Position numbers and translations under genes: made by a program
Assembly (NCBI RefSeq): GCF_900112255.1
Contig: NZ_FOLE01000004.1
Coordinates: 124,001-188,000 of the forward strand
Direction of reading: 5' to 3'
From: Flexibacter flexilis DSM 6793
Lineage (GTDB): Bacteria > Bacteroidota > Bacteroidia > Cytophagales > Flexibacteraceae
Length of the DNA: 64,000 nucleotides
The notes under the pieces: model-generated
Seen by the model: only the letters and a program-made list of their open reading frames with translations
Database searches by the model: none
What the model was told of the DNA's origin: nothing
In this document: piece by piece, positions 1-64,000 of the stretch
Layout of the letters: the number at the start of each line of letters is the position of its first letter
Numbering within the stretch: position 1 is the stretch's first letter

Positions 1-563
1 CAGTTGAAAATCGGAGCATCTGCACCCAAGAAATTCAGCGTAGAAGCCATCGTAGCACGAGACAAGCCCATATAGTAGTGCAAACCACCACCTAATGTTA
101 AGCTAAATTTTTTCTCTGGAGCTGGCAACACTACTGCGTATTCGTTCCAAGCATCATGAAAGAACAAACCTGGCTTTTTGGCAGCACCATAACCACCCGT
201 GCCTGTAGAGCTGGCAGCACCACCATTAGTAAAAGTTTGGTTGTTGATACCAAAGTGCGTAAGAATCATGTAACGCTTTGTTACTTGTGCGTAAAGCAAA
301 GTACGCAAACGACGCATTCCAATATCCGTACTCGAAGAAGCTCCTTCACCGTTAATGGCTGTACCTGGGTTCATTTCCGTAGAGCGGAACCAAACTTGAT
401 TCCAAGCAATCATACGAACATACTTAGAACCGTCTTCGTTGAGGTTCATTTTCAAGCCAGAGCCATAAGCATCCGAACCTTGTGCGCGAACTTGTACGGT
501 AGCCGCAACCGATAGGCATAGCGATGCCACACCTGCTAAGAGGGTAGATTTTTTAATTATCAT
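1..563 (-). CDS. Outer-membrane porin-like protein, C-terminus cut by window edge
   Basis: The reverse strand reads open from an ATG at 561-563 to base 1, so the gene continues outside the window. The N-terminus is a signal peptide (MIIKKSTLLAGVASLCLSVA) ending near a VRAQ cleavage site at about residue 28. The mature part has alternating polar and aromatic residues, with segments such as YVRMIAWNQVWFRSTEMNPG and MRRLRTLLYAQVTKRYMILT, as expected of outer-membrane beta strands. This resembles proteins annotated as porins in Bacteroidota. The family call is from memory of such sequences and no substrate can be given. A possible terminator for the upstream thioesterase gene lies about 350 bases upstream, so the porin probably has its own promoter. 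Confidence 0.7.
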   Translation of the reverse strand, partial: MIIKKSTLLAGVASLCLSVAATVQVRAQGSDAYGSGLKMNLNEDGSKYVRMIAWNQVWFRSTEMNPGTAINGEGASSSTDIGMRRLRTLLYAQVTKRYMILTHFGINNQTFTNGGAASSTGTGGYGAAKKPGLFFHDAWNEYAVVLPAPEKKFSLTLGGGLHYYMGLSRATMASTLNFLGADAPIFN

Positions 564-978
564 AGTTAATTTATGTAGGTATAATGGGTAGTTAATAGCT
601 GTCAACTTTCACGTACAAACCTCATACATCAAATTGTTGTAAAGGGTCTTAGTTGGTGTTTGTTGGACTTGGATACAATATTATGATATTACGGAATACG
701 TTTGCATGACAAATGTCATGTAAACAGAAAAAAGTTTCGATTTATGTTTGTTTTACCAAATAATATATTTTATTAAAATTTTAAAACAGAATTATATTTC
801 CTGTTAATAAAAACTTAAGCAAATCGCCGTTTTTTTATAAAAATGTTTTCATAACACTTAGAAAAGCAACAGATTTATCTAAAAAATCCAAGAAAAACAG
901 TGTTTTGAAGGCAAAAAAATAGCCTTTCAGCGATAAAAATCACTAAAAGGCTAAATTCTTTTCCAAATAAAATATGGT
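564..978. other. Gene-free AT-rich spacer
   Basis: About 415 bases separate the stop of the thioesterase gene from the porin start. Apart from the minus-strand terminator at 913-953 the stretch is AT-rich with many short A and T runs. I see no open reading frame with coding character and no RNA gene. It presumably carries the porin promoter and leader, but no clear -33/-7 pair was found. Confidence 0.5.
913..953 (-). terminator. Rho-independent terminator of the thioesterase gene
   Basis: TAGCCTTT at 920-927 pairs with AAAGGCTA at 946-953. Read on the minus strand the hairpin is followed by a run of T (the A run at 913-919 on the plus strand). It lies 26 bases beyond the stop codon of the minus-strand gene ending at 979. 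Confidence 0.75.
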
Positions 979-1368
979 TTATATTGTTCTGACCGAATCA
1001 AACAATTGCAGGATTCTTGATTTTGGAAGCAGTCTTTGTTCGGTTTGGCCTTTGGCCACAAGTCTCTGCCCTACGTGCATGGTATAATCACAAACCAAGA
1101 TTTTGCCGTCCCAACTTACAATTTTTGCCAAAACATTCACGGTTTGCCCCACCAACGCAGGGCTATGATGTTGCACGGACAAAGCAGAGCCGATTCCTTC
1201 CTCGTCGTCGGCTTTTATTTCTAACAAAAGTAAACGCCCAGCCCATTCGGCCTCGCGAGCCAACACAAACGTACTGCAAACAGGATGCACTTGTTTACCG
1301 CCAAAACTGGCCGTGTCCGCGTCCGTTACAACAAATGTGTACGATTGTGTTTTGCCCACGATTTCCAT
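979..1368 (-). CDS. Hotdog-fold thioesterase, FlK-like
   Basis: This 129-residue protein resembles the small single-domain hotdog thioesterases of the fluoroacetyl-CoA thioesterase (FlK)-like family. Supporting segments are the N-terminal VVTDADTASFGGKQVHPVCS, the central LAREAEWAG helix and the later HHSPALVGQTVNVLAKI strand region. Such enzymes hydrolyse acyl-CoA thioesters in the cytoplasm, but the substrate cannot be read from sequence. The gene ends at a clear minus-strand terminator. The secreted protein gene upstream on the same strand stops only 13 bases before this start, so the two may be co-transcribed. Confidence 0.7.
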   Translation of the reverse strand: MEIVGKTQSYTFVVTDADTASFGGKQVHPVCSTFVLAREAEWAGRLLLLEIKADDEEGIGSALSVQHHSPALVGQTVNVLAKIVSWDGKILVCDYTMHVGQRLVAKGQTEQRLLPKSRILQLFDSVRTI

Positions 1369-1381
1369 TTAGCTGAATTGA

Positions 1382-1801
1382 TTACCCTTTATGATTCTTT
1401 ACAATATATTTCTGCAAATTCGTATTGAGTGGTACTTTATAAATAAGTTTGCCCGCAGGCCCAAACACTGACAATTCGCCTTCCAAAAGGCCATCTTTAT
1501 TGGCTAACTCTTTTAGTGTGCCAATATTTACGCGTACAAATACATCTTCACTTTCTGGGTTAGGCAAAAAATAATCGTCCAATGTAGTACGGACGTGTTG
1601 AATTTTTTTGTTTTTAGTCGTTTTGACTTCTACAAATTCTACACTATTGACCATCTCAACCCCAAAGCTCACTTGAATTTTACTTTCTTCGGTCGCGTTA
1701 GAGGAATCTGGTACTGTAACTGTAATAGAGTTGGCTTGTGCAAAGCTCGTGCTCACCGATCCAAATGTGAGAAAAAACGAGCAAATAATACCGTATTTCA
1801 T
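1382..1801 (-). CDS. Small secreted protein of unknown function
   Basis: The 139-residue product starts with a signal peptide (MKYGIICSFFLTFGSVSTSF, cleavage after FAQA). The mature part is rich in beta-prone residues (SITVTVPDSS, KIQVSFGVEMV, VFVRVNIGTL) and ends with a short basic tail. No family was recognised. It is likely periplasmic or exported and may share a transcript with the thioesterase gene immediately downstream. Confidence 0.65.
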   Translation of the reverse strand: MKYGIICSFFLTFGSVSTSFAQANSITVTVPDSSNATEESKIQVSFGVEMVNSVEFVEVKTTKNKKIQHVRTTLDDYFLPNPESEDVFVRVNIGTLKELANKDGLLEGELSVFGPAGKLIYKVPLNTNLQKYIVKNHKG

Positions 1802-2292
1802 AAGTATTAATCAAAATAGTTTAGAGATGATAATAAAAGTTTCAGAAAACACACTCCAGCTAAAAATTTTGCAATAGTGTAAGTATTTGTAAAAAATATT
1901 GTGGTTGGCCTGTGAGCTTGTTTTTTAGGTTTTGAGCCCCTGCTACCACCAATAACAGCCATTACATTTCTTAACTTTAAGGTAAAAAGCTGTTAATGAA
2001 CAATACTACCTACAATCCTCTTGCCAAACACTTAGCATTGTTGTGTGTTCCTAAATTTGATACTGCAGCCAACAGAAGGTAACAATAGCCCAAAAGAAGG
2101 CTATGTAATAAATAAAATGTAGCGCAACATGCATTTTACTGGTCTTATCCAAAAACAAAACCATAGATTCACAAAACGACTACAATGAACCCTAAAATCT
2201 CACATTAAAGAATAGATGTTAGAAATGTCTTGCAAAACGTATAAAAACACACGGGGATTTCTGCTAAATTTGCAAAAAATTAACAGTTAAGT
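1802..2292. other. Divergent intergenic region without a gene
   Basis: About 490 bases lie between the minus-strand secreted protein and the plus-strand cyanophycinase. Only short unconvincing frames are present. A TAAATTTG box at 2265-2272 fits the Bacteroidota -7 consensus and sits 20 bases before the cyanophycinase start, but no -33 element at the right distance was seen. Confidence 0.45.
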
Positions 2293-3156
2293 ATGGAAGC
2301 ACCCAAAGGTAAACTTATCGCCATCGGCGGCAACGTAGATATTGGCACAGACGAAAAAGGCAGCGTGGCAGACTCTTCTATTCACTTTTTTGAGTTTGGC
2401 ATTTTGCAGCGCATTTTATCAGAAATGAAAGGGCGTGAATCCGTAATTGAGGTGATTACGACCGCTTCGCTTATTCCTGAAGAAATCGGCCAAAGCTATT
2501 TGGAAGCCTTTGCGCGTTTGGGTTGCCATACGGCTAACGTCATGCACATCAAAAATCGCCTTGACACGGCCAATCCCGAATATTTGGAGCGTATTCAGAA
2601 AGCCGACGGCGTATTGTTTACAGGCGGCAATCAGCTTAGACTAAGTTCCATTTATGGCGGAACGGAAATTTTGTGCACCATGCAACGCCGCTATCAAACC
2701 GAAAATTTTTTGATAGCAGGCACAAGCGCGGGGGCAATGGCCATGTCCAGCACCATGATTTACGAAGGCGAAAGTTCAGAAGCCTTGTTCAAGGGTGAAG
2801 TAAAAATTTCAACAGGTTTTGACTTTATCAGCAACGTAATTATTGATACACATTTTATTACAAGAGGTCGTTTTGGGCGTTTGGCGCAATCGGTAGCCAG
2901 CAATCCCGCTTGCATTGGCTTGGGCTTGGGCGAAGACACTGGCGTACTCATCACCAACGGCAACCACTTGGAAACCATCGGTTCGGGCTTGGTGCTCATT
3001 TTTGACGGCCACGAAATGAAACATACCAATATTGCAGAGTTGCCAGAAGGTTTCCCGATTTCGATTGAGCACCTTATTGTACACGTGTTGGCCAAAGGCA
3101 ATAGTTATTTGTTGCGCGAACGTGCCTTTATTCCGACGACAGAACTTTCAGTCTAA
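2293..3156 (+). CDS. cphB: Cyanophycinase (peptidase family S51)
   Basis: This 287-residue cytoplasmic protein has the S51 architecture: an N-terminal KLIAIGGNVDIG strand, FTGGNQLRL near residues 109-116, and the nucleophile elbow GTSAGAMAMS with Ser145. Cyanophycinase is an exopeptidase that degrades multi-L-arginyl-poly-L-aspartate to beta-Asp-Arg dipeptides. Family length is about 270-290, so the gene looks full length. No cyanophycin synthetase lies in the window, so the enzyme may use imported polymer or an isoaspartyl dipeptide. The next gene starts 24 bases downstream. Confidence 0.88.
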   Translation: MEAPKGKLIAIGGNVDIGTDEKGSVADSSIHFFEFGILQRILSEMKGRESVIEVITTASLIPEEIGQSYLEAFARLGCHTANVMHIKNRLDTANPEYLERIQKADGVLFTGGNQLRLSSIYGGTEILCTMQRRYQTENFLIAGTSAGAMAMSSTMIYEGESSEALFKGEVKISTGFDFISNVIIDTHFITRGRFGRLAQSVASNPACIGLGLGEDTGVLITNGNHLETIGSGLVLIFDGHEMKHTNIAELPEGFPISIEHLIVHVLAKGNSYLLRERAFIPTTELSV

Positions 3157-3180
3157 ATTTTTTTAGACAATATTTACCCC

Positions 3181-3735
3181 ATGAATCCCACCAAAACAGA
3201 AATACAATACAAGGCCGTAGTGGCAGAATGTCGCGCCCTTTTCGAGAAGAAAAACAAAGATTATGGCACGGCTTGGCGCATTTTGCGTTTGTCTTCTATT
3301 ACCGACCAAATTTATATCAAAGCCAACCGCATTCGTTCGGTGCAGGAAAAAGGCACGCAAAAAGTAGCCGATAATCTGCGCGATGAGTTTATCGGAATGA
3401 TTAACTATTCGGTTATGGCCTTGATTCAGCAGGAACTACCCGCCGATGCCGAATTGGATTTGCCTTACGAGTTCGTGAGCCAATTGTACGACAAACACAT
3501 CGCAGAAACGTGGGCTTTGTTGGAAAATAAAAATCATGATTATGGCGAGGCTTGGCGCAGTATGCGCGTAAGTTCTATTACCGACATTATTTTGATGAAG
3601 ATATTTAGAATTAAACAAATCGAAGATAATGACGGTCGCACAATCGTTTCCGAAGGCGTGGCCGCCAATTATCAGGACATTATCAACTACGCAGTTTTTG
3701 CGCTAATCCTCCAAACCGAAAACGTTAGTGCCTAA
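3181..3735 (+). CDS. DUF1599 protein, two tandem nucleotide-modification-associated domains
   Basis: The 184-residue protein consists of two copies of one domain. KNKDYGTAWRILRLSSITDQ near residue 24 is repeated as KNHDYGEAWRSMRVSSITDI near residue 119, each followed by a helix of the type IYIKANRIRSVQEKG. This is the DUF1599 family, common in Bacteroidota and found by others near nucleotide metabolism genes. The biochemical role is not established. It lies in the same orientation between cyanophycinase and the deazaguanine gene queE, which fits a nucleotide-related role but does not prove it. Confidence 0.85.
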   Translation: MNPTKTEIQYKAVVAECRALFEKKNKDYGTAWRILRLSSITDQIYIKANRIRSVQEKGTQKVADNLRDEFIGMINYSVMALIQQELPADAELDLPYEFVSQLYDKHIAETWALLENKNHDYGEAWRSMRVSSITDIILMKIFRIKQIEDNDGRTIVSEGVAANYQDIINYAVFALILQTENVSA

Positions 3736-3834
3736 TATTCAGGGCAAAAAGTTTGCAGATTAAATATTTGCAAGCGTACTTTGCGCCCCTCAATTATTGA
3801 GCGAAGAATATTTATACTTATTTTATTTGGTGTC

Positions 3835-4482
3835 GTGTTTACAGCAAAACTAAAAACAAAACAGGCTATCGAAACCCAAGATTTCCAAACGCTGCCCGTC
3901 ATGGAGGCGTTCTATACCATACAAGGCGAAGGCCGCTATCAGGGCACAGCAGCCTATTTTATCCGCTTAGGCGGTTGTGATGTGGGCTGTCATTGGTGCG
4001 ATGTGAAAGAGTCGTGGGACGCGGAAGCGCACCCGCAACAAAGCATCGAAGAGATAGTGGAACAAGCCAGCAAATACCCAAGTCGCGTGGCCGTCATTAC
4101 GGGCGGCGAGCCGCTTATGCACAATCTGGACGCGCTTTGCGAAGCTCTACATTTGCAAGGTTTCCGCACGCATCTGGAAACGTCGGGCGCGTATCCGCTT
4201 ACAGGGCATTGGGATTGGGTTTGCCTTTCTCCCAAAAAATTCAAAAAGCCTTTGGCTGAAGTGTGCCAAGCCGCCGACGAACTGAAAGTAGTCATCTACA
4301 ACAAGTTTGATTTTGAGTGGGCAGAATCTTATTCGCAGCAAGTTGGCAAAGATTGTACGCTGCTTTTGCAACCCGAATGGGACAGAACCGAACTCATGTT
4401 GCCGCTGATGATTTCCTATATCAAGCAGCATCCGCAATGGCGAATGTCTTTGCAAATGCACAAATACATTAACGTTCCCTAA
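3835..4482 (+). CDS. queE: 7-carboxy-7-deazaguanine synthase
   Basis: QueE is a radical-SAM enzyme converting 6-carboxy-5,6,7,8-tetrahydropterin to 7-carboxy-7-deazaguanine in queuosine/preQ0 synthesis. The sequence MEAFYTIQGEG is followed by the cluster motif CDVGCHWC, the C-x3-C-x2-C spacing typical of QueE (Cys48, 52 and 55 from the chosen start), and later by VAVITGGEPL. The frame is open from 3781 (TTG), but related proteins begin about 22 residues before MEAFYT, which fits the GTG at 3835, giving 215 residues. The start is inferred. No other queuosine gene is in the window. A strong hairpin terminator follows the stop. Confidence 0.87.
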   Translation: MFTAKLKTKQAIETQDFQTLPVMEAFYTIQGEGRYQGTAAYFIRLGGCDVGCHWCDVKESWDAEAHPQQSIEEIVEQASKYPSRVAVITGGEPLMHNLDALCEALHLQGFRTHLETSGAYPLTGHWDWVCLSPKKFKKPLAEVCQAADELKVVIYNKFDFEWAESYSQQVGKDCTLLLQPEWDRTELMLPLMISYIKQHPQWRMSLQMHKYINVP

Positions 4483-4500
4483 TATTTCGGAAGGAATACA

Positions 4501-4540
4501 AAAGCACAACACCAAATCCACAGCGTGTTGTGCTTTTTGT
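4501..4540 (+). terminator. Rho-independent terminator of queE
   Basis: AAAGCACAACAC at 4501-4512 pairs with GTGTTGTGCTTT at 4525-4536, a perfect 12-base stem followed by T residues, 18 bases after the queE stop. Confidence 0.85.
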
Positions 4541-4690
4541 TTTTAGGCAAAAATTGTAGTGATAATATCGTTACAAAATCTCATAACATTGAAGAACTTT
4601 CTACCCCAAAAATAACTTATATACTTTTGGTGGTTTCTAACTTTTTTGTTTAACCAGCAAAAACATTCCACAACCCAAACAACACTATAA

Positions 4691-4720
4691 CCTTCTTGGC
4701 TTTTTAAGAAGGTGTTTTTT
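4691..4720 (+). terminator. Second hairpin with T tract upstream of the MFS gene
   Basis: CCTTCTT at 4691-4697 pairs with AAGAAGG at 4706-4712 and is followed by GTTTTTTT. It sits 36-65 bases before the MFS exporter start, so it may act as an attenuator or as a backup terminator for queE readthrough. Confidence 0.5.
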
Positions 4721-4755
4721 TATTTAAAAACACACAATAAACTCAGAAACAAATA

Positions 4756-5919
4756 ATGATTGACAAAAGAATTTTGCCGTTGGCAATTGGCGGTTTGGGC
4801 ATTGGCACAACGGAATTTGCGATTATGGGATTACTGCCCGACATCGCCAAAACGCTACAAATCAGTATTCCAGAAGCTGGGCATTTTATTTCGGCTTACG
4901 CGCTGGGCGTGGTGATTGGTGCACCGTTGCTTATTGGCTATTCGGTCAAATTTCCGCCCAAAAAAGTATTAATTGGCCTGATGGTGCTGTTTACGATTTT
5001 CAACGGACTTTCGGCCATTGCACCAAATTACGGCCTTATGCTCCTGATTCGTTTTATGTCGGGCTTGCCACATGGTGCATTTTTTGGAGTCGGGACGGTG
5101 GTTGCTTCCCGATTAGCCAGCAAAGGCAAAGAAGCCATGTACATCGCCCTGATGTTTTCGGGGCTGACGGTCGCTAATTTGGCAATGGTGCCTTTGGTTA
5201 CGTACATCGGGCACGTGTATAGCTGGCGTTGGTATTTTGTGGTTGTTACCTTTATTGGCTTGGCTACGTTGCTGGCCTTGTATCGCTGGTTGCCTGTGGT
5301 GGAAGGCAGTAGCAACAAACATTACAAAGAGGAACTGCATTTTATCCGAAGCCGCGAAAGTTGGTACGTGTTGCTTATCACGGCCATTGGCTTCGGTGGC
5401 TTGTTTACGTGGTTGAGCTACATTACGCCACTAATGACACATGTATCTGGTTTTGAGGAAACTACCATGGCGTATGTCATGATATTGGCGGGTGCGGGAA
5501 TGGTGGTCGGCAATTTGCTGGGCGGCTACCTCACCGACAAGTTAGGCGCAGCCCAAACCACTACCCTACTGCTTTTCTGCATGATGGCGGCCTTAGTCGG
5601 TGTGTTTTTCTTTTCGTCGAACCCTACGGTTTCGTTGGTGCTTACGTTTGTGTGCGGGGCTTTGTCCATGTCGGTAGGTTCGCCTATCAACATGATGATG
5701 ATGAAAGCCGCGCCCAATGCCGAAATGATGGCCGCCGCTTTTATGCAAGCAGCCTTCAATATTGCCAACTCGGCAGGTGCGTATCTGGGCGGGATTCCGT
5801 TGTTGTATGGTTTGCCCTACAATTATCCGTCGTTGGTGGGCGTGGCCATGACGTTAGGCGGCTTGCTGATTAGTGCCCGTTATTTGTTCAAATATCGCGA
5901 CGTAAAGCCTAATTTATAA
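4756..5919 (+). CDS. Major facilitator superfamily transporter, AraJ/YdhP-like efflux type
   Basis: The 387-residue protein has about twelve hydrophobic segments and the N-terminal pattern LPLAIGGLGIGTTEFAIMGL seen in the AraJ/YdhP/CmlR group of MFS exporters. The positively charged loop with DKLG near residue 260 agrees with MFS topology. Family members export sugars, arabinosides or drugs, and no substrate can be assigned. The gene is full length and stands alone between a hairpin upstream and a strong bidirectional terminator downstream. Confidence 0.85.
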   Translation: MIDKRILPLAIGGLGIGTTEFAIMGLLPDIAKTLQISIPEAGHFISAYALGVVIGAPLLIGYSVKFPPKKVLIGLMVLFTIFNGLSAIAPNYGLMLLIRFMSGLPHGAFFGVGTVVASRLASKGKEAMYIALMFSGLTVANLAMVPLVTYIGHVYSWRWYFVVVTFIGLATLLALYRWLPVVEGSSNKHYKEELHFIRSRESWYVLLITAIGFGGLFTWLSYITPLMTHVSGFEETTMAYVMILAGAGMVVGNLLGGYLTDKLGAAQTTTLLLFCMMAALVGVFFFSSNPTVSLVLTFVCGALSMSVGSPINMMMMKAAPNAEMMAAAFMQAAFNIANSAGAYLGGIPLLYGLPYNYPSLVGVAMTLGGLLISARYLFKYRDVKPNL

Positions 5920-5932
5920 GATTAACAAAAAC

Positions 5933-5976
5933 AAAAAAGTGCGCATGATTCGGAGATAAATCACGCGCACTTTTTT
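5933..5976. terminator. Bidirectional terminator between the MFS gene and a secreted protein gene
   Basis: AAAAAAGTGCGC at 5933-5944 pairs with GCGCACTTTTTT at 5965-5976. The A and T tracts make it symmetrical, and it lies between two convergent genes. Confidence 0.88.
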
Positions 5977-6004
5977 GTTTGGGATACACCTCAATTGCCT
6001 GAAA

Positions 6005-7060
6005 TTATGGTGTTTTGGTGTAGGTAGCCGAGCCATCTACATTCAAATAAAATTTGTAGGTATAAGTACCATTAGAGACAATAGCTGCCCCATCTACCTC
6101 GGCTGTACCATCAGCCAAATTGTCGCCATAGTACGTATTATCTATAACAAATCGAAATTGAGGGGCATTTGATGTGATATAAAAATAATTACCTGCTACA
6201 TTATATTGCATCTGAATATAGCTATTGTAAGTCAAATTTGCTCCAATAGACGCAATATCATATTGATACTGGCTTCCATTATAGTTCATATAAATGCGAT
6301 AAAAACCACTGGATGTTATTTTAATAGCAGAGCCATTTTGAACTAAAGTACCAGAGGTGCTATTGCTGTTTCCACCATACACTACACTCGAATTAGGCGC
6401 AGCCAAAAACTTAATTTGCGTACCAGCCGCAAAATATTTGTATCCAGTAAAACTATTACCACTACCCGAACCTGCTAATTGCAGTGCATTGGTAGCGTCC
6501 CAGTTATTAAATGTTCCATACAAATACAACTCTGTTGGGGTGCCGCCGCTACTCGTATTTGAGGTTGGCAAAGAAAGTTGTCCGTTATTATCAACGGTTA
6601 GTTGATAAGGTGTTCCGTTGGGAGCCACTAACGTAACGCCCTCACCCGCAGTCGCTACCAAACTTTTGGCGGCCATGGCATACGGAACGCTCATGAGTTG
6701 ATTCGTCCCCACCAACGTGTAATTCGTTCCGCCGCTTGGGTCTATTTCTACTTTCAAAAATTTATTGTTGGTAACCCAGTTAATAGTCGCAAAAGTGCCC
6801 GTTACAGGTGTTCCTTGCCCAATATTGAGGTTAAACAAACCTTGTGCATTGGTTGTTTTGGTGTGCGTTTCGGCATAAACGGCTGTACCTGTAATGGAAT
6901 TATCAATAATAGAAATCCTAACGCCAACGTTGCCATTAGCGACAGGAGCACCACTTGTCCCAAAAGCAATTGCCTGATAACTAATTCCTTGCGGAACTTG
7001 CGCCATCACTGTCACGCAGCAAAAAATGGCCATCAATAGCAGTAAAATATTTTTTCTCAT
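6005..7060 (-). CDS. Secreted protein with SusE/SusF-like carbohydrate-binding C-terminus
   Basis: This 351-residue protein starts with a signal peptide (MRKNILLLLMAIFCCVTVMA). Residues about 22-160 carry the Bacteroidota pattern VPQGISYQAIAF...NVGVRISI...LVGTNQLMSVPYAMAAKS, found at the base of many surface proteins. The C-terminal half contains ELYLYGTFNNWDATNALQLA and KFYLNVDGSATYTKTP, resembling the starch-binding domains of SusE/SusF. I infer an exported sugar-binding or adhesive protein. No SusC/D pair and no T9SS sorting domain is present, so the export route beyond the inner membrane is unclear. Confidence 0.65.
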   Translation of the reverse strand: MRKNILLLLMAIFCCVTVMAQVPQGISYQAIAFGTSGAPVANGNVGVRISIIDNSITGTAVYAETHTKTTNAQGLFNLNIGQGTPVTGTFATINWVTNNKFLKVEIDPSGGTNYTLVGTNQLMSVPYAMAAKSLVATAGEGVTLVAPNGTPYQLTVDNNGQLSLPTSNTSSGGTPTELYLYGTFNNWDATNALQLAGSGSGNSFTGYKYFAAGTQIKFLAAPNSSVVYGGNSNSTSGTLVQNGSAIKITSSGFYRIYMNYNGSQYQYDIASIGANLTYNSYIQMQYNVAGNYFYITSNAPQFRFVIDNTYYGDNLADGTAEVDGAAIVSNGTYTYKFYLNVDGSATYTKTP

Positions 7061-7165
7061 GCTTAATTGTTTTAAATAAACTGAATGTATTATTAAATTA
7101 AGCTGTAAAGCTACATACTGCCGTATTACTTTACAACTATATCACGTATCTAATTTTCCTTGATA

Positions 7166-8119
7166 TTATATTCTGTTGGTCATGGTGTATTTTTTTGGTT
7201 TTGTGCCAATATGTTCTTCAAACACGCGGCTAAAATGGCTCAAATTCGTGAAACCCAAGCGATAACCCACTTCCGAAACCGATAAGTTTTGTTCGGCTAA
7301 TAGCCGCGCCGCCTCCTTCATCCTCAATTCCTGATAATAACAGAAAATACTATTACCAAAAATTTGCTTAAACAGTAATTTGAGTTTGGTCGGACTCATA
7401 TTTGCCAACACGGCCAAATCTTTGATGAGCGGCGGCGTATTCAAATTATCAAGTATCTGATTTTTAACCTTATAAATATTGGCTACGTCGTGGACGTTGA
7501 GGGCAAAAACTTGCCGCTCGGCACGCTTCTGCAACTCCATGAGCAGCCGACAAACCAACTCTTCGGCTTTTATTTTCAAAAAAAATAGTGCTAAACTTTC
7601 ATCTACCGACTCGTTTAATATTTCCGCTACAACCTTCTGAAGAGTTGGCGAAATCATTTGTTCGAACAAAAGCGGCTGCGTGTTGCGCAACAAACTCGCC
7701 AATATGGGCGACTGCTCCCAAGTACTTAATTGTTGGCACAGATACGCGGCATCTATTTCGATGTTGATGGTGGCCGTGTGGCTATGGACAGGAATCATCG
7801 CGTCGGCTTGTAACGTACTGGTCGCAATCAGAACGGAAGGTTGTGCGTTGGGCGGCAAATCGGCGTGCGGGAAAATGTGTTGAAATTTAAATAACAGCCG
7901 ATGCGCCGAAAAACCATCTTCCACATTTTTTAAGGTAACGTCTTGGTGCAGATGATAATTAAAAATAAAAAGTCGGATGTTTTCATTGAGTACAAAACCC
8001 GCACAATAGCCATTTCCAAACTTTTCGGGAATTTCCAAACGCCCTCTGTGCACTTCCGCGCCCAACCATTGCCCCAATGCCAATAAAATATTCGGCGTAG
8101 ATATTGTTTTTTCTTTCAA
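7166..8119 (-). CDS. AraC-family transcriptional regulator
   Basis: The 317-residue protein has an N-terminal effector-type region and a C-terminal AraC DNA-binding domain of two helix-turn-helices. The sequence LNTPPLIKDLAVLANMSPTK leads into the first helix-turn-helix, and SVSEVGYRLGFTNLSHFSRV is the second. It is transcribed away from the Tet(X)-like gene, with only 96 bases between the two starts. This divergent layout suggests it controls that gene, which is inference. Confidence 0.87.
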   Translation of the reverse strand: MKEKTISTPNILLALGQWLGAEVHRGRLEIPEKFGNGYCAGFVLNENIRLFIFNYHLHQDVTLKNVEDGFSAHRLLFKFQHIFPHADLPPNAQPSVLIATSTLQADAMIPVHSHTATINIEIDAAYLCQQLSTWEQSPILASLLRNTQPLLFEQMISPTLQKVVAEILNESVDESLALFFLKIKAEELVCRLLMELQKRAERQVFALNVHDVANIYKVKNQILDNLNTPPLIKDLAVLANMSPTKLKLLFKQIFGNSIFCYYQELRMKEAARLLAEQNLSVSEVGYRLGFTNLSHFSRVFEEHIGTKPKKYTMTNRI

Positions 8120-8215
8120 TGTCTTTTGTAGCTATTTTATAGGCTAATATAGTTATTTTATCTTTAAATGGCGTAATAATTTTGTGGCATAGAAATATAA
8201 AACAATCCCAATCGT

Positions 8216-9319
8216 ATGTTATTAGACAACAAAAAAGTTGCCATTATTGGCGCGGGGCCTGTGGGGCTCACGATGGCCAGACTATTACAACAAAAAGGTG
8301 TAGCGGTTAGCGTCCACGAACGAGACCGTAATGACACTGCACGAATTTGGGGCGGAACACTCGACTTGCACCCCGCCACAGGCCAACACGCCATGCAGCA
8401 AGCTGGACTGTTAGCGCAATATTTTGCGTTGGCCAAACCTATGGGGCGCATCATCACCGACGAACAGGGCAATGTATTAGCCCAGAAAAATCCAGCATTT
8501 GACAATCCCGAAATCAATCGTAACCAACTCAGAACCCTGTTACTGCAAAGCCTCAACGCAGGCACTGTGATTTGGGATAAGCACCTGACGGCCTTAGAGG
8601 CGCACGGCGGCCAATGGTTGCTGCAATTTGCCGACCAAAGCACCGCAACCGCCGATTTGGTGATTGGAGCAAATGGCGGAATGTCTGGCATCCGAAAGTA
8701 CATCACCGACACGCAGGTAGAGGCCACAGGAACGCAAATTATACAAGGAGAGGTTGTGTTGCCTGCAATGCGCTGCCCCACATTTTACCAAAAATGCGCT
8801 GGCCAAATTCTAATGACGACGCACAATGGTTATTCGTTGGTGGCCAATCCCCAAAACAATGGCATACTAACTTATAGTATCATGTTTGCGGCAACCCAAA
8901 GTCCTGCTCATTGGGAAAACCCCGAAAATATTTCGGCATTTTTGGCTCAAAAGTTAGGGCATTGGGGGTCAATATTTCAAGAGCTATTTGGGGCAACCTC
9001 TGCGTTTTGGGCTTTACCGACCAGAAAGTTACCACTTGCGCAGGCTTGGAAAAATAACAGACCTATTCCTCTGACGCTTATCGGCGATGCGGCGCATCTG
9101 ATGCCACCTTTTGCGGGTCAGGGCGTGAATACTGGGCTGATGGATGCAGTGCTTTTGACCGAAAATCTGAGCAATGGCCAGTTTGAAACCATAGAAACGG
9201 CCATCGCTCACTACGAACAACAAATGTTTGTGTACGCAAGCCAAGCGCAAGAGGCCTCAGCCCACAACGAAATACAGATACGGCAGCCTGATTTTTCTTT
9301 TATTCAAATTATACAATAA
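8216..9319 (+). CDS. Tet(X)-like FAD-dependent monooxygenase
   Basis: The 367-residue protein is a class A flavoprotein hydroxylase. It has the dinucleotide-binding motif IIGAGPVGLTMARLLQQKGV near residues 10-29, RIWGGTLDLH, FDNPEINRNQLRTLLLQSL, and the FAD motif GDAAHLMPPFAGQGVNTGL. Compared from memory with Tet(X) of Bacteroides, similarity runs end to end, including the YEQQMF tail region. However, several positions that contact tetracycline in Tet(X) (its R213, H234 and G236) appear replaced here, so the substrate may differ. It lies between two AraC regulators, one divergent and one starting about 75 bases downstream. Confidence 0.85.
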   Translation: MLLDNKKVAIIGAGPVGLTMARLLQQKGVAVSVHERDRNDTARIWGGTLDLHPATGQHAMQQAGLLAQYFALAKPMGRIITDEQGNVLAQKNPAFDNPEINRNQLRTLLLQSLNAGTVIWDKHLTALEAHGGQWLLQFADQSTATADLVIGANGGMSGIRKYITDTQVEATGTQIIQGEVVLPAMRCPTFYQKCAGQILMTTHNGYSLVANPQNNGILTYSIMFAATQSPAHWENPENISAFLAQKLGHWGSIFQELFGATSAFWALPTRKLPLAQAWKNNRPIPLTLIGDAAHLMPPFAGQGVNTGLMDAVLLTENLSNGQFETIETAIAHYEQQMFVYASQAQEASAHNEIQIRQPDFSFIQIIQ

Positions 9320-9393
9320 ATCATAGCTTCCCTAAGGCAATATCTGTAATTTTGAGGAAAACGTTAAAGGACTGTATCTTTCATATTTTTCAA

Positions 9394-10203
9394 ATGCAGC
9401 TCAATTTCTATACACCCCAACATATAGACTTACGACATTACATAGAAGGCTATTATTTTATTACTCGAAATCAGCCTCAAAAATCGTTGCGATACTTTAC
9501 GTTTCCGAACAACTATTGTATTTTGTCGGTGAATCGAAATGCAGACATTCAACGCCAACATCATCGGTATCTCGTTCGTTTTGAGGCTGACGGGCAGTTG
9601 CACACAAGCATTGTTACGCGTTATATACAACCGCTCGAAATTGTATATCAAGAGCCTGTAGATGAAATTACAATTTACTTCAAACCGCTAGCAATCAATC
9701 ACTTCATGGCTGATTCTGTTCGATTGTTGGGGCGAGAAAATATTGACAACTTTAACCCTTTTGCTGATTTTGGCCAAACGATGCAATTGATTTTTGACAC
9801 CCAAGACCGCCCAACTCAAATCAATTTATTAGAGCAATATTGGCTTAGTAAATGGCAACCAAGACCAGATTTGGAACAAGTGCAGCAATTAATTGCTAAC
9901 ATGGATGGCGATACGAAAATCGAAGAAATCGCGCAAAAATATCAGTGTTCCAGACAGCATCTCAACCGTCTTTTCAGAAAATATCTGGGTAAATCGCCCG
10001 CCGAATTTAGGAAGATTTTGCGATTTCGGGCGGCTATTGCCAACTATGGTCATGCCCATAACCTAACGGATTTATCGCACGGATTTTATTTCTACGACCA
10101 ATCTCATTTCATCCGAGATTTTAAGGCACTGACAGGCATATTACCCAAAGATTTTTTCAGGAATGTGAATACGGATAAAGGCAATATTTGGCTTTTGGCC
10201 TGA
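9394..10203 (+). CDS. AraC-family transcriptional regulator
   Basis: The 269-residue protein ends in an AraC-type DNA-binding domain. EEIAQKYQCSRQHLNRLFRK is the first helix-turn-helix, and FYFYDQSHFIRDFKALTGIL belongs to the second. The N-terminal 160 residues resemble the DUF6597-type sensor of Bacteroidota AraC proteins, but that match is weak. An upstream TTG at 9352 extends the frame, but it lies inside a TAATTTTG -7-like box at 9347-9354, so the ATG at 9394 is preferred. It may be co-regulated with the monooxygenase gene before it. Confidence 0.82.
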   Translation: MQLNFYTPQHIDLRHYIEGYYFITRNQPQKSLRYFTFPNNYCILSVNRNADIQRQHHRYLVRFEADGQLHTSIVTRYIQPLEIVYQEPVDEITIYFKPLAINHFMADSVRLLGRENIDNFNPFADFGQTMQLIFDTQDRPTQINLLEQYWLSKWQPRPDLEQVQQLIANMDGDTKIEEIAQKYQCSRQHLNRLFRKYLGKSPAEFRKILRFRAAIANYGHAHNLTDLSHGFYFYDQSHFIRDFKALTGILPKDFFRNVNTDKGNIWLLA

Positions 10204-10242
10204 GCGTTTACATTTGTACAATTTTCCTCGCATGGCGTCGGC

Positions 10243-10250
10243 TACTTTTG
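10243..10250 (+). promoter_or_regulatory. Promoter -7-like box TACTTTTG
   Basis: TACTTTTG matches the Bacteroidota -7 consensus TAnnTTTG. It lies 22 bases before the chosen start of the DUF6624 lipoprotein gene. No -33 TTTG with 19-21 base spacing is visible, so support is partial. Confidence 0.35.
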
Positions 10251-10272
10251 TTCAAAATAAATGTTGGCACAC

Positions 10273-10938
10273 ATGAGAGTATTCATAGGAATTGTATTTG
10301 TATTGGCAACCAGTTGCATAAATGGAAGAAAAATAGCGGAACCAACACAAACCGTATTGCGGCAAGAGCTGGAACGAATGGCGCAAATAGACCAAATTGC
10401 AGCAAGTCACCCGTTATTGTTGCCCGAACCATACAAAAATTATACAGAGGAGCAATGGACACGCTACAAAGACAGCGTATATGCGGCACATCAAAAACAA
10501 CTAGCCTCTTATGTTCGTCAGTACGGATTTTTGGGTTACAACGAAGTGGGGCAAGATGGGGCTAAATGCTTTTGGTTAATGGTACAACACTGCGACAAGT
10601 TTCCAGCCTTTCAGCGACAAGTTTTAAAATCCATGCGCAAAGAAGTGAAAAAAGGCAATGCAAACGCCGAAAATTACGCATTTCTGTACGATAGGGTAAA
10701 AGTTAATGCGGGGCAAAAACAGTTGTTTGGTACACAAGTGGATTATCTTGTACAAACAACGGGGCGTGCCATCCCCAAATTTGGAATTTCAGATATACTC
10801 CATCTCCACAAACGCCGAGCCGATTACGGATTGTTGCCTATAAGAGAGTATTTAAACCAAATGACGATACTTCACTATGAAATGAATAAGTCGCACTATG
10901 AAAAGAAAGGTATTTTAACGCCTGACTTGTATCCATAA
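10273..10938 (+). CDS. DUF6624 family lipoprotein
   Basis: The protein begins MRVFIGIVFVLATSC, a short lipoprotein signal with a lipobox ending at Cys15. The body has R-x-E-L-x-x-M-A-Q-I-D at the start, GFLGYNEVGQDGAKCFWLMV with QHCD in the middle, and AFLYDRVKVNAGQKQLFGTQ, which match the pattern of DUF6624 as I recall it. The function of this family is not known. It is probably anchored in the envelope. An in-frame ATG at 10261 would add four residues, but the charged MRVF start fits a signal peptide better. Confidence 0.7.
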   Translation: MRVFIGIVFVLATSCINGRKIAEPTQTVLRQELERMAQIDQIAASHPLLLPEPYKNYTEEQWTRYKDSVYAAHQKQLASYVRQYGFLGYNEVGQDGAKCFWLMVQHCDKFPAFQRQVLKSMRKEVKKGNANAENYAFLYDRVKVNAGQKQLFGTQVDYLVQTTGRAIPKFGISDILHLHKRRADYGLLPIREYLNQMTILHYEMNKSHYEKKGILTPDLYP

Positions 10939-11288
10939 CATTGCAATCTTTACATTACAATGTAAATAATCTGACCAAATCGTAAAACCAATACTGTTAT
11001 TTTAAGTGCATTTTAACAACAGAATAACAAAAAATCTTCCTTAATTCAATATCTTTGACAACATGGAATAAACCTTGTTGTCAAAAGTACGTCATAACGT
11101 CAGGCCAACAAGTTTATTATTGCTTTAACCAGAAAAAAAGTCGTTTCATCGCGCAAAATGGCCCATTAACATTTTTTAACTTTTTAGTTAAAATTGATTA
11201 TCGTAATTTTCGGCCTGAAATTTGATAGTAATATTTCCAAACCACACTAAAAGATATTGTTTTCAAAAATTTATTAAATCGCATAGCT
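10939..11288. other. Gene-free spacer with a small palindrome
   Basis: The stretch between the DUF6624 gene and the sorting-domain gene is AT-rich. TTTACATT at 10949-10956 and AATGTAAA at 10959-10966 form a near-perfect palindrome just after the lipoprotein stop. It could be a weak terminator or a protein-binding site. Nothing else was recognised. Confidence 0.4.
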
Positions 11289-11636
11289 ATGAAAAATCTT
11301 TTCGTAATTGTATTTATGTTGTCGATGGCCTTAGGCTTACCAAAAGCCCACGCCGCTAAAGCCCTGACAGGTGCCGACAAAACCACTATTAGCAGCATTT
11401 TCCCAAATCCTTGCACAGAATCTACACGCATCAACATCACGGCGGTAGCGGGAAAAATGCCAACTGAACTGAAAGTATATGACCTTATCGGCAAAGAAGT
11501 AGTCAAAATCGCACTCGAACCCAACGAGATGCACCACACCATTGACCTTTCGCACGTGCAAGCAGGCGTGTATTTGTGCAGCCTCTACGCCGACAACAAG
11601 GTATTGGATACTCGTAAAATCGTAAAGACAAGATAA
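11289..11636 (+). CDS. Stand-alone T9SS sorting-domain protein
   Basis: This 115-residue protein consists of a signal peptide (MKNLFVIVFMLSMALGLPKA, about 22 residues) and almost nothing but a type A T9SS C-terminal domain. ISSIFPNPCTESTRINITAV is the usual entry strand, ELKVYDLIGKEV the middle, and AGVYLCSLYADNKVLDTRKI plus VKTR the end. Such domains normally sit at the end of a large cargo and direct it through the type IX secretion system. Here there is no cargo and no sign of a frameshift: the only residues between signal and domain are a dozen or so. It might be a truncated gene, or a mini-substrate acting as a decoy or surface peptide. Confidence 0.75.
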   Translation: MKNLFVIVFMLSMALGLPKAHAAKALTGADKTTISSIFPNPCTESTRINITAVAGKMPTELKVYDLIGKEVVKIALEPNEMHHTIDLSHVQAGVYLCSLYADNKVLDTRKIVKTR

Positions 11637-11663
11637 TGGCATAAGATTTTACTTGACAAAACT

Positions 11664-11710
11664 AAAAAAGAGCGGGGATTTCCAAGATTTGGAAATCCCC
11701 GCTCTTTTTT
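11664..11710. terminator. Strong bidirectional terminator
   Basis: A 20-base perfect stem (11664-11683 with 11691-11710) contains AGAGCGGGGATTTCC and ends in A and T tracts. It separates the plus-strand sorting-domain gene from the minus-strand acyl-CoA synthetase gene. Confidence 0.92.
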
Positions 11711-11727
11711 GGATTATTTCGGTATCA

Positions 11728-13362
11728 CTATAACGCTTCCGCTACTTTGCGCAACACATATTTCTGAATTTTGCCTGTGGCAGTTTTGGGCAACTCCTGA
11801 AACACCACCGTGCGCGGCACTTTGAAACCCGCCAACGCCCCTTTGCAGAAAGCAATAATTTCGGCTTCGGTGGCCGTGTGGCCTTCGCGCAGCTTCACGA
11901 AAGCGCAAACCGTTTCGCCCCATTTTTCGTCAGGACGCGCCACTACGGCGGCTTCCTCTACGGCCTCATGGCGGAACAATACGCCTTCCACTTCAATCGT
12001 CGAGATATTTTCCCCACCCGAAATAATAATGTCTTTAGAGCGGTCTTTGATTTGAATGTAACCATCTGGATACACTACCGCCAAATCGCCGCTATGGAAC
12101 CAACCGCCTTCAAAGGACTCTTCCGTAGCCAAGGCATTTTTGGCGTAGCCTTTCATCACGATATTTCCCCTGAAAAATACTTCGCCCATCGTCTTGCCAT
12201 CGGCGGCCACAGGCTCTAAAGTATCGGGGTCGGCCACCATCAAATCTTCCAAGAACAAATACTTAACCCCTTGACGTGCTTTGAGTTCGGCGCGTTGCTC
12301 GATTGGCAACTCGTCCCATTCTTCCTTCCAAGCACACACCACCGCAGGGCCGTACGTTTCCGTTAGGCCGTACACGTGCGTTACTTTAAAATTGAGTTTT
12401 TCGATGGCTTCAATTACCGACGCAGGCGGCGGCGCACCCGCCGTCATGGCATGCACGGGATGCGGCAACGTGATTCGTTCTTCGGGTTTGGCATTAATAA
12501 TCATACCCAACACAATCGGCGCACCGCAGAAATGCGTAACACCATGGTCGCGGATAGCTCCCAAAATAGCAGCAGCACTTACTTTGCGAGAAAACACACT
12601 CACGCCACAAATAGCGGCCATCGTCCAAGGAAAACACCAACCGTTGCAGTGAAACATGGGCAGCGTCCACAAATAAACCGATTGGCTCGGCATTCCCCAC
12701 GTCATAGCATTATTGGAGGCATTCAGATACGCGCCTCTGTGATGATACACCACGCCTTTTGGGTTGCCCGTAGTGCCCGAAGTATAGTTGAGCGTAATCG
12801 CGTCCCATTCGCTGGCTGGCAAATGCCACTCGAAATCTTCGTCGCCTGTTTCCAAAAACTGCTCATACGTGATTTTGCCCAACAATTGGCCTTCTGCATC
12901 CTCGTCGTCGATGTCAATAACAATAGGGTGATGTTCCAAACCCGCCAAAGCCGCCTTAATGACGTGCGAAAATTCTTTGTCTGTAATCAAAACTTTGGCC
13001 TCGGCGTGTTCGAGCATGAACGCAAGCGTCGGTGCATCAAGTCTGATATTGAGCGTATTAAGCACCGCGCCAGTCATTGGCACGCCAAAATGCGCTTCAA
13101 AAATCGCGGGTACGTTCGGAGCCATAATCGAAACCGTATCGCCATGCCCAATGCCAATTTTAGTCAGAGCCGAAGCCAGTTTAAGACAACGTTTGTAGGT
13201 TTCGCCCCACGTGCGACGAATATTTCCGTAAATTACTGCTGGATAATTTGGGTAAACCATGGCCGTACGCTTGATGTACGAAAGTGGCGAAAGCGGTGTG
13301 TAATTGGCCGCGTTCATGTCCAAATCGTGGTCGTACATGGTGGATTTTTTGGCTGTTTTCAT
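11728..13362 (-). CDS. Fatty acyl-CoA synthetase (AMP-dependent ligase)
   Basis: The 544-residue protein belongs to the ANL superfamily. It has the P-loop-like motif YTSGTTGNPKG at residues 193-203, the adenine-binding YGLTETYG, the GWFHSGDLAVVYPDGY region and the hinge KDRSKDIIISGGENIS. These enzymes activate carboxylic acids as acyl-adenylates and pass them to CoA. The FNTLNIRL-like segment (LNTLNIRLD) and overall length fit medium/long-chain or methylmercaptopropionate-type ligases, and the substrate is not certain. The gene is single, ends at the bidirectional terminator and has 267 bases of spacer upstream. Confidence 0.88.
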   Translation of the reverse strand: MKTAKKSTMYDHDLDMNAANYTPLSPLSYIKRTAMVYPNYPAVIYGNIRRTWGETYKRCLKLASALTKIGIGHGDTVSIMAPNVPAIFEAHFGVPMTGAVLNTLNIRLDAPTLAFMLEHAEAKVLITDKEFSHVIKAALAGLEHHPIVIDIDDEDAEGQLLGKITYEQFLETGDEDFEWHLPASEWDAITLNYTSGTTGNPKGVVYHHRGAYLNASNNAMTWGMPSQSVYLWTLPMFHCNGWCFPWTMAAICGVSVFSRKVSAAAILGAIRDHGVTHFCGAPIVLGMIINAKPEERITLPHPVHAMTAGAPPPASVIEAIEKLNFKVTHVYGLTETYGPAVVCAWKEEWDELPIEQRAELKARQGVKYLFLEDLMVADPDTLEPVAADGKTMGEVFFRGNIVMKGYAKNALATEESFEGGWFHSGDLAVVYPDGYIQIKDRSKDIIISGGENISTIEVEGVLFRHEAVEEAAVVARPDEKWGETVCAFVKLREGHTATEAEIIAFCKGALAGFKVPRTVVFQELPKTATGKIQKYVLRKVAEAL

Positions 13363-13602
13363 AGAATAAATTTTTAGGTGTTGTGTTTTAGGGGGATATA
13401 TTAATTTTAATGCAATCTATACAATTTGCAGATAAAAACACAAAATACAGTACAATTGTCAGATATTTTTTATGGCAAAACCCAAAATACCTATCAAAAA
13501 ACTACAATTACACCACACATGACAAATATTAGTTTTTCCTAAAAAAATATTACAGAAATTGTGCATTATTCGTTTGGCTACTAATTATTTACATCAACTT
13601 AT

Positions 13603-13620
13603 TTTTATCTTTCAACCCTA
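13603..13620 (+). promoter_or_regulatory. Shared 18-base upstream element, copy 1
   Basis: The 18 bases TTTTATCTTTCAACCCTA occur here, 10 bases before the cation ATPase start, and again identically at 17913-17930, six bases before the second STAS-like gene. TATCTTTC within it resembles a -7 box. Confidence 0.45.
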
Positions 13621-13629
13621 TACAAACTT

Positions 13630-16203
13630 ATGAGTAGCAAACCGTTTTATTACAATTTAGCTCCCGAAAAAATTTTGGAGCAAGTCCAAAGCTCCCCGCA
13701 AGGCATTTCCGAAGCACAAGCCCAGCACCGACTTTTGCACTATGGAAAGAATCAGCTAAAAGGCAAAGCACATAAACCCGCTTGGTTGATGTTTTTGGGG
13801 CAATTCGGCGATTTTATGATTATTATTCTCATGGTCGCGGCCATCGTTTCGGGGCTAATGGGCGAAATCACCGACACTATTATTATTCTGATAATCGTCT
13901 TGCTCAATTCGGTTATTGGTTTTGTGCAAGAATATCGTGCCGAAAAAGCCATTGACGCACTCAAACAACTGAGTATCACCACTGCCAAAGTAATCCGCGA
14001 TGGAAAAATACAAAACATTGATTCGCAAGATTTGGTACGCGGCGACATTGTGCAGCTCGAAGCAGGCAACGCCGTAGCCGCCGACTTGCGCCTCGTCGAA
14101 GCCCACAGCCTGCGCATAGACGAGTCGGCACTCACTGGCGAGTCTTTGCCAGTTGATAAAAATGCCCAAACGCTCACGGCCAACGATTTGCCGCTCGGCG
14201 ACCGCCTCAACATGGCCTACAAAGGCACACTCGTCACCAATGGCCGTGCGCTTGGCGTGGTGGTGGCTACGGGTATGCAAACCGAACTCGGCCACATCGC
14301 CCGACTCTTAGACCAAGACGAGGCCGAAACGCCGCTCAAAAAACGGATGAGTGTTTTTAGTAAAAACCTCACTTACATTATTTTAGCCATTTGCGCTATT
14401 ATTTTTATGGCGGGTTGGTTGCGCGGCGAAGACCTGCTCCGAACTTTTATGATTTCTATTAGCCTTGCCGTGGCCGCCATTCCCGAAGCCTTGCCCGCGC
14501 TGATGACGATAGCTTTGGCGCAAGGCGCAAACCGCATGGCACGCAAAAACGCTTTAGTGCGCAAGTTGCCAGCCGTCGAAACGCTCGGCTCGGTCTCGTA
14601 CATTTGCACCGACAAAACGGGCACGCTTACCCAAAACAAAATGACCGTTGTAGAGTCTTTATCTTTTGATAATCAAGACAATAACCTTGCAACTTCTCCC
14701 CTACTGCTGGCCATGAGCCTGAGCCACGATGTAGCCGTTAATGCGCCCAAAAACCTGAATGGCGATTCTACGGAAGTGGCCATCGTGGAAAATGCCATTC
14801 ATACACTGGGTTTTGAGCAATACCAGCATTTGCACACGCAATACGAACGCATCGCCGAACTGCCCTTTGACTCTGACCGCAAACGCATGAGCACCATACA
14901 CCGCACCGAGCACGGATATATTGTACTTTGCAAAGGTGCAGCCGAAGCCATAGCAAGCACGTTAAGCGATACCACGCAAGCCCAAAACCTACTACAAGCC
15001 GCTGACCAATGGGCAAAACAAGGGCTTCGCGTATTGGCTTTTAGTTATAAAAAAATCAAAGATTTACCCGAACAGACAAGCATACAATCCATTGAAAATG
15101 AATTTGTTTTGGCGGGAATCGTGGGCATTATAGACCCGCCGCGCGAGGAAGTGAAACAAGCAATTGCTGAATGTAAACGTGCGGGCATCAAAACCGTGAT
15201 GATTACAGGCGACCACCCCGCCACTGCCGCCGCGATTGCTTCGCAAATTGGTATTTTTGAAGAAAATGATTTGTTGCTTACAGGCCAGCAATTAGCCCAG
15301 CTTTCGGCTAGTGAATTTGATAAAAAAGTAACGCAAATAAGCGTTTATGCGCGTGTTTCGCCCGAACAAAAATTGCAGATAGTCAAAACGTTGCAAGGAA
15401 AAGGCCATTTTGTAGCCATGACGGGCGACGGCGTAAACGATGCGCCTTCTCTGAAAGCCGCCAACATCGGCGTAGCCATGGGCATCAATGGCACGGACGT
15501 GAGCAAAGAGGCCGCCCACGTGATTTTGTTGGATGATAATTTTGCTACCATCGTGAAAGCCGTGCGCGAAGGACGCCGCATTTACGACAATATTCGCAAG
15601 TTCGTAAAGTACGTGATGACCTGCAACAGTGCCGAAATCTGGACAATTTTTCTCGCGCCGCTCATCGGTTTGCCTATGCCATTGCTACCGATTCATATTC
15701 TTTGGATAAATTTGGTTACAGACGGACTCCCAGGTCTTGCCTTAGCCAGCGAACACGCCGAAACCAACGTAATGCACCGCGCCCCACGCCCCGCCAACGA
15801 AGGACTTTTTGCGCAAGGACTGGGCTATCATATTCTTTGGGTTGGGCTTTTTATGGCAGGCGTAACACTTGGTACACAGGCTTGGAGTATTCAGGTGGCG
15901 GGCAGCCATTGGCAAACAATGGTTTTTACGGTGCTGTCTTTGAGCCAGTTGGGATGTGCGTTGGCCGTGCGCAGCGAACATACATTTTTGTACAAACAAG
16001 GCATTTTTGGTAATATTCCGCTGCTTGCCTCCGTACTGCTGACGGTGGTTTTACAGTTGACCATCATTTACATTCCGTTTCTTAACGACGTGTTCAAAAC
16101 CTCTGCCCTGACGCTCAACGAATTGTTGATTTGCTTTGCAGCGGCGGCGGTTATATTTCATGCCGTAGAATTTACCAAATTTATTAAACCACAGAAACAA
16201 TGA
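13630..16203 (+). CDS. P-type cation-transporting ATPase (P2 type, Ca2+-ATPase-like)
   Basis: The 857-residue membrane protein has all P-type ATPase landmarks: an N-terminal cation-ATPase domain, TGES at 169-172, membrane segment 4 with PEALP at 285-289, the phosphorylated Asp in DKTGTLT at 328-334, a TGDHPATAAAIA motif and GDGVNDAPSLKAANIGVAMG before the C-terminal helices. It is closest to bacterial P2A/PMR1-like calcium pumps, which have PEGLP in segment 4. Here the central Gly is Ala, so the ion is best left open (Ca2+, Mn2+ or Na+ are possible). The gene is complete and single, with an upstream element shared with the STAS-like gene at 17935. Confidence 0.88.
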   Translation: MSSKPFYYNLAPEKILEQVQSSPQGISEAQAQHRLLHYGKNQLKGKAHKPAWLMFLGQFGDFMIIILMVAAIVSGLMGEITDTIIILIIVLLNSVIGFVQEYRAEKAIDALKQLSITTAKVIRDGKIQNIDSQDLVRGDIVQLEAGNAVAADLRLVEAHSLRIDESALTGESLPVDKNAQTLTANDLPLGDRLNMAYKGTLVTNGRALGVVVATGMQTELGHIARLLDQDEAETPLKKRMSVFSKNLTYIILAICAIIFMAGWLRGEDLLRTFMISISLAVAAIPEALPALMTIALAQGANRMARKNALVRKLPAVETLGSVSYICTDKTGTLTQNKMTVVESLSFDNQDNNLATSPLLLAMSLSHDVAVNAPKNLNGDSTEVAIVENAIHTLGFEQYQHLHTQYERIAELPFDSDRKRMSTIHRTEHGYIVLCKGAAEAIASTLSDTTQAQNLLQAADQWAKQGLRVLAFSYKKIKDLPEQTSIQSIENEFVLAGIVGIIDPPREEVKQAIAECKRAGIKTVMITGDHPATAAAIASQIGIFEENDLLLTGQQLAQLSASEFDKKVTQISVYARVSPEQKLQIVKTLQGKGHFVAMTGDGVNDAPSLKAANIGVAMGINGTDVSKEAAHVILLDDNFATIVKAVREGRRIYDNIRKFVKYVMTCNSAEIWTIFLAPLIGLPMPLLPIHILWINLVTDGLPGLALASEHAETNVMHRAPRPANEGLFAQGLGYHILWVGLFMAGVTLGTQAWSIQVAGSHWQTMVFTVLSLSQLGCALAVRSEHTFLYKQGIFGNIPLLASVLLTVVLQLTIIYIPFLNDVFKTSALTLNELLICFAAAAVIFHAVEFTKFIKPQKQ

Positions 16204-16205
16204 AC

Positions 16206-16233
16206 GTAGATACGCACAGCTGTGCGTATCTAC
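16206..16233. terminator. Perfect 28-base palindrome between convergent genes
   Basis: GTAGATACGCACAG at 16206-16219 is followed directly by its exact reverse complement at 16220-16233. It begins three bases after the cation ATPase stop and lies 16 bases from the aroC stop. It could serve as a terminator for both strands, although no T tract follows. Confidence 0.55.
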
Positions 16234-16248
16234 CATAAAAACAGACAA

Positions 16249-17331
16249 TTACAGTTTATCGGCGCGGCGGCGCAAGTAAAAATCGGCTAACACGAGTGCG
16301 GCCATCGCTTCCACAATCGGCACGGCACGCGGCAATACACACGGGTCGTGCCGACCTTTGCCGCTTACGGTTACAGCTTGGCCGTCGGCATTGATAGAGG
16401 TTTGGTCTTGCATGAGCGTTGCCACAGGCTTAAAGGCCACTTTGAAATAAATGTCTTCGCCGTTGGAAATGCCGCCTTGTATGCCGCCCGAAAAATTGGT
16501 TTGGGTGCGCACTGCGCCCGCCTTGTCGGTATAAAAACCGTCGTTGTGCTGCGAACCGCGCCATTTTGCCCCCTCAAAACCACTGCCGTACTCAAAACCT
16601 TTCACGGCATTGATAGAAAGCATGGCTTTGCCCAGTTCGGCATGAAGTCGGTCAAAAACAGGTTCGCCCAAACCCACAGGCGTACCGCTAATCACACACG
16701 AAACCACGCCGCCGATAGTGTCGCGATCGAGGCGCACCGAGTCGATGAGTTGTATCATGGCTTCGGCCATTTGCGGGTCAGGACAACGAACAATATTGGA
16801 TTCTATTTGCGAAAAATCTAATTGCTGATATGGCGTAGTTAGCTGCAAATCACCGACTTGCGACACATACGCATTAATTTGAATATTGCCAACGGCTTTG
16901 AGCAAAAGTTTTGCCACTGCGCCTGCGGCCACACGTGCGGCAGTTTCACGCGCCGAACTGCGCCCGCCGCCTCTGTAGTCGCGGTGGCCGTATTTGGCGG
17001 TATAAGTATAGTCGGCGTGCGAAGGGCGGAACACGTCGGCGATGTGTCCGTAATCTTTGCTGCGTGCGTCGGCGTTGCGAATCAGCAAGGCGATGGGCGT
17101 ACCAGTGCTTTTTCCTTCAAAAATACCCGACAAAATCTCAACTTCGTCGGCTTCGCGGCGTTGGGTGGTGATGCGCGATTGGCCAGGTTTGCGGCGGTCG
17201 AGTTCGGACTGAATAAAGTTAAGGTCTATTTCCAAGCCCGCAGGACAACCATCTATTACCACGCCAATAGCCGCGCCATGCGATTCGCCAAAAGTACTGA
17301 TTTTAAATATTTTACCGTAAGAATTACCCAT
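16249..17331 (-). CDS. aroC: Chorismate synthase
   Basis: AroC converts 5-enolpyruvylshikimate-3-phosphate to chorismate with reduced FMN, the last step of the shikimate pathway. Recognisable segments are [20 protein letters not shown] at the start, [49 protein letters not shown] and [14 protein letters not shown]. The frame extends eight codons further upstream, but known chorismate synthases begin at MGNSYG, so the start at 17331 is used, giving 360 residues. The gene is divergent from the STAS-like cluster. No other shikimate gene is present. Confidence 0.95.
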
Positions 17332-17390
17332 TTCTACTACTTTTCGTTTTTTCAAATAAAAGCATTACTACTTAATTTCACAAACTTTTA

Positions 17391-17398
17391 TACTTTTG
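17391..17398 (+). promoter_or_regulatory. Promoter -7-like box TACTTTTG
   Basis: TACTTTTG matches TAnnTTTG. It is 87 bases before the first STAS-like gene, in the divergent region with aroC. No well-placed -33 element was seen. Confidence 0.35.
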
Positions 17399-17484
17399 TA
17401 ATAATCCGTTCTATGCAATACCAAAAAACGGATAATTTATCTGCTTAGAAGTTTATTTTTAGTACATTTAACTACATTTTGCAT

Positions 17485-17883
17485 ATGAATCCTACTTTTG
17501 AGGTTCGTTATGATGAACAGACGCGCACGGTATGCGCCGACACGTTTGGTTTTTTGGGGCATGATCTTTACCAAGAAGGTTGGCTCAAAGTATTGAAATT
17601 ATTAGAAGTGCACCATTGCCAAAAGATTTTTATGAATGTCTCGGACGGCAAAATTATTTCTGCTGAAAATCAACAATGGTTTTTGGAGAAATTTATCCCG
17701 AAAATGGAGAGGCTCATGAGCGGACGCAATTTGTATCAAGCTCGCGTTGTTAATGACAGCGATTATTTCAGTAAAATATCAACGCAAAACGTCTATAAAA
17801 AAGTGCAACAACAGCACTCCAACGCGCATCTGATGGACTTCAAAACTCAAGAAGAAGCTTTGGCATGGCTGTCTAAATACTAA
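17485..17883 (+). CDS. STAS/SpoIIAA-like protein, first of three tandem paralogues
   Basis: This 132-residue protein and the next two share one pattern: a short strand F-x-V-x-Y-D, then GF-L-x-H-x-x-Y-x-x-GW, a helix, the strand K-x-F-x-N-V-x-DGK-II, ENQQWF, and a C-terminal DF-x-x-x-E-x-A-x-x-WL. The size and alternating strand/helix order fit the SpoIIAA/STAS-like domain proteins of Bacteroidota, which is a fold-level guess rather than a firm family assignment. No membrane segment or signal peptide is present, so it should be cytoplasmic. A TTG two codons upstream (17479) is less likely than the ATG used here. Confidence 0.6.
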   Translation: MNPTFEVRYDEQTRTVCADTFGFLGHDLYQEGWLKVLKLLEVHHCQKIFMNVSDGKIISAENQQWFLEKFIPKMERLMSGRNLYQARVVNDSDYFSKISTQNVYKKVQQQHSNAHLMDFKTQEEALAWLSKY

Positions 17884-17912
17884 CTGATTACCAATAGTTT
17901 AAATACTAAATC

Positions 17913-17930
17913 TTTTATCTTTCAACCCTA
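17913..17930 (+). promoter_or_regulatory. Shared 18-base upstream element, copy 2
   Basis: Identical to bases 13603-13620 (TTTTATCTTTCAACCCTA). It ends four bases before the second STAS-like gene start at 17935, which limits its leader to a few bases if TATCTTTC acts as the -7 box. Confidence 0.45.
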
Positions 17931-17934
17931 CGCT

Positions 17935-18330
17935 ATGAGCCAGTTTAAAGTCAGTTACGACCAAGAGCATTTTTTTATTCGAGCCGAAACCGTCGGTTTT
18001 TTGTCGCATGAGATGTACGCCGAAGGTTGGGCACAAGTGGTGCAACTCTTTGAAAAACACCCTGCTTGCCATCGTTTACTCATTGTGGTCATCGACGGAA
18101 AAATTATACCTACCGAGAATCAGCATGTTTTTGTAGATGATTTTTTACCCAAAATACAAACCGTCATGCATGGCCGAACACTCAAATATGCACGTGTCAT
18201 TCATGGCGATTTGTTCAATAAGATTTCTACCCAAAATCTGTACAAACAAATACAAGACCGCCTGCCCAATGTTACCCTGAAAGACTTTGATGCAGAAGAA
18301 AACGCTATCGAGTGGCTCGATCAACTGTAA
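17935..18330 (+). CDS. STAS/SpoIIAA-like protein, second of three tandem paralogues
   Basis: This 131-residue protein shares FKVSYD, GFLSHEMYAEGW, FEKHPACHRLL, DGKIIPTENQ and DFDAEENAIEWL with its neighbours. It is most similar to the third copy: both contain LFEKHPACHR and start MSQFKVSYD, and the DNA there is almost identical over about 25 bases (18053 and 18606 regions). This indicates that copies two and three split more recently than copy one. The role is unknown, and a cytoplasmic regulatory or partner-binding protein is a reasonable guess. The spacing of 51 bases from copy one and its own upstream element allow separate transcription. Confidence 0.6.
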   Translation: MSQFKVSYDQEHFFIRAETVGFLSHEMYAEGWAQVVQLFEKHPACHRLLIVVIDGKIIPTENQHVFVDDFLPKIQTVMHGRTLKYARVIHGDLFNKISTQNLYKQIQDRLPNVTLKDFDAEENAIEWLDQL

Positions 18331-18493
18331 CACAATGCAGAAATAATTGAACCAACCAAAGTTTATTTGTTTATTCTATTAAAAAATGATTAAAGACGGA
18401 ATTTTATTACAATAATATCGGTTGCTACCACATACTTCATTCCGTATCTAAACAAACACTAAGGTTCAACAATTATCAATCTTCATCAAAAAA

Positions 18494-18889
18494 ATGAGTC
18501 AATTTAAAGTTAGCTACGACGACCGCCATTTTATTCGTATAGAAATGGATGGCTTTTTACCACATGATTTGTACAAAAACGGCTGGCTACAAGCCCTTGA
18601 ATTATTTGAAAAACACCCTGCTTGTCATCGTGTTTTTATTAGCGTAAAAGATGGCCGAATCATTTCCAACGAAAACCAACAGTGGTTTGCCAACAACTAC
18701 ATTACGACATTAAAAGAGTTGCTGGCCAAACGACATCAGACCCTCAAACAGGCGCGTATGCTGGATGGCGATTATTTCAATCAAGTTTCGGCCAAAAACA
18801 TTTACAAAACATTGCAAGAATCAAACTTGCCACTTGTTTTCAAGGATTTTGACAGAGAAGACAGAGCCATTGCTTGGCTGATAGAATAA
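18494..18889 (+). CDS. STAS/SpoIIAA-like protein, third of three tandem paralogues
   Basis: This 131-residue protein begins MSQFKVSYDDRHFIRIEMDG and keeps GFLPHDLYKNGW, ELFEKHPACHRVF, DGRIISNENQQWF, QARMLDGDYFNQVSAKNIYK and DFDREDRAIAWL. It is separated from copy two by 163 bases, which may hold its own promoter, although no consensus box was seen. It ends at a strong bidirectional terminator shared with pyrB. No kinase, phosphatase or sigma factor gene, the usual partners of SpoIIAA-type proteins, lies next to it. Confidence 0.6.
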   Translation: MSQFKVSYDDRHFIRIEMDGFLPHDLYKNGWLQALELFEKHPACHRVFISVKDGRIISNENQQWFANNYITTLKELLAKRHQTLKQARMLDGDYFNQVSAKNIYKTLQESNLPLVFKDFDREDRAIAWLIE

Positions 18890-18890
18890 T

Positions 18891-18932
18891 AAAAAAAGAG
18901 GCGTTAGAGTAATATCTAACGCCTCTTTTTTT
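18891..18932. terminator. Bidirectional terminator between the STAS cluster and pyrB
   Basis: AAAAAAAGAGGCGTTAGA at 18891-18908 pairs with TCTAACGCCTCTTTTTTT at 18915-18932, with A and T tracts on both sides. Confidence 0.92.
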
Positions 18933-18935
18933 ATG

Positions 18936-19859
18936 CTAATTTCGGTTAGCCAGCAAATACATAACGGCCATACGCACGGCCACGCCGTTTTCGACTTGCT
19001 CCAAAATCACGGAGTGCGACGAGTCGGCTACGCTGCTGTCCAGTTCCACGCCTCTGTTGATGGGACCTGGGTGCATAATCGTAATGGGCTTGGGCAGCCG
19101 CTCCAACATGGCTTTGTTGATGCCAAAATATAAGTTGTATTCGCGCAACGAAGGGAAATACTGAATCTGTTGGCGTTCGAGCTGAATACGCAATACGTTG
19201 GCCACATCGCACCAAGCCAACGCCTTTTGTACGGAATGCTCCACGATTACGCCCAACTCGCTGATATGGCGCGGAATAAGCGTCGCAGGACCGCAAACCA
19301 TGACTTCCGCCCCCATTTTTTTCAAGCAAAAAATATTGGAAAGTGCCACGCGCGAGTGCAAAATATCGCCGATAATGGCTATGCGTTTGCCCGCCAAATC
19401 GCCCAACTTTTGTTGGATAGTGAACGCGTCCAAAAGTGCTTGTGTGGGGTGTTCGTGCGTGCCGTCGCCTGCATTTACAATCTGCGCATCAATGTGTTTG
19501 GACAGAAAATGTGGTGCGCCCGCGCTGGCGTGTCGCATCACAATCATATCTACTTTCATAGCCAAAATGTTATTGACTGTGTCCAGTAGCGTTTCGCCTT
19601 TTTTGACAGAACTAGAAGCTGCCGTAAAGTTCAGTGTATCAGCCGAAAGACGCTTTTGCGCCAACTCAAAAGAAAGACGCGTACGCGTTGAGTTTTCAAA
19701 AAAAATGTTGGCAATAGTAATATCGCGCAGTGAAGGTACTTTTTTGATAGGTCGGTTAATGACCTCTTTGAAATGGCCAGCAGTCTCCAAAATAAGACTG
19801 ATGTCGGTTTCGGTTAAATCCTTGATACCAAGCAAATGCCTGACGCTAAGTTGTTTCAT
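18936..19859 (-). CDS. pyrB: Aspartate carbamoyltransferase, catalytic chain
   Basis: PyrB joins carbamoyl phosphate and aspartate in the first committed step of pyrimidine synthesis. At 307 residues it has the usual length. The carbamoyl-phosphate loop STRTR is at 57-61, SSSVKKGET carries the mobile-loop lysine, HPTQ is at 137-140, and HPGPINRGVE lies near the end. No regulatory chain pyrI is adjacent, as is usual outside enterobacteria. The gene is alone, 280 bases from the divergent TonB-like gene. Confidence 0.95.
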   Translation of the reverse strand: MKQLSVRHLLGIKDLTETDISLILETAGHFKEVINRPIKKVPSLRDITIANIFFENSTRTRLSFELAQKRLSADTLNFTAASSSVKKGETLLDTVNNILAMKVDMIVMRHASAGAPHFLSKHIDAQIVNAGDGTHEHPTQALLDAFTIQQKLGDLAGKRIAIIGDILHSRVALSNIFCLKKMGAEVMVCGPATLIPRHISELGVIVEHSVQKALAWCDVANVLRIQLERQQIQYFPSLREYNLYFGINKAMLERLPKPITIMHPGPINRGVELDSSVADSSHSVILEQVENGVAVRMAVMYLLANRN

Positions 19860-20139
19860 TGGAAGAGAAATATAAAATTAGCTCGAAAAAACGATAAATC
19901 GTGTACAACTATGGAGGCAATGTTGCGGGGCAACCGCCAAAGTCTAAACCTATGACTTTGGCCGCCAAAGGTAGCGCATAGAAAACAAAAAAAGTAGTGA
20001 TTGCGGGGATTTTTTGAGCAGAATGTATCAAACCTTTGAGCCTTAAATCGTTCAACTGCTTTGCATTGTTTACAATAACTTAACATATTCTTACTAAAAT
20101 TATACAATCTTTGCCGAAACATAATACTTATCTACTTCC

Positions 20140-20883
20140 ATGAAATATTTATTAAACATTGCTCTTGCTTGCCTGTTTTTCAGCAGCTACGCCCAAACTG
20201 ACACTACTTACTATGACGACGATGACAAAGAAGTTAAATCTTGGGATTATTGCACTTACTACAAAATCACTCACAATGAGCCTACTAAGGAAACTGTCAA
20301 TTATTACACCGCGGCAGGGCAGCATACATCAGAATATCATTATGACGTTAATTTTACAGATGACGGACATAAAATGCAGACACCTTCTGGCGTTCATAAA
20401 AAATGGTACAGTAATGGAAAACTTAAATCTGAAGAAAATTACAACTCAGGAAAATTAGACGGAACCGTCAATACCTTTTGGGAAAATGGCACGAAACGTA
20501 GAGAGGATATTTTTAAAAATGGCCAATCCGTACAAGGCAAATGCTTTAACCAAAATGGCGAAGAAATCCCTTATATAGCCTATATCGTAAACCCCAGCTT
20601 TGATGGAGGATTGGAAGCACTCATGAAGTTTTTGCAAATAAATGTCCGCTATCCCAAAGAAGCCCAAAAATACAATGTAGAAGGGATTGTTTATGTTGGA
20701 TTTGTTGTAGAAAAAGATGGTTCTATTGCCGACATCGAAGTAGTAAAAGGTGTTGTTAAAGAGCTTGACGAAGAAGCACTTCGAGTAACCAAAATGATGC
20801 CCAAATGGCAACCAGGTCTATTAGAAGGAGAACCTTTAAGCGTAAGATATACGCTTCCATTTCGATTTGCATTCAAAAACTAA
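20140..20883 (+). CDS. Exported TonB-like protein with MORN-type repeats
   Basis: This 247-residue protein has a signal peptide (MKYLLNIALACLFFSSYAQ). The middle part has MORN-variant repeats (GVHKKWYSNGKLKSEENYNS, GTVNTFWENGTKRRED), and residues about 165-245 form a TonB C-terminal domain: YPKEAQKYNVEGIVYVGFVV, EALRVTKMMPKWQPG, YTLPFRFAF. Classic TonB carries energy from ExbBD to outer-membrane receptors. Proteins of this type with a cleavable signal and no transmembrane anchor are common in Bacteroidota and probably act in the periplasm or envelope. No exbBD is nearby. A terminator follows. Confidence 0.78.
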   Translation: MKYLLNIALACLFFSSYAQTDTTYYDDDDKEVKSWDYCTYYKITHNEPTKETVNYYTAAGQHTSEYHYDVNFTDDGHKMQTPSGVHKKWYSNGKLKSEENYNSGKLDGTVNTFWENGTKRREDIFKNGQSVQGKCFNQNGEEIPYIAYIVNPSFDGGLEALMKFLQINVRYPKEAQKYNVEGIVYVGFVVEKDGSIADIEVVKGVVKELDEEALRVTKMMPKWQPGLLEGEPLSVRYTLPFRFAFKN

Positions 20884-20895
20884 TCATTTCGGACG

Positions 20896-20929
20896 AAAAG
20901 GCACGCTAATTAAATTGCGTGTCTTTTTT
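20896..20929 (+). terminator. Terminator after the TonB-like gene
   Basis: AAAAGGCACGC pairs, with a G-U pair, with GCGTGTCTTTT, and a T tract follows. It starts 13 bases after the stop codon. Confidence 0.8.
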
Positions 20930-21032
20930 ATTTTTAATCAAAAAACAATACATTTAGAAAAACTATATTAGCAACAAAGCCTAATTTTTTTATTATTTAT
21001 TGTTTTAATGCCTTTTAAATCTATTTTTCATA

Positions 21033-21611
21033 ATGCCTGAAAAATCAATCTTAGTTATAGACAACTACGACTCTTTTGTTTACAATCTTGTGTATCTTCT
21101 GCGCGAAGCTGGCCACGAAGTGCACGTAGTCCGAAACGATAAAATTACGCTGCCCGATGTGGCCGCTTACGACAAAATTTTGCTTTCGCCTGGCCCTGGC
21201 ATTCCTGCCGAAGCGGGCATTATGCCCCAAATCATTGAGCAATATGCTCCTTACAAAAGTATTTTGGGCGTTTGCTTGGGTCATCAGGCCATTGGCGAGG
21301 CGTTCGGCGGCACGCTGGAAAACATGAGTGACGTGTATCATGGCGTAGCGCACCAAATCAGCGTAAAACCCGACGAAAAACTGTTCAAAACATTGCCCGA
21401 CAGCCTCAAAGTTTGTCGTTATCATTCTTGGACGGTTTCGCCCGAAAATTTCCCGCACGCCCAGTTGCGCATTACGGCCACCGACCCCGACGGGCGCGTC
21501 ATGGCCTTAGCACACAAACATTACGACGTACGCGGCGTACAATTTCACCCCGAATCTATCTTGACCGAACACGGCAAGCAAATAATAAATAACTGGTTGT
21601 CTGCAAATTAA
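21033..21611 (+). CDS. trpG: Glutamine amidotransferase of anthranilate/aminodeoxychorismate synthase
   Basis: The 192-residue class I amidotransferase has ILVIDNYDSFVYNLVYLLRE at the start, LSPGPGIP, the nucleophile in GVCLGHQAIGEAFGG (Cys81) and the His/Glu pair in VQFHPESILTEHG. It supplies ammonia from glutamine for anthranilate synthase (TrpG) or 4-amino-4-deoxychorismate synthase (PabA), and one protein often serves both. No TrpE or PabB lies next to it, so the choice of name is uncertain. It is followed by its own terminator hairpin. Confidence 0.9.
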   Translation: MPEKSILVIDNYDSFVYNLVYLLREAGHEVHVVRNDKITLPDVAAYDKILLSPGPGIPAEAGIMPQIIEQYAPYKSILGVCLGHQAIGEAFGGTLENMSDVYHGVAHQISVKPDEKLFKTLPDSLKVCRYHSWTVSPENFPHAQLRITATDPDGRVMALAHKHYDVRGVQFHPESILTEHGKQIINNWLSAN

Positions 21612-21623
21612 ATAAAAGATTTA

Positions 21624-21657
21624 CGCCATTGGCCAACATAGTCAATGGCGTTTTTTT
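21624..21657 (+). terminator. Terminator after trpG
   Basis: CGCCATTG at 21624-21631 pairs with CAATGGCG at 21643-21650, followed by seven T. It contains the ATG at 21645, which is therefore unlikely to be the start of the downstream regulator. Confidence 0.85.
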
Positions 21658-21662
21658 GTGAT

Positions 21663-22226
21663 ATGGAAAATTTTATCCACTTTTTAAAGCAAGTAACCCC
21701 TATTTCCACACAAAGTTTGGAAGCTGTACGCACCAAGCTCAAGGTGCAGTATTTTCCTAAAAATCATATTCTAATTCGCGAAGGAGATGTTTGTAACCGT
21801 CTGTATTTTATTGACAAAGGCTTGGCAAGAATATTTTATTACAAAGACGGTAAAGAAATAACAGACTGGTTCGGAACAGAGCATACTTTTATTAGTTCGA
21901 TAGTTGGATTTTTTGCCCACAAGCCCAGCCCACATATTGTAGAAATTTTGGAAGATTGCAAACTTGTTTCTATTGACAGCCAAGAACTTGACAAACTATA
22001 TACTCAATATCACGATTTAGAGAAGGCAGGCCGCCTATTGGCCATCGATACGGTACTGCGCCTGCAAGCTCGCATCGATGCCATGCACTTTGAGTCCGCC
22101 AAGCAACGTTACGAAAAATTATTAGAACAACACCCCACTCTATTAAATCGGGTTTCTTTGGGTCATATTGCCTCGTATTTAGGTATAACACAAGTTACAC
22201 TAAGCCGTATTCGGTCAAAATCTTAA
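21663..22226 (+). CDS. Crp/Fnr-family transcriptional regulator
   Basis: The protein has an N-terminal cyclic-nucleotide-binding-like domain (ILIREGDVCNRLYFIDKGLA, FYYKDGKEITDWF) and a C-terminal helix-turn-helix (LGHIASYLGITQVTLSRIRS). It is 187 residues from the ATG at 21663, and the earlier ATG at 21645 is inside the trpG terminator. The Fnr cysteine cluster is absent, so it should not sense oxygen through an iron-sulfur cluster. It belongs to the short Crp-like regulators common in Bacteroidota. It precedes a small membrane-protein gene that has its own -7-like box and that it may control. Confidence 0.85.
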   Translation: MENFIHFLKQVTPISTQSLEAVRTKLKVQYFPKNHILIREGDVCNRLYFIDKGLARIFYYKDGKEITDWFGTEHTFISSIVGFFAHKPSPHIVEILEDCKLVSIDSQELDKLYTQYHDLEKAGRLLAIDTVLRLQARIDAMHFESAKQRYEKLLEQHPTLLNRVSLGHIASYLGITQVTLSRIRSKS

Positions 22227-22266
22227 TTTTTTAGCATTTGTTAAAAATGCTTCAATGCTGGGCATA

Positions 22267-22274
22267 TACTTTTG
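22267..22274 (+). promoter_or_regulatory. Promoter -7-like box TACTTTTG
   Basis: TACTTTTG matches TAnnTTTG and lies 23 bases before the ATG at 22298. A TTTG at 22237-22240 is present but spaced 26 bases, longer than the usual 19-21. Confidence 0.4.
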
Positions 22275-22297
22275 CGCCAATCAAAAAAATATATGCT

Positions 22298-22693
22298 ATG
22301 AATACTATCGAAATTATTGCTAATGGCCTTGTAATCATTACTTTTTTAGTACATACTTTTGCAGGCGATAGCGATTTACGCAAGGCAAAACCACACAAAA
22401 ACACGGCTAATTATGCACACCAGCAACAAATTTGGATTATGGCACGAGGTGCATTTCACCTTGTTTCTATCGATTTTTTATTGGCCAGTATTGCATTTAC
22501 GCTTGTTAATTTTACTAATTTTTTCGCCGATAAAACCAGTATTTTAAAAATTTTATCGCTCTATTTTGGAGGTTATGGAATTGCATTTTTGATTAGTATT
22601 ATCATTTCTGATAAAATACCAAACGCATACCTAAAACTTCCTCAATGGATATTATTATTAGGAATCAGCATACTAATTTACTTAGGGATTTAA
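22298..22693 (+). CDS. Small integral membrane protein of unknown function
   Basis: The 131-residue protein has four hydrophobic segments: IIANGLVIITFLVHTFAG, FHLVSIDFLLASIAFTLVNF, ILSLYFGGYGIAFLISIIIS and LPQWILLLGISILIYLGI. A HQQQIWIMARGAFHLVS stretch lies before the second segment. It resembles small four-helix membrane proteins often found beside Crp-like regulators, but no named family was recognised. The ATG at 22298 is used because the earlier frame start at 22238 would overlap the -7-like box. Confidence 0.65.
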   Translation: MNTIEIIANGLVIITFLVHTFAGDSDLRKAKPHKNTANYAHQQQIWIMARGAFHLVSIDFLLASIAFTLVNFTNFFADKTSILKILSLYFGGYGIAFLISIIISDKIPNAYLKLPQWILLLGISILIYLGI

Positions 22694-22707
22694 TTGTATT
22701 ATACGCC

Positions 22708-23205
22708 TTATTTTCCGCTTGGAATATGGTCGTAACTCAAAGACCTACTTAATTTCCATTCGCCATTTTGCAATAGCCAAACGTGCGTAAATTTGGCTAC
22801 ACTGGCATAACGTTCTTTTTGGCCATTTATATTTTCATAAAATTTGTGTACGCCCACCTGAATAGCCCCATACAATTTTTGTTTTTTGTATAACGGATAA
22901 ATTTCGGTACTCTTGGGCATTAGCTCGCGCCGCGACTGATAGGTTTTTGGGGATGCACACAAGCCATTTTTTATATTAAACAAAAATGTTGCTCTATCCG
23001 AAATACTGTCTTTGTCGTGATAAAACTCAAAATCATCGGCCAACAAACGGTCAAATTGCTCGATATTGCAGGTATTGAATCCTACATTAAATAACAAACT
23101 ATCTTGAGTGAGTATGGTCTTCCGCAAGGCCTTATCTGGTGCAGGTTGCGCCCAACTTGCATAACTGACCATCAAGGCAAAAACCAAAAAAAGTGTTTTT
23201 TTCAT
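22708..23205 (-). CDS. Secreted DUF4440/SnoaL-like protein
   Basis: The 165-residue protein has a signal peptide (MKKTLFLVFALMVSYASWAQ) followed by an NTF2-like cone-fold domain: LFNVGFNTCNIEQFDRLLAD, FEFYHDKDSISDRATF and a final FTHVWLLQNGEWKLSRSLSY. This is the DUF4440 pattern. Members include ketosteroid isomerase-like and binding proteins, and no catalytic role can be assigned here. It is expected in the periplasm. The gene is convergent with the small membrane-protein gene, 15 bases apart. Confidence 0.78.
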   Translation of the reverse strand: MKKTLFLVFALMVSYASWAQPAPDKALRKTILTQDSLLFNVGFNTCNIEQFDRLLADDFEFYHDKDSISDRATFLFNIKNGLCASPKTYQSRRELMPKSTEIYPLYKKQKLYGAIQVGVHKFYENINGQKERYASVAKFTHVWLLQNGEWKLSRSLSYDHIPSGK

Positions 23206-23270
23206 ACCAATTCTTTATTTTAAGATTTATAAAATCGTCAAGTCGATGGTTAAGAATGTTATCAAAAAAA

Positions 23271-23822
23271 TCAATGCGTTTTTCGGGCTAATATTTTTTT
23301 GAGCGAAGCGGCCAACTGTTTCATAAACGGGAAGAAAACCGTCATGATTCGGATGCTTTTTGGCCCCAAACTTGCCACAATCGGATACACAAAGGTGTTT
23401 TTGGTATAATACGGCGGCGGCACAATGCCCGCCAACGAGGCCACCCAAAGCAATGTACTAATCATAAACATGACTTTGAGCATTCCCAGCACCGCACCCG
23501 CCACATCGTCCACGCTGCCAAATACTGTGTAACGAATGCTTCGGCGCACCCAATACCCTAACTGCCTTATACCCAAGCTCATCAGAAAAAAAATAAGACC
23601 AAAAACCACAAACGGCAATATCATGCTGTAACCTTTGATGTAGGGTTTGAGCAGTGCCAACGCCCAATCCAGCAAAGCCAAACCGCCAGCCACCGCCCCG
23701 ACCAAGGCCATGGAGTTTACCAACTCCACCACCATACCGCGCCGATAACCTTTGTACGCACCCCAACTCATCAAGCCAATCAGCAAAATATCGAGCGGCT
23801 GTATAAATGCTGCCGACTTCAT
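23271..23822 (-). CDS. CvpA family membrane protein
   Basis: The 183-residue protein has the CvpA pattern: LDILLIGLMSWGAYKGYRRG at the start, then several hydrophobic helices and the conserved VDDVAGAVLGMLKV motif. CvpA in E. coli is needed for colicin V production and envelope stress survival, but its molecular function is unknown. Its start overlaps the stop of the upstream solute-binding gene by one base (TAATG), so the two are likely translationally coupled. Confidence 0.82.
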   Translation of the reverse strand: MKSAAFIQPLDILLIGLMSWGAYKGYRRGMVVELVNSMALVGAVAGGLALLDWALALLKPYIKGYSMILPFVVFGLIFFLMSLGIRQLGYWVRRSIRYTVFGSVDDVAGAVLGMLKVMFMISTLLWVASLAGIVPPPYYTKNTFVYPIVASLGPKSIRIMTVFFPFMKQLAASLKKILARKTH

Positions 23823-24688
23823 TAGGCCTCCAACTTATGTATAATATTTTGTATTTCAGGCATTTGTTCAATTATTCCAAGCCTAAAAAGTGTTTGTGCC
23901 ACTGGCTCTACTTCTGCTTGTGTGATGGGCTGCGCATTGTAGTTCCAGTCTGTGGCCTCATGCCATTCCTGCGTTTGAGCCAATGGCAATTCATAACGCT
24001 GCGCCACGATTTCCACCGCCTGCGAATGTTTTTTTAATTCTGCTGCCAACTGCCCAACGCTTTGTAATATGGTTTTAATTTCGGCGGCGTATTGTGCAAT
24101 AATTTCGGTACGCACCACCACCACAAAGCACGGCCAAGGCGTTGGGCAAACCCCTACCCTACGAAAAACGCCTTTGCTTACAAGTGGCTGTGTCATGGCT
24201 TTTTCCCACATAAAAACATCCGCTTGGCCTTCGGTGAGGGCTTTTTCTGCCCCGCCAATATTGCCCACTTGCACCCAATCTACTTCGGCAATCGTGTAGC
24301 CGTTTTGGTCGGCATTGACCAAAGCCATCAGGTGCGAACCCGACCCTTTGCGGGAAATGGCATAGCGTTTTCCTGTCAAATTCGTTTGTTCGGTAATGTC
24401 GCTGTGCGCCGCCACGTGAATTCCCCATTGCAAAGGCGTATTCACGTAGGTCTGCACGATACGTGCATCATTTCCTTTGGCGATGTCGGCTACCGCGCCT
24501 TCCGTCAACACCAAAGCCATGTCCAATTGTTTGTCGCGCAAAGCGGCCATCATTGCACCCGTTCCGCTGGAATAATCTGTCCATTGTACTGAAACCACTA
24601 ATTTATCCCAAAGTTGTTGTTCGGCGGCCCAGTGCCAAGGCAAATTGAAATGTTCGGGCACACCTCCCACACGCAATATATGTTTCAT
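23822..24688 (-). CDS. Substrate-binding protein of the periplasmic-binding-protein type II fold
   Basis: The 288-residue product begins MKHILRVGGVPEHFNLPWHW and continues with SGTGAMMAALRDKQLDMALV, TGKRYAISRKGSGSHLMALV and EKALTEGQADVFMWEKAMTQ, as in NMT1/TauA/THI5-like solute-binding proteins. It lacks a signal peptide from this start. An upstream extension to 24817 would add a hydrophobic stretch but reads through an unlikely region. No ABC permease or ATPase is adjacent. The protein may therefore be a cytoplasmic enzyme or sensor using this fold. The gene is coupled to the CvpA gene by a one-base overlap. Confidence 0.68.
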   Translation of the reverse strand: MKHILRVGGVPEHFNLPWHWAAEQQLWDKLVVSVQWTDYSSGTGAMMAALRDKQLDMALVLTEGAVADIAKGNDARIVQTYVNTPLQWGIHVAAHSDITEQTNLTGKRYAISRKGSGSHLMALVNADQNGYTIAEVDWVQVGNIGGAEKALTEGQADVFMWEKAMTQPLVSKGVFRRVGVCPTPWPCFVVVVRTEIIAQYAAEIKTILQSVGQLAAELKKHSQAVEIVAQRYELPLAQTQEWHEATDWNYNAQPITQAEVEPVAQTLFRLGIIEQMPEIQNIIHKLEA

Positions 24689-24817
24689 AAGTTTTTCTCT
24701 ATTTGATAAAAATATATTTCCGAGCAATGTTATTGCAAAAAAATCAAGATGCAAAAGTATAGGCAATTCTCCAAACAAAAATGGCGTAGTATAAAATGTT
24801 ATTTTGACCCAAAACAA

Positions 24818-24851
24818 AACAGGGATTTCCGTTTGAATAGAAACCCCTGTT
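24818..24851 (-). terminator. Terminator of the CtpA protease gene
   Basis: AACAGGG at 24818-24824 pairs with CCCTGTT at 24845-24851. On the minus strand the hairpin is followed by TTGTTTT. It lies 34 bases beyond the ctpA stop. Confidence 0.7.
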
Positions 24852-24884
24852 ACAAGTTTTTAAAATTATTTTTCTGCAAAAATT

Positions 24885-26546
24885 TTATCTTAACTGATGC
24901 GCTCCGTGTGCTTTCTTGTTGCTGGTATGACCTAAATTCTGTGCCTTTTCAAACAACTTGGTAGCGGCCAAAAACTCGTCATCAGATTGATTATAAACCG
25001 CATAAAATCCTTCTTCTTTCCAGATATTGCGAGCTATCCACGCTTTCACTTGGTTGCGTAAAAATGCTTCCGAACGTTTAAAATCTTTGGCATCTATCGT
25101 AATATTAGCTTTGGTTGCGGCCTTATTGATGTCTTCAATCATGGCATCTGTTACTTTGAAATTTTGCTGAAACTGCGACAATGTACTAGTATTCAGTTCT
25201 TTTTTATTTTTCAAAGAATAAGAAAGCGCGTATTCTCTAATGATATTTTGGTTATAAAGCTGTACCAAATAATCCGTGTAAACAGTCGTGTCGTTCGGAA
25301 TAAAACAGTCGGGAACAATGCCACCACCGCCATACACCAAACGGCCAGAAGCCGTTTTAAACTTCAGGGTATCAGCTACTTTTACGCTATCTGCAAAAAA
25401 CATTTCGCCCGAACGATAGCGGTTATCCATGTCCATAAAGTAGGCTTCTTTGCTGCCTTTCTCGTAAGGTTTTTGGATACAACGACCACTCGGAATATAG
25501 TAGCGGGCAATGGTCAGGCGCAACTCCGAACCATCTTGCAAGTCGATGGGAGCTTGTACAAGCCCTTTCCCGAAAGTGCGGCGACCCACCACTAAGGCGC
25601 GGTCTTGGTCTTGCAACGCCCCCGACACGATTTCGGAAGCCGAAGCCGAACCCTCATTCACCAACACAATCAGCGAACCGTGTTCAAATTCGCCACGCAC
25701 ACCGCCTTCGTAGCGCATATCGTTTTGTGGATTTTTGCCTTTGGTATAAACAATCAATTTCGTACCCGACAAAAACTCATCAGCCATCTTGATAGCCGCC
25801 CCCATGTAGCCACCTGCGTTGTCGCGCAAATCCAACATGAGTTGTTTCATGCCACTGGTTTTGAGTTTTACGAGTGCGTCGTGTACTTCTTGGTCGGTGC
25901 TAAGTGTAAAACGGCTCACTTTGATATAACCCGTTTGGGCATCTATCATATACGAAACTTCAACGGAATTGCTGGGAATTTTATCACGTACCAACTTGAA
26001 TGATAGCATTTTATTGCGCGAAGGTCGCCATATCTTGATGCCTACCACCGTGCCTTTTATGCCGCGTAGGCGTTGGCGAACACCATTCGTGTTAATGCCA
26101 ACGCCTGCCACGTTTTCTTTATTAATTTCAATAATTCTATCGCCAGCCTCTATGCCTGCTTGTTCGGAAGGACCTCCCGCCAAGGGCATTACCACACAAA
26201 TCGAATCGCGCACAATGTCAAATTCTACGCCAATGCCTTCAAAATTGTTTTCGAGTTGAATTTTACTTTCTTCCATGTCCGAAACGGGCACGTACATCGA
26301 ATGCGGGTCCAAATCGTCGAGCAGTGAAACAATGGCATGATCTGTAAGCGTATCCGTATTGACTACATCCACGTAATCGCGTTGAATATAGCCCAACACT
26401 TCCCTGAATTTGATGGAGTTGGAGGCAATATTGTCGGCGGTATTACGCCCTCCAAACATGGCTGCACTCACCAAGCCGCCCGCTAATGCAGACACTGCCA
26501 ATAATCCCAACTGTTTTACCCACCTACGCTTCTGATTCGTTGCCAT
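24885..26546 (-). CDS. ctpA: S41-family C-terminal processing protease
   Basis: This 553-residue protease has an N-terminal membrane or signal segment (LGLLAVSALAGGLVSAAMFG), a PDZ domain at about residues 100-180 (NFEGIGVEFD, PSEQAGIEAGDRIIEIN), and the S41 catalytic core. The catalytic serine is Ser302 in NEGSASASEIVSGAL and the lysine is Lys327 in RRTFGKGLVQ, 25 residues apart as in E. coli Prc. Such tail-specific proteases trim or degrade envelope proteins in the periplasm. The C-terminal extension of about 150 residues (from ALSYSLKNKK onward) is usual for Bacteroidota members. Confidence 0.92.
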   Translation of the reverse strand: MATNQKRRWVKQLGLLAVSALAGGLVSAAMFGGRNTADNIASNSIKFREVLGYIQRDYVDVVNTDTLTDHAIVSLLDDLDPHSMYVPVSDMEESKIQLENNFEGIGVEFDIVRDSICVVMPLAGGPSEQAGIEAGDRIIEINKENVAGVGINTNGVRQRLRGIKGTVVGIKIWRPSRNKMLSFKLVRDKIPSNSVEVSYMIDAQTGYIKVSRFTLSTDQEVHDALVKLKTSGMKQLMLDLRDNAGGYMGAAIKMADEFLSGTKLIVYTKGKNPQNDMRYEGGVRGEFEHGSLIVLVNEGSASASEIVSGALQDQDRALVVGRRTFGKGLVQAPIDLQDGSELRLTIARYYIPSGRCIQKPYEKGSKEAYFMDMDNRYRSGEMFFADSVKVADTLKFKTASGRLVYGGGGIVPDCFIPNDTTVYTDYLVQLYNQNIIREYALSYSLKNKKELNTSTLSQFQQNFKVTDAMIEDINKAATKANITIDAKDFKRSEAFLRNQVKAWIARNIWKEEGFYAVYNQSDDEFLAATKLFEKAQNLGHTSNKKAHGAHQLR

Positions 26547-26633
26547 GTTTCCGACTATTTGAATTTAAGATATTTAATCTTGTAACAAGGCGTAAATTTC
26601 AAATAAAATTACAAATAATACAAAGAATATTTC

Positions 26634-27266
26634 TTATTTGTTTGTAACATTACTCATTTGACGTGCTTTAAACTCATTTATTCGCTCCAAAGCCCGATAC
26701 GCCACAGCTTCTCTATATTTTTTTTCCGAAAGAGTGTTCCAAATGTCGCGGTCTTCGGGTTGCGAAAACATGATATTGTCGCGACGCACGACCCACACAT
26801 TAAAACAAACCGATTCTGGATACAAACGCGCCGCTTCTGCTGCCGCCTGCGAATACGTGTCGGCTTTCACGCTACCAATGTGTAAGTGTTGTTTACCTCT
26901 TTTTTTCAAATAAAAAACCTCATACACAGTGCTTTGAGCGTTTTGTTGGTAGCCCTGCCCCAACGTATCCAGCACATTTACATTGCCGTCGGTGTAGGCC
27001 GAAACCCAAACCGATTGCGTACAAATCACAAATATTCCCGTACAAGTATTGCCTCTGCGTGTGTATTGTTCTTTTCCAAACAAAAAAGCCATATCCGCAT
27101 TGGGCGCGTGCACGATGCCAACGTGTTGGTAAGGCTTGTCTTCTTTTACTTGCTCAAAAACCTCAAACGTTGGGAATTGGTCAAGTGGCTGTTTGGCGGC
27201 GGGTTCGCTTTCATAGTCAGGCACTTGCAAACGATTGATGCGAGGGTCTAAAGATGCTGTTTTCAT
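26634..27266 (-). CDS. Tandem PaaB-like domain protein
   Basis: The 210-residue protein appears to contain two PaaB-type domains. The first is FEVFEQVKEDKPYQHVGIVH followed by NADMAFLFGKEQYTRRGNTC, and the second begins YEVFYLKKRGKQHLHIGSVK with TYSQAAAEAARLYPE. PaaB is a small subunit of the phenylacetyl-CoA epoxidase PaaABCDE. No other paa gene is present, and the fused double domain suggests a role outside that complex or a subunit serving genes elsewhere. It is on the same strand as ctpA, 88 bases upstream of it. Confidence 0.72.
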   Translation of the reverse strand: MKTASLDPRINRLQVPDYESEPAAKQPLDQFPTFEVFEQVKEDKPYQHVGIVHAPNADMAFLFGKEQYTRRGNTCTGIFVICTQSVWVSAYTDGNVNVLDTLGQGYQQNAQSTVYEVFYLKKRGKQHLHIGSVKADTYSQAAAEAARLYPESVCFNVWVVRRDNIMFSQPEDRDIWNTLSEKKYREAVAYRALERINEFKARQMSNVTNK

Positions 27267-27341
27267 GGTATAATTTGGTATAATAAAAAGAAATTGGATG
27301 TATATAAAATTGTTTTACTTTGGCAGCAAAACTAAGCAATA

Positions 27342-27791
27342 TTACGGATTTTGGGCAAAAAGTAACGAGTCGGTGGCCGCAGGAATTTGCCCCACAAAAT
27401 CGCCCGAACTTTTGCGGCACTGCTGAATATGGCGGCGCGTCCGCACCGACCAAAACAGCCCACAACGAAATGTAATCGCGGTTTTTGCCCACAAATTATG
27501 AAAAAATACGCCTAACGGATTGCGGTGTTTGGTGGGGTCAGAAATCACGGGAACGTATTCAAAACCTCTTGCTTGGGTGTAATCAGAAGCGCATTTGTTG
27601 CCGTAGAGCACTTTGCGCGGCTTATACACAAACACCTGATACATACGTCTTAATTTTTCGGGATGAACGGTTGGGCGTGCGCTTGTCGCTGTGGTGCGTG
27701 CGTAAGGCAGTTCCGTTCGTTGTGCTTGCACTTGGTGCGCGTGCAGGCAAATATTAATCAATAGCAGAAAAAACAAATACTTCGTTTTCAA
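27342..27791 (-). CDS. Conserved secreted protein of unknown function
   Basis: The 149-residue protein starts with a signal peptide (MKTKYLFFLLLINICLHAHQ, cleavage near VQAQ). The middle segment RKVLYGNKCASDYTQARGFE and the following FFHNLWAKTAITFRCGLFWS, with HIQQCRKSSGDF, look like a conserved domain I have seen in uncharacterised Bacteroidota proteins. Three cysteines are present in the mature part. No function is proposed. It is upstream of the PaaB-like gene on the same strand. Confidence 0.62.
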   Translation of the reverse strand: MKTKYLFFLLLINICLHAHQVQAQRTELPYARTTATSARPTVHPEKLRRMYQVFVYKPRKVLYGNKCASDYTQARGFEYVPVISDPTKHRNPLGVFFHNLWAKTAITFRCGLFWSVRTRRHIQQCRKSSGDFVGQIPAATDSLLFAQNP

Positions 27792-27961
27792 TTTCTTTGA
27801 TGTGGGATTAAAAATTTAAGGTGTAATAATGTGGTGCGGCAATTTACACAAACATCACTATCTTGTTTATAAAATCATCTTAAAAACACAGATATTGCCA
27901 TGATAACGTCCGCGCAAGTCAGACATTTTATTCTTCCAAAAATAATTACACAAAAGCCAAT

Positions 27962-28351
27962 ATGTTTTTATCCAAAAAGCATCTATTGTTCCTTGCATTA
28001 TTTGGGGCTGCGGCGGCTCTGTATTGGCTTTTTGACCCAGCCACAAAAAGTTGGTTTCCAAAGTGTCCACTATACCAGCTAACACACTGGAAATGTATGC
28101 TTTGTGGTACACAACGCGCCACGCACGAACTTTTGCACGGACATATTTCGGCTTCTTTCGCCCAAAACCAATGGCTTTGGATTACTGCGCCATACTGGGC
28201 GGGACTAATAGGCATGCCGCTACTGCCTGTCTCTTGGCAAAATACAAACATCGCGACACGCCTACGCCGTTGGGCAACACATCCGTACACCAGTTGGGGC
28301 GTTGGAATATTGACCGTAATATTTATGTTGTGGAGAAATTTAGCTTTATAA
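27962..28351 (+). CDS. DUF2752 membrane protein
   Basis: The 129-residue protein has three hydrophobic segments and the DUF2752 signature FPKCPLYQLTHWKCMLCGTQ, where the Cys-Pro and Cys-x-x-Cys-Gly-x-Gln-Arg pattern is typical, followed by RATHELLHGHISASFAQN. Members are small membrane proteins of unknown function. Its last six bases overlap the 3' end of the convergent DinB gene. Confidence 0.82.
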   Translation: MFLSKKHLLFLALFGAAAALYWLFDPATKSWFPKCPLYQLTHWKCMLCGTQRATHELLHGHISASFAQNQWLWITAPYWAGLIGMPLLPVSWQNTNIATRLRRWATHPYTSWGVGILTVIFMLWRNLAL

Positions 28352-28870
28352 ATACCGCTCTTTCAGTACGTTAATATGGTGTATGCCATGCCCCAGCATA
28401 AACCACGCAATGCCGCGAGGCGTTACGGAATTGCCGCGAACTGAGCCTTTGAAATCCAACATTTCGTCGGTCAGGTACGAGAGCAACGCAATACTTGACT
28501 TACGCAAATACCCAAATTCTTCTATCATTTCGGCCAACGTGCGTGCGTCGGTGCGGTCGTGGGCGGCATAATGGTTTTCGTCGAAGGGCTGAAGCTCTGT
28601 TGCATCGAAGCGCGAAAAACGCCAAATCCGATACGCAAACATACGTTCACAGTCCGCAATATGGCCAATGAGTTGTTTTACTGTCCATTTTTCGGGTGCG
28701 TAACGGTAATTTTCTTTTTCGGCAGGAATGCTTTTGAGCAATGTTTCTATCTCTTGCCAATTTTTTTCTAACGCCAAAATCAAGTCTGTTTCGTTCTGAC
28801 TCAAATCCAAATACTTATGATAATAAGTAGGCGTATCGGCGTAATTGGGGCGTGCAATCGGTTGTTTCAT
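28346..28870 (-). CDS. DinB-family protein
   Basis: The 174-residue protein fits the DinB four-helix fold: YAPEKWTVKQLIGHIADCER contains the first metal-ligand histidine, and GIAWFMLGHGIHHINVLKER near the end holds the other histidines. DinB-like proteins include metal-dependent thiol transferases and proteins of unknown role. The substrate here is unknown. It is convergent with the DUF2752 gene and divergent from the hemerythrin gene. Confidence 0.83.
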   Translation of the reverse strand: MKQPIARPNYADTPTYYHKYLDLSQNETDLILALEKNWQEIETLLKSIPAEKENYRYAPEKWTVKQLIGHIADCERMFAYRIWRFSRFDATELQPFDENHYAAHDRTDARTLAEMIEEFGYLRKSSIALLSYLTDEMLDFKGSVRGNSVTPRGIAWFMLGHGIHHINVLKERYL

Positions 28871-28966
28871 TTTTTTCAGATAAAATTAATACAAAACTTC
28901 AATGGCCAGCAAGCTAAGAAAAACAGCGCAAGAATAAGCGAGATTTTTATTTGTGTAGAAATATAC

Positions 28967-28998
28967 TTGTATAGCTTTCGGGAGTTTTCGTATTTTTG
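28967..28998 (+). promoter_or_regulatory. Promoter of the hemerythrin-ruvX pair
   Basis: TTG at 28967-28969 and TATTTTTG at 28991-28998 are separated by 21 bases, close to the Bacteroidota -33 TTTG / -7 TAnnTTTG consensus. The box is 34 bases before the ATG at 29033. Confidence 0.55.
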
Positions 28999-29032
28999 TA
29001 AAACTTGTGTAGGTAAACGCTATTTTGTTGAT

Positions 29033-29776
29033 ATGGAAAAAGCACGTAAGACCATTGCCCAATTAGTACGCGATAATTATATAGTGGCTTCAGTTCTGCA
29101 TTTTTTCGGGATTCATTTCTACGAACACACCGACAAAACGCTGGAACAAGTCTGTAACGAACACGCCGTAAGTGCCGACATCGTCAAAAATCGGTTGGAG
29201 ACGGCGGGCGAGTTGCCGCTAAGCCAACTTTCGTTGATAGACTATCCCGTAGAACTGGTGATTGGGTATTTGCGCCACGCGCACCATATTTTTATTAAAG
29301 AAAAGTTGCCTTACATGGCGCACATTATCAAGCACATACGCCCCAATTCGTTTTCTGACCCACAAATTGCGCTCGACTTGCAAAGCGTTTTCCCGATTTT
29401 TACGGAAGACTTCATCAGGCACATTTACGAGGAAGAAGACCATTTGTTTAGCTATATTCTCAAACTTTCGGAAGCCAAGCGCAACCTCAAACCCACGCAA
29501 TTGTATTTTACGATGGAGAAAAACTCTATCCAAAAATTCAGCATGGAACATGAAGGCTACGACGACGAAATGGCAGGCATTCGCGCCATGACCGACGACT
29601 ATTATTTGCCGCCAACCGCCGACCTGCACCAACGCGTTGTATATTCCGAACTCATTGGTTTTGAGAAAAGTTTGCAGATTCACGCCAGCATCGAAAACCG
29701 CATTTTATTCCCCAAAGCCTTGCAATTGGAGCAAGAAATAAAAAGTTTGATGCAAACCAAAATCAAACTTAACTAA
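29033..29776 (+). CDS. Iron-sulfur cluster repair-type hemerythrin protein (RIC/ScdA-like)
   Basis: The 247-residue protein has an N-terminal ScdA_N/DUF542-like part (ASVLHFFGIHFYEHTDKTLE, QVCNEH) and a hemerythrin-like helical domain with likely iron ligands in LRHAHHIFIKEKLPYMAHII, IYEEEDHLF, FSMEHEGYDDEM and QIHASIENRILFPKA. RIC/YtfE/ScdA proteins are di-iron proteins that protect or repair iron-sulfur centres under nitrosative and oxidative stress. The usual Cys in the N-terminal Cys-Cys motif is not seen at the canonical place. The 72 residues upstream in the frame (from 28817) are rejected because they overlap the promoter. ruvX follows five bases after the stop. Confidence 0.8.
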   Translation: MEKARKTIAQLVRDNYIVASVLHFFGIHFYEHTDKTLEQVCNEHAVSADIVKNRLETAGELPLSQLSLIDYPVELVIGYLRHAHHIFIKEKLPYMAHIIKHIRPNSFSDPQIALDLQSVFPIFTEDFIRHIYEEEDHLFSYILKLSEAKRNLKPTQLYFTMEKNSIQKFSMEHEGYDDEMAGIRAMTDDYYLPPTADLHQRVVYSELIGFEKSLQIHASIENRILFPKALQLEQEIKSLMQTKIKLN

Positions 29777-29781
29777 TTGAT

Positions 29782-30246
29782 ATGAAAAGAATTATAGCCG
29801 TAGATTACGGCACAAAACGCGTCGGGCTGGCCGTTACTGACCCTCTGCAAATCATCGCAGGGCCGCTGGACACGGTGCACGCCAAAGACGTAATTGAGTA
29901 CCTGAAAAAATATTGCGCCCAAAACCCAACAGAATCTTTTGTGGTCGGGATGCCCGTTCGTTTGGACAACACCGCCACCAATAACACTTCACACGTGCGC
30001 GGATTTGTGCGCATTTTGCAACGCACGTTCCCCGATATTCCTGTTTTTACGACCGACGAACGTTTTACTTCGGTCATCGCCTCGCAAGCCATGCTTGATG
30101 GCGGTTTGGGAAAAAAAGCCCGCGCCAACAAAGCCACCGTGGACATGGTCAGTGCCGTGATTATCCTGCAATCGTTCATGCAACAACGCAGCCTTTTTGC
30201 CAAATATCAGCAGCAAGACGAAAACACCGAAACTAACACGCTGTAA
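29782..30246 (+). CDS. ruvX: Holliday junction resolvase-like nuclease
   Basis: The 154-residue RuvX/YqgF protein begins MKRIIAVDYGTKRVGLAVTD with the RNase H-like first Asp (Asp8). It continues with FVVGMPVRLDNTATNN, VFTTDERFTSVIA and KATVDMVSAVIILQSF, which hold the other acidic residues. RuvX homologues resolve Holliday junctions or process pre-16S rRNA ends. The gene follows the hemerythrin gene by five bases and shares its promoter. Confidence 0.9.
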   Translation: MKRIIAVDYGTKRVGLAVTDPLQIIAGPLDTVHAKDVIEYLKKYCAQNPTESFVVGMPVRLDNTATNNTSHVRGFVRILQRTFPDIPVFTTDERFTSVIASQAMLDGGLGKKARANKATVDMVSAVIILQSFMQQRSLFAKYQQQDENTETNTL

Positions 30247-30348
30247 CCGAAGGGTTTTTAATATTTTCCGTATCAGGGCATCACGTTTTTCCGAAAAATT
30301 AGATTAGTTTGCAAGAAATTTACCCCGTATAATACACCTGATACATCA

Positions 30349-31122
30349 ATGGAATTTATTACCGTAAACCCACAGGCCAAACCAGCCGTTGCGCTCGTGA
30401 GCCTGAACCGACCGAAAGAGTTAAACGCCCTTAATTTGCAATTAATGAGCGAGTTAAGAGACGCAATCCAAGCCCTTGACGCAAACCCAGAAGTTCGTGC
30501 CATTGTCATTACTGGCAATGAAAAAGCCTTTGCCGCAGGCGCAGACATTAAGCAAATGGCGGGGAAAAATACAATTGATATGTTGTTGGCCGACCAATTC
30601 GCGACATGGGAAGCCATTCGTCGTTGCAAAAAACCGTTGATTGCTGCCGTGTCGGGCTTTGCGCTGGGTGGCGGCTGCGAACTGGCCATGACTTGCGATA
30701 TGATTGTAGCCTCCGAAACGGCGCAATTCGGGCAACCCGAAATCAAAATTGGCGTAATCCCTGGCGCAGGCGGTACGCAACGCCTCACACGCGCCATCGG
30801 CAAGGCCAAAGCCATGGAATTGGTACTTACTGGTCGTTTTATTTCGGCAGCCGAAGCCGACCGTTTGGGTTTGGTTACGCGCGTTGTTCCTGTGGAATTA
30901 TGCTTGTCCGAAGCCTTGAGTTTGGCCGCCAAAGTGGCCGAAATGTCGCCGCTGGCCGTGCGATTGGCCAAAGAAGCCGTCAATCAGACCTACGAAAATC
31001 ACCTGAACGACGGCCTACATTTTGAACGCAAAAATTTTTATATGCTTTTCGCCTCCGACGACCAAAAAGAAGGAATGGCGGCATTTATCGAAAAGCGGAA
31101 ACCGCAATTTACTGGCCGTTAG
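30349..31122 (+). CDS. Enoyl-CoA hydratase/isomerase
   Basis: The 257-residue crotonase-fold enzyme has AFAAGADIKQMAGK as the oxyanion-hole region, AAVSGFALGGGCELAMTCDM with the first catalytic Glu, and FGQPEIKIGVIPGAGGTQRL with the second. It hydrates 2-enoyl-CoA esters in fatty acid beta-oxidation or related pathways. Length and motifs fit short-chain enoyl-CoA hydratases. It stands in the same direction as ruvX and DUF486, with a terminator hairpin between it and the latter. Confidence 0.9.
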   Translation: MEFITVNPQAKPAVALVSLNRPKELNALNLQLMSELRDAIQALDANPEVRAIVITGNEKAFAAGADIKQMAGKNTIDMLLADQFATWEAIRRCKKPLIAAVSGFALGGGCELAMTCDMIVASETAQFGQPEIKIGVIPGAGGTQRLTRAIGKAKAMELVLTGRFISAAEADRLGLVTRVVPVELCLSEALSLAAKVAEMSPLAVRLAKEAVNQTYENHLNDGLHFERKNFYMLFASDDQKEGMAAFIEKRKPQFTGR

Positions 31123-31130
31123 GCTATTAA

Positions 31131-31166
31131 GGGGCAAGTTGCGCAAACAATTTGCCCCATTTTTTT
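31131..31166 (+). terminator. Terminator after enoyl-CoA hydratase gene
   Basis: GGGGCAA at 31131-31137 pairs with TTGCCCC at 31152-31158, followed by ATTTTTTTT. It begins eight bases after the stop. Confidence 0.82.
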
Positions 31167-31186
31167 TGACTTACTTAAAAGAAACT

Positions 31187-31561
31187 ATGACAAAAGGATT
31201 TTTGACGGTAGCCCTATTGCTACTTTCTAATGTGTTTATGACGTTGGCTTGGTACGGCCATTTGGAACTCAAAAAAATAACGTGGCTACAAGGCTTGGGG
31301 CTGGCAGGCGTCATCTTGATGAGTTGGGGATTGGCATTTTTTGAATATATTTTCCAAGTGCCCGCCAATAGGTTGGGTTTTAAGGACAATGGCGGGCCAT
31401 TTTCGCTGTTCCAACTCAAAATCATTCAGGAAGCCATTTCGCTGATTGTGTTCATGTTTTTTGCCGTGTACGTGTTCAAAAGCGATAAATTGGCTTGGAA
31501 TTATCTGGTTGGGTTCGGGTTCATTGTGCTGGCCGTGTTTTTCATTTTCAAGAAAAACTAA
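31187..31561 (+). CDS. DUF486 (DMT superfamily) membrane protein
   Basis: The 124-residue protein starts MTKGFLTVALLLLSNVFMTL and has four hydrophobic segments. The LAWYGHLE motif, SWGLAFFEYIFQVPANRLGF and FSLFQLKIIQEAISL are typical of DUF486, a short member of the drug/metabolite transporter superfamily. Function is unknown. A longer frame from 31022 overlaps the enoyl-CoA hydratase gene and its terminator, so the ATG at 31187 is preferred. The stop overlaps by four bases the convergent end of the giant surface protein gene. Confidence 0.85.
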   Translation: MTKGFLTVALLLLSNVFMTLAWYGHLELKKITWLQGLGLAGVILMSWGLAFFEYIFQVPANRLGFKDNGGPFSLFQLKIIQEAISLIVFMFFAVYVFKSDKLAWNYLVGFGFIVLAVFFIFKKN

Positions 31562-34500
31562 TCAGCTATTAATTTCTGAACACTTACCCCTTCGCGGCTT
31601 TGGATTTTAAGGAAATAAACGCCTTGCGCGATGTGGTGGCTGCTGTGGTTTTGGTTAATATCGGTAGCCGATACCACACGTCCCAACTCATCTACAATCG
31701 TCAATTTCACTTCGTGCAGATTTTCCAAATCCAGTGTAAACGTGCCTTGTGTGGCTGGGTTCGGGTAAACTTTCACCAAATGATTGATGCGCGAAGCCAC
31801 GCCAATCACTTCCACCAACACACCCGACGAGGGACGCGTACAACCTGCCGCCGAAACATATACCGAGTAAACACCCGTCACCGTGGCCGTATAGCTGGAT
31901 TGCGTTGCGTTCGGAATCAGGTCACCATCTTTGTACCATTGATAAAAAGTATTTGGCGCAGCAGGCACAGAAAGCGTAGTGCCGACAACGGTAACCGTTG
32001 TATCTGGGTGCGGCGCAATGACTTGCACGGGGTCAGAAACCACCGACGTACAACCCGCCGCCACGCCTTGCAGCATATAAGTACCATCTTCCAACGAGTC
32101 CAAATAATTCATGTTTTCGTTCGGAACGATATTGCCATTAAACCACCAAATAAAGCTGTCGTAGCCTGTCGGCATAATAAACAAAACTGGGTCGCAAGGG
32201 CTACCTTCTATGCTAAAGATTGGCTTGGCAGGCATAGGTGTAACCGACACCACAACCGCCACTGATACTGCCGAAGTACAGCCGCCTGAAATGGCTTGTA
32301 CCGTATAGCTGCCTGCTGCCGTTACTGTAATGCTGTTGCCCGTAACACCATTGTTCCACAAATACGAAGTATTCGCCACAGGATTTTGAACCGAAAGAAC
32401 CGTAGAGCCGCCCGCACAGAAGGACGTGTTGCCGCTCGCCGTTGGCATGGTTGGCAATGGTGTAACCGAAACCACAACAGCCGCCGATATTGCCGAAGTA
32501 CAGCCGCCTGAAATGGCTTGTACTGTGTAGCTGCCTGCATTGGTTACCGTAATACTGTTACTTGTCGTGCCATTGTTCCACAAATACGAAGTATTCGCCA
32601 CTGGGTTTTGAACAGAAAGAACCGTAGAACCACCCGCACAGAAAGACGTGTTGCCGCTCGCCGTTGGCATGGTTGGCACAGGCGTAACAGAAACTACCAC
32701 CGCCGCCGATACTGCCGAAGTACAGCCATTTGAGATGGCTTGTACCGTATAGCTGCCTGCTGCCGTTACTGTAATGGTGTTGCCCGTAACGCCATTATTC
32801 CACAAATACGAAGTATTGGCCACTGGGTTTTGAACAGAAAGAACCGTAGAACCACCCGCACAGAAGGACGTGTTGCCGCTCGCCGTTGGCATGGTTGGCA
32901 ATGGCGTAACCGAAACTACTACCGCCGCAGAAACCGCCGAAGTACAGCCGCCTGAAATGGCTTGTACTGTGTAGCTGCCAGCATTGGTTACCGTAACGCT
33001 ATTGCCTGTAACGCCATTGTTCCACAAATAAGAAGTATTCGCCACTGGGTTTTGAACCGAAAGAACCGTAGAACCACCCGCACAGAAGGACGTGTTGCCG
33101 CTTGCCGTTGGCATGGTTGGCAATGGTGTAACCGAAACCACAACCGCAGACGATACTGCCGAAGTACAGCCGCCTGAAATGGCTTGTACTGTGTAGCTAC
33201 CTGCATTGGTTACCGTAATGCTGTTGCCTGTCGTGCCATTACTCCACAAATACGAAGTATTGGCTACTGGATTTTGAACTGAAAGAACCGTAGAGCCGCC
33301 CGCACAGAAGGACGTGTTGCCGCTTGCCGTTGGCGTGGCTAAAGCGCAAGCAGGATTATAATACAAAGGCATCATGTTGCCGAACGCATAAGGCGCAGTA
33401 CCTACCGCCACGTTGGTAATCGTGGTATTGGTGGCCGTGCTTAGCACTTGCACTGCACTGGTATTCATGTCGGCACAAGCCACTAACACTTTAGCTCCGT
33501 TCGGGGTAATAGAAACACCTTGCGGAAGTACGCCCGTGCTCACTGTACTAACAACGGTATTAGTATTGGCATTAATTACAGAAAGCGTATTGTCGGTTGA
33601 ATTGGTTACATAAACTGAATTTCCGTCTCTGGACACGGCCACAAATTGCGGATTAACACCCACCGAAATATTAGTAATGAGGCTATTGTTAGAAGTATTA
33701 AATACAGAAACCGTATTACTGAACACGTTCGCAACATAAAGTCTCGTACCTGTCGGGTTCACGGCCATACCGTAAGGACGTGTTCCACTCGACGCAAACG
33801 TAGCCGCGACAGTGTTGGTTGCCGTATTTATCACCGAAATAATATCGTTAAAAATGTGAGATACATATACTTTGCTACCGTCCGCACTCACCGCAATACC
33901 ATTCGGATTGGCTGTTACGGAAATAGTAGCCGTTACTGTATTGGTAGTTGCATTTATCACCGAAATAGTACCACTTGAGTAATTAACCACATATACTTTA
34001 TTGCCGTCTGGTGATACCACCACATTTTGTGGCGTGCTGCCGACCGTAACCGTCGCCATCACAGTATTGGTACTGGTATTTATCACCGAAAGCGAATTGG
34101 AATTTTGGTTGCTAATATAAGCCCTTGTACCTGCTGGATTGACAGCAACGCCAAGCGGCGTAGAACCGACCGAAATAGTCGCTGTAACCGCGTTCGTACT
34201 GGTATTAATCACCGAAACCGTATTAGCAAATCCGTTTGGAACATACGCATAAACTGCGTTCGGATTGGCACTTACCGTAAGGCTATACGATTGCGTACCT
34301 GAGCAATTGCCTGCGGTAGCTTTTACAGTAAAATTGTACGTTCCGACTACCGTAGGCGTACCCGAAAGCACACCCGCGCTGCTCAACGTAAGACCCGCAG
34401 GCAATGCCCCCGCCGACACACTAAACGTAGGCGCAGTAAGGCCTGTTTGGGTAACGGTTTGGCTGTATGCTACGCCTTCAGTAGCACTGCTAAGGCTGGC

Positions 34501-36996
34501 AGGCGAAAACGAAACCGTAGGGCAAGCGATTGTATAATACAGCGGCATCATGTTGCCGTTAGAATACGGACTTGTACCAACAGGTACAGTTTTTATAATG
34601 GTATTGGTACTGGTGCTAATCACATACACGGCATTATTGGTAGCGTCCGAAGCATACACCAAGCTGCCGTCTGGCGTAACCGAAATACCAAAAGGCGATA
34701 TGCCCACACCCGTTACTGTGGCCAAAACGGTATTGGTATTAATATCAATCACCGAAACCGAACCGCTACCCGTATTGGAAACATATAATTTATTACCGTC
34801 GGGGCTTACAGCCACCGAGTTAGGCGACGAACCTACCGTAATATTGCCTATCACAGTATTAGTGCTGGCATTAATTACAGACACGGTATTTCCGCCATAA
34901 TTCGCTACGTAAGCTCTCGTACTGCTTGGATTAAAAGCCACGCCGTAAGGTCCTGCTCCTACCGTTAGGCTCGTTACGACGCTTTGAGTAGTGGTATTAA
35001 TCACCGATACACCCGCAGAAGTAGTAACATACAATTTTGTTCCGTCCGAAGAAACCGCCACGCTAAAAGCATCTGACGTAAGTCCAATGTTGGCAATTAC
35101 GGTATTGGTGCTTGTGTTAATTACTGATATTCCAGAAAAACCTAAACGGCTCACATACAGGCGGCTACCATCAGGACTTACCACCAACATCGAAGGCGTA
35201 GAACTTACAGGAATTGAAGCAATAACCGTACGCGTTGCCGCATCCACCACCGAAATATTGGTAGTAGATTGATTGGCTGTATAAATGCGCGTTCCGTCTG
35301 GACTCACGGCCACTGCCCCAGGCGCAGAGCCAACGGGAATAGTAGCCACCACCATATTAGTAGCCGTATTGATTACAGATAATGTACTGCTCCCGATATT
35401 GGCCACATACGCATACACCGTAGAACCTACTGGCATTGGAGCAATGTCGCTGTTGCGGCGCGGATAAATCTGATAACCACCCACAAACGGCGCAGCAGTT
35501 GTTGGGGCAAATTGATAACCAATACCCATAACACTAAACGCATCTGTTGGGCGAGCCACCGTAATTAAAGCATCAGAATCTATACGAATATAAATAGTAT
35601 CAGTACCGCCATTGAGGGCTTTGGCCGTATAGCTGCCCGTTCCGCCCCAAGGCGAGTTGCTGGTCAAATATAAATTATCGAGCTTGACCAAACGCCCTTC
35701 TGTACTTTCGTTGAGAGCCGTAACCACTTGCGGTGTTTTTAATGGGCGATTGGTTGCCAATATTTTGATAGAATCAGGAGTAATTTGCGCAAGGCCTCTG
35801 AACTGAGCCACCGTGCCGCGCACACGCAACGAATCGCCTTCGGTTACTGTATAAATAGGGCTAAGTGCTGTACTTTTAAAAATATTAATACCACCTGTAT
35901 AATCTGCAATTGCAAATTCCAGACCAGCAGGGCGGAAATTAATGCTATGTACTGTGCCCATCACAATCACGGTTTTGCCTAACGAGTCGGCTACGCCGCT
36001 TGCATTTACGCCACGCAACGAACCTATTTCGCGGTACAAATTAGCTGCTCCGCCCGAAATAGCCGTACCTGAAATACTGACCACCGCAGGACTCACACCC
36101 GCCGCCGCAGCCGTAAGTGTTCCACTAAAACTGCCTGCTGCCGTGGGCGAAACCCTGACATAAACCCGCGTGCCGCTACTGGAAGGAACAATACTCATCG
36201 TGCCTGCTGGCGTAAAATTTGCACTGTCCAAAGACATTTGTACGCCGCTGCCACTGACCGAAACCCCAATACTGCCCGACAGATTTTGGCCAACAATTAG
36301 CACGCCTTTGATGGCCGAAGAGCCTACCGCTACGTTATTGAAAGTCAAAGAAGTAGGATTTACGGTAAGGCTTGGTGTGGTGGTTTGGCTGGCATCAGTT
36401 ACCGAAGCGTACACACGCACGCTGTCCACGCGCCAAGTTCCGCCAGTGGCTTCCGCGCCATAGCCGTAAAGCCTTATGCCTACGCTGTCGGTAATGCCAT
36501 TGAACAACGACCCCACAAAAACCGTTTTTTGGCTGTTGCGGAACGTAGTTACATCGGGAACAGTAAATTCTTTCACGGCTGTCGTGTAATTATCGCGGCT
36601 GGTATAAACCGCCCATTTGGTAATACCCGAAGCCGAACGAGCTTCGTCCAGAATCAAACTATCCAACTGGACTTTTTTGCCGACAATCGGTTTTACCGAA
36701 AACTGATAATAGTCACTGTCGTTGCGCGTAGCCGCAAGCGTCCAGCGGCTGGCCGTGAAAGCACCATTAGTACCTGCAGAAGCTGGTTTGAGAATGCCTG
36801 GCCCTCTGCTAAATGGACTAAATGTCGCGTTAAGTGGTTGCACGTTCACTGGCCACGTATCGGTAACGTTAGTGTTGCCACCAAAGCCATAAATGCCCAA
36901 TGGTTGAGCCAAGCTGCTGGTAATCTGCAACAACAACCCCATAAGCGCAAACCAAATCACACGTGTAGTCTGTTTTGTTTGGTTGATGTGTTTCAT
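31558..36996 (-). CDS. Giant T9SS surface protein with two YVTN propellers and five Ig-like repeats
   Basis: The product is about 1812 residues. A signal peptide (VIWFALMGLLLQITSSLAQ) is followed by an N-terminal beta-rich domain of about 200 residues, an Ig-like/HYDIN-type domain (SLTFNNVAVGSSAIKGVLIV), an OB-like metal/nucleic-acid domain (GVNASGVADSLGKTVIVMGT), then about seven YVTN propeller repeats of the type TVSVINTSTNTVIANI-GP-VAVSPDG. A putative Ig domain (GTYNFTVKATAGNCSG) separates a second propeller of the same kind. Five 74-residue repeats (TASGNTSFCAGGSTVLSV) follow, two further Ig-like domains, and a T9SS type A sorting domain (VKVYPNPATQGTFTLDLENL). It is expected on the cell surface. 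An ATG at 37005 would add three residues. Confidence 0.88.
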   Translation of the reverse strand: MKHINQTKQTTRVIWFALMGLLLQITSSLAQPLGIYGFGGNTNVTDTWPVNVQPLNATFSPFSRGPGILKPASAGTNGAFTASRWTLAATRNDSDYYQFSVKPIVGKKVQLDSLILDEARSASGITKWAVYTSRDNYTTAVKEFTVPDVTTFRNSQKTVFVGSLFNGITDSVGIRLYGYGAEATGGTWRVDSVRVYASVTDASQTTTPSLTVNPTSLTFNNVAVGSSAIKGVLIVGQNLSGSIGVSVSGSGVQMSLDSANFTPAGTMSIVPSSSGTRVYVRVSPTAAGSFSGTLTAAAAGVSPAVVSISGTAISGGAANLYREIGSLRGVNASGVADSLGKTVIVMGTVHSINFRPAGLEFAIADYTGGINIFKSTALSPIYTVTEGDSLRVRGTVAQFRGLAQITPDSIKILATNRPLKTPQVVTALNESTEGRLVKLDNLYLTSNSPWGGTGSYTAKALNGGTDTIYIRIDSDALITVARPTDAFSVMGIGYQFAPTTAAPFVGGYQIYPRRNSDIAPMPVGSTVYAYVANIGSSTLSVINTATNMVVATIPVGSAPGAVAVSPDGTRIYTANQSTTNISVVDAATRTVIASIPVSSTPSMLVVSPDGSRLYVSRLGFSGISVINTSTNTVIANIGLTSDAFSVAVSSDGTKLYVTTSAGVSVINTTTQSVVTSLTVGAGPYGVAFNPSSTRAYVANYGGNTVSVINASTNTVIGNITVGSSPNSVAVSPDGNKLYVSNTGSGSVSVIDINTNTVLATVTGVGISPFGISVTPDGSLVYASDATNNAVYVISTSTNTIIKTVPVGTSPYSNGNMMPLYYTIACPTVSFSPASLSSATEGVAYSQTVTQTGLTAPTFSVSAGALPAGLTLSSAGVLSGTPTVVGTYNFTVKATAGNCSGTQSYSLTVSANPNAVYAYVPNGFANTVSVINTSTNAVTATISVGSTPLGVAVNPAGTRAYISNQNSNSLSVINTSTNTVMATVTVGSTPQNVVVSPDGNKVYVVNYSSGTISVINATTNTVTATISVTANPNGIAVSADGSKVYVSHIFNDIISVINTATNTVAATFASSGTRPYGMAVNPTGTRLYVANVFSNTVSVFNTSNNSLITNISVGVNPQFVAVSRDGNSVYVTNSTDNTLSVINANTNTVVSTVSTGVLPQGVSITPNGAKVLVACADMNTSAVQVLSTATNTTITNVAVGTAPYAFGNMMPLYYNPACALATPTASGNTSFCAGGSTVLSVQNPVANTSYLWSNGTTGNSITVTNAGSYTVQAISGGCTSAVSSAVVVSVTPLPTMPTASGNTSFCAGGSTVLSVQNPVANTSYLWNNGVTGNSVTVTNAGSYTVQAISGGCTSAVSAAVVVSVTPLPTMPTASGNTSFCAGGSTVLSVQNPVANTSYLWNNGVTGNTITVTAAGSYTVQAISNGCTSAVSAAVVVSVTPVPTMPTASGNTSFCAGGSTVLSVQNPVANTSYLWNNGTTSNSITVTNAGSYTVQAISGGCTSAISAAVVVSVTPLPTMPTASGNTSFCAGGSTVLSVQNPVANTSYLWNNGVTGNSITVTAAGSYTVQAISGGCTSAVSVAVVVSVTPMPAKPIFSIEGSPCDPVLFIMPTGYDSFIWWFNGNIVPNENMNYLDSLEDGTYMLQGVAAGCTSVVSDPVQVIAPHPDTTVTVVGTTLSVPAAPNTFYQWYKDGDLIPNATQSSYTATVTGVYSVYVSAAGCTRPSSGVLVEVIGVASRINHLVKVYPNPATQGTFTLDLENLHEVKLTIVDELGRVVSATDINQNHSSHHIAQGVYFLKIQSREGVSVQKLIAD
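32232..33341 (-). repeat. Five in-frame 222-bp tandem repeats inside the giant gene
   Basis: The marker CCCGCACAGAA-type segment recurs at 32411, 32633, 32855, 33077 and 33299, an exact 222-base period. Each unit encodes 74 residues with Cys pairs (SFCAGG and SGGCTSAVS). Units differ by scattered, often synonymous substitutions, so homogenisation by recombination is likely. Confidence 0.92.
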
Positions 36997-37005
36997 AATA
37001 ATCAA

Positions 37006-37500
37006 GGAGTTACAGTAGTTAGTTTTTAATGTGTAATTAAAGATAATAATGTTTTGTAGAGTATAAATTGGTTTGTTTAATACTGATTATCAATACAATA
37101 AACTATTTCTATTTTACAAAGATGTATATTTTATAATAGAAATATACCATGTACAAAAGTAGTTAGCCTAATACAAATGCAAAATTTAATATTTAACAAA
37201 ATAGTACAGAATCACATATACAAATACATATTTTATTACTAATTAAATAGCTATTCATTTTTGTTGTACAATGCCTTTTATTACTCTAATTTAAAGCCAT
37301 TCGCAATTTAGAATAACATTTAAATTACACTATTAGGCTAAATATTAGCCTCAAATATTGGGCGAACTTACACGCCTAAGCGGCAACGTTTGTTTTAACA
37401 GGCGGAAATAGGGAAATATTCGGTTGGCGGCCAATAATGCGTTTGCATTATTATTTACCCCAAAACCCTGATTTAGCATTGACAAAGCCTTATAAACGCA
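37006..37500. other. AT-rich gene-free region between the two surface protein genes
   Basis: About 500 bases with many A and T runs and no convincing frame. Only the terminator of the choice-of-anchor gene lies at its right end. It presumably holds the promoter and leader of the giant gene, but no clear -33/-7 pair was found. Confidence 0.45.
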
Positions 37501-37536
37501 AAAAGTACAGCCCCTTGTGACGGAAGCTGTACTTTT
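37501..37536 (-). terminator. Hairpin after the choice-of-anchor gene
   Basis: AAAAGTACAGC at 37501-37511 pairs with GCTGTACTTTT at 37526-37536. It lies 25 bases beyond the minus-strand stop at 37562. Confidence 0.7.
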
Positions 37537-37561
37537 GATGAATTTTATTTTTTCAGAAAAA

Positions 37562-39418
37562 TTATTCTACTACCAATTTTTGAATGCTAACGCCCTCACG
37601 GCTTTGGATTTTGAGGAAATAAACGCCTTGCTTGAGTGCAAATGTTGTATGTTGTTGATTGATAATCATTTGTTTGATGCTTTGGCCTAACTCATTGGTA
37701 ATGGTTAGTTGGGCATCGTGTAAATTATCAACCTCCACATTTACTTTTCCGTCGGTAGCAGGACTCGGATACACTTTTACCAAATGGCCAATGTCTTTGC
37801 CTTTGATGCCGCCCACCATCTCGATGAGTGTGCCTTGTGTAGAAATCATACAACCCAAAGACGTGATTTGTACCGAATAAACGCCCGTCGTGAGAGCCGT
37901 ATAAGAGGCTTGCGTAGCTCCTTGTATCAGTTCTCCATCTTTGTACCATTGGTAGGTAGTATTGGCGGCGGCAGGTACAGACAACGTAGTGCCCGTAACG
38001 GTAAGCGTTGCATTGGGGTTTCCTACTTGCACAGCCAATGGAGCAGAAACTTCCGAAGTACAACCGCTTGTACTAATGTATTGTACCGTATAAGTTCCTG
38101 CTTCGGCAGAATCCAACCAGTTAGTATGTACATTAGGTACGATGTTTCCGTTATAATACCACATATAGTCGGCTTGGGTACTGTCTGGAATCACAAATAA
38201 ACCAACATAGCAAGGAAGTGCATCCTGAGAAATAGCGGGTGCTGGTGGTGTAGATGGAATACCTACTTGTACCGATGCAGGCGGCAAAACAATAGCTGGT
38301 ATATTGGGACAACGTTGGTAGTTTCTTACTACGCTATATGTTCCTGCACCAGAGACCGTAATACTTGTACCCGTTTGGCCATTGCTCCATACAAAATTAG
38401 AATACGCCGTATCAGCAGCAGCCACACTCAATACCGTTTGATTACAATTAATCGTTTGTTTACTAATGGTTGGCATCATAGGCACAATAATATTTCCAAA
38501 ACTACTCAAACTGCCATTTTCAATAAAAACACCTGAGTCAAAGATACCATCTTGTACATCTGCAATCGCGAAAGTAAGTGTATAAGTTTGGCAAGGAAAT
38601 ACCGCCGCTTTGGCTGTAAGTTTTTTCGTAAGGCCATCATAGCGCAAGTTATTGCTACGCGAATTATCTACAGGCGAAGAAATATAAGTTCCTTCTGTAT
38701 TATCATTGTTGATGTAATAAGAAGAATTAGACGCTGACGCATTCATTCCATTCCCTGCATTTACGTTATTGATAGAAACTATATTAGAATTAGTGGACGT
38801 ACTTGGCAGCACTGCAATATTGCGGGTGTTGGCTGGCAAACCTGCTTGTGTTACGATACCAGGCCCTTTGATAAACAATCCAAATACATCATTAAAATCA
38901 GTTCCTACAAAGGCATTATATTCCTCTGAAGCAAATACATAATTAAAAGATATGGAGTCTGAAACAGGAATAAAGTCAAACTGCACAACACAAACATCAT
39001 TTAAGGTGGTGGAGGTAGGTAAAATCCCAGTCAATAATGTATTGCCATTCAAACCATTATTATTGCCATTGCTGCTTAATCCATTGCTGGTGGATGAATT
39101 TACGGTTGATGTACCTGAAGCTCCAGATACCAAGCCCGTAGTAAGTAACACGCCATTCTTGATACTTGCTCCAGACTTCCCTACAATGCCATCATTGGCT
39201 TTAAAAGAACCTAAAGCATTAGAAGTAACGGAAGTAGAACCACTACCTAAATTGGTTTTTACATTGCTAATCACGACACCCGAACCAGCCAGTTTATTAA
39301 TAATAGAGTCAATCAGAGGATAAGTTGTGCTGTTCACGGGTTTTACAGAGACACTTTGAGCAGAGACAGATGCCCCACAAAGCAAGATTGTGCCTAAGGC
39401 AAATAATGTTTTTTTCAT
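37562..39418 (-). CDS. Choice-of-anchor L surface protein with T9SS sorting domain
   Basis: The 618-residue protein has a signal peptide (MKKTLFALGTILLCGASVSA) and a choice-of-anchor L domain (ISFNYVFASEEYNAFVGTDF, NDVFGLFIKGPG). Ig-like segments follow (VWSNGQTGTSITVSGAGTYS), then a long region related to the end of the neighbouring giant protein: WYYNGNIVPN, TYQWYKDGELIQGATQASYT and the T9SS domain VKVYPSPATDGKVNVEVDNL. It is predicted to be exported by T9SS and anchored at the surface, with an adhesive role likely but not shown. The upstream frame to 39427 adds only three residues (MYF). Confidence 0.87.
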   Translation of the reverse strand: MKKTLFALGTILLCGASVSAQSVSVKPVNSTTYPLIDSIINKLAGSGVVISNVKTNLGSGSTSVTSNALGSFKANDGIVGKSGASIKNGVLLTTGLVSGASGTSTVNSSTSNGLSSNGNNNGLNGNTLLTGILPTSTTLNDVCVVQFDFIPVSDSISFNYVFASEEYNAFVGTDFNDVFGLFIKGPGIVTQAGLPANTRNIAVLPSTSTNSNIVSINNVNAGNGMNASASNSSYYINNDNTEGTYISSPVDNSRSNNLRYDGLTKKLTAKAAVFPCQTYTLTFAIADVQDGIFDSGVFIENGSLSSFGNIIVPMMPTISKQTINCNQTVLSVAAADTAYSNFVWSNGQTGTSITVSGAGTYSVVRNYQRCPNIPAIVLPPASVQVGIPSTPPAPAISQDALPCYVGLFVIPDSTQADYMWYYNGNIVPNVHTNWLDSAEAGTYTVQYISTSGCTSEVSAPLAVQVGNPNATLTVTGTTLSVPAAANTTYQWYKDGELIQGATQASYTALTTGVYSVQITSLGCMISTQGTLIEMVGGIKGKDIGHLVKVYPSPATDGKVNVEVDNLHDAQLTITNELGQSIKQMIINQQHTTFALKQGVYFLKIQSREGVSIQKLVVE

Positions 39419-39691
39419 AAAATACAATCAGTTTTAGTTTAAATATTTTTTATCAATACAATTAGAGTAGTATTTACTTTAACAAATCTAATAAATTAAA
39501 AGGGGAAATCAAGTATAAATGTAATGTTTTTACCATTAAAATACAGAAAATTATTTAAAAATAAGAACAATCCATTCATAATCAGAGATACACGGAACAA
39601 AATCAAGAAAAACAAATCATAGCGACCAATAATGATTCGATTTTTACATTATTCTTGGTAAATAGCACTTCAATTTGATTTTTTTATTGCA

Positions 39692-40672
39692 ATGAACGTG
39701 AATACCGTATTTGAGGACTTTAACAACCTACGTGCGCTGATTATCGGCGACATTATGATAGATTCGTATTTGTGGGGCAAAGTAGAACGTATTTCGCCAG
39801 AAGCTCCAGTACCTGTGCTCAACGTGCAACGCCGCGAATATCGCTTGGGTGGTGCGGCCAACGTGGCTCTCAACGTGCAGGCTTTGGGCGCAACGCCAGT
39901 GCTTTGTGCGGTGGTCGGCGACGATGCCGACGGGACAAAAATGTTAGATATACTTTCCGATAACGGCCTTGCCACCGAAGGTATTTTGCAAAGTGCCAAC
40001 CGCATCACGACCGTAAAACATCGTGTTATTTCGGGTTCGCACCATTTGTTACGCATTGACTCTGAGGACGATTCGGTAATTAAAGCAGCCGAACAAGAAG
40101 CATTACTTCAGAAAATAGCCGCGCTTTTGCCTACTTGCCAAGTCGTGATTTTCGAGGACTACGACAAGGGCGTTTTGTGCGAAAACGTAATCCAACAAAC
40201 CATCAAACTCGCCCAAGAGCTCCAAATCCCGACGGTAGTCGATCCCAAAAAACGCAATTTTATGCACTACACGGGCGCGAGTCTATTCAAACCCAACCTG
40301 AAAGAGCTACGCGAAGGCCTCAAAATAGAAGTAGATATCAACGACGATGCGCAAATCGCGCAGTCTGTCGAGCAACTCAAGGCGCGTTTGGGTGTGGAAG
40401 CTGCATTACTCACGCTCTCCGAACGCGGTATGTACTTGGACATGAACGCCCAAAAACACCACGTACCCGCACATTTGCGCCAAATCTCGGACGTGTCGGG
40501 CGCAGGCGATACGGTGGTAAGCATCGCGGCGTTGTGTATGGCCCTAAGGCTGCCGCCGCGCCAAGTGGTAGAGCTGGCCAATTTGGGCGGTGGCCTCGTG
40601 TGCGAGCACGTGGGCGTTGTTCCCATCAACAAAGCACGCCTCAAAGAAGAAGCCGAAAAGTTGGAGATTTAG
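39692..40672 (+). CDS. D-glycero-beta-D-manno-heptose-7-phosphate kinase (HldE kinase domain-like)
   Basis: The 326-residue PfkB-family kinase begins with LIIGDIMIDSYLWGKVERIS, followed by EAPVPVLNV and LGGAANVALNVQALGA, the RfaE/HldE N-terminal pattern. The catalytic GAGDT region is VSGAGDTVVSIAAL. It phosphorylates heptose-7-phosphate for ADP-heptose synthesis, a lipopolysaccharide core precursor. The cytidylyl/adenylyltransferase half found in fused HldE is absent, so it is the stand-alone kinase form. Other heptose genes are not nearby. Confidence 0.87.
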   Translation: MNVNTVFEDFNNLRALIIGDIMIDSYLWGKVERISPEAPVPVLNVQRREYRLGGAANVALNVQALGATPVLCAVVGDDADGTKMLDILSDNGLATEGILQSANRITTVKHRVISGSHHLLRIDSEDDSVIKAAEQEALLQKIAALLPTCQVVIFEDYDKGVLCENVIQQTIKLAQELQIPTVVDPKKRNFMHYTGASLFKPNLKELREGLKIEVDINDDAQIAQSVEQLKARLGVEAALLTLSERGMYLDMNAQKHHVPAHLRQISDVSGAGDTVVSIAALCMALRLPPRQVVELANLGGGLVCEHVGVVPINKARLKEEAEKLEI

Positions 40673-40682
40673 ACGATTTGTG

Positions 40683-40815
40683 GTGTAGAGTTGCCTCATA
40701 ATTCTACACTACAAAGATTTCAATCCTAACGGATTTTTGAGGTAAAACCGAAAGCCTTTAGGCTTGCTATCTTTGTAGTAAAAAATAGTGAACATGACAC
40801 GAAGGCCGTAGGCCT
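40683..40815. repeat. Three short hairpins in the spacer after the heptose kinase gene
   Basis: The stems are GTGTAGA/TCTACAC at 40683-40709, AAGCCT/AGGCTT at 40752-40765 and AGGCC/GGCCT at 40803-40815. The first may terminate the kinase gene. The other two, with similar surroundings, look like a small dispersed intergenic repeat, which only a genome-wide comparison could confirm. Confidence 0.5.
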
Positions 40816-40866
40816 GAAATCTTGGTTTTGCATCACACCCAAACGTTTATCATAAACTAAAACACT

Positions 40867-41613
40867 ATGTCCCGCAATCTCTTTTTTCTTGTATTTCTGG
40901 TGGTGTTTTCGTCGGCTACGGCTCGCAAAGATTTTCTTTCCGAACAAAAAAAATATCCGCGTGTACGGCAGGCTTTCCAAGAAAAAGGAGATTTTATTTC
41001 GGGCGTTTTGGGCACCAACCAAATACAAGAAAATGCGCTGCAAATCTTGCTGGTAGCCTACAAAAACGAGCAAATTTTGGAGCTTTACGCCAAAAATAAA
41101 ACCGACCAGACTTACACCAAAATCGCAAATTATCGTGTATGCGAGCAGTCGGGTGAGTTAGGTCCAAAAAGCGAGGAAGGCGACGGCCAAGTACCCGAAG
41201 GATTTTATTACATAGACCGTTACAACCCTGCCAGCACGTATTATTTGTCGTTGGGCGTAAATTACCCCAATCAGGCCGACCGCATTCGCAGCAAAGCCAA
41301 GCGGCTCGGCGGCGACATTTTCGTACACGGACAATGTGTGACGATAGGCTGCCTGCCCATGACCGACGAGAAAATCAAAGAAATTTATTTATACGCGATT
41401 CAGGCCTGTCAGAACGGCCAAAAACTGATTCCGATGTATATTTTTCCGTTCCGAATGAACCAAAACAATATGCAGCGGTTTGCAGAAGAGTACGCCGACC
41501 AACCCGAATTGTTGGCCTTTTGGAAAAACCTCAAAACGGGTCATGATTTGTTCCTGCAAACGCGCCAAGAGCTTCGGCCACGCGTGGCCAGCAACGGAAA
41601 GTATTATTTCTAA
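40867..41613 (+). CDS. Secreted L,D-transpeptidase family protein (YafK-like)
   Basis: The 248-residue protein has a hydrophobic N-terminus (MSRNLFFLVFLVVFSSATA), likely a signal peptide. The catalytic motif GGDIFVHGQCVTIGCLPMTD, with His154 and Cys162, matches YkuD-type L,D-transpeptidases of the YafK branch. YafK in E. coli cleaves or attaches lipoprotein on peptidoglycan. GFYYIDRYNPASTYYLSLGV is the typical preceding segment. It is expected to act in the periplasm on murein. Confidence 0.83.
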   Translation: MSRNLFFLVFLVVFSSATARKDFLSEQKKYPRVRQAFQEKGDFISGVLGTNQIQENALQILLVAYKNEQILELYAKNKTDQTYTKIANYRVCEQSGELGPKSEEGDGQVPEGFYYIDRYNPASTYYLSLGVNYPNQADRIRSKAKRLGGDIFVHGQCVTIGCLPMTDEKIKEIYLYAIQACQNGQKLIPMYIFPFRMNQNNMQRFAEEYADQPELLAFWKNLKTGHDLFLQTRQELRPRVASNGKYYF

Positions 41614-41688
41614 TCTTGACCAAATCTTAAAAACACGTATATTCGCTGGATTTTTTGTTAAACTCATTCGTTTTAAACTTATTTAAAG

Positions 41689-42474
41689 ATGATGCGCAAA
41701 CTTTTTTCTAAAATAACTTTAGCAGTAGCCGTTTTGAGCGTACAAATGGCCGTAGCTCAGCCCGCTATCAAATTCAAGACCGAAAGCCACGACTTCGGCG
41801 AAATCGTAGAGGGTACACAAGCCGTTTACGAATTTGAATTTACAAACACTGGCAATCAGCCGCTTATCCTTTCAAGCGTAAACGCTTCTTGCGGTTGTAC
41901 TACGCCGTCTTGGACGAAAGAACCCATCATGCCTGGCAAAAAAGGCAGTATCAAAGCCTCTTACAACAGCTCTGGCCGCCCTGGTACTTTCAACAAAACC
42001 ATTACGGTAAACAGCAACATTGGCACACCGTCTATGCTTTCCATCAAAGGCATGGTAGCGGGCAAAGACGCTCGCCCAACCTACACGGCGGAACAACTCA
42101 AAACTTCTCCAAAACTCGAATTGACCAAAAATACGTTTGCTTTGGGCAAACTCGAAGGTGGACAAGTGGCCGTATCGCACGTAACCGTAAAAAATACGGG
42201 AGCTTCTACGCTGGAAATCAACAATGTACAAAGTGCTTGCAACTGCGTGACTTACACGGTTTCGGACAAATCCGTAAAAGTAGGCGAGTCGGCAACCATC
42301 GAACTCAAATACACTGCCCCACGCAATAAAGGCGACGTAAGCGAAACGGTTTATATCTATTCCAACGACCTGAACTCGCCAAGCACCAAAGTAACACTAA
42401 AAGCAAGCCTTACAGATTCGTTTGCTTCTCAAGGACTTATGCGCGAAAATCGCATGGCTGTTCCTTTCAAATAA
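41689..42474 (+). CDS. DUF1573 protein with two tandem domains
   Basis: The 261-residue exported protein has a signal peptide (ITLAVAVLSVQMAVAQ) and two DUF1573 (Ig-like/ASH) domains. The first is FKTESHDFGEIVEGTQAVYE with NASCGCTTPSW, and the second LTKNTFALGKLEGGQVAVSH with SACNCVTYTV. This family is abundant in Bacteroidota but of unknown function; the C-x-C motif might bind a metal, which is speculation. A terminator follows the gene. Confidence 0.87.
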   Translation: MMRKLFSKITLAVAVLSVQMAVAQPAIKFKTESHDFGEIVEGTQAVYEFEFTNTGNQPLILSSVNASCGCTTPSWTKEPIMPGKKGSIKASYNSSGRPGTFNKTITVNSNIGTPSMLSIKGMVAGKDARPTYTAEQLKTSPKLELTKNTFALGKLEGGQVAVSHVTVKNTGASTLEINNVQSACNCVTYTVSDKSVKVGESATIELKYTAPRNKGDVSETVYIYSNDLNSPSTKVTLKASLTDSFASQGLMRENRMAVPFK

Positions 42475-42495
42475 AAACTTAAAAACAAGGTTTTG

Positions 42496-42529
42496 AGCGT
42501 AAGTTGCATAAAAGTAGCTTACGCTTTTT
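42496..42529 (+). terminator. Terminator after the DUF1573 gene
   Basis: AGCGTAAG at 42496-42503 pairs with CTTACGCT at 42518-42525, followed by T residues, 21 bases after the stop. Confidence 0.82.
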
Positions 42530-42630
42530 AGTTTTGTTTCAAGAAATTTTTGGGGCTTTGCGAGGTTTGCTGTATCTTGTGGCTCAGGGCGTTAGCTCAT
42601 TTATTTATTTTGATTTTTACTAAAAAAGAT

Positions 42631-43272
42631 ATGAAAAAAATATTGTATTCGGTTTTGGTAGTCTGCGGCCTAATGCTCGCTTCTACTGGTGGTTGGGCGC
42701 AAGCCGTGAAGCCAACCAACAAACGTATGTATAAGTCAGTGCAAGAAGCAACGGCAGCGCAAAAAAACAATGTAGCGGTTAGGTCTTTGGATTTGCGTAA
42801 TCAGAATCTTACGTCTTTGCCGCCCGAATTGTTCGAGCTCACCGACCTAAAGGTACTGATTTTGGATAACAACCAACTGCAAAGCATTCCGTCGGAGATT
42901 TCCAAGCTACAAAAACTCTCGGTACTGAACCTGCGCAACAACCAACTGCGAGAGTTGCCCGCCAGCCTTACCAGCCTTACAGATTTGCGTTTGCTCACAC
43001 TCGGCAACAACAAATTGAGCAGTTTGCCAACAGGTTGGGGCGCAATGACGCACCTTTTCAGCTTGGATATTACTCAAAATCAGTTCACAGCGTTTCCGAG
43101 TGCCTTGTCGGAAATGGTTGGTAAAAATACCGAATTTCGCAGTTTCTTAGACAAAGGCAACCCGTACAGCGGCAAACCTAGTTCTATTCCTGCCAACTTC
43201 GAGAAGATGATTCAGGGCAATCAAGCGAAGGCAAAAGCCAACAGCAAAGCCAAAATTATTTATAAAAAATAA
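42631..43272 (+). CDS. Secreted leucine-rich repeat protein
   Basis: The 213-residue protein has a signal peptide (MKKILYSVLVVCGLMLASTG ending in GWAQ). Leucine-rich repeats of the form LDLRNQNLTSLPPELFELTD, LKVLILDNNQLQSIPSEISK and LSVLNLRNNQLRELPASLTS follow, about five units. The C-terminus is basic and alanine-rich. Such proteins usually bind other proteins, and the partner is unknown. The ATG at 42631 is used because an earlier frame start at 42550 would add an unlikely leader of 27 residues. Confidence 0.82.
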   Translation: MKKILYSVLVVCGLMLASTGGWAQAVKPTNKRMYKSVQEATAAQKNNVAVRSLDLRNQNLTSLPPELFELTDLKVLILDNNQLQSIPSEISKLQKLSVLNLRNNQLRELPASLTSLTDLRLLTLGNNKLSSLPTGWGAMTHLFSLDITQNQFTAFPSALSEMVGKNTEFRSFLDKGNPYSGKPSSIPANFEKMIQGNQAKAKANSKAKIIYKK

Positions 43273-43280
43273 AAGATTTT

Positions 43281-43383
43281 GGTTCAAAAGACCCCGCCTA
43301 AATCCTCCCCAAGGGGAGGACTTCACTTTGCGGAGGACTTTAAATGCTCCTCCTCACTGGGGAGGCTGGGTGGGGTTCTTTCG
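43281..43383. repeat. G/C-rich hairpin repeat module, copy A
   Basis: A module made of AAAGACCCCGCCTAAATCCT, the hairpin CCTCCCCAAGGGGAGG and a following ACTTCACTTTGCGGAGG unit. It lies between the LRR gene and the DUF559 endonuclease gene. Related modules lie at 43845-44099, 44405-44516 and in opposite orientation at 48659-48720. Confidence 0.85.
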
Positions 43384-43394
43384 CGCGATCGGGG

Positions 43395-43787
43395 TTAGGG
43401 GTGGGTATCCAATGCCGCCCGAATTTCTTTCAAAACACTGTCTATTTCCTGCAAAACTTGGTCGTTGGTGAAGCGTATCACTCTAAAGCCGCACTGATTG
43501 AGTAGCTCAGTACGCATTTGGTCATATTCTTTTTGTTGGTCATGGACGCCACCGTCCACCTCAATAACCAGTTTGTGCGGCAAGCATACAAAATCTGCGA
43601 TAAAAGCATCTATGGCATGTTGGCGGCGAAACTTTACGCCTAACTGTTGGTTGCGCAAATGTTCCCACAAGGTCTTTTCGGCCAATGTAGGGTTTTTGCG
43701 GTTGCTGTAGGCAAAATCTTTGAGGTGTCGCCATTGTTCGGGCGTGGTGCTTTGCCAGTTGTAAAGTGGTTCGTCTGGTGGTGTCAT
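43395..43787 (-). CDS. DUF559 (Vsr-like) endonuclease domain protein
   Basis: The 130-residue protein fits the DUF559 family: RKNPTLAEKTLWEHLRNQQL, FRRQHAIDAFIADFVCLPHK and LVIEVDGGVHDQQKEYDQMR hold the likely PD-(D/E)xK-type catalytic residues (Asp in DFVC, Glu in IEVDGG). Such stand-alone proteins resemble Vsr mismatch endonucleases but their targets are mostly unknown. The gene is embedded in the G/C-rich repeat modules, with one on each side. The association with repeats suggests a functional or mobility link. Confidence 0.85.
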   Translation of the reverse strand: MTPPDEPLYNWQSTTPEQWRHLKDFAYSNRKNPTLAEKTLWEHLRNQQLGVKFRRQHAIDAFIADFVCLPHKLVIEVDGGVHDQQKEYDQMRTELLNQCGFRVIRFTNDQVLQEIDSVLKEIRAALDTHP

Positions 43788-43844
43788 AACTATTTGGTTT
43801 GTGGTAAGTTATGATTTGTTGTTAGGATTTGCAAGAAAATCCAG

Positions 43845-44099
43845 CCTAAATCCTATGGTTCAAAAGACCCCTCCTAAATCATGTGATCCCCAAAACCCCT
43901 CCTAAATCCTACGTTGAAAAAAGACCCCTCCTAAATCCTCCCCAAGGGGAGGACTTCACTTTGCGGAGGACTTCACTTTGCGGAGGACTTTACTTTGGGG
44001 AGGCTGGGTGGGGTTCTAAAACACGGGTTCAAAAGACCCCTCCTAAATCCTACGTTGAAAAAAGACCCCGCCTAAATCCTCCCCAAGGGGAGGACTTGA
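43845..44099. repeat. G/C-rich hairpin repeat modules, copies B and C
   Basis: The segment AAAGACCCCTCCTAAATCCT recurs in tandem with TACGTTGAAAAAAGACCCC linkers at about 43862, 43920 and 44030-44070. Each full copy ends in the CCTCCCCAAGGGGAGG hairpin. Within copy B a 17-base unit, ACTTCACTTTGCGGAGG, is repeated in tandem. The region is otherwise non-coding. Confidence 0.85.
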
Positions 44100-44119
44100 A
44101 CAGAAATTGTAGGTGAGAC

Positions 44120-44350
44120 AACAGAAGTCCACGAAGCAATAACAGAAGTCCACGAAGCAATAACAGAAGTCCACAAAGCAATAACAGAAGTCCACAAAGC
44201 AATAACAGAAGTCCACAAAGCAATAACAGAAGTCCACAAAGCAATAACAGAAGTCCACAAAGCAATAACAGAAGTCCACAAAGCAATAACAGAAGTCCAC
44301 AAAGCAATAACAGAAGTCCACAAAGCAATAACAGAAGTCCACAAAGCAAT
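44120..44350. repeat. 21-bp minisatellite, 11 units
   Basis: The unit AACAGAAGTCCACAAAGCAA plus one T is repeated in perfect register from 44120 to 44350. The first two units carry ACGAAG in place of ACAAAG. The sequence before (AACAGAAATTGTAGGTGAGA) and after (AACAGGAATTGCAGGTGGGA) are near copies of each other, so the array is bounded by a degenerate direct repeat. Because the unit length is a multiple of three, open frames run through it in every phase. Confidence 0.95.
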
Positions 44351-44404
44351 AACAGGAATTGCAGGTGGGATATGTGGTTTGTGAAGACACAAACCATGGG
44401 AGGG

Positions 44405-44516
44405 GTTTCAAAAGACCCCTCCTAAATCCTACGTTGAAAAAAGACCCCTCCTAAATCCTCCCCAAGGGGAGGACTTCACTTTGCGGAGGAATTCACTTTG
44501 CGGAGGACTTCACTTT
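44405..44516. repeat. G/C-rich hairpin repeat module, copy D, running into hsdS
   Basis: AAAGACCCCTCCTAAATCCT, the TACGTTGAAAAAAGACCCC linker, the CCTCCCCAAGGGGAGG hairpin and two to three ACTTCACTTTGCGGAGG-like units. The last unit (CACTTTG at about 44510) contains the hsdS stop codon on the minus strand. Confidence 0.85.
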
Positions 44517-45805
44517 GTGCGGAACTTGCCTGTTACGGCCTCATTGATAAGCGATTGTTTGTAGGATTTTAAATACTCGATTTGCTCATTTTGGAGGGCG
44601 ATGGCGCGGTCTATGCGCTCGGTCTCCGATGACAAATACGATACGATCGCCTCCTGCTCCGATAAGGGTGGAAGTATCGCTTCTATACGATACAAATCAT
44701 CTGTATATAATCTTATAAAACCTTCCATTACTCCTGTTACAACTTTTTTATATTGCTCTAAATAAAACGGAAGCAATAATAGTTTACCTATATAATCAAC
44801 ATTATCTATTTTGCATTTATATATAGAATAATCAGGACTAGTGATACCCTCAATTTTAGCTACACCAATCAATCCATTTACGGCTTGCATTTTATTTATT
44901 ACAATATTATTATAATAAACTTTTTTATATCCAATAAGAGACTCTGCCCCACCCGCTCTTTCTTCTAACGAAGATTTAGGAATTATTCCTAAATATTTAC
45001 TTAAAGAAAGCAACTCCTCACTTCCTGTTGTTGTTCTAATGTTGATTTCATCAAGCACATACTTCAGCCTTTTTACTTCCCAGTGTTCGGGGATTTGGCC
45101 AATCCAGTCGATGCCCGACTCTTTGAGCGGCGCGTCTGCGTCCAGACCGCGCGTAACCGCCTGCTGGATACGCACTTGCCGCAAGGTTTTGAGCTGCTCG
45201 ATTTGCTCGGTTTTTAGCCCAATCGCGCGGTCTATCTTCCCGCATTTATCGTCCAAATACGCCGCTATCGCCGCCTGCTCCGATAAGGGTGGAAGAGGGA
45301 TAAATAATTCAGAATATTTATCCGCCCCAATATTTTCAATTGTAGCTTTATTGAAAATAAAATCTTTCCAAGATGCAAAAACCCCCGATTGAGTATAGGC
45401 ATACAAAAAATCACTTAGTATTTTACTTGTATCAGGCTGTGCTTTTATAAGATAACCTGCGAAACAATAATTTTTTTCAGTACTTAAAGAGATTTTAAAT
45501 TGATAAGACTTACCTACTGTTGCCCCACTTCTCGCAAATAAAATATCACCATCTGACAACAAATAATTATTTGCTATTTCAAATGGTAGCGATAGTTTTT
45601 TATCTTCACTTAATTTCCCTTCTAATCCAAAATCAGAAATTCTAATATATCGAGGTAAGTTAGAATCATATTCCCAACCACTTTCATTTGCGCCATATTT
45701 TAATTTTCCTAAAATCACATACTTCAATTTCTTTACTTCCCAATGTTCGGGGATTTGGCCGAGCCAGTCGATGCCGCTATTTTTATATTTTTCGTAAGGT
45801 TGCAT
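44510..45805 (-). CDS. hsdS: Type I restriction-modification specificity subunit
   Basis: The 431-residue HsdS has two target-recognition domains. Each half begins SGIDWLGQIPEHWEVKKLKY or SGIDWIGQIPEHWEVKRLKY and ends in the conserved helix PPLSEQAAIAAYLDDKCGKI or PPLSEQEAIVSYLSSETERI. HsdS directs the HsdM and HsdR subunits to a bipartite DNA site. At the DNA level the conserved segments are more G/C-rich, and the recognition domains are distinctly AT-rich. Direct repeats bound each domain (CCTGCTCCGATAAGGGTGGA at 44653 and 45274, and a 55-base stretch at 45061 and 45721). hsdM precedes it by 12 bases. The stop lies in repeat module D. Confidence 0.93.
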   Translation of the reverse strand: MQPYEKYKNSGIDWLGQIPEHWEVKKLKYVILGKLKYGANESGWEYDSNLPRYIRISDFGLEGKLSEDKKLSLPFEIANNYLLSDGDILFARSGATVGKSYQFKISLSTEKNYCFAGYLIKAQPDTSKILSDFLYAYTQSGVFASWKDFIFNKATIENIGADKYSELFIPLPPLSEQAAIAAYLDDKCGKIDRAIGLKTEQIEQLKTLRQVRIQQAVTRGLDADAPLKESGIDWIGQIPEHWEVKRLKYVLDEINIRTTTGSEELLSLSKYLGIIPKSSLEERAGGAESLIGYKKVYYNNIVINKMQAVNGLIGVAKIEGITSPDYSIYKCKIDNVDYIGKLLLLPFYLEQYKKVVTGVMEGFIRLYTDDLYRIEAILPPLSEQEAIVSYLSSETERIDRAIALQNEQIEYLKSYKQSLINEAVTGKFRTK

Positions 45806-45817
45806 AGGGGTTGGGGT

Positions 45818-48160
45818 TTAGGCGTTCAGGATGTCGTGTAGCAAACCGTCGGCTTGTTGTTCCAGCTCCAGCAATTTTTCTTTGAGCGTTTGGGCGGCAG
45901 GCAAGGGCGTATGGGTATAGAAATATTTGTTAAAAGAAATTTCGTACCCGATTTTGACACTTTCCAAGTTGATCCAAGCCTCTGGCACGTGTGGTTTCAC
46001 CTCGCGGCAGAAGTAGTCGTAAATGGACTCGGAGAGCGGAATTTGTTCGGCGTCGCGCAGGTCGCTTTCCGTCTCATAACAAACGTACTCGTGTGGCAGC
46101 CCCGTCGGGAAATAGCCAAATTCGGGAAGCTGTTCGGCCTTGCAACCGAGTCGGTCCAAGAGTTGTTGTAGCTTTTCGCCTGTGAGTTTTTCGGTTTTAC
46201 GGATTACTTTTTCGGCGGCGGCATCGTAAGTAGAAATAGCCTGCAAAATGGCTTTTTTGTCCGTGCCGCCCAGTCCCAACTGATGTTTTTTGTTGAGTTG
46301 GTCAATGCGTTCGCTCAGGGCGTTTTGGTCGGCAAGTGGCTCACTGCCAATGTGTCGCCAAAGCGTACAAGCGGCCTCGTAAATGGCTTTTGGTTTTTGC
46401 CAAGTGGCAGGCTCAAGGAGTTTGATAATTTGTTTTTTGTTCAAATCCCAGCCTTGTTGCTCGGCCAATTTCTGAATGTCGGCGGCGTGTGGAGCCAAAT
46501 TTTGGTAAACGGCCTGCCCGTAGCGTTGGAACAACGCCTGCATGGGCAAGTACATGGCCTTATCGAAACGCAAGGTGTCGAGGGCTTCTTGGGAAAACTG
46601 TGCGCGTAGTCGTTTGGGGCGTTCGATGTTTACTTTGTAATAGCCAAAGTCTTTGTTGTCGAACACTTTGGCGTTGAGCGGCGCGTCTGTGGCGGGTTTG
46701 TCCTGAAAGCTCATGTAAGCCTTCACGATTTGGGCAATGTGTTCGGGGGCAAATTCGGCGTTTTTGTTGCCTAAGTTTTTGCGCAATTTTCGGAAAAGTT
46801 GGTTGGCATCGATGAGCTGGACTTTTCCTTTTCGGTGTTCGGGTTTGTGGTTGTTGAGCAACCAAATGTAGGTAGTAATGCCCGTGTTGTAAAACAAGTT
46901 GTTGGGCATCTGTACGATAGCGTCGAGCCAATCATTTTCGATGAGATAGCGACGGATATTGCTTTCGCCGCTGCCCGCATCGCCCGTAAACAAGGAACTG
47001 CCGTTGTGCACGGAAGCCACGCGCGCACCAAAAGTGTTGTGCTCGGCAGCCTTCATTTTGTCGGCCATTTCCATCAGAAACAGCAGTTGGCCATCCGAAC
47101 TGCGGGGGGCGGCTTCTACGGTTTCCATGTTGCCCCAATAGTCGGCCAGCCTGACCATAAAGCGGGTGTCAATCACGTCTTTCCCGTCTTTGATGTATTT
47201 CTGTTCGCTTGCCCACGACTTACCGTAAGGCGGATTGGAGAGCATAAAATCAAACTTATAGCCCGAAAACTCGTTGGTGGAAAGCGTAGAGCCGACGCGA
47301 ATATTTTCGGGGTCTTTGCCCTTAATCATCATGTCGGATTTGCAAATGGCGTAGGTTTCGTCGTTAATTTCTTTTCCGTACAAATACACATCGCCTTGAT
47401 AACCAAATTTATTTTCGGGTTCTGTCAAGAAATTTTCGCTTTCGGTGAGCATGCCGCCCGAGCCGCAAGCGGGGTCGTAAATGGTAATAATGGGCGGCAA
47501 CTGTCCTTGTAGCGGCTCAAAAACCATGTGCGTCATGAGTTCAATTACTTCTCTTGGGGTAAAATGCTCTCCTGCTTCTTCGTTGTTTTCTTCGTTAAAT
47601 TTTCGGATAAGTTCCTCAAAGACATAGCCCATGCCCAAGTTGGACAAAGGTAGCAAGGCGCGGCCTTCGGGGTCGTTTTTTTCGTGTGGCGTGAGGTTGA
47701 TGTGCGGGGAAGTGAACTTTTCGAGCACGTCCAACAACACATCTTTGGCGGCCATGTGTCGGATTTGGGCTCTTAGGTTAAACTTTTCGATGATTTCCTG
47801 CACATTGCCCGAAAAGCCATTGAGGTATTCCTCGAAGTTGGCGACTAATTTTTGTTGGGAATTGGTGGCCGTGCCTTTGAGTTTCTCCATTGTCCAAGTG
47901 GAGGTGTTGTAAAAGACAAAACCCGCGGCTTTTTTGAGTCCATCGGCATCAAGGTCAGCCACTTTGATTTGCTCTTTTTGGAATTTAATTTCTTCCAATA
48001 CGGCCTCTTTGCTGCTTTCCAGCAAGGCATCTATGCGGCGCAGCACCACGAAAGGCAGAATTACGTCGCGGTATTTTCCGCGTACATACACGTCGCGGAG
48101 GCAGTCGTCGGCAATGCTCCAAATGAAGCTAATGAGTTTATTATGAGTCTGTTGTGTCAT
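45818..48160 (-). CDS. hsdM: Type I restriction-modification DNA methyltransferase subunit
   Basis: The 780-residue HsdM has the N-terminal helical domain (SFIWSIADDCLRDVYVRGKY), the SAM-binding motif DPACGSGG at 229-236 and the catalytic NPPYG at 309-313, so it is an N6-adenine methyltransferase. HsdM usually has about 500 residues. This one has a further C-terminal extension of some 250 residues (for example LGCKAEQLPEFGYFPTGLPH) seen in some Bacteroidota type I enzymes. It is transcribed with hsdS downstream by 12 bases, and divergently from hsdR with the 58-bp repeat array between their starts. Confidence 0.95.
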   Translation of the reverse strand: MTQQTHNKLISFIWSIADDCLRDVYVRGKYRDVILPFVVLRRIDALLESSKEAVLEEIKFQKEQIKVADLDADGLKKAAGFVFYNTSTWTMEKLKGTATNSQQKLVANFEEYLNGFSGNVQEIIEKFNLRAQIRHMAAKDVLLDVLEKFTSPHINLTPHEKNDPEGRALLPLSNLGMGYVFEELIRKFNEENNEEAGEHFTPREVIELMTHMVFEPLQGQLPPIITIYDPACGSGGMLTESENFLTEPENKFGYQGDVYLYGKEINDETYAICKSDMMIKGKDPENIRVGSTLSTNEFSGYKFDFMLSNPPYGKSWASEQKYIKDGKDVIDTRFMVRLADYWGNMETVEAAPRSSDGQLLFLMEMADKMKAAEHNTFGARVASVHNGSSLFTGDAGSGESNIRRYLIENDWLDAIVQMPNNLFYNTGITTYIWLLNNHKPEHRKGKVQLIDANQLFRKLRKNLGNKNAEFAPEHIAQIVKAYMSFQDKPATDAPLNAKVFDNKDFGYYKVNIERPKRLRAQFSQEALDTLRFDKAMYLPMQALFQRYGQAVYQNLAPHAADIQKLAEQQGWDLNKKQIIKLLEPATWQKPKAIYEAACTLWRHIGSEPLADQNALSERIDQLNKKHQLGLGGTDKKAILQAISTYDAAAEKVIRKTEKLTGEKLQQLLDRLGCKAEQLPEFGYFPTGLPHEYVCYETESDLRDAEQIPLSESIYDYFCREVKPHVPEAWINLESVKIGYEISFNKYFYTHTPLPAAQTLKEKLLELEQQADGLLHDILNA

Positions 48161-48237
48161 TGGTCAAACGTTTACGGAGTCCAAAATGAAAAAGGCTACA
48201 AAGCTATGACAATTCTCGTTAAAATCCACCAGAGAAC

Positions 48238-48720
48238 CCCACCCAAACCCCACCCGACCTCCAAGACCCCACCCGACCTCCCCAAGGGGGAGGGGAAATT
48301 GAAGTCCTCCCAACCTTGTGTTATTAAACCCCACCCGACCTCCCCAAGGGGGAGGGGAAATTGATGAAGTCCTCCCAACCTCCAAGACCCCTCCCGACCT
48401 CCCCAGTGGGGAGGGGAAATTGATGAAGTCCTCCCGACCTCCAAACCCCACCCGACCTCTCCAGTGGGGAGGGGAAATTGATGAAGTCCTCCCGACCTCC
48501 AAACCCCACCCGACCTCCCCAAGGGGGAGGGGAAATTGATGAAGTCCTCCCAACCTCCAAACCCCACCCGACCTCCCCAGTGGGGAGGGGAAATTGATGA
48601 AGTCCTCCCAACCTCCAAACCCCACCCGACCTCCCCAGTGGGGAGGGGAAATTGATGAAGTCCTCCCTTTGGGGAGGATTTAGGTGGGGCGTTTGAACCC
48701 GCAGGATTTAGGTGGGGTTT
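48238..48720. repeat. 58-bp tandem repeat array with hairpins in the hsdM/hsdR intergenic region
   Basis: GAAGTCCTCCC recurs at 48301, 48366, 48425, 48483, 48541, 48599 and 48657, with a 58-base period in the last five. Each unit holds CCCCACCCGACC, then a hairpin CCTCCCC-x3-GGGGAGG in which the loop is AAG or AGT, then GGAAATTGATGAAG. The array ends with TCCTCCCTTTGGGGAGGATT and AGGTGGGG, an inverted match to the modules left of hsdS. It starts about 80 bases upstream of hsdM and ends about 50 bases before hsdR. Confidence 0.93.
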
Positions 48721-48772
48721 TGCGCGGTTTTGCAAACTTTTTACTAATTTCGTAACATAACTAATTTTATTT

Positions 48773-51754
48773 ATGCTATCAACCTACAAAGAACAAGCTC
48801 TTGAATCGCTCATCGAAAAAGTTTTAACAGGCAGTTCGGCAGAAGAACGCAAGACAGGCCAAACACTTACCACCGAAATAGGCAACGGATTTGCAAGCGG
48901 CTCGCCTGCCCATTTCGACAAAAAATATGCCTTGGATACGGCGCACTTCTGGAATTTTTTGCAAACAACCCAAGCCAAAGAACTGGCCAAAGTGCAACGC
49001 GCCCCAGATTGGCAACTCAAAATATTGGAACGGTATGACCGTCTCGTCAAAAAATATGGCGTTTTGCGCGTACTCAAAAAAGGGTTGGAAGTAGATGATG
49101 CACACTTTACTTTATTTTATGAGTGGCCGAGTGCCAGTTCTGCCCAATCCATCAAAGATAATTTCGAGAAAAACCAATTTTCCGTAACTCGCCAGTTGCG
49201 TTATTCGCAGCTCCATGCGGGCGAGGAAATAGACATGGTTTTGTTTGTCAATGGGATACCCTTGCTCACGATGGAACTCAAAAACGCATGGACAGGCCAA
49301 ACCGCCGCCGTACAAGGACAAAAGCAATACAAAGAAACCCGCGATACCTCTCAAACGCTTTTTCAGTTTGGCCGCTGCTTGGTGCATTTCGCTGCCGACA
49401 CCGACGAAGTTTATATGACCAGCAAACTCGATGGCAAAAACACGTTTTTTCTTCCTTTCAACAAAGGCAACCATTTCGGAAAAGGCAATCCCGTAAACCC
49501 CAACGGCTTCAAAACGGCCTATTTGTGGGAGGAGATTTTTACCAAAAAAAGTTTGGCCACTATCATACAACATTTTGTACTACTCGACGGCAAAGAAAAT
49601 GAACCATTACCCAAAAAGCAGTTCATTTTTCCACGCTATCATCAGTTGGACGTAGTGAGCAAAATAATAGAAGATGTACGCGCCAAAGGCGTTGGCCAAA
49701 CCTATCTTATCCAACATTCGGCGGGGTCGGGCAAATCCAACTCTATTACTTGGACGGCCTTCCAACTCATTGAGGTAGAAGACAATACAGGCCGAAATCT
49801 TTTTGATACGGTCATTGTCGTAACCGACCGCCGCGTATTGGACAAGCAGCTACGCGACAACATCAAGCATTTTTCGGAAATCAAAAACATCGTAGGAGCG
49901 GCTTACACTTCGCAAGATTTGCGCTTGGCTCTGGAAGGTGGCAAACGCATCATCGTAACCACGATCCAAAAGTTTCCGCACATCGTCCATGATATTGGGG
50001 ATATGGCCGACAAGCGTTTTGCGGTGGTCATAGACGAAGCGCACAGCTCACAAGGCGGCACGGCCGCCGACACCATGAACGCCGTCATCGGGAAGTTGGA
50101 CACCAACGAAGAAGGCGAAATAGATACACAAGAATTTATTAATCAAGTAATGCTTGCCCGCAAAATGCGTAGCAATGCCTCTTATTTCGCTTTTACGGCC
50201 ACCCCCAAGCCCAGTACATTGGAGCGTTTCGGGCAGCCCAACGGCGCAGGCGGCTTTGAGCCATTTCATCTCTATTCTATGAAACAAGCCATAGAAGAAG
50301 GCTTTATTTTGGACGTATTGGCCAATTATACCACTTATGAGAGTTATTATCATCTGGAAAAATCCGTAGAAGACAATCCAGAATTTAATACCAAGAAAGC
50401 CCAAAAAGCCCTGCGTGCCTATGTCGAAAAAGACAAACGCACCATTACGGCCAAAGCCGAAGTGATGTTTGCGCATTTTATCCAAAATGTTTATGCCAAA
50501 AAGAAACTCGAAGGCAAGGCCAAAGGCATGGTTATTACCCAAAACATAGAATCGGCCATTCATTATTACACCGCCCTGAAAGAGCAACTGCACAAACACG
50601 GCAATCCGTTTGATATTATCATTGCTTTTTCGGGTAAAAAAGAACTACACGGCGTTACGTACACGGAAGCCAGCCTCAACGGTTTTGCCGATACGGAAAC
50701 CAAAGAGCAGTTCGACCAAGACCGTTACCGCCTCTTGGTGGTGGCCAACAAATACCTGACGGGCTTCGACCAACCCAAACTAAGCGTTATGTACGTGGAC
50801 AAAAAACTGGAGGGTGTTTTGTGCGTGCAAGCTCTTTCGCGCCTGAACCGCGCCGCACCGCGCTACAACAAACGTACCGAAGACCTTTTTGTCTTGGATT
50901 TTTTCAACGCCAGCCAAGACATCAAAAACGCCTTCGACTTGTATTACAGCTCTACCAGCCTACTGGAAGCCACCGACGTAAACGTATTGCACGACCTGAA
51001 AGACGCACTCGACGACTCAGGCGTTTATGAGCAATCCGAAATAACGCAGTTCAACGAATTGTTTTTCAGGCAAGAAGAAGGCGAAATAATTACCAGCCTC
51101 ATCGACACAGCCGCCGCACGCTTTAACGAAGAACTGTACCTCACCGACGACCAAAAAGCCGACCTCAAAGTAAAAGCCAAGCATTTTGTCAAAATATACG
51201 GGCAAGTAGCCGCCATTCTTAATTTTGAAAATATACGTTGGGAAAAACTTTTTTGGTTTCTTAAATTCCTGATTCCTAAAATGTTGGTTCGGAATGCCAG
51301 CAGCGAAATAGATGGGCTATTGGATGCAGTAGATTTGTCAACTTACGGCCTGAAACGCGTCAAACTCAACGAAAAAATAGCACTTGATGCCGCCGAAACT
51401 GTCTTGGATGCGGTAAGCTCCAACCCCAGAAGCGCACATAACGTAGAAGAAACAGAAGACTTAGAAACCATTCTTCAAAACTTCAACGAACATTGGTACA
51501 CGGGTTGGGACGCAACAGCCGAAGACAAACACGAAATCTTTACGTCGTTTACCAAACGCATCACCCAGCACCCCGACTTTACGACCAAATATCAAAACAA
51601 CACGGACGCTTATACGCGCGAGTTGGCCTTTAAAAAAATATTTGACGACGTAGCACACGCTTTGAGCAGACTCAATATTGATTTTGCCAAACAGCTTTTA
51701 GACGACCAGTTCAAACAAGATTTCAGGGATAGCGCGCAACGGCGTTTACGCTAA
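48773..51754 (+). CDS. hsdR: Type I restriction enzyme, endonuclease/translocase subunit
   Basis: The 993-residue HsdR has the PD-(D/E)xK nuclease motif in its N-terminal domain (Asp154 in EIDMVLFVNG, then MELKN with Glu168 and Lys170). The helicase part has Walker A SAGSGKS at 316-322, DEAH at 421-424, and later helicase motifs in FTATPKPSTLERFG and VQALSRLNRAAPRYNKRTED. With HsdM and HsdS it cuts unmodified DNA after ATP-driven translocation. All motifs are intact, so the system looks active. It is divergent from hsdM-hsdS across the 58-bp array. Confidence 0.95.
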   Translation: MLSTYKEQALESLIEKVLTGSSAEERKTGQTLTTEIGNGFASGSPAHFDKKYALDTAHFWNFLQTTQAKELAKVQRAPDWQLKILERYDRLVKKYGVLRVLKKGLEVDDAHFTLFYEWPSASSAQSIKDNFEKNQFSVTRQLRYSQLHAGEEIDMVLFVNGIPLLTMELKNAWTGQTAAVQGQKQYKETRDTSQTLFQFGRCLVHFAADTDEVYMTSKLDGKNTFFLPFNKGNHFGKGNPVNPNGFKTAYLWEEIFTKKSLATIIQHFVLLDGKENEPLPKKQFIFPRYHQLDVVSKIIEDVRAKGVGQTYLIQHSAGSGKSNSITWTAFQLIEVEDNTGRNLFDTVIVVTDRRVLDKQLRDNIKHFSEIKNIVGAAYTSQDLRLALEGGKRIIVTTIQKFPHIVHDIGDMADKRFAVVIDEAHSSQGGTAADTMNAVIGKLDTNEEGEIDTQEFINQVMLARKMRSNASYFAFTATPKPSTLERFGQPNGAGGFEPFHLYSMKQAIEEGFILDVLANYTTYESYYHLEKSVEDNPEFNTKKAQKALRAYVEKDKRTITAKAEVMFAHFIQNVYAKKKLEGKAKGMVITQNIESAIHYYTALKEQLHKHGNPFDIIIAFSGKKELHGVTYTEASLNGFADTETKEQFDQDRYRLLVVANKYLTGFDQPKLSVMYVDKKLEGVLCVQALSRLNRAAPRYNKRTEDLFVLDFFNASQDIKNAFDLYYSSTSLLEATDVNVLHDLKDALDDSGVYEQSEITQFNELFFRQEEGEIITSLIDTAAARFNEELYLTDDQKADLKVKAKHFVKIYGQVAAILNFENIRWEKLFWFLKFLIPKMLVRNASSEIDGLLDAVDLSTYGLKRVKLNEKIALDAAETVLDAVSSNPRSAHNVEETEDLETILQNFNEHWYTGWDATAEDKHEIFTSFTKRITQHPDFTTKYQNNTDAYTRELAFKKIFDDVAHALSRLNIDFAKQLLDDQFKQDFRDSAQRRLR

Positions 51755-51872
51755 AATATTTGCACTTACACGAATATTTGTGTTTACTTGCCCACTGATT
51801 TTGCAGTTTTAACCCCCAAAATAGCCTTTCGCGAGGCTTTTTTTAATCAAAGCACAACCATACTCAAAACCT

Positions 51873-53159
51873 ATGTCATTGATACTTATCAAAAACATCA
51901 AAACATTGTTGCAAGCACGAGACATTTCGTATGCAGCAGGCCAAAAAATGCGCGACATCGGCGCATTAGACGACGCTTTTTTGTTGATTGAAGGCGAAAA
52001 AATAGCCGATTTTGGCGCAATGGCAGACTTGCCACAGGCTTTAGCCAAATTAAATTTGACAGAAAAAGCACTGACCGAAATAGATGCCACAGGTCGCGTA
52101 GTTTCGCCTTGCTTTGCCGACTCGCACACACACATTGTCTATGCGGGCAGCCGCGAAAACGAGTTTGTGGATAAAATAAAAGGCCTTAGCTACGAGGAAA
52201 TAGCCAAACGTGGCGGCGGCATTCTCAACTCCGCCAAACGCCTGCAAGCCGCCACCGAAGATGAGCTTTACCAAGCAGCTTTGGGGCGCGTAAAAGAAAT
52301 GGTGGGCTATGGCATCGGGGCAATAGAAATAAAAAGCGGTTACGGGCTTACCGTCGCCGACGAACTGAAAATGTTGCGCGTGGTCAAACGCCTCAAACAA
52401 AACACACCCGTTACTATCAAATCCACGTTGTTGGCTGCGCACGCGTTGCCCGAATCCTACCGCAACCGCCGAGAAGATTTTATTTCGCTCATTATCAATG
52501 AAATGATTCCGCAAGCTGTGGCCGAAGGACTTGCCGATTATTGCGATGTTTTTTGTGATAAAGGATTTTTTACGGTAGAAGAAACAGCCCAAATTTTGGA
52601 AGCTGGCGCACGCTACGGCCTCAAACCCAAAATTCACGCCAACGAACTCGACTTTTCGGGAGGCATACAAGTGGGCGTAGCACACAAAGCCATTAGCGTT
52701 GACCATCTGGAATGTACGGGCGATGAAGAAATCGAGGTGTTGATGGAAAGCCACACCATGCCGACACTTTTACCCAGCACGGCGTTTTTCTTGCGTATCC
52801 CCTACCCGCCTGCCCGCCAAATGATAGATTCGGGTTTGCCTGTGGCCGTTGCCACCGACTACAACCCCGGCAGTTCGCCTTCAGGCAATATGTTGTTTGT
52901 ATTGAGTTTGGCCTGTTTGTACCTCAAAATGTTGCCAGAAGAAGCCCTCAACGCAGCCACTATCAACGGCGCACGCGCCCTTGAATTGGAAAGTTCGTTA
53001 GGTTCTATCAGCAAAGGAAAAATAGCCAACATCTTTATTACCAACCCAATATCTTCTTATACGTTTATCCCGTACTCGTTCGGGCAAGGCGGACAGCTCA
53101 TTGACACGGTGATTCTTCGCGGCCAAATCGTGAAAAAATCGGGTGTTGTTAGTTTTTAA
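51873..53159 (+). CDS. hutI: Imidazolonepropionase
   Basis: HutI hydrolyses 4-imidazolone-5-propanoate to N-formimino-L-glutamate in histidine degradation. The 428-residue amidohydrolase has the metal-binding SHTHIVYAGSRENEF (His85 and His87), GIGAIEIKSGYGL with the catalytic region, KIHANELDFSGGIQVGVAHK with further histidines, and TDYNPGSSPSGNML with the last Asp. No hutH or hutU lies in the window. The gene starts 118 bases after hsdR and ends at a strong terminator. Confidence 0.93.
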   Translation: MSLILIKNIKTLLQARDISYAAGQKMRDIGALDDAFLLIEGEKIADFGAMADLPQALAKLNLTEKALTEIDATGRVVSPCFADSHTHIVYAGSRENEFVDKIKGLSYEEIAKRGGGILNSAKRLQAATEDELYQAALGRVKEMVGYGIGAIEIKSGYGLTVADELKMLRVVKRLKQNTPVTIKSTLLAAHALPESYRNRREDFISLIINEMIPQAVAEGLADYCDVFCDKGFFTVEETAQILEAGARYGLKPKIHANELDFSGGIQVGVAHKAISVDHLECTGDEEIEVLMESHTMPTLLPSTAFFLRIPYPPARQMIDSGLPVAVATDYNPGSSPSGNMLFVLSLACLYLKMLPEEALNAATINGARALELESSLGSISKGKIANIFITNPISSYTFIPYSFGQGGQLIDTVILRGQIVKKSGVVSF

Positions 53160-53166
53160 TTACAAT

Positions 53167-53212
53167 AAAAAAAACACCTATAAGCGAAACGACACTTATA
53201 GGTGTTTTTTTT
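53167..53212. terminator. Bidirectional terminator between hutI and the permease gene
   Basis: AAAAAAAACACCTATAAG at 53167-53184 pairs with CTTATAGGTGTTTTTTTT at 53195-53212. It lies between convergent genes. Confidence 0.92.
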
Positions 53213-53224
53213 ATTGAGAAAAAC

Positions 53225-54544
53225 TTATTTCTTTTTCCGCAACAATGCGTACAATATCAAGCCTAAAGCCAATGTAGCCAATCCGTAGAGCGATTCGGTG
53301 GTTTTGTCGCGGAAAATAAAAAACAGCGTCCAGAGCGTAAGTCCCAAGAAAATAATGGGCGTAACAGGATAGCCCCAAGTGCGGTACGGACGCGGCAAGT
53401 CGGGGCGGCGCACACGCAACACAAACAAACCCAACACCGACAAAAACGTAAACAAACTCAACACAAAGCCCGAATAGGTCAGCACGGCCTCAAACGAGGA
53501 AGTAAAAATAAAAAACAACGTAAGCCCAGACTGAAATAATGTGCCATTGAGCGGAATGTTACGGACGTTGCGACGCGCCAACCAACCCAAGGGCGGCAAA
53601 TCTTCGCCCATCGTCTGCACCACGCGCGGCCCTGCAAAAATCATGGCACTAATCGTGGATACCAGCAGCAACGAAATGAGCAAGCCCATCATTTTGCCAC
53701 CTGTTTCCCCAAAAATATAACCTGCGGCCACATAACCAACTTCGGGTTTGCCAGCCATCGCCGAAAGCGGCGCAACGTACAAAAACGAAAAATTGAGCAC
53801 CACATACAGCAGCATGACGGCCACCGTACCCGTCAGCAACGCACGCGGCAAATTGCGTTGCGGTTCGCGGATTTCGCTGCTAATGTAGGCGGCAGCATTC
53901 CAACCCGAATACGCATAAGACACATAAATCAACGATACGGCAAACGACGGGCTCAAAATGGCCTGCCAGTCCGTAGCCTGTGGCGGAAATAAACTAAACG
54001 ATTGATGTACAGGTGTATAAAACAAAGCTGCTCCAATAAAAAATAAAATGAGCATTACTTTGATGGAAGTAGAAAACAACTGAAAATAGCCGCCAACTCG
54101 CACGTTGGTGATGTGAATGAACGTGACCAAAATCACCACCGTAGCGGCCAAATATTGTTCGTTAAGCTCAGGAATAACACTTTGTGCGTACTTGCCCAAA
54201 GCCATCGCCGCCAAAGCCGTAGGCGCAGCAAAACCCACCGTAGCCGACACCCAACCCGACAAAAAGCCCAAAGCAGGGTGATAAATTTTGCTCAAATAAT
54301 GGTACTCACCCCCCGAACGCGGCAGCGTAGCGGCCAATTCGCCATAACTCAACGCACCGCACAGCGCAATAAGTCCGCCCACCACCCACAAAGCCAGTAG
54401 CGCAAAATACGATTGGATTCCCAAAATCTGATAGCCCAAACTCGTAAATACACCCGTCCCGACCATGTTGGCCACCACCAAAGAAGTAGCCGTATAAACC
54501 GAAATTTTATGTTTGTTGTCTTGTTGTAATTCCACTCCCGCCAA
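53225..54544 (-). CDS. Amino acid permease (APC superfamily)
   Basis: The 439-residue membrane protein has about twelve hydrophobic segments and the start SVYTATSLVVANMVGTGVFT with the GxG substrate motif of APC transporters. GELAATLPRSGGEYHYLSKI is also typical. Members carry amino acids or polyamines across the cytoplasmic membrane. The substrate is not set, though placement opposite hutI hints at histidine or a related compound. The C-terminus is basic (LLRKKK). Confidence 0.87.
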   Translation of the reverse strand: MAGVELQQDNKHKISVYTATSLVVANMVGTGVFTSLGYQILGIQSYFALLALWVVGGLIALCGALSYGELAATLPRSGGEYHYLSKIYHPALGFLSGWVSATVGFAAPTALAAMALGKYAQSVIPELNEQYLAATVVILVTFIHITNVRVGGYFQLFSTSIKVMLILFFIGAALFYTPVHQSFSLFPPQATDWQAILSPSFAVSLIYVSYAYSGWNAAAYISSEIREPQRNLPRALLTGTVAVMLLYVVLNFSFLYVAPLSAMAGKPEVGYVAAGYIFGETGGKMMGLLISLLLVSTISAMIFAGPRVVQTMGEDLPPLGWLARRNVRNIPLNGTLFQSGLTLFFIFTSSFEAVLTYSGFVLSLFTFLSVLGLFVLRVRRPDLPRPYRTWGYPVTPIIFLGLTLWTLFFIFRDKTTESLYGLATLALGLILYALLRKKK

Positions 54545-54612
54545 AGGTTTTGTTTGTGCTTAATGAATAATTCTTTTAACCCTATACGATTTCGTTAAAA
54601 CCGTATAAACCA

Positions 54613-54634
54613 TGGTCTGTGTCCTCACAGACCA
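54613..54634 (-). terminator. Hairpin after the cvfB gene
   Basis: TGGTCTGTG at 54613-54621 pairs with CACAGACCA at 54626-54634 around a four-base loop. It lies 48 bases beyond the cvfB stop on the minus strand. No T tract follows, so it may be a dispersed repeat rather than a true terminator. Confidence 0.5.
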
Positions 54635-54681
54635 CATTTTGCCGCCATCTATATTGGCTTGGTTCAGGCTCAATAACAATG

Positions 54682-55533
54682 TTATTCTTCCGAAATATCC
54701 AACAGTCGTAGGCCGTCGGCTTCCAAGCGTACCATTTGTTTTTTGTACAATGCGCCAACGGCTTTTTTGAATGTTTTTTTGCTCATGCCCACCCACTCAT
54801 AAATTTTAGTGGGGTCGGTTTTGTCGGTCAGGGGCAAAAAGCCGCCCGCCAATTGCAACTCGCCCAGTAGTTTGGTGGTGGCCACTTCCACTTCGTCGTA
54901 GCCTTGTTTTTGCAAAGTCAAATCTATTTTGCCATCAGGACGTATTTTTTTGATATAGCCTTGCAAATGGTCGCCAATATTCACCGCCGCAAACACTTCA
55001 TTGGCGTACAACACGCCCCAATGCGCGTGATTGATAATGGCTTTATAACCCAAGTCGGTACGTTGGGCAATGAGTAAACTTACTTGCTCGCCTTCCTCCA
55101 AAGTCATTTCGTTGTCACGCAAAAAATGGTCTATGCGTGCGCTGCCGATAATACGCTGCGTTTGTTCGTCGATGCCGATATGCACCAAATAAAAACGGCC
55201 AGTTACCATTTTTTGGCTTTGCTCCCGAAACGGAACAAACAAATCTTTGGGCAAACCCCACGCCAAAAACGCGCCGATGGGCGTTACTTGCACCGCTTCC
55301 AAATAAGCAAATTCGCCTACAATGGCTTCGGGGTGTAGCGTAGTGGCCACGAGGCGGTCTTCTGAGTCGCGGTAAATAAACACTTCGAGCCAGTCGTCGA
55401 TGCCCATTTCGTCGGTCAAGTATTGGAGCGGCAACAAAATTTCGCCTGCTTCGCCGCCATCAAGGTAAAGGCCAAAGTCCACGAACTTGACCACGCGTAA
55501 GCGGTTGTATTGACCTAATTGTATGTTAGTCAT
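54682..55533 (-). CDS. cvfB: CvfB family S1-like RNA-binding protein
   Basis: The 283-residue protein has repeated S1-like beta-barrel domains (LRVVKFVDFGLYLDGGEAGE, VQVTPIGAFLAWGLPKDLFV and YIKKIRPDGKIDLTLQKQGY) and a C-terminal winged-helix domain (KTFKKAVGALYKKQMVRLEA), as in CvfB/YitL. In Staphylococcus this RNA-binding protein affects virulence gene expression. The role in Bacteroidota is untested. It is upstream of the permease gene on the same strand and has a hairpin after it. Confidence 0.87.
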   Translation of the reverse strand: MTNIQLGQYNRLRVVKFVDFGLYLDGGEAGEILLPLQYLTDEMGIDDWLEVFIYRDSEDRLVATTLHPEAIVGEFAYLEAVQVTPIGAFLAWGLPKDLFVPFREQSQKMVTGRFYLVHIGIDEQTQRIIGSARIDHFLRDNEMTLEEGEQVSLLIAQRTDLGYKAIINHAHWGVLYANEVFAAVNIGDHLQGYIKKIRPDGKIDLTLQKQGYDEVEVATTKLLGELQLAGGFLPLTDKTDPTKIYEWVGMSKKTFKKAVGALYKKQMVRLEADGLRLLDISEE

Positions 55534-55701
55534 GCTTTACTATTCGATTAAAAGTATTTGCTTGTGCTTTCAAAAATAAAAAGCGTTGTTCGGAATACTC
55601 CAAAAAACGCTTCTGTATCTTTTGTTTTCAAGCCTGCGAAATTAACGGTTTTAAGGTACACAGACAAATATTCTAACCATAAACAATCCTCATATTTATG
55701 T

Positions 55702-55733
55702 TTTGTTTAAATTCGCGACCAAATTTACTTTGC
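55702..55733 (+). promoter_or_regulatory. Candidate promoter of the TonB-dependent receptor gene
   Basis: TTTG at 55702-55705 and TACTTTGC at 55726-55733 are spaced by 20 bases, close to -33 TTTG / -7 TAnnTTTG with two mismatched bases. It would give a leader of about 65 bases before the ATG at 55802. A second -7-like box, TACATTTG at 55790, is too close to the start. Confidence 0.4.
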
Positions 55734-55801
55734 AAAGATAAAGCGCAATCAAAAAAACAAAATATACAATTTATCTTATTTTTCATTTTTACATTTGCTA
55801 A

Positions 55802-58063
55802 ATGTTTCAATCAGTACAGCCTTACAAACTTATCTTATTCCTACTTTTTTTCTTTAGCCATTCATTTGTTTTTGGGCAAAATAACAGCCTTTATGTGCTG
55901 GACAGCACCACCAAAATACCCGTACAATTTGCTGTTGTGCAAAGTCAAGACCTCAAATTTAGCCAAACCACCGACGAAAACGGCTTTGTGAGTTTGAACA
56001 AATTGCCCGAAAATACGCGCCGCCTTGTGGTAAGTCGTGTCGGATTTCAGGCCAAAACTATTGACATGAAAGAGCTTATCACTTCAAAATCAATGGTTTA
56101 TTTGCAGCCCAAAATCACAAGTTTGTCGGAAGTGGTCATCAACGCCAGTGCCAACAACGGCATTTTCAAAACCATCAGCGATTTGGATATTCATTTGCGC
56201 CCCATCAACAACTCCCAAGAAGTGTTGCGCATGGTGCCAGGGTTGTTTATTGGCCAACACGCAGGCGGCGGCAAAGCCGAACAGATTTTTTTGCGCGGTT
56301 TTGACCTCGACCACGGCACAGACATCAATATTTCGGTGGACGGAATGCCCGTAAACATGGTAAGCCATGCGCACGGACAAGGCTACGCCGATTTGCATTT
56401 TGTGATACCAGAACTCATTGAAAATGTGAATTTTAACAAAGGCCCTTATTTCGCCGATAAAGGCAATTTCACGACGGCAGGTTTCGTGGAGTTCAAAACC
56501 AAAGATTATCTGGAAAATAATTTTGTGAAAGCTGAAGGCGGCCAATTCAACACGTTTCGGGGCATTGCGGGCATTAATTTGCTCAAAACGCAACCCGACC
56601 GCCGCGACCAAAGTTTGTACATGGCCACCGAAGCCTCCTACACTAAAGGTTATTTTACTGAATCTCAAAACTTTAGACGCTTCAATGGCGTATTGAAATA
56701 TCACGGAAAACTCAGCCCAAATCATTCGTTTTCGGCGACGGCCACAGGTTTTACAAGCCAATGGTTAGCCTCTGGCCAAATTCCTGAGCGTGCCGTAAAA
56801 GCCAACCTGATTGGTTGGTACGGTGCCATAGACCCCAACGAAGGTGGCCAAACTTCGCGCTACAATGCCAATGTGGAGCTGCTAAGCCACTTAAATAATG
56901 GCGCGACGTGGCGCAACCAACTGTATTACAGCAAATATTTGTTTGAACTGTATTCTAATTTTACTTTTTACAAAGAAGACACTGTCAATGGCGACCAAAT
57001 TCGGCAAAAAGAAAACCGCAATATTTGGGGCTATAACAGTACTTACCAACATCAACACGCCGTCGGCACGCTGTTGGCCGAAACCAAAGCAGGCGTACAA
57101 GTGCGCTACGATGATATAAATAATTTGGAATTGAGCCGCACCAAAGACCGCACCATTAACACCCAAAACATGATGTTTGGCGATGTACGCGAACTAAACG
57201 CAGCGGCTTATGTGTCTGAAAAAGTGTCGGTTACTGACCAACTCGACGTTACGGGGGCTTTGCGTTTTGACTATTTTCGCAACCACTACGCCGACCATTT
57301 GGCAGACACGACGATGTCGTCTAACTCGAATTTTATTTCTCCAAAACTCAATTTTAACTATCGCCTCAACGACAACTTGCAGTTGTATTGGTACAATGGG
57401 CGCGGTTTTCATAGCAACGACACGCGCGTAGCCGTGCAACAAAACGGAAAAAAAGTATTGCCGCCAGCCTACGGTACGGATTTGGGAATGGTGAAAAAAT
57501 TGGGTAAAAAATTCTTTTTGCAAACAGCGATTTGGTATTTGTGGCTCGACCAAGAATTTGTGTATGTGGGCGATGAAGGCGTAGTGGAAGCAGGTGGCCA
57601 AACGCGCCGTTTTGGCTTGGACGTGTCGGCCAGATACGAGATAATCAGCAACTTATACGCAGATTTGGAACTGAGTTTGGCCAATCCTCGCGCCTTAGGC
57701 GTGGCACACAGCGAAAGTTATTTGCCTTTAGCTCCACGCGTTACGAGTGTGGGCGGGCTTACTTATCGCCAGCGCAAAGGCTGGAACGGTAGTTTGCGTT
57801 ACCGCTATATGGCCGACCGCCCCGCCAACGAAACCAATACGGTAGTGGCTGAAGGTTATTGGGTGGTAGATGCCGCCGCCAACTACACTACGCAGCGTTG
57901 GGAAGCAGGACTTTCTATCCAAAACTTACTGAATACCAAGTGGAAAGAGACACAATTCGACACGGAAAGCCGCTTACAAAACGAACCTGCCGCCGTGTCC
58001 GAAATTCACTTTACAGCAGGTACGCCATTTTTTGCAAGGCTTAACTTGACGGTGTTTTTTTAG
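55802..58063 (+). CDS. TonB-dependent outer-membrane receptor with CarboxypepD-type N-terminal domain
   Basis: The 753-residue protein starts with a signal peptide (YKLILFLLFFFSHSFVFG). A carboxypeptidase-regulatory-like domain follows at about 28-105 (LDSTTKIPVQFAVVQSQDLK to MVYLQPKITSLSEVVINA), then the plug domain (QEVLRMVPGLFIGQHAGGGK, FLRGFDLDHGTDINISVDGM, HGQGYADLHF), and the beta-barrel to the final aromatic (RLNLTVFF). It imports a ligand across the outer membrane with TonB energy. The ligand is unknown and no SusD partner is present. Its last four bases overlap the convergent prmC end. Confidence 0.88.
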   Translation: MFQSVQPYKLILFLLFFFSHSFVFGQNNSLYVLDSTTKIPVQFAVVQSQDLKFSQTTDENGFVSLNKLPENTRRLVVSRVGFQAKTIDMKELITSKSMVYLQPKITSLSEVVINASANNGIFKTISDLDIHLRPINNSQEVLRMVPGLFIGQHAGGGKAEQIFLRGFDLDHGTDINISVDGMPVNMVSHAHGQGYADLHFVIPELIENVNFNKGPYFADKGNFTTAGFVEFKTKDYLENNFVKAEGGQFNTFRGIAGINLLKTQPDRRDQSLYMATEASYTKGYFTESQNFRRFNGVLKYHGKLSPNHSFSATATGFTSQWLASGQIPERAVKANLIGWYGAIDPNEGGQTSRYNANVELLSHLNNGATWRNQLYYSKYLFELYSNFTFYKEDTVNGDQIRQKENRNIWGYNSTYQHQHAVGTLLAETKAGVQVRYDDINNLELSRTKDRTINTQNMMFGDVRELNAAAYVSEKVSVTDQLDVTGALRFDYFRNHYADHLADTTMSSNSNFISPKLNFNYRLNDNLQLYWYNGRGFHSNDTRVAVQQNGKKVLPPAYGTDLGMVKKLGKKFFLQTAIWYLWLDQEFVYVGDEGVVEAGGQTRRFGLDVSARYEIISNLYADLELSLANPRALGVAHSESYLPLAPRVTSVGGLTYRQRKGWNGSLRYRYMADRPANETNTVVAEGYWVVDAAANYTTQRWEAGLSIQNLLNTKWKETQFDTESRLQNEPAAVSEIHFTAGTPFFARLNLTVFF

Positions 58064-58932
58064 CATTTTTGCCCATAAACCAAACGGTCTTTGCCGCGCA
58101 TATCTTGCTGTATTACAATATTTTCAAAACCATGTCCGCGCAAACAAGCCGCCGTTTGGGGGGCAAACTGTTCGTTTATTTCCAAGAAAATATAACCTTG
58201 CGGTTTGAGCAAATACGCAGCAGCTTGCGCCAATGCCTCATAAAATAAAAGCGGCTGTTCGTCGGGCACAAACAAGGCTGTTTCGGGTTCGTAATCCAGC
58301 ACATTGGGGCGCATTTGGGATTTTTCGGCCAGCGTAATGTACGGCGGATTGCTCACCAACAAATCCAAACTTTCGGGCGCAAGTGCCTTTTGCCAATCTT
58401 CGGGATTTAGAATATCCGTTTGCCGAAACGTAACAGTTGCGTTATTGCGGGCAGCGTTGCGGGTTGCCGTTTCTAAGGCTTTGGGGCTAATATCCCAAGC
58501 GTAAGTTTGCGCCTGTGGCCAATGAGCCGAGAGCGTAACGGCAATGCAGCCGCTCCCCGTTCCCACGTCCAAAAGCGTTTGGGGTGGCGTTTGTTTTTTG
58601 TACTTCTGCAAGATAGTATAAACAATTTCTTCTGTTTCGGGGCGCGGAATAAGCGTCGCTTCGTTTACTTCAAACACCAGCCCATAAAACTCAGTTTCTC
58701 CCAACACATATTGTATGGGTTCGTGACGCAAAAGCCGCGCTAATGCCGTTTGTATTTCCTGAATTACAGCGGTTTGTATTGCTATTTCTTTGCGTAAAAT
58801 AGCATCTTGTTTGCGCACGTGTGCGTAATGTTCCAGCAACCACCAAGCCATTGTATCCGCTTCGGGCGTGGGATAAATGCTTTGCAAAGCCTGCGAATAT
58901 TGTTGATGTAAATCAGAAATGAGTACAGCCAT
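58060..58932 (-). CDS. prmC: Peptide chain release factor N5-glutamine methyltransferase
   Basis: PrmC (HemK) methylates the Gln of the GGQ motif in release factors RF1 and RF2. The 290-residue protein has an N-terminal helical domain, EPIQYVLGETEFYGLVFEVN with LIPRPETEEIV, the SAM-binding DVGTGSGC at 122-129 and the catalytic NPPY at 195-198. It has standard length. It is downstream of DUF2490, 11 bases apart, in a probable operon. Confidence 0.93.
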   Translation of the reverse strand: MAVLISDLHQQYSQALQSIYPTPEADTMAWWLLEHYAHVRKQDAILRKEIAIQTAVIQEIQTALARLLRHEPIQYVLGETEFYGLVFEVNEATLIPRPETEEIVYTILQKYKKQTPPQTLLDVGTGSGCIAVTLSAHWPQAQTYAWDISPKALETATRNAARNNATVTFRQTDILNPEDWQKALAPESLDLLVSNPPYITLAEKSQMRPNVLDYEPETALFVPDEQPLLFYEALAQAAAYLLKPQGYIFLEINEQFAPQTAACLRGHGFENIVIQQDMRGKDRLVYGQKC

Positions 58933-58943
58933 TGACTTGTCGG

Positions 58944-59732
58944 TTATTGTATAATATTGCTATCTGTGCTATTGATGTGCCAACGCAACATCAGGCCATA
59001 AATGGGCGTAATGCGATTCAGATTATAAGTTTCGGGCGTAACGGGCGGCGGGTTGCTGGTAACCAATGCCTTGAGGTAATCGGTTTGGCGCATGGCAAAC
59101 ACCGACAACAACACTTTAGGCGAAACGGGATATTGTGCCATCAGGCGCAAGCGCGTGCGGTCGATGCGGCGGCGTTCTTGGGTTTTGTCGTAGTCGTCTT
59201 CGCGATATTTAAAAAATTCGGCGGAAGCCACCACATTTAGTTTATGTTTGGCCGTAATGCGAAACTGCCGCGAAAGCCCCAGCCACAACCGAAATCGCCA
59301 AGACGAAACCGTCTTTTCGTTGGTCGGGACGCGCCTGTCGGCCATCAAAGTTTTGGTAAATAAAACGCTGCCTATTTTGCCGCGATGCGTGGCATAGCCT
59401 CTGTAAACCTGTAAGTTAAAGCTTTGCATATACGCCCAACGATAGCCCAAACCCCAAGACCAATGCTCATTGATGGGCTTTTCGTAGGTCAGGCCAGTTT
59501 GGAGGCGCAAAAACTGATTGGTCGGAAATTTTTTATCAAAATTATAATCCGAATCCACAGAACTGCGCGTCTGTTGCTCAAAAATCAAAACGGCTTTGTC
59601 TTTGAATTGATAATCGGCTTGCCAATACGTCCAGTATTGCGTAGGCAAATAGGTTTTTACGGTGCTCTGCGCCAATGCGTTACTTGCCGCAACGACCGCC
59701 CAAAGCAACAGCCAAAGAATAGTTTTTTTCAT
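58944..59732 (-). CDS. DUF2490 outer-membrane-like protein
   Basis: The 262-residue protein has a signal peptide (MKKTILWLLLWAVVAASNALAQ, so the cleavage is near residue 22). It follows the DUF2490 pattern of strands with alternating aromatic and polar residues: QYWTYWQADYQFKDKAVLIF, SVDSDYNFDKKFPTNQFLRL and SWRFRLWLGLSRQFRITAKH. DUF2490 proteins are thought to be small outer-membrane barrels, function unknown. The ATG at 59732 is preferred over one 21 bases upstream because it begins a good signal peptide. Confidence 0.8.
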   Translation of the reverse strand: MKKTILWLLLWAVVAASNALAQSTVKTYLPTQYWTYWQADYQFKDKAVLIFEQQTRSSVDSDYNFDKKFPTNQFLRLQTGLTYEKPINEHWSWGLGYRWAYMQSFNLQVYRGYATHRGKIGSVLFTKTLMADRRVPTNEKTVSSWRFRLWLGLSRQFRITAKHKLNVVASAEFFKYREDDYDKTQERRRIDRTRLRLMAQYPVSPKVLLSVFAMRQTDYLKALVTSNPPPVTPETYNLNRITPIYGLMLRWHINSTDSNIIQ

Positions 59733-60005
59733 ATCCTTACAGAAAGTACGCAAAGATAAAAGGAAAGTTGAGCTTTGGCACTAAGGCCACCCACAAGCAA
59801 TTTACAAAATGACAGGATTGACAGAGCGATTCTGTGGTTTTTGCGCCACTATCTTAAAATAAAATATAAAATTGTTTGCAAGTATCCTTTGAATTTAGGA
59901 TTTTGCAGTGATAAATTGCCGTAAGGTTGGTTTGTGGGGGGGTTAGCTGTTATACGAAGGAAAATATTGGACAACTCAAACAGAGTAATTAGTAGAATTA
60001 AAATC

Positions 60006-60013
60006 TAATTTTG
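60006..60013 (+). promoter_or_regulatory. Promoter -7-like box TAATTTTG
   Basis: TAATTTTG matches TAnnTTTG and lies 28 bases before the ATPase gene start at 60042. No TTTG at 19-21 bases upstream was seen. Confidence 0.4.
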
Positions 60014-60041
60014 TACAAAAAACGATTAAATCCAGTTAATT

Positions 60042-61658
60042 ATGTTTTTAAAAAAAGTATTTATTAATAAATATAAAGTATTAAAAGAAATTTCTATCAA
60101 TTTTGAGAGAAAAAAAGGTTATTCTGTATTTCCAATAATAAGTGAAAACGGAGGAGGTAAGAGCACTCTATTGCAAATTATCTTTTCTTTTCTACATTTA
60201 GCTTTTGTGCCTAATAGACAAAAGTATTTAATAAAAATGCTTGAGTTTTATAATTCTAAAATAAAGAATGATGAACTTATCAATGTCATAAACTTTGAAT
60301 TAGAATACAATAAAAAAGATATTTATATTGATTTTTTCTACTGCAGGAGTAATTATAAAAAACTTAATTTCAATTCAATTGTAGAATTAAGAGAACTTGA
60401 AAATAAAAAGGAGCTATTAAGAAATACGATAAAGGATATTGAATTGCTAAATAATATTGAAACAGATTTGCAAAATTCAAATATTTCTAACATGATGGTT
60501 TGGAGGGAATTATCTAGATTTTGTCAAAGTCACCGCGAGGAAGAACGCTTAAGAACTGGGGATACAAAATTTCTATTGAGTTTTATAAACAATACACGAA
60601 CAAAGCTTGAACGTTCTTTAATTAGCGATGATGAAATTAATACTCAAATAATAAAGGCTGAAGCAGAACGGAACAAACTATACGAAGAATTAAAAAAGGA
60701 AGATTTGTTTTATGCTTTCCACTTTAATCAAAATAATGATGTGCTTTTATATCGATCAAGTAGTGATATAGAGACACTTACAAATATTTCTAACCAAACA
60801 TATTTAGCAACTCCCAATACTCAAGTTTTACAATTTCTAAAAGATGAACAATTATCTTCTTTGTTTACTAAAGACAAGTATATTTATAGTACTTATGATT
60901 ACTTTATCAGAGAGTGCCAACAAGATATTGAAGGTTTATTTACCTATGATTTCTCCGCTATTAATTTAATACTTGAAGTTTTTCAAAAAGCAAGAGATAA
61001 TGACTTTAGAAAGGCATTGGAGACTGGAGAATATGGAAATCAAATCAAGTCTACTAGAGAGGAATTGAATGGTTTATTATTGGGAAAATCAATAACTATT
61101 GATAATAGTTTTAAAGGAGTAACCTTTAGTACAATTGATTCAAATCTTACATTAAGCCCTAAAGATTTAAGTCATGGAGAATTAAAGAAATTAAGTATAT
61201 ATATTTGGTTGAAAGCTAAAACACAAGATGATTCATTAATTCTAATGGATGAAGTTGATATGGGTTTACATCCTACGTGGCAGCATGAGCTACTAGATGA
61301 TTTACAAAAGTGGACTAATGGAAATCAGTTTATATTAGCAACCCATTCACCACAAATAATCAGCAAATCCTATTACAAAAATATTGTTGTGATAAAAAGA
61401 ACTATAGGAGGTGCAACTTCAGAACAGTTTAATCACGCTCCATTAGAAAGTGATTTGAATACAATAGTAAAAACTATAATGGGTGGAGAATATATTCCGA
61501 AGGAACTTTCTGAGCTTAGAAAAAAATACAGAACTTTATTTGAAGAAGGTAAAATTGATTCTGATGAAGCCAAAGAGATAAAAAATAAGATATTAATCTA
61601 CGAAAGTGAAAACTCATCTTTCTTTCAAGATATTAAATTTCAAATTTCTTTAAAGTAA
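60042..61658 (+). CDS. AAA/ABC-type ATPase of a Septu-like (PtuA-like) cassette
   Basis: The 538-residue ATPase belongs to the SMC/RecF-like AAA proteins of defense systems. Walker A is ENGGGKST at 35-42, with a non-standard preceding residue where the first Gly of GxxGxGKS is expected. The ABC-signature-like LSHGE is at 376-380, Walker B LILMDEVD at 399-406 and the switch ATHSP at 433-437. The middle part has coiled-coil-type charged helices (residues about 115-215). The gene is strongly AT-rich relative to its neighbours, a sign of transfer. It overlaps the next gene by one base (TAATG), so the two act together. OLD-type Toprim residues were not found. Confidence 0.8.
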   Translation: MFLKKVFINKYKVLKEISINFERKKGYSVFPIISENGGGKSTLLQIIFSFLHLAFVPNRQKYLIKMLEFYNSKIKNDELINVINFELEYNKKDIYIDFFYCRSNYKKLNFNSIVELRELENKKELLRNTIKDIELLNNIETDLQNSNISNMMVWRELSRFCQSHREEERLRTGDTKFLLSFINNTRTKLERSLISDDEINTQIIKAEAERNKLYEELKKEDLFYAFHFNQNNDVLLYRSSSDIETLTNISNQTYLATPNTQVLQFLKDEQLSSLFTKDKYIYSTYDYFIRECQQDIEGLFTYDFSAINLILEVFQKARDNDFRKALETGEYGNQIKSTREELNGLLLGKSITIDNSFKGVTFSTIDSNLTLSPKDLSHGELKKLSIYIWLKAKTQDDSLILMDEVDMGLHPTWQHELLDDLQKWTNGNQFILATHSPQIISKSYYKNIVVIKRTIGGATSEQFNHAPLESDLNTIVKTIMGGEYIPKELSELRKKYRTLFEEGKIDSDEAKEIKNKILIYESENSSFFQDIKFQISLK

Positions 61659-62302
61659 TGAAGTATATTAAAAAAAAAGAAGCACCTGAATTCTTTATTA
61701 CTGACGTTATGGGTTTGTCAAAATGGAGTGAATATGATTCAAAAAAGAAGAAACGTTTAAAGAAATATATTCTTGAAAATGAACAATCACATCTTTGTTG
61801 CTACTGTGAAAAATTAATAACGGAAGACAAAACAATGTCCCATGTAGAACATGTTAAACCCAAGAGTATAGATTTACATGCCTTAACCTTTGATTATTCC
61901 AATCTATTGGTCTCTTGTGAAGGTAATCATTTTAATGAGATTGGCGATAATAGTAGATATACTTGTGGTCAGATAAAAGGACAAGATTTTGACGAAAAAA
62001 AGTTTCTAAATCCTACATTAATTCACGACATATCATCATATTTTAAGTTTGACATAGAAACAGGTTTAATATCTTCTTCTGGGAAAAATAATGTAAATGC
62101 TGAATTTACGTACAAAATTTTAAATCTTAATGGGTATAATAATCGTTTAGCAGAAGCAAGAAAGATTGCCAAAGATTCTTTGATTAGGAATTTCTCGCAG
62201 ATTCCTTTAGATAACAGAAAAGTTATGCTTAAAAACTATTTATCTAATGACAGTAATGAATTTATAACATTCTTAAGGTATGTGTTTAGAGACTACATTT
62301 AA
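61658..62302 (+). CDS. HNH endonuclease of a Septu/retron-associated type (PtuB-like)
   Basis: The 214-residue protein has the zinc/HNH arrangement CCYCEK near residues 47-52, HVEHVKPKS at 62-70 with the catalytic His, YSNLLVSC at 80-87 and TCGQIKG at 102-108. This is the pattern of the HNH proteins that accompany retron and Septu ATPases (TIGR02646-like). It is AT-rich like the ATPase gene and translationally coupled to it. The pair probably cuts DNA or RNA on phage infection, which is inference from the family. No reverse transcriptase is present. Confidence 0.82.
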   Translation: MKYIKKKEAPEFFITDVMGLSKWSEYDSKKKKRLKKYILENEQSHLCCYCEKLITEDKTMSHVEHVKPKSIDLHALTFDYSNLLVSCEGNHFNEIGDNSRYTCGQIKGQDFDEKKFLNPTLIHDISSYFKFDIETGLISSSGKNNVNAEFTYKILNLNGYNNRLAEARKIAKDSLIRNFSQIPLDNRKVMLKNYLSNDSNEFITFLRYVFRDYI

Positions 62303-62400
62303 ACTACAATACATATATCGTATTGGCGAAATGGCGAGCCTATATGCAAATATCTGAGCTCACCCATCTTTACTAGACAACCAACACATCTTCCATAAAA

Positions 62401-62438
62401 ACAAAAGAGGCTGCCCCCAATGGAGTAGCCTCTTTTGT
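62401..62438. terminator. Bidirectional terminator between the HNH gene and DUF1572
   Basis: ACAAAAGAGGCT at 62401-62412 pairs with AGCCTCTTTTGT at 62427-62438, followed by T residues. Confidence 0.88.
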
Positions 62439-62454
62439 TTTTACATCAACGCAT

Positions 62455-63021
62455 TTATTTTTTACCCAAAAACTCATCTGTAAAATGTTGGCGGTGCTTG
62501 TCTTCCGCAAATTTGGCGGCGTTATAATCCGTTGATTTGCCGCGCGGAATACTCAAACTTTGCCAATCGTTTTGGGTCAGCATTTTAGACAAAAACACGA
62601 TTTGGCCTACGTGATACGCATAATGTCCCAATTGCCGATTCACGGCCTCCAGCACCGTGTGCGCCTGATTGCGAATATAGACCAAATCCGATATGTTTTC
62701 GGGCTTGATTTGGGCTAATGCCTCGAATAACACTGCCCAACCTTCCTCCCATTTTTGCCACAGCTCGGCGGGCGTGGCAATGTCATTTTCAAATTCGGCC
62801 TCGCGGTTACGCCATGTTTTTTCGCCGTCTTCCGTCAAGAAATTAGTCCAACGCGAGAGCATATTCCCCCACAAATGCTTGACAATGACAGCAATACTGT
62901 TACTTTCTGCACTTAGCACAGCAAACAAATTTTGGTCGCTGACCTGTTTCATGGATTTTTCACCCAACATTTTATAGTACCTGAACAGCTCCGTTACGCT
63001 ATGGATATAATTTTCTTGCAT
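62455..63021 (-). CDS. DUF1572/DinB-like protein
   Basis: The 188-residue protein has the DUF1572 pattern: NSIAVIVKHLWGNMLSRWTN with the first histidine, TPAELWQKWEEGWAVLFEAL, and VNRQLGHYAYHVGQIVFLSK with the other metal histidines, followed by SIPRGKS. It is a DinB-related putative metal protein of unknown activity. It is on the same strand as the PEBP gene upstream, 13 bases apart, so they are likely co-transcribed. Confidence 0.83.
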   Translation of the reverse strand: MQENYIHSVTELFRYYKMLGEKSMKQVSDQNLFAVLSAESNSIAVIVKHLWGNMLSRWTNFLTEDGEKTWRNREAEFENDIATPAELWQKWEEGWAVLFEALAQIKPENISDLVYIRNQAHTVLEAVNRQLGHYAYHVGQIVFLSKMLTQNDWQSLSIPRGKSTDYNAAKFAEDKHRQHFTDEFLGKK

Positions 63022-63034
63022 GGCTTTTGTATTT

Positions 63035-63577
63035 TTAGCGTTTGTAATGGAAAATTAAAGAGGCTTTTTCGATGGTATTGGCGTTAAGATAATAACCCAC
63101 CATCGCAGGCGACGCACTCGACGAAAGACCTAATTTTTCGATTTTGAGGGCGTAAACTGTTACGATATAGCGATGAAACCCGTGGCCTTCTGGCGGGCAA
63201 GGGCCGCCGTAACCAGATGTACCAAAGTCAGTTATGCCTTGAATCGCCGAAGCAGGCAAATGCTTTTTGTCGGGCGTACCTGCACCACTTGGCAAGCTGC
63301 TCAACGTAGCGGGAAGGTCAAAAACCACCCAATGCCACCAGCCGCTACCCGTTGGCGCATCGGGGTCATATACCGTAATGGCAAAACTTTTTGTGCCTTG
63401 CGGCGCATTTGACCACGAAAGTTGAGGCGACATATTTTTGCCCGTACAGCCAAACGAATTAAACACTTGTTTGTCAGTGGCTTGTCCGCCCAAATCATCA
63501 CTTTTCAGGGTAAAAGTTTGTGCCTGAACAGCATATGACATCAGCCACATCACGAGCAATAAAGATACTTTTTTCAT
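63035..63577 (-). CDS. Secreted YbhB/YbcL-type PEBP family protein
   Basis: The 180-residue protein has a signal peptide (MKKVSLLLVMWLMSYAVQAQ) and the PEBP/Raf-kinase-inhibitor-like fold: FGCTGKNMSPQLSWSNAPQG, TKSFAITVYDPDAPTGSGWW and GPCPPEGHGFHRYIVTVYAL, the DPDAP and GPCPP motifs being typical. In bacteria these are small periplasmic proteins of unknown ligand. It is upstream of DUF1572 in a probable two-gene unit. Confidence 0.88.
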   Translation of the reverse strand: MKKVSLLLVMWLMSYAVQAQTFTLKSDDLGGQATDKQVFNSFGCTGKNMSPQLSWSNAPQGTKSFAITVYDPDAPTGSGWWHWVVFDLPATLSSLPSGAGTPDKKHLPASAIQGITDFGTSGYGGPCPPEGHGFHRYIVTVYALKIEKLGLSSSASPAMVGYYLNANTIEKASLIFHYKR

Positions 63578-63676
63578 AAAATTAAACTTTGGTTTGTTGA
63601 ATAATTATAAGGCAAAAGTAGTGTACTAATAGCTGTGAGCGTTATCGCTGTTGTTTCAAAAAATGTTGCCAAAAGG

Positions 63677-64000
63677 TCAATTATCAGAGTTTTGGAAACG
63701 CTTGGGCGTATAGCCATAATGTTGCTTGAAAGATTGGATAAAACCCGACAACGTATCAAAGCCCACTTCCAAATAAATATCGCTGGGGCGGCTTTGGCCA
63801 GACTTGAGCAAATACGCAGCTTTGGCCAAACGCTGCTGCACAAACCAAACATTAGGCGAGGTATTATATACTTTCAGAAATTTACGTTTGAAGGTAGAGG
63901 CACTCATATTGCACAAAAAGGCCAGTTCCTCGATGGTGAGTTTATTAAAAACATTGCGTTCTACCACATGGCGAAACACCATATTTTCGTCCGTTTGGCG
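63677..64000 (-). CDS. AraC-family transcriptional regulator, N-terminus cut by window edge
   Basis: The reverse frame is open from base 64000 to the stop at 63677, and the codons before the ATG at 63982 are also open, so the true start is outside. The visible 108 residues are the AraC DNA-binding domain: LTIEELAFLCNMSASTFKRK is the first helix-turn-helix and RPSDIYLEVGFDTLSGFIQS is the second. The sensor domain cannot be seen. It lies upstream of the PEBP-DUF1572 pair in the same orientation, 99 bases before the PEBP start. Confidence 0.85.
   Translation of the reverse strand, partial: RQTDENMVFRHVVERNVFNKLTIEELAFLCNMSASTFKRKFLKVYNTSPNVWFVQQRLAKAAYLLKSGQSRPSDIYLEVGFDTLSGFIQSFKQHYGYTPKRFQNSDN

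What the first reader, a model, noticed from the sequence alone, without database searches (positions are those of the whole stretch)
60042..62302. Compact ATPase/HNH defense cassette without reverse transcriptase, inserted in a conserved neighbourhood
The AT-rich pair has a RecF/SMC-like ATPase (Walker A with a missing first Gly, LSHGE, DEVD, ATHSP) coupled by a one-base overlap to a CYC/HNH endonuclease of the retron-Septu type. The surrounding genes have core composition, so it looks like a transferred island. The ATPase differs from PtuA in length and Walker A and has an unusual charged middle, so it may be a new subtype.
Basis: partly seen in the sequence, partly recalled or inferred. Interest (0 to 1): 0.6.

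Follow-up and report, generated by a model that had tools for sequence, protein, structure and literature searches.

The report
Retron-free Septu pair, long-armed PtuA branch
Two adjoining genes encode an ATPase and a nuclease of the known Septu phage-defence type, from an uncharacterised branch whose ATPase carries an extra helical arm; a modest extension of a known system, not a new one.

Summary
Profiles, solved sequences and predicted folds rank PtuA and PtuB first. No reverse transcriptase was found in the window or in the 80 related loci fetched (many with short flanks), so it files as Septu type I, not retron I-A. 'New subtype' is partly right: with ten of those loci the pair forms one branch (support 100/100 ATPase, 100/99 nuclease) from Bacteroidota and Campylobacterota. 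Eight members have a long ATPase. In the seven of these with a readable P-loop, serine replaces the first glycine (0 of 39 readable rows outside the branch), and the query's model has a charged helical arm of about 110 residues between Walker A and signature. Three short sisters match a PADLOC PtuA1 model strongly, one of them nearly end to end, tying the branch to Septu. Expected catalytic residues are present. 'Conserved neighbourhood' is not supported: the two nearest flanking genes are not found together in relatives. Phage defence, target (tRNA or DNA) and the arm's role are untested.

The parts
60042..61658 (+). ptuA-like gene: 538-aa ABC/SMC-type ATPase of Septu type I, long-armed branch
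   Evidence: ORF; PADLOC PtuA1 4.3e-28; AAA_21 and AAA_15 over Pfam cut-off; best solved-sequence match Septu PtuA 8ee4, 5e-11 for the query alone and 1e-16 for the branch profile; AlphaFold2 pLDDT 88.9 and VIA Z about 22 to PtuA chains
60141..60164 (+). Walker A S34-ENGGGKS41, first Gly replaced by Ser
   Evidence: Ser in 7 of 7 readable long-branch rows, 0 of 39 readable rows outside the branch
60372..60707 (+). charged helical arm, residues 111-222, between Walker A and signature
   Evidence: AF2 helices 111-144, 150-160, 164-172, 175-191, 196-219, block pLDDT 92-97; 38% charged, least conserved of five regions; no Pfam match on residues 111-231 alone
61167..61253 (+). signature LSHGE (376-380) to Walker B LMDE (401-404)
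   Evidence: S377, G379, D403, E404 invariant in the 51-row alignment; positions
61599..61640 (+). C-terminal tail YESENSSFFQDIKF (520-533), a marker of the 11-member branch
61658..62302 (+). ptuB-like gene: 214-aa HNH endonuclease (TIGR02646)
   Evidence: PADLOC PtuB1 7.7e-46; TIGR02646 72.8 bits over cut-off 52.15; no Pfam match; VIA Z 19.6 to Septu PtuB 8eea_G
61841..61903 (+). HNH active-site stretch H62-V-E-H65 to N82
   Evidence: E64, H65 and N82 invariant in 52 of 52 rows, H62 in 48 of 52
62396..62443 (.). inverted repeat (22-nt arms, 91% complementary, 4 nt between) with T/A-rich ends between the convergent ptuB and DUF1572 genes; probable shared terminator
   Evidence: role inferred
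60006..60013 (+). TAATTTTG, resembling the Bacteroidota -7 element TAnnTTTG (motif recalled); weak
   Evidence: present in 14% of shuffles, and no -33 partner in range

Best explanation
A Septu type I anti-phage operon (ptuA-ptuB without a retron) from a distinct, uncharacterised branch in which PtuA has gained a helical arm. Proposed working: PtuA monomers dimerise through their ABC heads around ATP (K40, S377/G379, D403/E404, H435) and assemble with the PtuB HNH nuclease (H65, N82, probable Cys4 zinc site) into an inactive complex. Phage infection changes the ATP- or ligand-bound state of PtuA, and PtuB then cuts a nucleic acid, either tRNA as in Septu EcB88 or nicked DNA as reported for Septu of E. 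coli ATCC 25922, stopping phage production. The arm probably extends the head like an SMC/Rad50 arm and modulates sensing or oligomerisation. SHOWN HERE: gene pair, homology, motif residues, predicted folds, branch, no RT found beside it. INFERRED: phage defence, complex formation, trigger, target, role of the arm.
For: PADLOC PtuA1 (PDLC00271 4.3e-28) and PtuB1 (PDLC00332 7.7e-46). TIGR02646 over cut-off. Solved chains by sequence: query alone finds Septu PtuA first (8ee4, 5e-11) and Septu PtuB first (8ee7, 3.8e-9); the branch-only ATPase profile finds Septu PtuA first (1e-16), AriA next family (1.3e-10); wider profiles, made mostly of typical relatives, find PtuA chains at 1.7e-73 to 5e-101 against 1.9e-24 for AriA and only PtuB/retron-HNH chains, 10 of 10 at E <= 1e-5. 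AF2 models pLDDT 88.9 and 93.3. VIA: ATPase Z 22.0 (9e90_A, rmsd 7.5, 355 aligned) and 21.7 (8eea_C, rmsd 6.9, 362 aligned), tied; HNH Z 19.6 (8eea_G, rmsd 2.8, 201 aligned), first non-PtuB 5.4. The same 11 rows form a branch in both trees, 100/100 and 100/99. Genes adjoin in 11 of 11 and their ends overlap in 10 of 11. Three of three short sisters match PtuA1 PDLC00289 at 3.9e-83, 2.5e-63 and 4.2e-60. No RT hit in the window or 80 loci with a profile that finds 12 of 12 left-out RTs. Septu EcB88 needs both ATPase and HNH residues (PMC13096335, passages).
Against: No experiment on any member of the branch was found. By sequence the ATPase link to PtuA rests mainly on the C-terminal third: the best stretches of the three top PADLOC models span residues 391-534 (PDLC00289's spans 173-535), the branch profile's margin over AriA is only about six orders of magnitude, and identity to PtuAs outside the branch is 14-22%. 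Whole-ATPase superpositions have high rmsd (about 7 A), and Foldseek TM-scores of the 50 rows shown reach only 0.45 by query and 0.52 by target length, so domain arrangement and arm differ. AriA (Z 18.7) and SMC/Rad50 heads (Z about 17) also match, so the fold alone is not specific. Only 46 of 80 loci have at least 3.5 kb before the HNH start and 2 kb after its end, so an RT further out could be missed; 5 of the 9 genomes behind the ten branch relatives hold an RVT_1 match somewhere.
Confidence: 0.85

Rival explanations
1. It is a retron I-A (Septu type II) effector pair that lost its reverse transcriptase, or whose RT and msDNA act from elsewhere in the genome.
For: HNH_I-A and ATPase_I-A PADLOC models also match (2.7e-33, 2.5e-22). 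The genome has one RT-like gene on another contig. 5 of the 9 genomes behind the ten branch relatives hold an RVT_1 match somewhere.
Against: No RT hit in the window or in the 80 related loci (flanks short in part). 4 of those 9 genomes have no RVT_1 match at all, though they may be incomplete. The pair lacks the roughly 45-65-residue N-terminal extension of retron PtuA (PDB matches begin at chain residue 45-66 against residue 1 here and in Septu 8ee4). The own genome's RT-like gene is RT_UG31 of the DRT class (5.4e-92), not called a retron RT. In the HNH tree the branch groups with E. coli Septu (96/86), not with retron Ec78; but that Septu row is flagged as long, the root is a midpoint, and Ec83 PtuB was not included. 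In the ATPase tree the branch stands apart from both Septu and retron references.
Confidence: 0.05
2. It works as a PtuAB-like complex but the enlarged ATPase has switched role, for example sensing a phage protein through its arm, much as AriA binds Ocr (PDB titles), with a target other than those known for Septu.
For: The arm is the least conserved of five regions (0.34 mean pairwise identity in 6 of 8 long rows, against 0.47-0.64), as expected of a sensor under an arms race. AriA is among the good structural matches, Z 18.7 over 273 residues.
Against: A purely structural coiled arm would also be poorly conserved. The catalytic core and nuclease are Septu-like.
Confidence: 0.2
3. An inactive or non-defence remnant: P-loop Ser and AT-rich decay.
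For: First Walker A Gly replaced; GC far below surroundings.
Against: Both frames are open. The other expected catalytic residues are invariant or nearly so in relatives and present here. The Ser is shared by 7 of 7 readable long-branch rows. Low GC is shared: 10 of 10 branch relatives' pairs have lower GC than their flanks, two of them by under 0.015. E. coli Septu PtuA has Ala at this position.
Confidence: 0.04

Closest known systems
Septu type I of E. coli (PtuA 8ee4 / PtuB 8ee7, 8eea)
   Same: ABC ATPase and HNH nuclease of the same families; predicted folds match over the whole length (Z 21.7 and 19.6); a non-Gly first P-loop residue (Ala there, Ser here)
   Different: PtuA 465 aa against 538; here a helical arm 111-222 (336 residues between Walker A Lys and signature against 244); signature LSHGE against LSDGL; PtuB here keeps four Cys, of which 8ee7 lacks at least two in the printed alignment
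Retron I-A effectors PtuAB (Ec78/Eco7, Ec83/Eco4)
   Same: Same ATPase and HNH families; PtuB four-Cys pattern also in Ec78
   Different: No RT found beside the pair, no Rfam match nearby, no N-terminal extension; under the NCBIfam retron Ec78 PtuA/PtuB cut-offs (80.1 of 500 and 95.8 of 150 bits)
PADLOC PtuA1 model PDLC00289, as matched by the short sisters L036, L039, L040
   Same: Same 100/100 branch in the ATPase tree; shared C-terminal tail ES.NSSF.Q and the DLNTIVKTIMG-like block
   Different: Sisters have a core of about 350-376 aa, Gly in the P-loop, and 145-171 residues between Walker A and signature against 336-350
AriA of PARIS
   Same: Same ABC/SMC head fold (Z 18.7)
   Different: AriA's partner AriB is a Toprim nuclease (PMC12409363, abstract start in the listing), here HNH; weaker profile match

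Membership tests
Septu type I | PtuA-family ABC ATPase | tested here: met
   (sequence link mainly C-terminal)
Septu type I | PtuB-family HNH nuclease with intact H and N residues | tested here: met
Septu type I | the two genes adjoin | tested here: met
   adjoining in 11 of 11 branch members
Septu type I | no reverse transcriptase gene beside the pair (type II has one before ptuA; PMC8565338, passages) | tested here: met
   0 hits in the window and in 80 loci, control 12 of 12
Septu type I | protects against phage | not testable with these tools
   -
Retron I-A / Septu type II | RT gene preceding ptuA | tested here: not met
Retron I-A / Septu type II | msr-msd RNA | tested here: inconclusive
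   no Rfam match at gathering score in 50000-64000; upstream fold z -1.55
Retron I-A / Septu type II | NCBIfam equivalog cut-offs for Ec78 PtuA and PtuB | tested here: not met
PARIS (AriA) | AriB Toprim partner | tested here: not met
   the adjoining partner is HNH

The most novel reading that the evidence does not exclude
The long-armed branch is a self-sufficient Septu subtype in which the helical arm of PtuA is the phage sensor, binding a phage protein or nucleic acid directly and so doing the job that the RT-msDNA does in retron I-A; arm variation would then set phage specificity.
Probability: 0.15. Interest if true: 0.55.

Novelty: new variant of a known kind. Interest (0 to 1): 0.3.

Why it matters
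What triggers stand-alone Septu, and why relatives cut tRNA or DNA, was not settled in the passages read here. A branch that keeps the PtuAB core but adds a separable, variable arm, with short-armed sisters as natural controls, gives a clean comparison (long arm, short arm, arm removed) for finding which part of PtuA senses infection.

Tried and rejected
Empty site: only the two nearest neighbours, the DUF1572 and DUF2490 genes, were sought, in 29 genomes including its own. 8 of 29 and 4 of 29 hold them; both occur only in G000 and G450, and in G450 on different contigs. So no empty site can be read and 'conserved neighbourhood' is not supported.

Flanking direct repeats: the longest is 6 nt, below the shuffle mean of 7.6. 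No tRNA in the window. No Rfam hit at 50000-64000. The upstream 288 nt do not fold unusually (z -1.55). The query's upstream 300 nt had no blastn match among the five branch members compared; the only pair found was L032 with L034, 35 nt on opposite strands. Integrases or transposases were not searched for as such; the four nearest flanking genes are none.

Mobile carriers: tblastn of the ATPase gave 27 plasmid and 5 phage records, none covering 80% of the query and all under 60% identity. The viral-contig scan with the HNH protein found no relative. Frequency: 1 of 395 class genomes, its own, matches the long-branch ATPase profile at E <= 1e-30 (three candidates scored in each row shown). 24 of 395 phylum genomes hold some PtuB homologue; 1 of 11 family genomes, its own.

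Bacteroidota promoter (motif recalled): only a -7-like match, found in 14% of shuffles. Profile-profile comparison of the long branch with sisters and typical PtuAs aligned only the C-terminal part, so the edges of the insertion rest on the AF2 model. In one search the signature distances of L034 (103), L082 (319, on SLGE) and possibly others are pattern mis-hits; L034's true LSHGE is. L035 is truncated at its contig start and has no readable P-loop. Start codons of L040 and L048 may be set too far upstream.

Sampling: 198 loci encoded a relative and only the best 80 were kept. ATPase set 73 of 80 loci after dropping two rows under 300 aa, two loci without a hit and three near-duplicates; 50 of 73 ATPases and 51 of 77 HNHs were aligned with the query. 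PADLOC was run on 7 of 10 branch ATPases and 3 of 10 branch HNHs, and on 10 chosen neighbour genes of six branch loci. The Pfam RT search took 35 of the 80 loci, in 34 genomes, 20 of which have a match somewhere. Region conservation used 6 of 8 long rows.

Literature: the papers on the E. coli PtuAB oligomer (PMC12318543) and Retron-Eco7 structure (PMC12673091) are not held. What I say of PtuAB assembly and ATP control is recalled. Five paper searches listed no title or abstract on this branch; that is not proof of absence.

Full report
Observation. The pair is 27.6% GC; none of 578 equal windows elsewhere in the 64 kb is as low. The four nearest flanking genes are ordinary: a PrmC-like methyltransferase and a DUF2490 protein to the left, a DUF1572/DinB-like protein and a phosphatidylethanolamine-binding-family protein to the right. 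Between the convergent ptuB and DUF1572 genes lies a strong inverted repeat at 62396-62443, a likely shared terminator.

Identity. PADLOC names both genes: PtuA1 4.3e-28 and PtuB1 7.7e-46. The HNH protein passes the TIGR02646 cut-off; both fall well short of the retron Ec78 equivalog cut-offs. Among solved sequences, the query ATPase alone finds Septu PtuA first (8ee4, 5e-11) and the HNH protein finds Septu PtuB first (8ee7, 3.8e-9). The profile of the eight long-branch ATPases finds Septu PtuA first at 1e-16, with AriA next at 1.3e-10, the matched stretch lying in the C-terminal part. Wider profiles, in which 40 of 51 ATPase rows are typical PtuAs from outside the branch, find PtuA chains at 1.7e-73 to 5e-101 and AriA at 1.9e-24, and only PtuB/retron-HNH chains, 10 of 10. 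AlphaFold2 models are confident (pLDDT 88.9 and 93.3). VIA ranks PtuA chains first (Z 22.0, 9e90_A, rmsd 7.5, 355 aligned; 8eea_C Z 21.7, rmsd 6.9, 362 aligned; tied) and PtuB chains first (8eea_G Z 19.6, rmsd 2.8, 201 aligned), the first non-PtuB at Z 5.4. The ATPase's high rmsd, and Foldseek TM-scores of at most 0.45 by query length, show that the arrangement differs around a shared head; AriA (Z 18.7) and SMC/Rad50 heads (about 17) match too. The nuclease partner is what makes the PtuA call firm.

Reverse transcriptase. A profile from 12 RTs, which finds each of 12 when left out, finds none in the window or in the 80 related loci. Of these, 46 have at least 3.5 kb before the HNH start and 2 kb after its end. 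The genome's only Pfam RT match is below cut-off and on another contig; PADLOC calls it RT_UG31 of the DRT class. Of the 9 genomes behind the ten branch relatives, 5 hold an RVT_1 match somewhere and 4 none. PADLOC's scheme calls RT-less pairs Septu type I and RT-bearing ones type II, equal to retron I-A (PMC8565338, passages).

A distinct branch. A scan of genome contigs kept 80 of 198 related loci. Ten of them, with the query, form one branch in both trees: ATPase 100/100, HNH 100/99. The ten come from Bacteroidota (Saprospiraceae, Bacteroidales, Chitinophagales and one unplaced) and Campylobacterota (Arcobacteraceae, Sulfurovaceae). The two genes adjoin in 11 of 11; the ends overlap by one base in 6 and by four in 4, and L048 has a 10-base gap. 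The same branch in both trees suggests joint inheritance. In 10 of 10 relatives the pair has lower GC than its flanks, in L035 and L040 only slightly. Eight members have a long ATPase. In the 7 with a readable P-loop the first Gly is Ser; in the 3 short sisters it is Gly; in 39 readable rows outside the branch it is Gly in 38 and Ala in one. The distance from the Walker A Lys to the signature is 336-350 residues in 6 of the 7 readable long rows (L034 mis-scored by the script), 145-171 in the sisters, and mostly about 190-265 outside, except five Bacteroidota/Ignavibacteriota rows of 613-624 aa with their own large insertion (402-409 in four; L082 mis-scored). In the query's model most of the excess is a helical arm (helices 111-144, 150-160, 164-172, 175-191, 196-219). 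It is 38% charged and the least conserved of five regions, 0.34 mean pairwise identity in 6 of 8 long rows against 0.47-0.64. The short sisters match PtuA1 model PDLC00289 at 3.9e-83, 2.5e-63 and 4.2e-60; for L036 one match runs from model position 1 to 382 of 404, for the other two the match is in two stretches. That ties the branch to Septu. The root of the ATPase tree is a midpoint, for drawing only, so 'sister to all other PtuA' is not claimed; the ATPase reference rows are flagged as long.

Integrity and mechanism. In the 51-row alignment S377, G379, D403, E404 and H435 of the ATPase are invariant and K40 nearly so. E64, H65, N82 and Cys 47/50/87/103 of the HNH protein are invariant in 52 of 52 rows. 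In Septu EcB88, Walker and HNH mutants abolish immunity, and infection triggers cutting of tRNA-Tyr in its variable loop (PMC13096335, passages and section 8). Retron-Eco7 PtuAB also depletes tRNA-Tyr, while Septu of E. coli ATCC 25922 is reported to target nicked DNA and retron-Eco4 likely does not target tRNA (PMC11555353, passages and Discussion). The target of this branch therefore cannot be told from homology. The best reading is an ATP-controlled PtuA-PtuB complex that releases nuclease activity on infection; complex, trigger and the arm's role are inferred.

Setting. The pair was found in 1 of 11 family genomes, its own, and its ATPase profile in 1 of 395 class genomes at E <= 1e-30, which fits horizontal gain. 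But no empty site, flanking repeat, tRNA or plasmid/phage copy was found. 'Transferred island' is likely from composition and distribution; 'inserted in a conserved neighbourhood' is not shown.

Verdict. A Septu type I pair of an uncharacterised, well-supported, long-armed PtuA branch. A new variant of a known kind, of modest interest.

Noticed in passing
L031 694-2250 (-), own genome contig C5 191384-191752: The genome's only RVT_1-like frame (519 aa) matches PADLOC RT_UG31 (DRT class) at 5.4e-92, a separate defence-type reverse transcriptase on another contig than the pair.
   Followed up: partly
L040 2798-11428: In an Arcobacter MAG the branch's ptuAB pair lies between a Cas8b gene and, three genes on, a Cas3b gene of a type I-B CRISPR locus.
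   Followed up: no
L040 4532-4938: The L040 PtuA frame has about 135 extra N-terminal residues without a Pfam match or a significant solved-sequence match (best E 0.18); possibly an extra domain or a start codon set too far upstream.
   Followed up: partly
L065, L068, L082, L087, L108: A second group of long PtuAs (613-624 aa), typical in P-loop, with about 400 residues between Walker A and signature in the four rows scored correctly; a large insertion that appears independent of the query's.
   Followed up: partly
L033 2554-4380: A Bacteroidales branch member sits next to a type IIG restriction-methyltransferase gene (1.6e-168).
   Followed up: no
L050 6704-7816: Beside a typical ptuAB pair in Halomonas lies a gene matching HEC-01A (1.2e-122); a 370-aa frame at the same place recurs in L051 and L052.
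   Followed up: no
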